This document shows positions 1-34,908 of a DNA stretch of 34,908 nucleotides, piece after piece. The notes under the pieces are model-generated. The model saw only the letters and a program-made list of their open reading frames with translations, ran no database searches and was not told the origin of the DNA. A program made the position numbers and the translations under genes. Position 1 is the first letter of the stretch; each line of letters begins with the position of its first letter. The stretch is from Thermoplasmata archaeon (GTDB lineage: Archaea; Thermoplasmatota; Thermoplasmata; Thermoplasmatales; Thermoplasmataceae), in contig JAKAYB010000004.1 in assembly GCA_021826925.1 (NCBI GenBank), forward strand, positions 1 to 34,908, written 5' to 3'.

Positions 1-1
1 C

Positions 2-991
2 TGACACCTTCTTTTCTGTCAGTCTGGTGTTTTCATACTTCCACGTCTTTCTCTCAGTCAACATTGTGAAAATCATCCTTATCAATTTTCTCATTGTCGA
101 CACATGTGCAAACTTACCTGATCCCTTTCTGTTCTTTACCGAATCATAATATTCCCTTATGGGTTTGTTGAACAGCATGACCGTGTCGACAGCGATGGAG
201 AGAGCCCATCTTGCTGTCTGTGAACCCTCCTTTGACATGTGCCCTCTTCTCTTTATAGAGGAAGAATCCCTCGTGCTCGTTATTATTCCGAAGAATGATG
301 CGAGTTTGTCACTGCTCTCAAATCTCTTTATGTCACCTATGTACGATGAGAGGAGGGAGGCGAGATAGTAATCGATTCCAGGTATGGACATGAGGAGTTT
401 CACGTCTTCGGATTCTTTGGCACTCTTCTTTATCTCCGCATCGATAGGGGTAATCTGCTTTTCAAGGAATTCTAAGCGGTCGATCATGGTTCTGAGGACA
501 AGATCCTTAGGATTCCCGAATCTTATCTCCCTCATGGCCTTCCTCCTCTTCAATGAAAAGTTGTCCGTCGATTCCGGAAGACTGTCAAAAACACCCTCCC
601 TTTTGAGGTAGCCTATGATCATGTTCTTGATCGAAGAGATCGATTTTCCGAGTTTCACCCTCTGTATGAGAAGATCACGGAATATCCTCTCCTCATCGTT
701 CAGGAGATGGGATTCAGGTATCATTCCCACAAGGTGTAACTTTGCAAGCTTCAGGCTGTCGATCCTGTCGTTTTTCTTCTTGGACTTAGCGATCCAGACA
801 AGTTCCTTAGGATGTGCTGCTGTAAGATCGAGGTAACCGAGATTCTTCAAAGTGCATGAAACGACATAAGCAGATCCGGATGATTCGAATACGATCCTTG
901 CTTCCCTCGGTACCTTTTCTGCGAATCTACCGTATCCTTCACGGGTCATGGGAAAATTGAACTGTTCAACCACATCTCCGTCAGGTGCCAT
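2..991 (-). CDS. IS110-family (DEDD) transposase, N-terminally truncated and running off the window edge
   Basis: Reverse-strand frame open from ATG at 991 to the window edge; reads MAPDGDVVEQFNFPMTREGYGRFAEKVPREARIVFESSGSAYVVSCTLKNLGYLDLTAAHPKELVWIAKSKKKNDRIDSLKLAKLHLVGM..., with IS110 E (VFESSGS) and DxxD (NDRID) motifs and a Transposase_20-like C-terminal part (MSIPGIDYYLASLL). A TAA codon directly precedes the ATG, and the usual first-Asp segment (GxDxH) is absent. Confidence 0.85.
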   Translation of the reverse strand, partial: MAPDGDVVEQFNFPMTREGYGRFAEKVPREARIVFESSGSAYVVSCTLKNLGYLDLTAAHPKELVWIAKSKKKNDRIDSLKLAKLHLVGMIPESHLLNDEERIFRDLLIQRVKLGKSISSIKNMIIGYLKREGVFDSLPESTDNFSLKRRKAMREIRFGNPKDLVLRTMIDRLEFLEKQITPIDAEIKKSAKESEDVKLLMSIPGIDYYLASLLSSYIGDIKRFESSDKLASFFGIITSTRDSSSIKRRGHMSKEGSQTARWALSIAVDTVMLFNKPIREYYDSVKNRKGSGKFAHVSTMRKLIRMIFTMLTERKTWKYENTRLTEKKVS

Positions 992-1312
992 TTATGTCGC
1001 AACAGAAGGCTGGCTGTCTCGGAGAATTTACTATTCTAACTCCGTACAATCTTAGGGTATAACTTCAATCCAAATGCATCTGCAATCTTCTGTGATCTCT
1101 CGGGGATCTTGTATGTCCGCCCAATAAGCAGAATTATAAATGAAAGAAAATAGAAGGCCTCACTTGTCTAGAATATGACTAATATGTTTTTGTTGAATTA
1201 TCCAGAATAAAGGAAATACAGTCCGGCTGTACCCGTAAGAAGCGCTACCATTCCAGTATACTGTCCCGGGATCATGATCCTGTTAACAGTTTATAGAAGC
1301 ATGAATTTTCAC

Positions 1313-1549
1313 CTATCTGTCCGGATGGCTGTCCAATAGAACAATTTTTGACTTCTTTTCCTTCGAGTCGTCAAGAACAGGATTTGAACACTCGCATCTC
1401 CATTTACATTCCATTGTTATCACGTGGCCGGTGGGCCAGTGTGGAACATGGTATAACTTTGCTCTTGTGATATGGTGCTTCCATTGACCGTTGAAAAAAA
1501 CAATCTCGTGGCCACACTCTTTGCAGACGCCAAATGTTAATGAAACCAT
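1313..1549 (-). CDS. Small putative zinc-ribbon protein, hypothetical
   Basis: 78 aa ORF with CKECGHE and CKWRCEC cysteine clusters and a GQWKHH motif. Confidence 0.55.
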   Translation of the reverse strand: MVSLTFGVCKECGHEIVFFNGQWKHHITRAKLYHVPHWPTGHVITMECKWRCECSNPVLDDSKEKKSKIVLLDSHPDR

Positions 1550-1860
1550 ATTCTGTCATCCAATTCAATATTAATATTATTCGCGGCAAGGATAAGAATT
1601 TTACTCGCAAAGACCTGAGAATTCGTCATTCCAGCCCAATCATAGTTGTCATCTATTATTCTACTCTTCAGCAAGTATTTATCCGGAACCAGGGGGGGTT
1701 TGCTGAATCCCGGGTAAGTTACCAACAATCATATTCAAGTGGGCGATCCTACGCTTACAGTAGCTGGAAAAAAGATCTTTCATCATACAATCACCTCGCT
1801 GTACTCATCTTTGTCCATAGTTTTTGACACACAAATACAGGAAAGGCTTACCGTAATAGG

Positions 1861-2415
1861 TTATTTTTCACATGTTACCGTGATCCACATATTTTCAGGG
1901 ATATTGACATTTATAGCATCTTTCGTTTCTGCAATGTGACCTACCTCGAGCTTGTAATGAACGGAAATGTAGAAATCAACGAGACCGAAACCTGTGTAGA
2001 ATTTCCCATCGCCCCATCCTCCCTTTGTAAGTACAATTGCCCCTGCAGAATTTCCTATTATTACTCCCGAGAATTCAAATAACCTATCCTGCAAAGTCCT
2101 CTGTTTTAACTTGCGATAAAGGACCTCAGTGTCTCCACCTGGAAGATAAATGGTGTCTACCTCAGAGAATTTTCGTTGGATTTCATTTTCGGGATCGGTT
2201 TTGTCCAGAAACAATACCTCTTCAAAGCCGCAATGTAAAAAATAGTCATGGAACACTTTAGAATATTCAGCTTCTTTCTCATGAGAATCCGACGTCCATG
2301 GTATAATCAGGATTTTCCCTGAACTTGATAACTTCCTCACGTCCTTGAACAGGGTTTCGTTGGTCCTCCGTTTGACGTCCTCGCCCCCCTGCAAGATTAT
2401 GATTTGGCTAACCAT
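1861..2415 (-). CDS. Peptidase S51 (dipeptidase E/cyanophycinase-like) family protein
   Basis: 184 aa; LPGGDTEVL and nucleophile-elbow motif IIGNSAGAIVLT, typical of S51 peptidases. Confidence 0.8.
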   Translation of the reverse strand: MVSQIIILQGGEDVKRRTNETLFKDVRKLSSSGKILIIPWTSDSHEKEAEYSKVFHDYFLHCGFEEVLFLDKTDPENEIQRKFSEVDTIYLPGGDTEVLYRKLKQRTLQDRLFEFSGVIIGNSAGAIVLTKGGWGDGKFYTGFGLVDFYISVHYKLEVGHIAETKDAINVNIPENMWITVTCEK

Positions 2416-2711
2416 GTACCTATTAAGAGGGTAAGGTTTTAAAAATCTTTGGTTGTAAGTACCCTATTAAATCTTTAATCGAATCCCAGTCGGTATATCT
2501 AGAAATGTAATCAAATATTAATTTTAAGTTCAAAAATAATAAGGATATATGAAACTTCCTAAGAACTTTTTTCATTGACATCTAAGCTATTCAATGGTAG
2601 TAGGAAAGATAGGTCACTGCTCTTTAATCCGACGCTAAGAGTTTCTAGGTGAGAATTCTCTTTATGCCGAGGAAATGTTCAGTCAGAAATGCTCTAGACT
2701 GGGAAATAACG

Positions 2712-3068
2712 TTAGGGCTTCGGTTGGAATGTTAATGACACGCTAATGCCAAATGGGATACCTACACTTATGTCGAAATAAACTGCTCCGATCTTTTTGG
2801 ATATCTCCTCTAAGTCACTTTTTAATCTCTTTATCCAGTCCGAAAGGAGCAAGATAAGATCTGGTCTTTTGCTAAGAATCAAACTTGCGAAATTGTTTAT
2901 TTTCAATGTTTTTAAATACGCAGAGAAAGGATCAATGTCCTTTTCCAACTTTATTTTCAAATCGCTGTAAAGCTCCTCTAAGAAATCCGGTAAATCTGCA
3001 AAGTCTCCAGTTAGGTCATCGCCCTGTAGTGTTCCGTTGTTCCATTTATTGTATACATCTTGAATCAT
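2712..3068 (-). CDS. Hypothetical protein
   Basis: 118 aa ORF in an otherwise empty region; no recognised motif. Confidence 0.45.
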   Translation of the reverse strand: MIQDVYNKWNNGTLQGDDLTGDFADLPDFLEELYSDLKIKLEKDIDPFSAYLKTLKINNFASLILSKRPDLILLLSDWIKRLKSDLEEISKKIGAVYFDISVGIPFGISVSLTFQPKP

Positions 3069-3116
3069 AAATAAGACAACGGGGTGTTATTTATCTAGGT
3101 TTGCAATATTTTAAGG

Positions 3117-3152
3117 GTTTACCGATTATCCGGCGATTCATTATCGGTAAGC
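3117..3152. repeat. Inverted repeat TTACCGAT-N16-ATCGGTAA (extendable by one GU and one GC pair)
   Basis: Arms 3119-3126 and 3143-3150 are exact reverse complements; lies between divergent ORFs. Confidence 0.5.
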
Positions 3153-3284
3153 ATAAGCTACTCTAAAACAAACCAAAATGGTTAGTTAGGATATAGTAAA
3201 AGTGCTAAATCATTATTCTATTAATATTTAATGTCAGCAACATTTGCTAATAAAGTATTTTACGTATATCTAAATATCTAACCT

Positions 3285-4889
3285 ATGCAACTAAGAACTG
3301 TTCTTATAAGGCCAAGCAACAAGACGGGTAGCGCTTATATGACTAAGTGGGGGTTTCTCCCAGCACCACTAGGACTCCTTGCACTTGCTGGCGAAATTCT
3401 CAGAATTCCAGGAAGTGCAGTAGAGATTATCGATATGGAAGGTGATAATCTAACCCTAAATGACGCAATAGAGAGAACCCTGGAGTTCAATCCAAACCTT
3501 GTTGGAATAACGTTACATGCTACCGCTGCGCATAACAATGCTGGATTTATAGCTCGTGCTATAAAAAATGCAAAACCTGATACCATTCTCGTAGCAGGAG
3601 GCCATCATGCTACGTTTCTTCCAAACGAAATTATAGAATCAGGTTTCGACATTTCTGTCCTAGGCGAAGGTGACGAGACAATTTTCGATATCGCAAATGC
3701 CATTATAAACGGGACAAGTTTTGCTGATATCGACGGTATAGTGTATAGAGATAACTCAAAGATTGTCAGAACGCACCCGAGGAAACTTATAAGTGACCTT
3801 GATTCACTCCCATATCCTCCTCTTGAACTTCTTGACAGCAGCAAGTATACATTTAAGGTTTTTGGGAGTGATGAAAAGGTAATGTGCCTTGAAACATCTA
3901 GGGGGTGTCCTTATGCATGCGATTTCTGCTCGGTAACACCGACATGGGGAAACAAATGGCGGAATAAGTCGAATGAACGTATATTAGAAGAAATGAGAAG
4001 AGCAAAAGCTCTCGGCTACAACTGGATTTTTTTCACAGATGACATATTCATAGTGTATCCAAATGTGAAACAGAGGGAAGAGCTCTTTCAAAGAATCATT
4101 GATGAACAAATAGACATGAAATGGATTGTACAAATGAGAGCAGATGTTACCGCTAGAAATCCAGATCTTATTAGAATGGCTGCAAAAGCTGGAATGACCA
4201 TATCATTCCTTGGAGTTGAATCCGGTAGTCCTGATATATTGAAGAAAATGCATAAAGGTGAATTTACCCCACAATCAGTGGACGCAGTTAACATACTTTC
4301 GAAAAATAACATTGTCACTTTGGTTGGTATGATGGTCGGAGCTCCATATGAACGATTAAGGGACGTTGTATCGACGATAAGATTTTCAAGAGCACTTGCG
4401 CGAGCGGGAGCTGACGCCATACAGTTTTCGATATACACTCCTCTTCCTGGAACACGTGTATTTGACAGTGCACTCAGGGAGAACAAACTATTCACCCTTG
4501 ACTGGGATAGGTACGATGTTCTAACTCCTGTTATGGAGACAAACCTCGGACCAGTTGCGGATCAGATAGCCCAGGCATATGCGTATTACTCATTCTACCT
4601 GTACAAGTTCTTTCGAGGTAAGATTAAACACATAGAATTAGAAGGAAAAAAGCAAAAGCTGATCGACTCTGGAACACATTTCATAATGGAAATGATGCCT
4701 TCGTATATCCGTGATTTTCTTAATTTTCCTAAACTCCTATTTGAAACCTATGATCTATATTGGTACGGCAAAAAGCATAAAGCGGAGTTTTCTAAGAAGA
4801 TCAAAGAAGTTCTTGAGACCTCAAACAGGATAATATATAATGTGGACGGTAACACTAAAAATCCCTATTACCTGATAAAGCAAAACTGA
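3285..4889 (+). CDS. B12-binding-domain radical SAM protein (HpnP/BchE/GDGT-ring-synthase-like)
   Basis: 534 aa; N-terminal B12-binding-like domain (VGITLHATAAHNN..ILVAGGHHATFLPNEIIE..VLGEGDETI) followed by radical SAM CxxxCxxC (ETSRGCPYACDFCSV). Confidence 0.9.
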   Translation: MQLRTVLIRPSNKTGSAYMTKWGFLPAPLGLLALAGEILRIPGSAVEIIDMEGDNLTLNDAIERTLEFNPNLVGITLHATAAHNNAGFIARAIKNAKPDTILVAGGHHATFLPNEIIESGFDISVLGEGDETIFDIANAIINGTSFADIDGIVYRDNSKIVRTHPRKLISDLDSLPYPPLELLDSSKYTFKVFGSDEKVMCLETSRGCPYACDFCSVTPTWGNKWRNKSNERILEEMRRAKALGYNWIFFTDDIFIVYPNVKQREELFQRIIDEQIDMKWIVQMRADVTARNPDLIRMAAKAGMTISFLGVESGSPDILKKMHKGEFTPQSVDAVNILSKNNIVTLVGMMVGAPYERLRDVVSTIRFSRALARAGADAIQFSIYTPLPGTRVFDSALRENKLFTLDWDRYDVLTPVMETNLGPVADQIAQAYAYYSFYLYKFFRGKIKHIELEGKKQKLIDSGTHFIMEMMPSYIRDFLNFPKLLFETYDLYWYGKKHKAEFSKKIKEVLETSNRIIYNVDGNTKNPYYLIKQN

Positions 4890-4913
4890 TCAAAGAAATT
4901 TTTTCTCTTAGAC

Positions 4914-4986
4914 GGGCTCGCCGGGATTTGAACCCGAGTCTTCGGCTTCGAAGGCCAACAGGATATCCTGGCTACCCCACGAGCCC
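4914..4986 (-). tRNA. tRNA-Arg(TCG)
   Basis: Reverse strand GGGCTCGTGGGGTAGCCAGGATATCCTGTTGGCCTTCGAAGCCGAAGACTCGGGTTCAAATCCCGGCGAGCCC: acceptor GGGCTCG/CGAGCCC, T arm TCGGG-TTCAAAT-CCCGG, anticodon stem TTGGC-CTTCGAA-GCCGA. No encoded CCA. Confidence 0.93.
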
Positions 4987-5093
4987 AAATGGTAATCGGT
5001 GCTCTGTTAATTATTTTGTCTACCTCTTTAAAAGGAATTTGCAATAGATGCCGCTTCAGATCTTGGAATCTGAAAAGGAAGTTCTAAAATCAA

Positions 5094-5882
5094 CTATACC
5101 GCTTCTATATTTGTAGTTTTTCTAGAAAATTTTTTTAAAATGTATCTAACCTGATCGGAAAACGGTGTAATATTTTTAGTAAACTTCAATGCTGCATACG
5201 CCCACAGTATAGAGACTGCCAGAGTAATAAGGGAAAATAAAAGGTAACTTAAATATGCAGGATGAGCTTCATCAAAATATATAGCGAACGAGTCCAAAAA
5301 ACCGACAGGAAAAGCAATGAGATACCTCCACGACTTTTTAAAAACAAACATGACGGCGAGAAACCCCCAAACCGTATGACCTGTTAATGAAGATATGCGA
5401 TCCAATATATGTGGTAGCAAGCCTGAGATGTATGTTGAAATAACACTACTCTTCAACGGCAAGGCTGCTGAATCAAGCTCTATTGTAAAAGTCGTAGATA
5501 TTATGCCAAATATACCAAGGAGCACAAAATTTTCGCACATGGCGAGTCCGGATCCCATTGCTATGGCACTTTGTGAATCGAGATATTTTTTGAATATGAG
5601 AGCAAAGAGAAAGGCTAACCCTATTTCAAAAAATACAGTTTGAGCCCCAACCGCTATGTATCCTTCAATGTTTGGTTTTAAAAAAAAGCTTCTAAACAAT
5701 AAATCACATATTTCTTTCAGAAAAATAGCGAGGAAGTAAGCGAAAACCGCAATTCCAAAAACTAGAGCAATACTCCTTCCTTTGCCGCGGCTTCCTATCA
5801 TTGCTAATAGCGAGATCGCGCCGATCAACAGTGAAATAACAGGAACGAGATAGTAAATAAAAAGAGAATGCAATGCAGTCAT
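5094..5882 (-). CDS. Polytopic membrane protein, PrsW/YhfC-like putative intramembrane protease
   Basis: 262 aa, multiple hydrophobic segments; FFEIGLAFLF, MCENFVL and RISSLTGHTVWGFL resemble the E..., EN and H motifs of PrsW/YhfC families. Confidence 0.55.
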   Translation of the reverse strand: MTALHSLFIYYLVPVISLLIGAISLLAMIGSRGKGRSIALVFGIAVFAYFLAIFLKEICDLLFRSFFLKPNIEGYIAVGAQTVFFEIGLAFLFALIFKKYLDSQSAIAMGSGLAMCENFVLLGIFGIISTTFTIELDSAALPLKSSVISTYISGLLPHILDRISSLTGHTVWGFLAVMFVFKKSWRYLIAFPVGFLDSFAIYFDEAHPAYLSYLLFSLITLAVSILWAYAALKFTKNITPFSDQVRYILKKFSRKTTNIEAV

Positions 5883-5886
5883 AAAA

Positions 5887-7005
5887 TCATCTCATAGCCA
5901 TTAAGATGATAATCAAGACAACAACCAAAGGTATGCCTATTATTAAAAGAATAAAAATTACAACTCCTTTTTTGTTTCCAATATTGATAGTATATCCGAT
6001 TCCGAATCTCTTTGGAACAAAAATGCTATTATCCTTTTTATTGTCATAAATAATTCCCGCCTTCCATTCTTTGTTATCATCTCTGTTAGATTCAAGTGAT
6101 TGGAATGTCTCTTCGCCCGTTCTCATAACATCTAGCTTTCTGCTTCCCATCTGACCATACCTCAGCGAAAATATTGCCACGACCAGCAATATCATTACCG
6201 GGAAGGCAACAATTATAATTACAAAACCTGGGCCCATACTAATGATGCCCCATGTCAAAAGAGAAGTAAACAATAACAGCAATTCAGTTAATATACCAAT
6301 GAAGGCGAGCAACTCTATTGTTCTGTTCCGGAACATCACCTGGGTTCTGTAGGAGGCTTTCGGGGCATAGGACTCAATGTCTATTTTAGATTTTGTCGTC
6401 AGAAATCCTATTGACAAGAATATAGCGGCTATAACGTATCCTATTATGGGTGTAGTAAGGACACTAAGGTAAGTTTTTGTGGCAAAACCGTTAGGTTTCC
6501 CATTTGATCCAAAATGTATGGCTATAATGTGCGGCAATGTTGGGTAGACCTCTATTCCTATTATTGTTGCGATTATTGCAATAAATATCATTGGGGTGAA
6601 CATGAGAAGCACATGAACTGGTGATACATGATCGGAAATTGTTGCATACGAAACCTGGTCAACATCCGCGTACCAGTCTTCTTCCCGCTCAATTTTTAGA
6701 AGTTTGTAATGCGCCTTCAGATATGCAACAAAATACACGCCTATCTCGAGTGTTACAATCGCAGTGGCAATTAAAGGGCGATTGAAAAGTATCGCAAAAA
6801 TCACTATGACTGGAACGGAGTATAACAAAACGTCAAGAGTATAACCATTTCTGATCTTCGAAATTCTAGGATCATCAATTTTTGAGGAAGGTATTCTGAC
6901 GCCAAACTGGATAGTTTTCAATGTCAATTTTGGAATAATTAGGCCAAAGATCATAATGAAAAGAAGTAAAGAAAGATTCAACAAAAATTCATAATTCAGA
7001 TACAT
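5887..7005 (-). CDS. DUF1648/DUF5808 (SdpI-related) membrane protein
   Basis: ORF 5887..7122; probable start is the internal ATG at 7005 (MYLNYEF...), just after the upstream GntR stop. LPHIIAIHFGSNGKPNGFATK (DUF1648) and WKAGIIYDNKKDNSIFVPKRFGIGYTINIGN (DUF5808). Confidence 0.8.
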   Translation of the reverse strand: MYLNYEFLLNLSLLLFIMIFGLIIPKLTLKTIQFGVRIPSSKIDDPRISKIRNGYTLDVLLYSVPVIVIFAILFNRPLIATAIVTLEIGVYFVAYLKAHYKLLKIEREEDWYADVDQVSYATISDHVSPVHVLLMFTPMIFIAIIATIIGIEVYPTLPHIIAIHFGSNGKPNGFATKTYLSVLTTPIIGYVIAAIFLSIGFLTTKSKIDIESYAPKASYRTQVMFRNRTIELLAFIGILTELLLLFTSLLTWGIISMGPGFVIIIVAFPVMILLVVAIFSLRYGQMGSRKLDVMRTGEETFQSLESNRDDNKEWKAGIIYDNKKDNSIFVPKRFGIGYTINIGNKKGVVIFILLIIGIPLVVVLIIILMAMR

Positions 7006-7016
7006 TTGAATTTGCC

Positions 7017-7397
7017 TCACATGTCTTGTTCTAAAATTCGTTCTATAAGGCGAATTATTGATTTCGAAGAAAATCCAGTAGCTTTTGCCTCCGATATCAA
7101 TAGTCTTTCGTCTTTTAGCCATTCCGAGATAAATTTATCATTGTTTTTTTTATCACTCCCAACGATAGTTTGCTTCCTTTCATTCCTGTAAACAAAAGCT
7201 CTTTCTACGAGCATATCGTACGCTCTGTTAACAGTATGGTAATTAACGGAGAGATCTATGGAGAGTTTTCTGCTTGAAGGCAATTTTGAACCCTGCTTAA
7301 GAGTTCCATTAGATATTAATTTAACAATCTGCCAATAAATCTGAAGATAAATTGGCATCTCAGAGTCGAAGTCTATCTTAATTAGAATATCTTCCAT
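7017..7397 (-). CDS. GntR-family (YtrA-like) transcriptional regulator
   Basis: 126 aa; PIYLQIYWQIVKLISNGTLKQGSKLPSSRKLSIDLSVNYHTVNRAYDMLVERAFVYRNERKQTIV is a GntR winged HTH with a short YtrA-type tail. Confidence 0.9.
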   Translation of the reverse strand: MEDILIKIDFDSEMPIYLQIYWQIVKLISNGTLKQGSKLPSSRKLSIDLSVNYHTVNRAYDMLVERAFVYRNERKQTIVGSDKKNNDKFISEWLKDERLLISEAKATGFSSKSIIRLIERILEQDM

Positions 7398-7408
7398 AAG
7401 AAAGAAAT

Positions 7409-7437
7409 ATATAACATATACTTAAGTGTTGTTATAT
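7409..7437. promoter_or_regulatory. Candidate GntR/YtrA operator: ATATAACA-N13-TGTTATAT
   Basis: Exact 8-bp inverted repeat (7409-7416 / 7430-7437) with ACTTAAGT in the spacer, just upstream of the GntR ATG at 7397. Confidence 0.6.
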
Positions 7438-7600
7438 GATGACTATAACAGAAAAGTCCTTTCTTTATGAATCGTTGTTTTTCAATATTTCTGATATTTA
7501 TAAATACGAGGCAAAAAGACTATGTTGCCTTTAAATACAAAATGCAGTGGATTCTGACTAGTGATCTCTAGGGATATTTATAGGACTATGGCAACTGCAG

Positions 7601-9196
7601 CTATGTAACTGGAATTGCTGCACCATCACCTCTTGGATCAGCACCGCCACAAACAACAGCATTGTCTTCTAATCCAACAATATGTGCATGGCCAAAGAGT
7701 GAGGAGAATGATTCTTTCCTAATAGGTAAGAGTCCGTGTAGGTTCATAGATGAAAGTTTTTCAAAGGCTTCTTCTTCGATGATTATATCGTAGGGCCCCT
7801 CATATATTGTATGCGGAAAAGCCCATCTGGGAGAATCGAGTGCCGTCTGCGGGCTCATCTTTGATCTGAGCAGATCCTTAACAAGTTGAAAATGGACCTG
7901 TGGCTGGATATCTCCCCCCATCGTTCCAAGCGAGAACCTGAATTTACCCTCATATTCTATCATTGCTGCTGAAAGCGTATGGAAAGTCCTCTTGTTTGGT
8001 TTTAAAGCATTCTTATGAGTTTCGTCAAGAGTAAAATAACTGCCTCTGTTTTGCAAAATAAAACCGGTTCCTTCAGGGGAGACTCCTGAGCCAAATCCAA
8101 GGTAGTTGCTTTGAATCATGGAAATGGAATTGCCATCGCTGTCAGCTATGCAGAAGTATGTTGTATCTCCCTGACTGTGTTTATATGTATCTTTTTCAAC
8201 CATGTTGTTGTTTTCCTTCAAAATTTTCTCAGAAAACCCTCTTGTAAGGAAGTATTCCGGTAGCTTGTGGAAGTCTGGATCGGTGATCTCCTTGCGCTGA
8301 CGATAGGCGATGATCCCGGCAAGCAGATCTTGTGAAAAATTGTCCAATCGATCGTTGTTTCCACTTTCTTCAATCAAGTTCAAAAGATTCAGCCAGAGCA
8401 ACAAAGTGCTTCCCTGACTGTTTGGGCTGGTCTCATATATTGTGTGTTCATGATATTCTGTGCTCATCGGTCTACCTATAGTAGCTTTATGATCCTTTAA
8501 ATCCTGTTCATCAAGCAGTACCTCTGTTCCTTTAAGCCCAGAAATTATCTTGTCAGCAAGATGTCCTCTATAAAATGAATCTGGACCTTCATCTGCTATC
8601 AACTTGAGGCTCTTCGCCAGCAGGGGTTGTTTGAATACTGAGCCAACGGCTGGAAAAACTGAATTTGGGGCAAAGAGCGATAACCAGTTGTACGGGCCAA
8701 GGGCAGGATACGACTTTTCTATAGATTCTCTATATTTGAGAGTTATCGGAAATCCATTTTCTGCCAGATTTATTGCTGGACCAAAAAGTTCTTGAAGATC
8801 AAATGAACAATATTTTTCAAAAATCTCTTTCCATCCGCTTACAAGTCCAGGCACTGTTATGGCAGAAAGTGGCCCTCTTTCAGGTATACGGTCGAGACCC
8901 ATTTCAATATAATTCGATATGCTAGCATTGTGTGATGATCTGCCGCTTCCGTTGATATCTACTATCGGTTTGCCATCTACTCTTACTAAAGCAAACATAT
9001 CTCCGCCAAGCCCGCAAAGGTTGTTCTGCGTGACGCACAGCGCGGCACTGGTTGCCATCGCGGCGTCAAATATATTACCTCCATCCCTGATTATGTTGCT
9101 TCCTATTATTGAGGCTTGCAAGCTTGAGGATGAAACAACCGCACTTTGTGAGTAGGCATCTGGTCTTGTTTGAGGTCTCATGAACTCAGAGTTCAC
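7601..9196 (-). CDS. ggt: Gamma-glutamyltransferase (gamma-glutamyltranspeptidase) family protein
   Basis: 531 aa; CGLGGDMFALVRVDGK, catalytic GDTTYFCIADSDGNSISMIQS, GTGFILQNRGSYF, LGTMGGDIQPQVHFQL. Confidence 0.93.
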   Translation of the reverse strand: MNSEFMRPQTRPDAYSQSAVVSSSSLQASIIGSNIIRDGGNIFDAAMATSAALCVTQNNLCGLGGDMFALVRVDGKPIVDINGSGRSSHNASISNYIEMGLDRIPERGPLSAITVPGLVSGWKEIFEKYCSFDLQELFGPAINLAENGFPITLKYRESIEKSYPALGPYNWLSLFAPNSVFPAVGSVFKQPLLAKSLKLIADEGPDSFYRGHLADKIISGLKGTEVLLDEQDLKDHKATIGRPMSTEYHEHTIYETSPNSQGSTLLLWLNLLNLIEESGNNDRLDNFSQDLLAGIIAYRQRKEITDPDFHKLPEYFLTRGFSEKILKENNNMVEKDTYKHSQGDTTYFCIADSDGNSISMIQSNYLGFGSGVSPEGTGFILQNRGSYFTLDETHKNALKPNKRTFHTLSAAMIEYEGKFRFSLGTMGGDIQPQVHFQLVKDLLRSKMSPQTALDSPRWAFPHTIYEGPYDIIIEEEAFEKLSSMNLHGLLPIRKESFSSLFGHAHIVGLEDNAVVCGGADPRGDGAAIPVT

Positions 9197-9853
9197 TTAT
9201 ACCTGGAAAGACTGGCCAGGTTCCAGAACTCTTACATCAGACGAGTTTCCAACAAGTTTCTTGAATTCGTTTGGATCCTGTGAAATTGCAGGGAACGTAT
9301 TGTAGTGCATGGGTACGGTTATTTTTGCGCCTATGAGTTTTGCGGCTATTGCGGCTTCCTTTGGGCCCATGGTATAATACCCTCCAATAGGGAGAAGTGC
9401 AACATCAGGGTGATAAAGATCTCCTATATACTTCATGTCCCCGAAGAGTGCCGTGTCTCCTGCATGATATATTGTCTTTGAATCGCCTGATACCAGCACT
9501 CCGCTCTCATTTCCACTGTGAACTGCAGCAGTCAGGCCAAATTTTATTTCTCCAAAATCAGTCATGCTGCCCTTATTCAACCCAATAAACTTTTCCTGTG
9601 GAATTCCCTCTGTATCGAGCTGCGATAATTCAAACATCCCGACAATTTTTGCTCCAGTTCTCTTCGCAATCTTAAACGTATCTCCGACGTGATCAAAATG
9701 ATTGTGCGTTACAGCGATATAATCGACCTTTTCGATCTCCGATTCTTTCATAGCGGATTTTGGATTATCTGTCAGAAAAGGATCAATTATGACTCTTGCC
9801 TTAGAGAAATCGACCATCCACGCAGCGTGTCCAAGCCATTTCAATGTAACCAT
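9197..9853 (-). CDS. UPF0173 metal-dependent hydrolase (metallo-beta-lactamase fold)
   Basis: 218 aa; VTLKWLGHAAWMVDF..IDPFLTDNP, THNHFDHVGD, YHAGDTALFGDMKYIGDLYHPDVALLPIGGYYTMGP. Confidence 0.93.
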   Translation of the reverse strand: MVTLKWLGHAAWMVDFSKARVIIDPFLTDNPKSAMKESEIEKVDYIAVTHNHFDHVGDTFKIAKRTGAKIVGMFELSQLDTEGIPQEKFIGLNKGSMTDFGEIKFGLTAAVHSGNESGVLVSGDSKTIYHAGDTALFGDMKYIGDLYHPDVALLPIGGYYTMGPKEAAIAAKLIGAKITVPMHYNTFPAISQDPNEFKKLVGNSSDVRVLEPGQSFQV

Positions 9854-9855
9854 AA

Positions 9856-9872
9856 TAACACCAATAGTGTTA
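9856..9872. promoter_or_regulatory. Inverted repeat TAACAC-CAATA-GTGTTA immediately upstream of the UPF0173 start
   Basis: Exact 6-bp arms (9856-9861 / 9867-9872) 3 bp from the start codon at 9853. Confidence 0.4.
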
Positions 9873-10209
9873 ACGCATTATGCTTTAAATTTGTTGCTGA
9901 TGTTCATGGTCTTTCAGCAAAATTTGCCTTTTCTCGCAGAGTACGATATGTGAAGAGATGTTCTCCTTCCAATGGCTAACGTTCTTAGAAAACCTGAATT
10001 TTATATCCGAGTATCGTCTGTTGTGTCCACTTTAGAATGAAACTCCGTGAATTGCTTCTAATTCCCTTTAAAAATATCATTCCTCCCATTTCGGCCTTTC
10101 TTAGAGTGGTTCAATCAAATTTACCTTAGCTGATGGTGGAAAAAAGCGAATTGTTAAAATATTGGTTATTGTGAATAGAAAGTAATTAATATATTAGTCA
10201 TTCATTACG

Positions 10210-11073
10210 TTGTCTATGCCCAAGAAAGTAAAGGAAATCATGACTAAAGATCCGATAACACATAAAATCCCCAGTAATGTTTCGGATATAATCAAAATCC
10301 TAATCAAGGAAAACATAACTGGGCTCCCCCTGGTAAATTCCTCTGGCAAATATGCAGGGATGATCAGCAGGCGTGATGTGTTCGATCATCCAGATGAAAC
10401 TCAGGCAGCCATAGTTATGAGGCGCGCCAAATCCGTTTCTGTGAACGATTCTGTTGAAGCAGCTGCTAAGGAGATGCTTTTGCAAAATAGGAGGCACCTC
10501 GCAGTCGTAGACTCGAGTAAAAAGGTCGTCGGTATATTGACACCTCAAAATATTCTTCCTGTTGTCAAGGAACTGCACGGCACTGAAAAGGTGAAGGAGG
10601 TATTGAATTCAATTTCCGTTCCGTTGTGGGAAAACACCCCGATAAATGTTGCTTCTTTTACCATGAGGTTATCACGCGTCTATTCATGTCCAGTTGTTAA
10701 CGAGAGAGGCGAACTCTTGGGCCTGATAACCGATAGGGACATATTTGACAAAGTAAACATAAAGTCAAGTGTCATACTGACAGAAACTGGCATGGCTGAT
10801 GATGAAGATCCTTGGTCATGGGACGGCATAAGGAATGTAGTAACCTACGTCATAGAGAAAAGCAACATTGAATTGCCCAAAAAGCCAATCAAGAGCATAA
10901 TGGTCAAGAACCCGGAGATAACGACTACCGTGGACAAAATTTCTTCCGCCGTTGCGAAGATGGAGAAAGGCAACTACAACCAACTTCCTGTAGTTGATCA
11001 TCAGGGGAAACTCGTTGGCATGCTTTATGATATTCAGATAATGCGAATATTCGAAACGAAGAAAGCACAGTAG
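10210..11073 (+). CDS. CBS-domain protein (four CBS repeats)
   Basis: 287 aa; repeated KEIMTKDPITHKIPSN, GLPLVNSSGKYAGMISRRDVF, HLAVVDSSKKVVGILTPQN, CPVVNERGELLGLITDRDIF, SIMVKNPEITTTVD..LPVVDHQGKLVGMLYD. Confidence 0.92.
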   Translation: MSMPKKVKEIMTKDPITHKIPSNVSDIIKILIKENITGLPLVNSSGKYAGMISRRDVFDHPDETQAAIVMRRAKSVSVNDSVEAAAKEMLLQNRRHLAVVDSSKKVVGILTPQNILPVVKELHGTEKVKEVLNSISVPLWENTPINVASFTMRLSRVYSCPVVNERGELLGLITDRDIFDKVNIKSSVILTETGMADDEDPWSWDGIRNVVTYVIEKSNIELPKKPIKSIMVKNPEITTTVDKISSAVAKMEKGNYNQLPVVDHQGKLVGMLYDIQIMRIFETKKAQ

Positions 11074-11088
11074 GAGTGTGAGTAAACT

Positions 11089-12540
11089 ATTAGCGTTTAC
11101 GAGAACATTGTAGAACTTGCAAAAAGGCGAGGGTTCTTCTGGCCATCTTTCTCCATTTATGGCGGTGAATCTGGCCTATATGATTACGGGCCTCTCGGCG
11201 TCCTGCTAAGGGACAATATTGTTAACCTCTGGAAGACAGCATATTTGAGAGAGGGGGCGATCTTTATTGATACACCAGTCATGGTTCCCCATACTGTTTT
11301 CAATGCCTCAGGACATATAGCAAGATTCTATGACATAGGTGCTGAATGCTCAAATTGCCATACTAAGCAAAAGTTAGAATCTATACTAAAATACAACAAT
11401 ATTGACTTGCCTGCAGGCGACATAGCTTCTGCACAGAATGTACTGGACACCCACGTCGTTAAATGTCCTGTATGCGGAGCGCGGATAACGGAAGCAAAAG
11501 AATTCTATCAGATGTTCAGGCTTCCGAGTCAGGGCTCTTCAGGCGACCTCTACCTGCGGCCTGAAACAGCTCAGGGAATTTTTGTGAATTTCAAGCTTCT
11601 TAATAATGTCAACAGGGGGCGGATTCCCATGGTTACCGCTCAGTACGGAAAGGGTTTCAGGAATGAGATATCTCCCAGACAGTCGCTCATAAGGCTGAGG
11701 GAATTCAGCCAGGGTGAGGTTGAGGTGTTTGTCCATCCGGTGAAGAAGTACTGGAAGGAGCTAGAAAAGCAAAGGAAGTTGACTGTTCTGACCAAGGATG
11801 GGCGAGAGATGACAGGAAGCGTATTCTATCTGTGCTCTTCCGGGATTCTGAGCAGCAATGCCCTCTCTTATTTTTTAAACAAGACTCATGAATTGCTTGT
11901 TAGTGCAGGTATTAATCCTGATCAAATACGGTTCAGGCAGCATCATGATGATGAAAGGGCCCATTATTCTAGAGATTCTTGGGATGCGGAAGTTCTCCTA
12001 GATGGGGAATGGGTGGAACTCGTTGGTATAGCAGATCGTGATGATCTAAAGAACCATGAAACCGCGTCGGGCGAATCCATGCACGTCAAGGTTGACGAAG
12101 AGGAAATTATCCCTTCAATAATAGAACCCTCATATGGCATAGATAGAATTGTGCTTGCCGTGATGATGCATTCGTACTATACCAGAGAGAATGGTTATAA
12201 AGTAATGCGTCTGAGGCCCGAAATAGCTCCGTACCACGCGGCAATACTTCCTCTTGTGAACAAGGAAGGCATAGATACAATGGCTGAAGAATTTTTCGAG
12301 AAGTTAAGGGTAATTGATCCGTATGTCATTTTCGACAAATCTGGATCAATTGGCCGCAGGTATGCAAGACAGGATGAAATTGGTACTCCTATATGCATAA
12401 CTTTTGATAGGGACACTTTAAACGATGACAGTGTAACTATAAGGGATCGCGATACCACAAAACAGGCAAGGATAAAAAAAGATGATCTCTTAAAAAAATC
12501 TCTGACAGCGGATTTTCATGAGATTATTCAAGCATCATGA
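11089..12540 (+). CDS. glyS: Glycyl-tRNA synthetase, class II; apparent non-canonical ATT start
   Basis: The ORF track starts at ATG 11245, but the conserved N-terminus reads in frame upstream: ISVYENIVELAKRRGFFWPSFSIYGGESGLYDYGPLGVLLRDNIVNLWKTAYLREG. An in-frame TAA sits at 11083-11085. GGAG at 11073-11076 is a possible Shine-Dalgarno site. Confidence 0.92.
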   Translation: MSVYENIVELAKRRGFFWPSFSIYGGESGLYDYGPLGVLLRDNIVNLWKTAYLREGAIFIDTPVMVPHTVFNASGHIARFYDIGAECSNCHTKQKLESILKYNNIDLPAGDIASAQNVLDTHVVKCPVCGARITEAKEFYQMFRLPSQGSSGDLYLRPETAQGIFVNFKLLNNVNRGRIPMVTAQYGKGFRNEISPRQSLIRLREFSQGEVEVFVHPVKKYWKELEKQRKLTVLTKDGREMTGSVFYLCSSGILSSNALSYFLNKTHELLVSAGINPDQIRFRQHHDDERAHYSRDSWDAEVLLDGEWVELVGIADRDDLKNHETASGESMHVKVDEEEIIPSIIEPSYGIDRIVLAVMMHSYYTRENGYKVMRLRPEIAPYHAAILPLVNKEGIDTMAEEFFEKLRVIDPYVIFDKSGSIGRRYARQDEIGTPICITFDRDTLNDDSVTIRDRDTTKQARIKKDDLLKKSLTADFHEIIQAS

Positions 12541-12724
12541 TCTTTATAATGCCTATAGGGCAGGAATCTTCCGCCTCCTTATTTTCAGCGTACTCTTTAT
12601 CGTTTATTATTTTCTTTCTAAACTGCGCTTTTCCATTTGCATCCATGTACCAGTTGCTGCATAATGCTGTGCATATTGCATCCCCTATGCATTTTTCTTT
12701 GTTGACAGATACTGAATATTTCAT
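12524..12724 (-). CDS. Ferredoxin with one Fe-S cluster, Asp-ligand type
   Basis: 66 aa MKYSVSVNKEKCIGDAICTALCSNWYMDANGKAQ...EAEDSCPIGIIKI; CxxDxxCxxxC...CP pattern. Overlaps the sufU stop (ATGA-type) and the glyS 3' end (convergent). Confidence 0.9.
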   Translation of the reverse strand: MKYSVSVNKEKCIGDAICTALCSNWYMDANGKAQFRKKIINDKEYAENKEAEDSCPIGIIKIMMLE

Positions 12725-13080
12725 TTCGATTCTTCTCCTTTTTGATAATCTTTAATGCATTTTTTCAAAGCATTCACGGCCAGAAGAGCACATTTTTCCC
12801 TACTCGGTCCCAGGGTGATGCCGAGAGACTTAATATATTTGTCCTCGTCGATATTTTTAGCTTCTTCTAAAGGCATCCCCTTAACCATATCCGTGAGAAT
12901 AGAGGCAGATGCCTGGCTAATCGAGCATCCGCGGCCGATAAATTTAGCATCCGAAATCTTTCCATTTTCAACCCTGATTGTAATCTGTATCGTGTCACCA
13001 CAAACTGGATTATATTCGATTATCTTGGAAGCTGCATTCTGGACTATGCCGTAGTTGTGAGGATTCCTGTAATGATCCAT
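12721..13080 (-). CDS. sufU: SufU/IscU-type Fe-S scaffold protein (N-terminus probably extends to about 13098)
   Basis: MDHYRNPHNYGIVQ..YNPVCGDTIQITIRVENGKISDAKFIGRGCSISQASASILTDMVKG..REKCALLAVNALK; conserved Cys residues in NPVCGD, GRGCSIS and REKCALL. In-frame upstream codons read DEDIYVEII. Confidence 0.92.
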   Translation of the reverse strand: MDHYRNPHNYGIVQNAASKIIEYNPVCGDTIQITIRVENGKISDAKFIGRGCSISQASASILTDMVKGMPLEEAKNIDEDKYIKSLGITLGPSREKCALLAVNALKKCIKDYQKGEESK

Positions 13081-13102
13081 TATAATCTCAACGTAAATAT
13101 CC

Positions 13103-14383
13103 TCATCGTCCGTACTTTTTCACCACCTTTACTAGTACGTTGAACAGTCTGTCTACATCCTCCCTTGTATTATAAATATAGTATGATGCACGTGACGTCG
13201 CAACCACGTTAAGAAACTCCGCGAGTGGCATTGCACAGTGATGCCCTGATCTAACCGCCACATTTCCATCATCCAACATCTCTGAAACGTCATGCGGGTG
13301 GATTGCCTGGCTCATCTGAACACCCTCCTCATGGGCGAGGTCGTTTATATTCAGAGGGGACATCTCGCCGATGTTGAAGCAATAGACTCCGGATCGAACT
13401 TCTGTATTTCTGGGACCGTATGAAATCAGATCCGGCACATTGTGCTCCTCTTCCTTTTTTAGCGTGTATTCGATTAAGTCCTTCTCATGTTCTCTTACCT
13501 GATCCATTCCCAGGGCTCTGAGATAATCCACCGCAGAAGAAAGCCCCACAGCTCCTTCTATATTTGGTGTTCCCGCCTCATATTTTTGTGGTACGTCTGC
13601 GTATGTTGAATGATCCTGATAAACAGCGCTTATCATTTCACCACCACCCATAAAAGGGGGCATCCTATCAAGAAGATCATATTTTCCATAAAGCACACCT
13701 ATACCAGTTGGGCCAAGCATCTTGTGCCCTGAGAACGCAAGGAAGTCCGCATCGATGTCCGTTGCATCGACCGGCATATGCGGTACGCTCTGAGCAGCAT
13801 CAACTACAAAGGTAGATCCATTTTCATGAGCGATCTTTCCTATCTCCTTAACATCGCTTATTGTCCCAAGGACGTTCGAGCTCTGTGCTATGCTTACGAT
13901 TCTTGTTTTTTTTGTTAGCTTTCGCTGCAAATCATCCATATCGAGTGTCATATCTGGATTCAGCATAACATATCGTAGTTTGACGCCTTTCTCTGAGAGG
14001 AACTGCCATGGAACAATATTAGAATGGTGCTCCAGTATGGTGATAAGTATTTCATCGTCTTTTTTCAATTCCCTTCCAAGAGTGTATGACAGAAGATTAA
14101 TTGCCTCCGTGGTATTCCTTACAAACACAATTTGCCTTGAATCTTTTGAATTAATGAAATCTGAGACCTTCTCCCTGGACTTCTCGTACAGATTTGTAGC
14201 CTCTTCGCTTAACCTGTAAATCCCCCTGTGTACATTGCTGTTGTGAAGTTCGTAAAATTCTTCCATGGCCCTTATGACGGAATACGGTTTCTGGCTTGTT
14301 GCAGCATTGTCTAAATAAGAATAATCTGGACCAAGTCTTTCAAAAATAGGGAAATCTTTCTTAATCTGGAGCGGAGATAACAT
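13103..14383 (-). CDS. sufS: Cysteine desulfurase SufS
   Basis: ORF 13103..14449; likely start ATG 14383 (MLSPLQIKKDFPIFERLGPDYSYLDNAATSQKP). EHHSNIVPWQ, DAAQSVPHMP, SGHKMLGPTGIGVLYGK, RSGHHCAMPL. Confidence 0.93.
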   Translation of the reverse strand: MLSPLQIKKDFPIFERLGPDYSYLDNAATSQKPYSVIRAMEEFYELHNSNVHRGIYRLSEEATNLYEKSREKVSDFINSKDSRQIVFVRNTTEAINLLSYTLGRELKKDDEILITILEHHSNIVPWQFLSEKGVKLRYVMLNPDMTLDMDDLQRKLTKKTRIVSIAQSSNVLGTISDVKEIGKIAHENGSTFVVDAAQSVPHMPVDATDIDADFLAFSGHKMLGPTGIGVLYGKYDLLDRMPPFMGGGEMISAVYQDHSTYADVPQKYEAGTPNIEGAVGLSSAVDYLRALGMDQVREHEKDLIEYTLKKEEEHNVPDLISYGPRNTEVRSGVYCFNIGEMSPLNINDLAHEEGVQMSQAIHPHDVSEMLDDGNVAVRSGHHCAMPLAEFLNVVATSRASYYIYNTREDVDRLFNVLVKVVKKYGR

Positions 14384-15608
14384 TTGATCCCAGATCTTCT
14401 GCAAGCTTGTAAACTCTTTCCATGAATCTCTTGTCCTCGGCGCTATCAAGAATGGACGAAACGAAGCCGGTAGTTATTATCCCTTTTGCAATGTTTTTCG
14501 GTATTCCACGGGAACTGAGATAGAATATCTGTTCATCATCAACGTTGCTGATAGAAGATCCATGTTTTGATCTTGTGTTGCTGTTCTTGATCATAAGGGC
14601 CGGTTTGCTATTTGCATATCCGTCCTTTGAAAGTAAAAGAATCCTGGAATCATAGAAACCTGTCGATTTCATTGAATTTTCCTCGAGATCTATGCTTCCT
14701 TTATGGATTGTAGAGCTATTTCCAGTTACAACTCCACGGACATGGATGTCTGAAACAGTTGATTCAGCCTCCTGGAAACTGCTATCAGTGATGCTCATCT
14801 TCTGCGATCCACTGCTGAAACTCACACCGGCAACCTTGAATGTGGACATATCTCCAAACTGCTGCGATTTATCTGTGAATATTGTTTTATAAGCCCCCCT
14901 GTTTGCATGGTAAAAAGCAAATTCAGAATATTTGTCCATGAATTCTTTCACGTAAGTGATATCTGTGACCTCAGGGAATTTTTCCTGGAAGTAATGATAG
15001 TGTACTTTTGTCCCCTCACCGAGGAAAAAGTATATCGTTTTTCCCTGGATTCCATCACCCTGTCCAACAGAGGTGAAGTTATCCGAATAAGTCACGTTTG
15101 CATTTTTTCCGGATATTATTACATACTTTTGAGCTATTGAAACATCGGACTTTATTATGTTTTCAACATTGATCACTATGTCTGTATTATCGGGAATGTA
15201 AACAAACAGGCCATTGCGCCAGGCCGAGTTGATAAGGAATTCATCCCGATCATCGCCCAATCTTGGATAAACATACTTTTCCATAAGGTTCTTGTTAGAG
15301 GAAATCGCCGATTTTAAATCAGAAACAATGATTCCCCTATCCTGCAGTGATGAGGAAAACGAAACGTTTTCGTTGTTTACTAGAATGTCATGATTTCCGA
15401 GTGGAACACTGTCCTTATCATTTTCCGGGAATGAACCCAAGATCATTTTTTTAAGTTCGTCCTCAGAAATCTCAACGTAATCTTTTACAGTGGGGCTCTC
15501 TTTATATGTCCGGATAGGAGCCTTAAGGAACTGGAGAAACGCATCTCTCCTGTAACTATAAGCCTCATCGTTGAGAAGTGATTTTAAAGTTTCCTGGTAG
15601 GTCTCCAT
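14361..15608 (-). CDS. sufD: Fe-S assembly protein SufD
   Basis: 415 aa SufB/SufD family: RDAFLQFLKAPIRTYKESP, GNSSTIHKGSIDLEENSMKSTGFYDSRILLLSKDGYANSKPALMIKNSNTRSKHGSSISNVDDEQIFYLSSRGI. Confidence 0.92.
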   Translation of the reverse strand: METYQETLKSLLNDEAYSYRRDAFLQFLKAPIRTYKESPTVKDYVEISEDELKKMILGSFPENDKDSVPLGNHDILVNNENVSFSSSLQDRGIIVSDLKSAISSNKNLMEKYVYPRLGDDRDEFLINSAWRNGLFVYIPDNTDIVINVENIIKSDVSIAQKYVIISGKNANVTYSDNFTSVGQGDGIQGKTIYFFLGEGTKVHYHYFQEKFPEVTDITYVKEFMDKYSEFAFYHANRGAYKTIFTDKSQQFGDMSTFKVAGVSFSSGSQKMSITDSSFQEAESTVSDIHVRGVVTGNSSTIHKGSIDLEENSMKSTGFYDSRILLLSKDGYANSKPALMIKNSNTRSKHGSSISNVDDEQIFYLSSRGIPKNIAKGIITTGFVSSILDSAEDKRFMERVYKLAEDLGSNVISAPD

Positions 15609-15614
15609 GTATGA

Positions 15615-17063
15615 TCATCCGACTGCGCCTAATTTTGTCATCTCTAGTTTTATGAGTCTGTTCATCTCAAGTGCAAATTCCATGGGTATTTCCCTCATGA
15701 CATCGTCAAGGAATCCAAGAACTATCATAGAGCTGGCTTCCTCTTCGCTCAACCCTCTCGATCTCAAGTATGTTAATTCATCTGTTCCAATTTTTCCGAC
15801 TGTAGCTTCGTGGCCGAACGATGCGGTAGGTTCGTATATTTCGTCATGCGGATACGTGAAACTCTGTGAATTGTCATTTATGAGAAGAGCATCACACTGC
15901 ACATGGCTTTTAGAATAGACTGCTCCCTTGTTCATTCTTAAGAGACCGCGGTATATGGCCTTCCCGTCGTCTATGCTTATGCTCTTTGCCACTATCTTTG
16001 AGCTCGTATAAGGTGCAAGGTGTAAGGCTTTTGCGCCGGTATCCTTGATAGTACCCGGGCCTGCGAGAGAAATGTTAAGATTATGCGCCGATGCATGAGG
16101 CCCTCTGAGATACGAAGACGGGTACAGCATGGTGACCTTCGATCCAAGAGAGCCGCCTACCCATTCCATCTGCCCATTTTCATCTACCCAAGCCCTCTTT
16201 GTAGGCATGTTATACACACTCTTTGACCAGTTCTGGACACTTGTGTACTTTGCCTTTGCATTCTTTTTAACATAGATTTCGACAATTGCACTGTGCAGGG
16301 AATTCGAATCGTAACGCGGAGCCGTGCATCCTTCTATATAGTGTACTTTCGATCCTTCATCTGCCACAACGATGGTGTGCTCAAACTGTCCGGTGGCTTC
16401 ACCGTTCATCCTAAAGTAAGTTTGAAGCGGCATGTCTATCTGTACGTTTGGAGGAACATATAGGAATGATCCGCCACTCCATACTGCACCATTCAGAGCG
16501 GCAAATTTGTTATCTGAAGGTGGAACGGCTTTGCACATATATTCTTTCACGAGATCTGGGTATTTTTGAACAGCAGAATCGAGATCCATGAACAGTACGC
16601 CCTTATCTTCCCAGACCTTCCTAAGGTTATGATAAACCCCTTCACTGTCATATTGTGCAACCGAACCTGCAAGATATTTCTGTTCCATCTCAGGTATGCC
16701 TAACTTCTCAAACGTGTTCTTTATCTGATCCGGGACCTCGTCCCAGTCATTGGTAGTTTCTTCTCCCGGTCTCGTATAGTACTTGATATTGTCCCATTCG
16801 ATCCCTGAGAGATCAGGACCCCACGTCGGCACAGGTTTTGAGAGGAATATTTCAAGAGAACGGAGTCTGAGTCTCCTCATCCATTCCGGTTCCTTTTTTA
16901 TTTCGGAAATTTCTTCTACAACATTCTTGTTGAGTCCCCTTCCAGTAGAATAAACAGGGCTTTCCGGATCATGAAACTCCCAGTCTTCCTGTTTTGCCCT
17001 TGAGGTCTTCAAATCCTCTATCAATTTTTCCATTTCAGCGTCTTTTTCATATTCTGCTTCCAT
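15615..17063 (-). CDS. sufB: Fe-S assembly protein SufB
   Basis: 482 aa; EPEWMRRLRLRSLEIF, YIEGCTAPRYDSNSLHSAIVEIYVKKNAKAKYTSVQNWSKSVYNM, CDALLINDNSQSFTYPHDEIYEPTASFGHEATVGKI. Confidence 0.96.
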   Translation of the reverse strand: MEAEYEKDAEMEKLIEDLKTSRAKQEDWEFHDPESPVYSTGRGLNKNVVEEISEIKKEPEWMRRLRLRSLEIFLSKPVPTWGPDLSGIEWDNIKYYTRPGEETTNDWDEVPDQIKNTFEKLGIPEMEQKYLAGSVAQYDSEGVYHNLRKVWEDKGVLFMDLDSAVQKYPDLVKEYMCKAVPPSDNKFAALNGAVWSGGSFLYVPPNVQIDMPLQTYFRMNGEATGQFEHTIVVADEGSKVHYIEGCTAPRYDSNSLHSAIVEIYVKKNAKAKYTSVQNWSKSVYNMPTKRAWVDENGQMEWVGGSLGSKVTMLYPSSYLRGPHASAHNLNISLAGPGTIKDTGAKALHLAPYTSSKIVAKSISIDDGKAIYRGLLRMNKGAVYSKSHVQCDALLINDNSQSFTYPHDEIYEPTASFGHEATVGKIGTDELTYLRSRGLSEEEASSMIVLGFLDDVMREIPMEFALEMNRLIKLEMTKLGAVG

Positions 17064-17074
17064 TTTTTTATCAC

Positions 17075-17821
17075 CTATGCCTTTATCCAGTCATAACCCT
17101 CGGTTTCTATCTGGATTGATAGTTTTTGGTCTCCGTTCATCACGATCTTTCCATTCTTCAGCACATGAACAAATCTTGGCTCAATGCTTTTCAAGATTCT
17201 CTGGTAGTGCGTTATGATCAAAAATCCAACCTCTTCATTGTATGATTCTTTTATTTCATCCGCAACCATCTTGAGTGCGTCAACGTCAAGTCCGGAATCG
17301 ATCTCATCGAGTATTACTATCCTGGGCCTGAGTATGGACATTTGCAAAATTTCGAACCGTTTCCTTTCTCCACCGGAGAATCCATCATTTACAGAGCGGG
17401 AAAGAAAAGTTTCGTCAAGGCCGACCTTGTCAAGATGTTTCTTAATTCGATCCATAAAATCCTTGATGCTTACCTGATCTTCTGGATGAACCTGCTTATA
17501 AGCTGATCTCAAAAATGTTGAAAGTTTTACTCCAGGTACTGCAACAGGGTTCTGAAACGCCAAGAACAGTCCTAATCGCGCTCTCTCCTCCGGTGTTTTA
17601 TCTGTGATGTTTATGCCATCAAGTTTTATAGTTCCACTTTCAACTTTATAATTAGGATGTCCAGCCAAAACATAACCAAGTGTGCTTTTACCAGCACCGT
17701 TTGGTCCCATTAAGGCGTGTATTTCTCCTCCTCTAACCGTTAGATTCACTCCATTCAGTATCTGCTTCCCCTCCACAGATACAACAAGATCATTTATTGT
17801 AAGTTCTGGTATGTTTGACAT
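17075..17821 (-). CDS. sufC: Fe-S assembly ATPase SufC
   Basis: 248 aa ABC ATPase; GPNGAGKSTLGYVLAGHPNY, FLAFQNPVAVPGV, NDGFSGGERKRFEILQM, ILDEIDSGLDVDALK. Confidence 0.96.
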   Translation of the reverse strand: MSNIPELTINDLVVSVEGKQILNGVNLTVRGGEIHALMGPNGAGKSTLGYVLAGHPNYKVESGTIKLDGINITDKTPEERARLGLFLAFQNPVAVPGVKLSTFLRSAYKQVHPEDQVSIKDFMDRIKKHLDKVGLDETFLSRSVNDGFSGGERKRFEILQMSILRPRIVILDEIDSGLDVDALKMVADEIKESYNEEVGFLIITHYQRILKSIEPRFVHVLKNGKIVMNGDQKLSIQIETEGYDWIKA

Positions 17822-17840
17822 ATGAGTTCGTTATCCAATT

Positions 17841-17856
17841 ATTGTATTTAAACAAT
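17841..17856. promoter_or_regulatory. Inverted repeat ATTGT-N6-ACAAT in the sufC/sufR divergent promoter
   Basis: 17841-17845 / 17852-17856 are exact reverse complements, in the 69-bp intergenic region. Confidence 0.4.
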
Positions 17857-17890
17857 TTCTTATGTCTAAATATACTAAATTATAAGTATT

Positions 17891-18583
17891 ATGATTCAAT
17901 ACATATTCTATATGGATCAGAAAAATGAAAATTTCAGTGATGATCTGGTGCCTCTTCTTGGCATCACAAAGGCAGGTATAATAAGAGAATTGAGTTATTC
18001 TGAATTGAGTGTAGAAGAACTTTCGCATTTATTCAATATGAACAAGAACGCGATAAACGAGCATCTAGCTACTTTGGAACTCAAGGGTTATTTGAACGCA
18101 TATTTCAAGGGAAATGGCCCAGGGCGTCCAAAAAAATACTATAAATTATCAGAGAAGGGTTTTAATCTTCTTCCGAAGCGATATATGTTCCTCGCGTCCT
18201 TACTCGTAAAAGAGCTCGAAGCAGAATTTGGGCAGGACAGAGTCAATATAATCCTTGGAAATATAGCGGACAAAATCGTTTCAGAATCAGGATGGGATCA
18301 AATGCCAAAGGATCTCACAAGGGAAAAGAAAATTGATAGGCTGCACGATTTCGTTTCAGCACTGAACAGAATGGGCTACTATGCTAAATTGGAGATAGAC
18401 GGGGATGTTGTTAGGATAATAAGACACAACTGCATATTTTATGAACTGGCAAAGAATAATAAAAGCCTTATCTGTGGTGGCCTTGGGAACCAGATAATAA
18501 AAGAATCCATAGGAAAGGACTTTAAAATCAAAGAAAAGTTCTCGGAAGGAAGCAACAAATGTGTTGTTGAAGTTAATATTTAG
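17891..18583 (+). CDS. Winged-helix transcriptional regulator, SufR-like
   Basis: 230 aa; HTH LGITKAGIIRELSYSELSVEELSHLFNMNKNAINEHLATLELKGYLNAY and GPGRPKKYYKLSEKG; C-terminal cysteines (HNCIFYELAKNNKSLICGG...NKCVVEV); divergent from the suf operon. Confidence 0.8.
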   Translation: MIQYIFYMDQKNENFSDDLVPLLGITKAGIIRELSYSELSVEELSHLFNMNKNAINEHLATLELKGYLNAYFKGNGPGRPKKYYKLSEKGFNLLPKRYMFLASLLVKELEAEFGQDRVNIILGNIADKIVSESGWDQMPKDLTREKKIDRLHDFVSALNRMGYYAKLEIDGDVVRIIRHNCIFYELAKNNKSLICGGLGNQIIKESIGKDFKIKEKFSEGSNKCVVEVNI

Positions 18584-18622
18584 CCATTGAAACCGGAAAT
18601 CTCTGGCAAGTGCCGATAGAGG

Positions 18623-19600
18623 TCATGGATTTTGGGTCAATGTTTTTTTCATATCGTTTTCCTTTCTGATCCTCTCAAGGTTGACTATCATATCTTTAAC
18701 TGTATCGTTGAGTGAAAACCTTGGAGAATAACCCCAGTCCTTAACCGCGTCAAAATAATCAAGAGAGTGAGGCCAAGATTCAGCGATATTCTGCCTGTAA
18801 TCTGGTTCGTACTCAACTGAAAAATCCGGATAGTATTCCTTGATCAGAGAATATAGTTCGGATGGAGTAAATGTGAATGCAGAAACGTTGTATTCCATCC
18901 TATATCTAAGTGATCTTTCCTCAGCTTCAAAAATCTTTACGAGGGCATCTATCGCATCGGGGAAATACATCATCGGCAAGGGTGTGTCGGGTTTGAGGTA
19001 GCATTTATAATTCTCGTGGTTAACAGCGTGAATGAACATGTCCACTGCATAATCTGTTGTACCGGCCATAGGAGGAGTTTCGTAACTAATTATCCCTGGA
19101 AAACGCATACCCCTTACGCTGATCCCGTACGTAGATGTATAATATTGAGCCAAAAGCTCCGACAAAACCTTTGTTATGCCATACATAGTAGTGGGGTGTG
19201 TAGAATCCATTGGTTTTACCCTTTCTTTTGCTATATCATTCCCAAAAACGGCTATTGAACTTGGTATAATGATCCTGTTTACTGAATATTTAGCGGCAGC
19301 TTCCATCACGTTAAGAGTGCCGTTGCCGTTTACAAAAAAAGCTTCGTATGGATGCTTCTCCGCGGATGCTGAAAGAATAGCACCTAGATGGAATATATCT
19401 GTCACAGATTTTTCTTTTATCACTGTTTCTATGTCTTCCTTTTTTGTAACGTCCAGCCTGATCTTTTCTACGTCGTAATCTCGATCAGAAAAAGTGATAT
19501 CTGAAGCTATCACACTGGATTTTCCGTACTTTCTAACCAATGCAGGAATCAGATCAGAACCTATTTGCCCTGACGATCCAGTAATAAGTATCGTAACCAT
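18623..19600 (-). CDS. L-threonine 3-dehydrogenase, SDR (epimerase-like) type
   Basis: 325 aa; MVTILITGSSGQIGSDLIPAL, IFHLGAILSASAEK, IPSSIAVFG, MYGITKVLSELLAQYY, MRFPGIISYETPPMAGTTDYAVDMF, YKCYLKPDTPLPMMYFPDAIDAL, YNVSAFTFTPSELY. Confidence 0.88.
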   Translation of the reverse strand: MVTILITGSSGQIGSDLIPALVRKYGKSSVIASDITFSDRDYDVEKIRLDVTKKEDIETVIKEKSVTDIFHLGAILSASAEKHPYEAFFVNGNGTLNVMEAAAKYSVNRIIIPSSIAVFGNDIAKERVKPMDSTHPTTMYGITKVLSELLAQYYTSTYGISVRGMRFPGIISYETPPMAGTTDYAVDMFIHAVNHENYKCYLKPDTPLPMMYFPDAIDALVKIFEAEERSLRYRMEYNVSAFTFTPSELYSLIKEYYPDFSVEYEPDYRQNIAESWPHSLDYFDAVKDWGYSPRFSLNDTVKDMIVNLERIRKENDMKKTLTQNP

Positions 19601-19631
19601 ACAAGTCCAATGATTATGCTATACGTTTAGA

Positions 19632-20234
19632 TTAATCTTCCACTCCTGTAATTTTCCCATTAACTATATTGAATGTAAAATTCTTCTCTAGAGTTTGGGA
19701 ATTCTCCTGAGCTACGTTGATCATATCAGTCTTCTGGCGACGAAGGATGGGCACCAGGTCATTGAGGGTACTTTCCGCATTGCTTATATTGGCTGAAATT
19801 TCATCCAAAAGTATCAAACGAGGATGAGAGAGGACAGATGTTGCGAGTGATACTTTTAGTTTTTGCCCTGTGCTCAGGTTCTTCAGTTTTCCTTTATAAT
19901 CTATGCCCATTATTCTTTTTATTTCATCAATCTCTTCTACTTCTGTCACTCTCAAGAAAGAAAGATGCTCTTCAACGGTCAGGTTAGGGAAAAATGAGAG
20001 GCGATCCAGATAGACAACTTTTCTTTGTTCAATTGGAATGGCAGTCAGCTCGATCCCATTGTGAACTATTGTTCCAGAATCAACTCTGATTACTCCGGCC
20101 AAGCATTTTAATAGTGTTGTTTTTCCGGATCCGTTTACACCGAAAATATGAATCATTCCCTCAGCATTAAATGACGCTTTCAGTTCGAATTCTCCGAGGC
20201 GTTTACGAATATCAACTTCTAACGCTTTAAACAC
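19632..20234 (-). CDS. ABC transporter ATPase, molybdate/tungstate type, with degenerate motifs
   Basis: 200 aa; Walker A GVNGSGKTT, signature LSTGQKLKVSLA, Walker B LILLDE; Q-loop Q replaced (VVYLDRLSFFPNLTV), H-loop His replaced (INVAQENSQ). Confidence 0.85.
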   Translation of the reverse strand: MFKALEVDIRKRLGEFELKASFNAEGMIHIFGVNGSGKTTLLKCLAGVIRVDSGTIVHNGIELTAIPIEQRKVVYLDRLSFFPNLTVEEHLSFLRVTEVEEIDEIKRIMGIDYKGKLKNLSTGQKLKVSLATSVLSHPRLILLDEISANISNAESTLNDLVPILRRQKTDMINVAQENSQTLEKNFTFNIVNGKITGVED

Positions 20235-21030
20235 CTGACCTATTGTTGCCTATGCCTTTGATAAACCTGGATATGAGAAGAACGATTATTGAAATCAATA
20301 TCATTACTGCAGACGCAGTCACTGCAGGACCAAGGCCATAATACCCAAAGAACTGGTAGATCAGGACAGAGGCTGGCATGACTCCTGCAAAAGGAAACTG
20401 GAGAATAACATATGCAATTATGGCAATGGAGCCAAATTCGCTGATCGCTCTGCTCATGGAGGTTAACGTGGCAGAAAGCAATAAACGTGCACTATTGGGA
20501 ACTACAACCCTATATAGGGTCTTGATTCTTGACAAGCCAAGTCCCATCGCAAGAATTTCTGGTTCAGATGGGTTCTGGGAAAAAACCGATTGCGCAGCTC
20601 GTATATACACAGGTGCAGAGACAAATGCAAGCGCTGTTACAAGTCCCGGTATAGAGTCAAATAGACCAAGACCTATTGATATAAGGAACCTGCCAAACGG
20701 AGTCAACGGGCTTACGATCAGAAGGAAAGCTATTCCAACTATGGGATGAGGTATCGACGCAGAAATATCCGAGATCGTTTCCATCGCTGAACTGGACAAG
20801 CGCGAAATGTGATACGCAAGCGGAGTGAAGAGCAGAAACACGATAAATGCAGCTATCGAAGAGGAAAAAATAGTGAGTGCGATGGATTTGAAAACTATCG
20901 AGCTGAACCCTATAGAGCTGTGGTAAACTGCAAATCCATATACGAGGATAAAAGCAATTGGGATAATTATGAGTATCGTTACCACGATTGAAAAGATTGT
21001 CAGACCATCAGGTTTTTTTGTGCTTGTCAT
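20227..21030 (-). CDS. Molybdate/tungstate ABC transporter permease
   Basis: 267 aa; PHPIVGIAFLLIVSPLTPFGR and EAA loop EILAMGLGLSRIKTLYRVVVPNSARLLLSATLTSMSRAISEFGSI. Confidence 0.88.
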   Translation of the reverse strand: MTSTKKPDGLTIFSIVVTILIIIPIAFILVYGFAVYHSSIGFSSIVFKSIALTIFSSSIAAFIVFLLFTPLAYHISRLSSSAMETISDISASIPHPIVGIAFLLIVSPLTPFGRFLISIGLGLFDSIPGLVTALAFVSAPVYIRAAQSVFSQNPSEPEILAMGLGLSRIKTLYRVVVPNSARLLLSATLTSMSRAISEFGSIAIIAYVILQFPFAGVMPASVLIYQFFGYYGLGPAVTASAVMILISIIVLLISRFIKGIGNNRSGV

Positions 21031-21043
21031 ACGTCCTCTCTCG

Positions 21044-22063
21044 TTAGTCTATTCTCCCTGAATAGACTAATTCGTGACTCGAGATAAGGCTCAATATCTC
21101 CACTGGTGGCGTTGTGTCGTTGAAAAGCTCTGGATGCTGAAGTGGTTTAAGTTCGAATGTGCTTAATTCGCTTCTATGGTTAAGTGTGTAGTTCACAAAT
21201 TCCATAGAGTCTGTTGCCAGAGTATTGTTCGCTAGTGCCGTAATGTATAAAAGCACAGGCGAACCTTTTTGAAGTCCCGCTACGGTTGTATAATTAAATT
21301 CAGAATAGAATGATGATAGATCCGTGTCTCCAAAATTCATCTTAGCTGGAAGCTCTATCATTTTAAGACCCGAGTGGACTGCAGCAGATTTATAGATGAA
21401 GAGAAAGCTAATTTCCCCGGTTTCGAGGGCAGGTACAAGCTGTGCGGCACTTGATCTGGTTACGTTGGCGTGATGTTGTCTAACTGCATTCACGAAATAA
21501 CTCTCATTATGCCCATATAATTCTCCCGCAATCTCTAAACTTATCCAAGCTCTAAGACCTGCGGGATCTGTGCTTGGGTCCGATATACCGAGGCTGTTCG
21601 ATTTATTAGTTATGGAGAAAAGTGCACTAACAAACTCTGAAGTATTATTATCAATCTCAGCCTGTCTTAGCATCATGGCAATTTTGTAATCTGTAGTATT
21701 GTTGTAATAGGCAAGTACCAGTTGATCCGACGCAAAGGCAATTGCCCATCCACTATAACGGTCCTTGAGGTAGTGCGAGCTATACGGAGAAAGGGCAACA
21801 GAAATGAAAACATTTGCAGGATCTCCTGAACCTATCTTTTGTGCATCTGTGTAGGAACCGCCTCCAATTGCCGGCGATACCGGGTTGCCTGTTGAATTTT
21901 GGTAGCCATTCAAGAGATAGTTAGCCTCACCTACATATGCATCTGCAACGTACGTGATCAGAGGGCTTTTGCTCTTGCTGAAATAGTAGTGAACGCCGAT
22001 ACCTGTTCCCACTGCCAGCAAGCCTACAATTACTATTATAACGATGATCTTCTGACTTTTCAC
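21044..22063 (-). CDS. Molybdate/tungstate ABC transporter substrate-binding protein (WtpA-like)
   Basis: ORF 21044..22111 (TTG start); GTG at 22063 directly before the TM segment (VKSQKIIVIIVIVGLLAVG) is more plausible. SPAIGGGSYTDAQKIGSGDPANVFIS, WAIAFASDQLVLAYYNN, LGISDPSTDPAGLRAWISLEIAGEL. Confidence 0.85.
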   Translation of the reverse strand: MKSQKIIVIIVIVGLLAVGTGIGVHYYFSKSKSPLITYVADAYVGEANYLLNGYQNSTGNPVSPAIGGGSYTDAQKIGSGDPANVFISVALSPYSSHYLKDRYSGWAIAFASDQLVLAYYNNTTDYKIAMMLRQAEIDNNTSEFVSALFSITNKSNSLGISDPSTDPAGLRAWISLEIAGELYGHNESYFVNAVRQHHANVTRSSAAQLVPALETGEISFLFIYKSAAVHSGLKMIELPAKMNFGDTDLSSFYSEFNYTTVAGLQKGSPVLLYITALANNTLATDSMEFVNYTLNHRSELSTFELKPLQHPELFNDTTPPVEILSLISSHELVYSGRID

Positions 22064-22095
22064 ATTTCGATAAAATGAATCATGTAAATAATATT

Positions 22096-22129
22096 TGTTT
22101 AAACAGTGCAAAAGTAAACATTAATGTTT
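22096..22129. promoter_or_regulatory. Paired palindromes TGTTTAAACA and AAACATTAATGTTT in the tfx/wtpA-like divergent promoter
   Basis: 22096-22105 (10-bp perfect palindrome) and 22116-22129 (14-bp perfect palindrome) share the AAACA/TGTTT half-site. Confidence 0.6.
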
Positions 22130-22165
22130 TAATTACGCGTACTATCTGAAAATAGGTGAATAACT

Positions 22166-22570
22166 GTGCGCGATCATTTCCTCACCAAACGCCAGATCGA
22201 AGTACTTCTTCTTGAAAAAGATGGTTTATCCCATTTAGAAATTGCGAAGAGGCTGGGTCGGACAGTCCAGGATATCTATGTCATCGACAAGCGTATACGG
22301 GAAAATGTGAAAAAGGCACAAAACACACTATACCTGTATGAGGATACGGGTGGTTCGATTATGCTTCCATTTAAGGGACAAAGCGAATTAATTGATATCC
22401 TGAGAGAAATTATAAATGAATCAGATAGAAACGGAATAAAATTAAAGGAAAATATTATCGGGTTACTCACAATCTTGAGGCAGGCACTAAAATCAGACAT
22501 TTCCAAAGGCCGAATAAAGAAGAATATTACCATCATGATTCGTCATGATGGCACAATCAAAATACTCTGA
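22166..22570 (+). CDS. Tfx-family DNA-binding protein
   Basis: 134 aa, GTG start; FLTKRQIEVLLLEKDGLSHLEIAKRLGRTVQDIYVIDKRIRENVKKAQNTLYLY matches the Tfx HTH pattern. Confidence 0.88.
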   Translation: MRDHFLTKRQIEVLLLEKDGLSHLEIAKRLGRTVQDIYVIDKRIRENVKKAQNTLYLYEDTGGSIMLPFKGQSELIDILREIINESDRNGIKLKENIIGLLTILRQALKSDISKGRIKKNITIMIRHDGTIKIL

Positions 22571-22571
22571 C

Positions 22572-23786
22572 TCAAGGTACTTTTCTCATCCGGCGAATCA
22601 ATTCTTCAGCAAATTCAGAACACTTAAGGGGTTTTACATTAGAATATCTGGCAATATCCTGCGTTACCTTATGGTCAAGGTATGCTGAGTTTACTGCATT
22701 CCTTATGATCTCGGCTGGTTCTTTCCATTCTATGTATTCAAGTGCCATAGTGGCAGAAAGTATGATCGATGTTGGATTGGCAACATCCATTCCAGTATAT
22801 TTTGGCGCCGAACCATGTATTGCTTCAAAGATTGCGTAAACGTCCCCCACATTTCCGCTTGGCGCAGTTCCGATACCGCCTACCTGAGCCGCAAGTGCGT
22901 CCGAAAGATAATCACCATTTATGTTCGTAGTAGCTATAACATCATATTCGTCGGTTCTTGTTAGAACTTGTTGAAACATGTTGTCAGCTATTCTATCTTT
23001 TATAACGATTTTTCCTTGATATGCATCAGGATTTTCCAAGTATTCTTTTTCTGTTACGGTCTCATTCTTAAATTCAGTTGCAGCTAACTCGTATCCCCAT
23101 TCTCTAAAAGCACCTTCTGTGTACTTCATTATATTTCCCTTATGCATCAGCGTTACACTTTTCCTGTGGTTCTGTATTGCGTACTGTATAGCTTTTCTTA
23201 CGAGCCTCTGCGACTTGAACTTGCTTATAGGTTTTATGCCAATACCAGAATCATTTGGAATATTCACTGATAATTCTTTTGAAAGAAACATTCGAAGTTT
23301 CTCAGCCTCACTGGAATCATATTTCCACTCATACCCGGCATAAAGATCCTCAGTATTTTCCCTGAAAACAACCATATCCATTTTCTCCGGGTATTTCACA
23401 GGCGACGGAGATCCAGGTATGAACTTCACAGGCCTGATGTTTGCATAAAGGTCAAAATATTGCCTGAGAGTAACATTAAGGCTTCTCATTCCATGACCTA
23501 CCGGTGTTGTAAGTGGGCCTTTCACTGAGACAACACATTTCTTTAGTTTATCCAATGAATCTTGAGGAAGTGACTTTCCTGTTTCCTTAAAGGATTCTTC
23601 TCCTGCTGGAACCTTTTCCCATACTATGTTTTTTTCACCACTATAGGCAACTTCTACTGCCGCATTTACGGTAAGAATCATAGCTTTTGAAATATCTCCA
23701 CCAATACCATCGCCTTCTATATACCCGATAGTTGGATCTTTCGGCACTTCTAATTTTTTATCGCCTGAAATTTTTATGTACGTCAT
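22572..23786 (-). CDS. icd: Isocitrate dehydrogenase
   Basis: 404 aa; YIEGDGIGGDIS, VKGPLTTPVGHGMRSLNVTLRQYFDLYANIRPV, VVFRENTEDLYAGYEW, LMHKGNIMKYTEGAFREWGYELA, NINGDYLSDALAAQVGGIGTAPSGNVGD, FEAIHGSAPKYTGMDVANPTS. Confidence 0.96.
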   Translation of the reverse strand: MTYIKISGDKKLEVPKDPTIGYIEGDGIGGDISKAMILTVNAAVEVAYSGEKNIVWEKVPAGEESFKETGKSLPQDSLDKLKKCVVSVKGPLTTPVGHGMRSLNVTLRQYFDLYANIRPVKFIPGSPSPVKYPEKMDMVVFRENTEDLYAGYEWKYDSSEAEKLRMFLSKELSVNIPNDSGIGIKPISKFKSQRLVRKAIQYAIQNHRKSVTLMHKGNIMKYTEGAFREWGYELAATEFKNETVTEKEYLENPDAYQGKIVIKDRIADNMFQQVLTRTDEYDVIATTNINGDYLSDALAAQVGGIGTAPSGNVGDVYAIFEAIHGSAPKYTGMDVANPTSIILSATMALEYIEWKEPAEIIRNAVNSAYLDHKVTQDIARYSNVKPLKCSEFAEELIRRMRKVP

Positions 23787-24221
23787 AATATCTATTCAGT
23801 ATCTTCTCAAAACTCATATAACTTACTAGGTAATTTATTTCTTTTAGAGGACTCAATGGAATTAACATATAAATCCGAGTCATTGAAAAAGTTGATATCT
23901 AAAGACCTTTAGTTTCCACGAAAATTGAAAGATCTATCCACACATCATTGATCAGCGCAAGTTTATATATTCACCTCTGATTTTTGAACATTTTGATGAT
24001 TGAATGATGGATCTAAATGGCTTTCTTTAGTACAGTTAACAACGTTAAACTTTCGAAAGGAAGAATGAAAATTATGCTGCTAAACTTCAGTTTGATTAGT
24101 ATTATTATATTCTACGGTGAAAGTGTATTTAACCAAAACTGAGAATGGCGGAAAACTAAATGAAATGAACTTACTTCGTTGAAAGTATGTTGTTAATATA
24201 TTTATTCGATATAGTATAGCA

Positions 24222-25667
24222 ATGGAAATTCTTAAATATAGTAATTTCAATATGCGTTTCATGGTAGAAACGAGTCAAAAGACAATGGACAATGAAGTAA
24301 AACCGAAACGCCCGTGGGGATGGGTAGTTTTGGTTGTGGTCGTTGCAGTGGTTGGTTTTACAGGGGGATATCTTGCGCATGCCCCCTCGGCAAAAACATC
24401 CAGCACGGTCAATCTGGAGTTCTATGAAAGTGTAGCAGCTAGCGAGGCTAAGTACATTAACAATACGTTGATTCCCCAGTTTGAAGCTGAGTATCCAGGA
24501 ATACATGTAAATTTTGTTAACGTAGGAACCGGCGATGTGTCGAAAGATATATTGGCTCTTGAAAAGTCTGGGAAAGTAGGGAGTATAGTTGCTGGACAAG
24601 ATAATCTGGAAATAGGGCAGTTGATATACAGTTCATCTGGGAACGTACTTATGAATCTTTCTACAATGGCACCTGCGCTTATGCCACCGAATTTGGTTCC
24701 GGCAGCACAGAACCTTGTACTTTATGAGAAACATGTTTTTGGTGGGGTTTATTTCTTCCCATTTAGAGGAAATGTTCCGCTGGTATTTTACAATAAGACC
24801 ATTCTGGCAAAAGCTGGCATATCTGCGCCTCCCGCGAATGACACTCAATTTTTAAAAGATGCGGAGACATTACATAATAAAAGTCTTCCAGGAATAATGA
24901 TACAAGGTGGTTCGACCTACGGTGTAAGAACAGGTTCAAGTACTGCAACTGAACTTTACCAATTAATGGTTCAGTACGGTGGGAATCCACTATACATAAA
25001 CGATTCGGGAGATTTACACGCAATGCAGTTTCTGAAGAACCTAAGTTCCTACTTCGTCCCCGCGTATAAGACCGGTTACTGGGGGTCATACCATGGCTTG
25101 GCGGTCGGTAATTATTCAATTCTTGACTATCAGTGGCCTTACATATATAATATTCTTACTAGCACCCCATACGACATGACGAACTCGACACTGGGATTCT
25201 ATCCTGGGCCAGCAGGTCCGGTTAATGGCAACCATTTGCTTGGTGGAGATGTTCTGTTTATTCCAAAGGGGGCAACAAACATACCGAGTGATGAGGCTTT
25301 CATTAGCTTCTTGCTAGGCGAGCAGGCTCAAAAAGAGACTCTTTTGAACCTTTCTTGGGTAGCAATAAATGCTGGAGCATACCAAAACTTGCCAGCTAAA
25401 TATAGCGCCATAGACTCTGCATTGGGAGCTGCCATTGATCAAGGGGTATTTCTCAGGAATCCTACGCCGTGGATAACTGAATGGCAAACCATATTGGACC
25501 AGTACGTCTTTAACCCGCTGATTGTTAACGGTGGATCGTACAGTTCGATAGCATCTGATCTTGCTAACGCGCACACTCAAATGTATAAATATATCTTAGC
25601 CAACTACGGATCGGCCAATGCAACGTTATATCAGAACCCAAATAGTTACGGACCTATATCCGTATAA
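24222..25667 (+). CDS. ABC transporter extracellular solute-binding protein (family 1, sugar-type)
   Basis: 481 aa; N-terminal TM/lipoprotein-like segment (WGWVVLVVVVAVVGFTGGYLAHA), LIPQFEAEYPGIHVNFVNVGTGD, FPFRGNVPLVFYNKTILAKAGI.., followed by two permeases. Start may be at a later ATG. Confidence 0.9.
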   Translation: MEILKYSNFNMRFMVETSQKTMDNEVKPKRPWGWVVLVVVVAVVGFTGGYLAHAPSAKTSSTVNLEFYESVAASEAKYINNTLIPQFEAEYPGIHVNFVNVGTGDVSKDILALEKSGKVGSIVAGQDNLEIGQLIYSSSGNVLMNLSTMAPALMPPNLVPAAQNLVLYEKHVFGGVYFFPFRGNVPLVFYNKTILAKAGISAPPANDTQFLKDAETLHNKSLPGIMIQGGSTYGVRTGSSTATELYQLMVQYGGNPLYINDSGDLHAMQFLKNLSSYFVPAYKTGYWGSYHGLAVGNYSILDYQWPYIYNILTSTPYDMTNSTLGFYPGPAGPVNGNHLLGGDVLFIPKGATNIPSDEAFISFLLGEQAQKETLLNLSWVAINAGAYQNLPAKYSAIDSALGAAIDQGVFLRNPTPWITEWQTILDQYVFNPLIVNGGSYSSIASDLANAHTQMYKYILANYGSANATLYQNPNSYGPISV

Positions 25668-25677
25668 TTTTTTTTTT
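25668..25677 (+). terminator. T10 tract directly after the solute-binding-protein stop codon (candidate partial archaeal terminator)
   Basis: TAA followed by TTTTTTTTTT, then GGTGAT ahead of the permease start. Confidence 0.45.
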
Positions 25678-25685
25678 GGTGATTT

Positions 25686-26519
25686 TTGTTGAAATGGAGA
25701 GATCAATGGTCTGCGTACTTGCTGATCGCACCAGCCGTAGTATATGTTTTATATTTGGCTTTTTATCCAGCCATAGAATCTGTCCGCGGAGGATTCGAGA
25801 CTCCAATTCATCCGTTTTCCCTGTACAATTATCACTTTGTTTTGAGTACGTTCGGGACAAGACCCATACTCAATACTTTCATTGTTACAGGGGCTGCTCT
25901 TCTCCTGCAGTTTACGGTTGCATTTATTGTGGCCAGCTTATTGTCAAAGCCATTCAAGGGCAGAAGTGCTTTTACCGCAATATTCCTTATTCCCTTTGGA
26001 GTAGCAACCATTGTGGCAGCGGTCATATTCCATGATATGTTTTCTGCATATGGAGGTTACGTCAATTCCTTCATAAATCTTTTCGGCTTTCATGCCATTG
26101 ATTGGGAAGCAACTTTTCCTAAGGCCCTCTTAGTCTTAATTCTAGCAGACTCCTGGAAAAACACACCAATAGTGATGCTTATTCTTCTCGCGGGCATGTC
26201 CACTATACCTTCTGATCTGTACAGCCAAGCTATGGTCGATGGCGCTGGCCCATTTCAGAGGTTTTTTAGGATTACCTTACCTAACATGGCCGGATTTATT
26301 GCAATAGCCTTGATGATCAGGGGCATAAGTGAATTCAATATTTTTGCAATGGCATTGCTGATATTCCCATACCAGCTGTTGACGACAATGACTTACTCTC
26401 TTTTTGATATCGTTAATCCAGACCCGTCTTATGCAGCAGCTACGATTCTGTTAGGTTTCGTTTTAATTTTTGCGGTGCTCATAATGATATATAGATCAAA
26501 ATACAGCAGGGTATCATAA
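25686..26519 (+). CDS. ABC transporter permease, MalF-like
   Basis: 277 aa, TTG start; LIAPAVVYVLYLAFYPAIESVRGGF, EAA loop SQAMVDGAGPFQRFFRITLPNM. Confidence 0.9.
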   Translation: MLKWRDQWSAYLLIAPAVVYVLYLAFYPAIESVRGGFETPIHPFSLYNYHFVLSTFGTRPILNTFIVTGAALLLQFTVAFIVASLLSKPFKGRSAFTAIFLIPFGVATIVAAVIFHDMFSAYGGYVNSFINLFGFHAIDWEATFPKALLVLILADSWKNTPIVMLILLAGMSTIPSDLYSQAMVDGAGPFQRFFRITLPNMAGFIAIALMIRGISEFNIFAMALLIFPYQLLTTMTYSLFDIVNPDPSYAAATILLGFVLIFAVLIMIYRSKYSRVS

Positions 26520-26520
26520 A

Positions 26521-27360
26521 ATGGTTAGCGAATACAGAAGTCCAAAATCCAAGTATTATACGTATATAGGGATAGCCATATTTTCATTTTTAGTCCTCTT
26601 GCCGATATATATACTTGCGATCATAGCATTGGGCGATCCGAGTCAGACGGTAGCAGCATATTATCCCGCATTAATTCCATCAAAGTTTACACTGGCCAAC
26701 TTCATTAAGGCATTCAGTGGATACGGAAGTGTTTTGATTGCGGCATTTTACAAAAGTTTGGAGACAGCCTTTATTGTAGCTTCCCTTGCCATTCTTCTCG
26801 GATATCACGCTGCCTACGGTTTAAGCAAACTTTCATTCAAAGTCAGCAGTATACTGATCGCTTTACTATTTTTTTCGACCATGATACCTTCACTAACAAT
26901 TGCAATTCCAATCAGTGTATCGTTTCTTAAGTTAGGTCTTTATGATTCTGCCTTTGGACTCGCGCTTGCACAAGAGCTTATTGTCCTGCCTCTAACTGTC
27001 TTTTTAATGATGGGAGCACTACAATCAGTACCTAAACAACTTGAATCACAGGCAAGAGTCGATGGAGCCGGTTTTTTTCAAACACTTTATCAAGTGATTT
27101 TTCCTCTTGCAATCCCAGGAGTTATTTCTGCTTTCTTGCTCTCATGGATGATGTCATGGGACGAGTTTACATTTGCAGTAATATTATCCCCTGTCCATCC
27201 AACACTTCCAATTCTAATATACTTTGATAGTACAGCGCGGGGCGACATCTTAACTGCAACTTCATTCTCACTTCTAGTGACATTGCCTGTTATTGTTCTA
27301 ACAATTGTGCTTTCAAAGTTCATTAAAGGCAGCTATCTGACAGCAGGTATCACGGGGTGA
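26521..27360 (+). CDS. ABC transporter permease, MalG-like
   Basis: 279 aa; EAA loop ESQARVDGAGFFQTLYQVIFPLAIPGVISAFLLSWMMSWDEFTFA. Confidence 0.92.
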   Translation: MVSEYRSPKSKYYTYIGIAIFSFLVLLPIYILAIIALGDPSQTVAAYYPALIPSKFTLANFIKAFSGYGSVLIAAFYKSLETAFIVASLAILLGYHAAYGLSKLSFKVSSILIALLFFSTMIPSLTIAIPISVSFLKLGLYDSAFGLALAQELIVLPLTVFLMMGALQSVPKQLESQARVDGAGFFQTLYQVIFPLAIPGVISAFLLSWMMSWDEFTFAVILSPVHPTLPILIYFDSTARGDILTATSFSLLVTLPVIVLTIVLSKFIKGSYLTAGITG

Positions 27361-27367
27361 AAAGGAA

Positions 27368-27922
27368 GTGAAAAATCTTTTATTCAATGTTTCAGAATCA
27401 TTCCAGTTTACCGCGGGCGATGGTATAAGAGTTTTAGTGAATTCACCGATAAAAAATATTAGATTATCTAGACAAATTTATGTTTTTGGTCATGAATTAT
27501 CATCTTTAAGTTTAAAAAGTGAAACCGTATATAAATACAGAAGATGTATTATAATTAGCCGGATTCTACTGGAACTTAGCAAGTCCCGAGCTCTTTCCAA
27601 AATAACCGATATATTTCATAAAAAATTTAATTCAAACATGCTGGTCAATATCTTTTCTTTCCCTATATTTGTTATTTCAGATTCAGGGACCAACGACAAA
27701 CTTAATTACGGAACCGTACTACGTACGAAGAGGAGAAGAAATATTGGGCTACTTTCTGATTATGATCTTTTTTCAGATATACTGGTAAATGACGAAGAAA
27801 GACATATCAGAACTTATGCGAAAGTGGCAAAATTCTATGATACAGCAATAAATTTTGTGCATAGAAATAATGCTGCAAAAGTCAAACAGTGGGTGAAAAC
27901 ATGGGCAATAAGCTTGAATTAA
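27368..27922 (+). CDS. Hypothetical protein inside the ABC transporter operon
   Basis: 184 aa (GTG start), same strand, 7 bp after the permease stop and overlapping the ATPase start; no recognised family. Confidence 0.55.
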   Translation: MKNLLFNVSESFQFTAGDGIRVLVNSPIKNIRLSRQIYVFGHELSSLSLKSETVYKYRRCIIISRILLELSKSRALSKITDIFHKKFNSNMLVNIFSFPIFVISDSGTNDKLNYGTVLRTKRRRNIGLLSDYDLFSDILVNDEERHIRTYAKVAKFYDTAINFVHRNNAAKVKQWVKTWAISLN

Positions 27923-28866
27923 GGAACATATCTAAAAGTTATGGGCGAACAAAAGTAATAGATAACATGTCTCTCGAGGTGGAAGAGGGTGAATTTTTTG
28001 TAGTGCTTGGCCCATCTGGGACTGGGAAATCGACCCTATTAAAAATCATTGTTGGTATAGAGCAACCTGATAGTGGGAAAGTGTTTATTGATGGCCGAGA
28101 CGTAACTAGACTACCTCCAAATAAAAGGAATCTTGCGATGGTTTTTCAAAACTATGCACTCTATCCGAATATGAATGTGTACAACAATATTGCCTTTCCA
28201 TTGAAGATGCATAGGATACGGTACATCGATCGCAAGGTTAAGGAAGTGGCAGCCAAGCTGAACATTACGGAAATTCTGCAAAAAAAGATTTATCAGATAA
28301 GTGGGGGTCAACAGCAGAGAGTCGCACTTGCCAGAGCAATTGTGAGAAACCCATCAATGTTCTTACTTGATGAACCATTGAGTAATCTTGATGCGAGGGT
28401 AAGGTACACCGCAAGGAGCGAATTGAAGAAACTTCAACAAGAACTAAATCAAACATTTGTTTTTGTGACGCATGACCAGAAAGAAGCAGAGGCTCTTGGT
28501 GACAGGGTAGGTGTGCTGCACAACGGAGTCTTTGAACAAGTTTCAGACTATAAAGATCTATATGAAAAACCAAAAACCGCATGGATCGGGGATTTCGTTG
28601 GAGATTTTCCTATTAATATTATAGATAATAAGGGATTTAGACCGGAGTGGGCTAAGATTGGTTCGGGAAAATTTTCAATGACCGTTAGCTTATCGGAAAG
28701 TGTAAGTGATGTGTATTTCATTCATGGCCTAATGGACGACGGTACAGGCATAATATTGAAGAGTCCCAAACCTTTCGGATCGGGTGAAGTTGTTCATTTT
28801 TCAGTAGAAAAATTTATAGAATTTAAGGAAGCAGAGAATCCACCTCAGGCTTTTAGCTCCGTGTGA
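27901..28866 (+). CDS. ABC transporter ATPase, MalK/UgpC-like (short C-terminus)
   Basis: ORF 27889..28866; likely ATG at 27901 (MGNKLELRNISKSYG). GPSGTGKSTLLKIIVG, FQNYALYPNMNVYNNIAFPL, ISGGQQQRVALARA, LLDEPLSNLDARV, VTHDQKEAEALGDR. Confidence 0.94.
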   Translation: MGNKLELRNISKSYGRTKVIDNMSLEVEEGEFFVVLGPSGTGKSTLLKIIVGIEQPDSGKVFIDGRDVTRLPPNKRNLAMVFQNYALYPNMNVYNNIAFPLKMHRIRYIDRKVKEVAAKLNITEILQKKIYQISGGQQQRVALARAIVRNPSMFLLDEPLSNLDARVRYTARSELKKLQQELNQTFVFVTHDQKEAEALGDRVGVLHNGVFEQVSDYKDLYEKPKTAWIGDFVGDFPINIIDNKGFRPEWAKIGSGKFSMTVSLSESVSDVYFIHGLMDDGTGIILKSPKPFGSGEVVHFSVEKFIEFKEAENPPQAFSSV

Positions 28867-29444
28867 AAATCAGTAAGGTAAGCAATGGGAAAGTAAGAAT
28901 ATCAAATATACTTGGTAAGGGACCAATCCCAACGTGGATAAGGAATTGATCTACGTTGCGAAAAGGCTCTCTGGTGTTACGATGGTGGAGAATTAAAACT
29001 TGTGTTCAGTATGAAGCTCATTTTAGTATCTTATCTCTATGCATAATTTAACGGCGTTCTCTCTCAATCACAGGAAATTGAATATGTGGATTTTATCTGA
29101 TACTTGAATATGACGTTTCCATGCGTTTCGTAAGGGATCGTGATTCCGAACTCCCTGATTAGATGTAAATATCTCCTTTCTCAAAACTACTGTGCAATCC
29201 TGACGGAGTTGCCATCATTTTTTCCCCTTAGCAGTCCTACTGGTGGACTTCCCTATATTCATGGCGTGTCGATACAATAGGATATGGAAGACCAAGATGC
29301 TTCACGTTATTGTCGTGACAAGTAATATAAGGATCAAAGCGATGATTGACTTGTGTTATCAAGGTTTTCAATGCTTGGAACACTATACGAATTTTATTTT
29401 GAGGTCAAGTCAGAATATTTGTTATTGTACGAGGTGTATTAAGA

Positions 29445-30746
29445 ATGATAGCGGCAGTTTTGGGTCTACAATTTGGTGATGAAGGGAAGGGAAAGATAAC
29501 AGATTTCTTAAGCGATAGATTTGAGGTTGCTGTAAGGTTCAATGGCGGTGGAAACGCAGGGCATACCGTAGTAACTGACGGGCGAACGTTCAAATTTCAT
29601 CTTGTTCCGTCTGGCTCTTTAAGATGTGAGACTGTTGTTCTTGGTAACGGAATGGTCATTGATCCTTTCGCGCTTAAAGACGAGATACAGAAACTTAGGG
29701 AATCAGGTGGAAACGCCGAAATAAAGATCAGTAAAATGGCGCATGTGGTCACCCCTATGCACAAAGAACTTGATAAGAAGGAAGAAGAAATCCGATCAAA
29801 ACTGAGCATAGGAACAACAGCTCAAGGAATTGGACCAACATACGAGGACAAATATGCCCGGACAGGAATAAGGATGGTAGATCTTCTGAGTAAAACTATA
29901 CTTGATGAGAAGGTCGAGACGATTTACAGAATGAAAGAAAGTCTCCTGAAGGACACGAAATTCTCACAACAGACGGAAAGGCAGGCTCTTTCATCGGCTC
30001 TTCTAGAGGTTGGCAAGTACGTAAAACAATTCCTTGACTACACTGAGAACATAATTTACGAAAAATACTCTAATGGAAAGAACATACTTTTTGAGGGTGC
30101 ACAAGGAACTATGCTTGACATAGATTTTGGTATGTACCCTTTTGTCACTTCATCCAATGCACTTTCCGGAGCGCTGTCAACAGGTGCAGGCTTCTCTTTT
30201 AGAAAGGTTGATTTTGTCCTTGGAGTTGTAAAAGCCTACACATCAAAGGTTGGTGCTGGCCCTTTTCCGAGTGAAATTGAAGGAAAAGAGGCTGACCGCC
30301 TCCGCGATTTAGGGCATGAATACGGTACCACAACCGGAAGACCTCGTAGGGTGGGTTGGCTTGATCTTCCTTTACTAAAATACGCAACAAGAATGAATGA
30401 TGTTGACGCTTTGGCAATAACAAAAATAGACACTCTGGGTAAGATGGACAAGATAAAAGTCTGCACCGGGTACAGGAAAAATGGCAAAAGCATAGATTAT
30501 ATCCCTAGGAACCTTGAGGAGGTTGACGGTATTGATCTCGAGCTACGGGAATTTGAACCATGGGGCGAACCGGATTATGACAAAGTAGTCAAAAACGGAT
30601 TTAACGGTTTGCCAGAAAAAATGAAGGAATATATCGAATTTATAGTTGATTACCTGAAGATTCCCGTTGATATAGTCTCTTTGGGGGAAACACGCAATAT
30701 GACAATTGTTAGGGAGAGTTCGGAACTCAAGTCGAACGGTAAATAA
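29445..30746 (+). CDS. purA: Adenylosuccinate synthetase
   Basis: 433 aa; MIAAVLGLQFGDEGKGKITDFLSDRFEVAVRFNGGGNAGHTVV, LFEGAQGTMLDIDFGMYPFVTSSNAL, GTTTGRPRRVGWLDL. Confidence 0.97.
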   Translation: MIAAVLGLQFGDEGKGKITDFLSDRFEVAVRFNGGGNAGHTVVTDGRTFKFHLVPSGSLRCETVVLGNGMVIDPFALKDEIQKLRESGGNAEIKISKMAHVVTPMHKELDKKEEEIRSKLSIGTTAQGIGPTYEDKYARTGIRMVDLLSKTILDEKVETIYRMKESLLKDTKFSQQTERQALSSALLEVGKYVKQFLDYTENIIYEKYSNGKNILFEGAQGTMLDIDFGMYPFVTSSNALSGALSTGAGFSFRKVDFVLGVVKAYTSKVGAGPFPSEIEGKEADRLRDLGHEYGTTTGRPRRVGWLDLPLLKYATRMNDVDALAITKIDTLGKMDKIKVCTGYRKNGKSIDYIPRNLEEVDGIDLELREFEPWGEPDYDKVVKNGFNGLPEKMKEYIEFIVDYLKIPVDIVSLGETRNMTIVRESSELKSNGK

Positions 30747-30836
30747 AGCCATTTTCACCCAATCAAATTTTTAGTAAACTGCAGTACATCCTGAGGAAAA
30801 AACTATCTTTAAGGACGAAATAAACTAACGATTCTT

Positions 30837-32516
30837 ATGCAAAAAGAGAGCGATTTATCTATAGAAAAACATGATGCTATTAGAGCACCACGAGGCAAGG
30901 CCCTAAATACCAAGGGATGGGGGCAGGAGGCTGCATTAAGGCTTTTAATGAATAATCTTGATCCAGAAGTTGCCAAAGACCCTGAGAACTTGATTGTTTA
31001 TGGAGGAAAGGGAAAAGCTGCAAGAAATTGGGAAGCTTTTCATGAGATCATCTCAATGCTAAGAGAACTTTACGGTGATGAAACATTGTTAATACAATCT
31101 GGGAAGCCTGTTGGTGCGTTCAAAACTTCAGCCCAAGCACCACGAGTTCTGATAGTCAATGCACAGATTGTTCCCCACTGGGCTACAGACGATGTATTTT
31201 GGGATCTCGAAAGGAGAGGACTAACGATGTTCGGCCAAATGACTGCCGGGAGCTGGATATACATTGGTACCCAGGGGGTCCTCCAGGGCACTTACGAAAC
31301 TCTGCATGCGTTGGCTAAAAAGGAGTTTGGTGCTAAGGATTTAAAGGGAAAGTGGGTTCTATCTTCTGGTCTTGGAGAAATGGGAGGCGCACAACCTCTT
31401 GCTATAACCATGAATAACGGAGTAGGAATAATAGTAGAAATAGATAAAACAAAGATCGATCGAAGGCTCAAAGGAAAATATCTCGATACGTGGGCAGACA
31501 ATCTAGATCAGGCGCTAAAACTCAAGGATGAAGCTCTTCAAGCAGGTAAACCTATTTCAATTGGTCTACTTGGTAATGCTGCTACTGTGTATACTGAGTT
31601 ACTAAATCGAGGCATTGTTCCTGACGTAATCACGGACCAGACAGCAGCACATGATCTAAACTTGGGTTACATACCGGAGGGATACACGGTTGATTCAGCG
31701 TCAGAGTTTAGAAGCCGTGACAAAGCCGCTTATATTAAGGCTGTCTATGATTCTATAGTGAAGGAGGTCACCGCCATTCTTGGGCTAAAGAGCAAGGGTT
31801 CTATAGTCTTCGATTATGGAAATGATATAAGGACTAGAGCCAAGGAAGCAGGGCTGGATCGGGCGTTCGACATTCAGGGATATGTCCCTGCTTACATACG
31901 TGATATATTCTCCGTGGGTTCCGGTCCGTTCCGTTGGGTAGCTCTTTCCGGAGATCCAGAGGACATCTACAAGATTGACCAAGCTATAATCGATACATTC
32001 CCTGAAGAGGAGCATCTCGTAGAGTGGATTAAGCTCGCAAACGAACGTGTTAAGTTTCAGGGGCTTCCAGCAAGGATTTGTTATGCCGGCTATCCACTCA
32101 GGGAGAAGATAGGGTTGCTGATAAATGATCTTGTTAAGAAGAAGATAGTTAGTGCACCTGTTGCCCTTGGTCGAGATCATCATGACACAGGATCCGTCGC
32201 TTCTCCATATAGAGAAACCGAAGCCATGAAAGACGGGAGCGATGCAATTGCTGATTGGCCAATATTAAATGCCCTGTTGAATGCAGTATCCGGAGCCACA
32301 TGGGTTTCAGTGCATCACGGTGGTGGTACAGGCATAGGTAATTCTATACATGCAGGTTTTGTAATCGTTGCTGACGGGACGGATGATGCCAAAGAAAGAA
32401 TTTCGCGAGTTCTTAACGGTGATAGCGGAATAGGCGTTATAAGACATGCCGATGCTGGATACGAGAGTTCTAAATCTTTGATTAAGTCCGGAGTGCGTTT
32501 TAAAACGCCACTCTGA
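30837..32516 (+). CDS. hutU: Urocanate hydratase
   Basis: 559 aa; [101 protein letters not shown]. Confidence 0.97.
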
Positions 32517-32649
32517 TTTTCCATTTAATGGTAGTATCTCTGTCTCATTCCTTTTTATGTAAACTTTTTAAATTATGTACAACAGATGACAGACAAAGCT
32601 TATATTCTTGTCTGACATTATTTATTTCCTATCAATAGGAAGAGAAAAT

Positions 32650-33261
32650 ATGAAGATCATGCCAAAAGGTTCTCAGATAACGAATATTTTGATCATCGAA
32701 TTGTCAACGATGATCGTTGCTATAGCGCTCGCTTTTAATGCAGAATATCTCAACGGGCTTGGCATGATCAAGGTTATTATGTTTATAATGACCAATATCA
32801 TTGTGATATGGTTCTGGTGGCAATATGTAATGGATCGTCTGCGATTTCCCCCAAAGGATACATTCTTTCCTATACTGGATGTGATTGTGCTGGTCATGAT
32901 ATCGATGATCCCTTTCGTCATAGAACGCGAGACAATCACTTTTGCTCTTGGTTTCTTTATTGTTTTCCTGGTTGCGTGGACATTCCTGATGAGAATGATT
33001 AGAGAAGAATATAGGGCGCAGTATTTCGGTTCGGTATATTCGGATTTCAATTTTGAAGCCATCCAGAGATACTCTGTGGTTGGTCTTTTCATGGCCAGCT
33101 ATTATACTGGGATGATTTCATCGGAACTTCCAATGCTTGTGCTCATGGTGTGTACAATTGCCATGATAACCTGGAATCTTTCACCTTTAATCGTAAAATC
33201 ATACTCGAAAATCAGAGATCCTAGTAAACAGTTCATGGCTCTTTTTAGGTTCAATAGATGA
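32650..33261 (+). CDS. Hypothetical multi-pass membrane protein
   Basis: ORF 32608..33261; likely ATG at 32650 (MKIMPKGSQITNILIIELSTMIVAIALAFNAEYLNGLG..). Several hydrophobic helices; no recognised family. Confidence 0.7.
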   Translation: MKIMPKGSQITNILIIELSTMIVAIALAFNAEYLNGLGMIKVIMFIMTNIIVIWFWWQYVMDRLRFPPKDTFFPILDVIVLVMISMIPFVIERETITFALGFFIVFLVAWTFLMRMIREEYRAQYFGSVYSDFNFEAIQRYSVVGLFMASYYTGMISSELPMLVLMVCTIAMITWNLSPLIVKSYSKIRDPSKQFMALFRFNR

Positions 33262-33290
33262 ATTTTATATATAAATAGAAAATTATTAAT

Positions 33291-33374
33291 GCGGAGGGCC
33301 GGATTCGAACCGGCGAACCCCTACGGGAATGGACCCTAAATCCATCGCCTTTAACCTAGCTCGGCAACCTCCGC
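33291..33374 (-). tRNA. tRNA-Leu(TAG)
   Basis: Reverse strand GCGGAGGTTGCCGAGCTAGGTTAAAGGCGATGGATTTAGGGTCCATTCCCGTAGGGGTTCGCCGGTTCGAATCCGGCCCTCCGC: long variable arm, anticodon stem ATGGA-TTTAGGG-TCCAT, acceptor and T arms intact. Confidence 0.95.
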
Positions 33375-33586
33375 AATGGTATCCTGCATTAATGGGGAGT
33401 ATATTAAAAGTATTAGAAATTCGTCAGAAAGACAGATCTCCTTCACGTTATTTTATAGCCTCTAGGCTAGTAGGTCAGCATTAGCAGTGAAAATTCCCAA
33501 TCAAAATTCCATATCTTCTTCTGATAATCTTTTCGTCTCTGTGACAAAATTGATAGCCTCAGAATATATCCTTTAAATGCAAATAT

Positions 33587-33835
33587 ATGGTAAAAGGCAA
33601 GTTTGAAGTGGGAGAGAATGAGAAACACATAATAGCTGTTAACGCGAATCCTTTTCTTAAGTATATCAGAATAGAAGTCGATGGCAAAAGAGTCATCGAT
33701 GTGCCAAACTTTGTACCGTCTAGAGAGTTTCATCTAAATGTTGGAGAATTAGAGAAGCATCAGGTGGGAATCCATATTAGAGCATTTTCTCCAGTAAAAC
33801 TATTAGTTGATGGAGAAGAAGCCCAGGAAATCTGA
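33587..33835 (+). CDS. Small hypothetical protein, probably all-beta
   Basis: 82 aa MVKGKFEVGENEKHIIAVNANPFLKYIRIEVDGKRVIDVPNFVPSREFHLNVGELEKHQVGIHIRAFSPVKLLVDGEEAQEI; alternating beta-strand pattern. Confidence 0.6.
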   Translation: MVKGKFEVGENEKHIIAVNANPFLKYIRIEVDGKRVIDVPNFVPSREFHLNVGELEKHQVGIHIRAFSPVKLLVDGEEAQEI

Positions 33836-34154
33836 AAGTTAAATTTATATGTCCGAAATACGTGAACTATCGCCATTTTTAAGAAATAAAAAAATATCCG
33901 ATTCTAAATTTTAACTGTTGTGGATAACTGAATTAAGCCATGATGTGCGTCTCTCATTGAATCATTATTTACGGTGAATAATATATAGGTATAATGCAAA
34001 TTATTTAACTTTCATTACGCAGGCAAGGGGTTCGTCAAATAATTAGCTAAATGGGAAATAAACATACAATGGTTCGTATGTACGTCAGGAGCCCTTCAGA
34101 AGCGCCTAACATATTAGCTTATGTTTTTCTATACCCTAGGTTACTCATGGAATT

Positions 34155-34751
34155 ATGGAACTTAGCGACAGGACAGTTTTCGCCATAATCGCGTGTATGG
34201 TGATCGTATTTGGTGTAGGGGTTGGCCTTGTAGAGATGCATCCTAACGTGTTAGCTGGTCCAAAAGGACCCGTTAATATCGAACTCGAAGTCACAGATCG
34301 CTACTATAATTCTACTTTGGGTTATCAACCATCTTATTTCGTTGTCGTAAACGGTAAACTTACCTCATCTGCCACGATAAGTATCCCCGATTATACAGTC
34401 ATAAACCTGACAATAATCGACAAAGGTAAAGGTTACAATCCAATTATGCCTCAATTCTTGAACGTCACTGGAACAACAAATGGAAAAATGATACTACGTA
34501 ACATTACTGGAAATACCACGGTTGTGACATCTCATGTCAATGCGCTGGGTCATAGCTTCACAATAATGAAAGGTTCCTCAGTCCTGGTCAATTTACCAGT
34601 GGTACCAATGCACATTACAAATGCCAAATTCATACTTCATTCGGGCGTTTTTACATGGCAGTGTGAAGCTGAGTGCGGTGGTCACGGAAATCCAATGGGG
34701 CCTCCAATGGGTGTAACTAGCTGGATGGACGGAACAGTAATATCTGAATAA
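34155..34751 (+). CDS. Membrane-anchored cupredoxin/cytochrome oxidase subunit II-like (CuA-like) protein
   Basis: 198 aa; N-terminal TM anchor, ALGHSFTIMKG and WQCEAECGGHGNPMG resemble COX2 CuA ligands. Confidence 0.75.
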   Translation: MELSDRTVFAIIACMVIVFGVGVGLVEMHPNVLAGPKGPVNIELEVTDRYYNSTLGYQPSYFVVVNGKLTSSATISIPDYTVINLTIIDKGKGYNPIMPQFLNVTGTTNGKMILRNITGNTTVVTSHVNALGHSFTIMKGSSVLVNLPVVPMHITNAKFILHSGVFTWQCEAECGGHGNPMGPPMGVTSWMDGTVISE

Positions 34752-34840
34752 ACAATGCAAACATTTTCTTTTTATGTTTTTTTGTTCGATTGAGGAATAT
34801 TTAAAATTTTTTCGATACTGTTATCGCTGGGCAAATTAAT

Positions 34841-34908
34841 GTGACTTCCGTAACATTCACAAATATCCAGGTGTTTCACAATAATGGACCCATTGTCTTC
34901 ACTATCAG
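34841..34908 (+). CDS. Possible start of another gene, truncated by the window edge
   Basis: GTG-initiated frame MTSVTFTNIQVFHNNGPIVFTI... open to the edge; the only other support is position after the CuA-like gene. Confidence 0.25.
   Translation, partial: MTSVTFTNIQVFHNNGPIVFTI

Follow-up and report, generated by a model that had tools for sequence, protein, structure and literature searches.

The stretch of DNA analysed here (the window, 34,908 nucleotides) comes from an 85%-complete genome of 1.58 Mb, and contains a regulator gene that faces a divergently transcribed set of transporter genes. The regulator gene, tfx, lies at 22166-22570 on the forward strand and encodes a protein of 134 residues, in which an N-terminal sigma-r4/LuxR-like helix-turn-helix domain is combined with a TFX_C domain. 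The match to the family extends over the full length, with 86.3 bits for TIGR00721 (cut-off 60.25) and 55.4 bits for PF14601 (cut-off 27), placing the protein in the Tfx family. Its Pfam and NCBIfam matches consist of Tfx models only; no ModE model is among them, and it is not assigned to the ModE family.

The transporter genes, on the reverse strand, encode a WtpA-like oxyanion-binding protein (21044-22063; 48.5 bits for PF13531 and 79 bits for the NCBIfam WtpA model), a WtpB-like permease (20227-21030; best family NF040839, 114 bits) and a WtpC/ModC-like ATPase of about 200 residues (19632-20234; PF00005, and 91 bits for TIGR02142). The wtpA gene starts with GTG at 22063, where the orthologue in the sister species has ATG. 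The scores stay below the equivalog cut-offs: 79 versus 355/243 bits for WtpA, 114 versus 340 for WtpB, and for the ATPase 73 versus 440 with WtpC and 91 versus 285 with its top model, modC. ‘WtpABC-like’ is therefore the safe name, and the identity of the substrate is not certain. With this wording, the profile matches bear out an earlier note made from the sequence, which had placed a Tfx regulator next to a divergent molybdate/tungstate (Mo/W)-type oxyanion transporter.

The ATPases of this group are short: the window protein and those of loci L080-L086 have only ~179-218 residues, and the match of the former to TIGR02142 covers only model positions 1-179 of 353. The ModC/WtpC ATPases in loci L043, L044 and L066 have 355-357 residues. 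In the longer ModC/WtpC proteins, a C-terminal TOBE/Mop domain mediates trans-inhibition; the ATPases of this group, that of the window included, are too short to hold one. Transporters with the short ATPase may be restrained chiefly at the level of transcription, by Tfx. Elsewhere in the window, a gene for an ArsR/SufR-like winged-helix regulator (17891-18583, forward strand; weak TIGR02702 and HTH_5 matches) is divergent from sufC/sufB-like genes (15615-17821) and is possibly a regulator of Fe-S biogenesis.

The spacer between tfx and wtpA has a G+C content of 24%. Two perfect palindromes had been reported in it, and a check of the sequence finds both: palindrome 1, TGTTTAAACA, at 22096-22105, and palindrome 2, AAACATTAATGTTT, at 22116-22129. 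The window as a whole contains 49 perfect palindromes of 10 bp and only 3 of 14 bp; considering these counts and the composition of the spacer, palindrome 1 is unremarkable and palindrome 2 mildly unusual. The latter occurs only once in the 1.58-Mb genome. It forms the core of an 18-bp site at 22114-22131, GTAAACATTAATGTTTTA (arms GTAAACA and TGTTTTA around TTAA), which we propose on the basis of conservation as the Tfx operator, O1. Across genomes the operator consensus is GTAAACA-N4/5-TGTTTAC.

Inspection of the sequence also suggests where the two core promoters lie. A probable tfx TATA box, TTTTAATTA (22126-22134, forward strand), overlaps the right half of O1; it is located 32-40 nt before the tfx start and is followed by a ribosome-binding-like stretch, AGGTGA. 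A probable wtpABC TATA box, AAATATTATTTA (22085-22096, reverse strand), precedes the wtpA start codon by 22-33 nt, and O1, ~50-68 nt upstream of that codon, is just above the BRE/TATA region. On the wtpA strand, palindrome 1 contains TTAAACA, immediately before the wtpA TATA box, where the corresponding element of relatives is GTAAA[G/C]A. This element is possibly a second Tfx half-site (O2), or merely a BRE. In the genomes of genus g18, O1 ends only ~18-20 nt before tfx.

Among 117 genomes of the order to which the window genome belongs, Tfx is present in 25, about 20 of which have the gene in divergent orientation to wtpA. All 22 genomes that have a WtpA orthologue (E < 1e-70; again among the 117) also have Tfx, nearly all in the divergent arrangement. 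The other three Tfx carriers, two of them g8 genomes and the third a weak match, lack WtpA.

When the spacers of these genomes are compared, O1 proves to have been kept between the divergent tfx and wtpABC genes in most genera of the family. The window and the sister species share GTAAACATTAATGTTTTA; three g18 genomes have GTAAACATTAATGTTTAC, a perfect 18-bp palindrome, from which a fourth differs by a single change; four g9 genomes have GTAAACATTATTATTTTAC or a near copy; and g3 and g12 have GTAAACAAATTTATTTAA. Within palindrome 2, G/C bases are conserved on both arms. The longer consensus was derived from the same spacer comparison on which it is scored, and for this reason a shuffle test based on the window and a blind genome search (described below) matter. 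In the shuffle test, only the half-sites given in the earlier note, AAACA and TGTTT, were scored against dinucleotide shuffles. The half-sites of palindrome 2 are matched at 9-10 of 10 positions in g17 (two of the three genomes), g9, g3, g18 and g12, with p ~0.003-0.09 each, and are at chance level in g16, g10 and g7. The longer consensus is matched at 12 of 14 positions in g10 and 11 of 14 in g16, and g7 has kept the left half-site alone.

Palindrome 1 scores 8/10 in the sister species and is at chance in the other genera, except in one g9 genome. Thus, the defined operator that had been suggested for this promoter can be recognized as a phylogenetically conserved site built around palindrome 2, which passes the comparison of orthologous promoters, and the suggested pairing of palindromes falls away. 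A single composite operator made of both was also considered and rejected, since not even the sister species has kept palindrome 1. One genome, G044, has a 388-residue gene, by eye a putative transposase, between wtpA and tfx (L123:2501-3664); the operator stays on the tfx side despite the intervening gene.

More distant archaea were covered by scanning named genomes with a mixed Tfx alignment, which returned 52 loci. These include modABC-tfx operons (L043, L044 and L066) and a tupABC-tfx operon (L047), in each of which tfx is the last transport-linked gene, and a locus in which tfx is divergent from tupAB (L049). Tfx is thus found beside three families of oxyanion transporters, Wtp, Tup and Mod; to its co-occurrence with WtpA in the 22 of 22 genomes above is added its linkage to Tup and Mod loci. 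Other neighbours occur as well. In Bathyarchaeota, tfx is directly upstream of MoCo hydroxylase genes (L087; PF02738/PF20256, then an FAD subunit), with the same gene layout, judged by size, in L090; in L042, it adjoins an fmdE-family gene. Genome G087 has two near-identical tfx-bearing contig ends (L091 and L092) and a third fragment, for which assembly redundancy and strain variants are the alternative explanations.

Sites resembling the operator accompany several of these genes: GTAAATATTTGTGTTTAC in the tfx-tupA spacer of L049, GTTAACGACAGTGTTTAC in the tupA promoter of L047, GTGAACACATTTAGTTTAC upstream of tfx in L087 and a weaker variant, GTAAACTATTTATTAAC, upstream of modA in L043 and L044. 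In the operon-type loci (L043, L044 and L047), the site is located over the BRE/TATA or the start of the transporter operon. Extra half-sites on the transporter core promoter are seen in the window lineage, L049 and L137. Most of the Thermococcales tfx/enfR genes in the set (L053-L083) have GTTAAAY-N5-TGTTTAA at their own start, a pattern that suggests autoregulation via the same half-site.

For the blind test, eight genomes with distant tfx loci were searched for GTAAAYANNNNTGTTTAC, allowing a single mismatch. The pattern occurs in one place in G462, the tfx/tupA spacer already known, in one place in G464 and in two places in G465. One match in each of the latter two genomes (1.6 and 1.3 Mb) falls in a previously unseen spacer, of 76 and 89 bp respectively, between a second tfx paralogue and a divergent tupAB. 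The second paralogues score 109 and 87 bits with TIGR00721; their TupA neighbours score 240 and 220 bits, below the equivalog cut-off of 400 but without a close competitor, and TupB ~140. The other G465 match and the single matches in G463 and G461 are in or near unrelated genes, and a reversed control pattern gave 0-3 strand matches per genome. Both G464 and G465 therefore combine the tfx of a modABC-tfx operon (L043 and L044) with a paralogue divergent from tupAB (L137 and L138).

The earlier note had further suggested a Mo/W-responsive regulon, and named the promoters of molybdopterin or tungsten enzyme genes as the place to look for more such pairs. Candidate targets are available. Of the 22 genomes with Tfx and WtpA, at least 20 encode PF00384 molybdopterin enzymes and 5 have tungsten-type AOR genes; in the window genome there are two PF00384 genes and a single MoCo hydroxylase gene. 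Operator scans of the 22 genomes (up to two mismatches) return mostly the tfx/wtpA site, about one operator per genome. In the regions fetched upstream of MoCo hydroxylase genes, the sites reach only 11-12 of 14 positions and are mostly inside genes or far away; none is convincing. A recurrent match in g9 was discarded as an extra operator, as it is the coding sequence for GVNMNVYS in an asparaginase-like amidotransferase subunit. Of the proposed regulon, the local circuit of Tfx and uptake genes is largely supported, by the conserved operator and the linkage; the wider part, reaching to Mo/W enzymes, was rejected for this lineage because the genome-wide scans and hydroxylase promoters gave no convincing further site. 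A separate observation concerns two g1 species, in which GTAAATATTAATGTTGAC, a 16/18 match (two mismatches), lies at ~1501-1518 of L031 and L099, immediately before a glutamate formiminotransferase-like gene; it is specific to g1.

Tfx proteins were already known outside methanogens, in Thermococcales and Halobacteriales (PMC10570040). One such relative is EnfR (TON_1525) of Thermococcus onnurineus, a repressor of the codh (CO-dehydrogenase) cluster (PMC10570040). An AlphaFold2 model of the window Tfx (pLDDT 91.5) was compared with the PDB using Foldseek; the best match is EnfR (8hno, E 7e-9), and the top four are all EnfR chains, with E ~1e-8, TM ~0.5 and a different domain orientation. The model has an EnfR-like ‘eighth note’ fold. 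Thr54 of the window protein does not vary among the 20 relatives in the alignment and is equivalent to EnfR Thr55; the T55I mutant of EnfR binds ~15-fold more weakly (PMC10570040). The DNase footprint of EnfR (PMC10570040) contains TTAAAATCTTTTTGTTTAC, in which TGTTTAC occurs exactly and 11 of 14 positions agree with the operator consensus, a score reached by 32 of 5000 shuffles. The sole substitution pair reported as remarkable in reducing EnfR binding includes the A of this TGTTTAC (PMC10570040), although the centre of the authors' pseudo-palindrome is 3.5 bp from the operator centre proposed here. The two regulators are thus alike in family, predicted fold, the conserved threonine and the TGTTTAC of the footprinted site, but EnfR controls the codh cluster and has no Mo/W link; consequently, a role in Mo/W regulation does not extend to every Tfx. 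EnfR has no known effector, and its authors argue against an effector-binding role for the C-terminal domain (PMC10570040).

Two other systems invite comparison. Methanothermobacter Tfx (MTH0916) belongs to the same family and is also encoded beside Mo/W-related genes, but is linked to Mo-formylmethanofuran dehydrogenase, whereas the window Tfx, from a non-methanogen, is linked to a WtpABC-like importer. The bacterial and Methanosarcinales ModE-modABC system resembles the role proposed here for Tfx, in that a palindrome-binding dimer locally controls uptake of a Mo/W oxyanion. ModE consists of a winged helix and Mop oxyanion-binding domains. The families are unrelated, and Tfx has neither a Mop-type domain nor a known oxyanion site. 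For Methanothermobacter, PMC3087415 describes, citing Hochheimer et al. 1999, repression of tfx transcription by tungstate, and it ties Tfx to the molybdate-induced fmdECB operon.

The operator, its conservation, its linkage and the co-occurrence of Tfx with WtpA come directly from the computation. From these we infer that the window Tfx binds O1, with good confidence that O1 is the operator of the adjacently encoded protein, and that Tfx shuts off tfx and controls wtpABC, likely in negative feedback. A Tfx dimer would bind the 18 bp at 22114-22131. O1 overlaps the tfx BRE/TATA, so bound Tfx should block transcription from the tfx core promoter; its position argues strongly for autorepression. 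The same dimer, located ~50 bp before the wtpA start and beside the wtpA BRE/TATA, would control wtpABC, and may contact the further half-site near that BRE/TATA. Most likely, a sufficient supply of tungstate or molybdate leads to repression of the uptake genes by Tfx, a signal that could act directly or indirectly; the repression of tfx by tungstate in Methanothermobacter (PMC3087415) speaks for this reading.

Negative feedback on both genes is the reading we favour. Its main rival, which we consider unlikely but worth keeping in view, is that Tfx represses its own gene but activates wtpABC, recruiting TBP/TFB upstream of the wtpA BRE, with W/Mo lowering the amount of active Tfx. At divergent loci the operator does not overlap the transporter TATA box but lies further from the gene, so that activation is possible, and the tie of Methanothermobacter Tfx to a molybdate-induced operon (PMC3087415) would fit. 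Against this, EnfR is a repressor (PMC10570040), the sites in L043, L044 and L047 are on the transporter promoter or start, as expected for repression, and the window lineage, L049 and L137 have extra half-sites on the transporter core promoter. Rather less probable is that Tfx regulates the transporter in response to a signal other than Mo/W, for example redox, carbon status, sulfate or another oxyanion. EnfR, which controls CO metabolism without a known effector (PMC10570040), and transporter scores below the equivalog cut-offs, leaving the substrate uncertain, are compatible with such a signal; however, Mo/W is the common denominator of Wtp, Tup, Mod and the Bathyarchaeota MoCo hydroxylase linkage, and molybdopterin enzymes are present in all 9 of the high-quality genomes with Tfx and WtpA. 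That the palindromes are products of chance or of an AT-rich core promoter (TATA/BRE) and not an operator, as the low G+C content of the spacer and the abundance of 10-bp palindromes might suggest, does describe palindrome 1 but is very improbable for palindrome 2 in view of its G/C conservation on both arms, its symmetry, its recurrence at distant tfx loci and the blind test.

Tfx itself, its link to Mo/W and one Tfx site are already known. The conserved operator and the family-wide linkage to transporters appear to be unreported in the literature searched; the search, which covered few subscription journals, found no paper on Tfx at W/Mo transporters or on the operator. Since the site is conserved across distant archaea beside three kinds of importer, this short palindrome is very probably the switch for W/Mo uptake in archaea that carry Tfx. 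A broader and more tentative idea is that Tfx may be an ancient archaeal counterpart of ModE, not homologous to it, that senses W/Mo directly and acts via GTAAACA-N4/5-TGTTTAC, possibly with metal-specific paralogues, for mod and for tup within one genome, and with EnfR re-tasked later.

ModE is absent from some archaea that need Mo or W, as PMC9765008 states for Methanococcales, and the literature searched contained no paper naming the control of Mo/W uptake in ModE-less archaea. One short operator at Tfx genes beside three transporter families is a concrete and testable answer. It also assigns a possible physiological role to a family without a known effector (PMC10570040), and the genomes with two paralogues, one mod-linked and one tup-linked, offer a natural system for studying discrimination between Mo and W.
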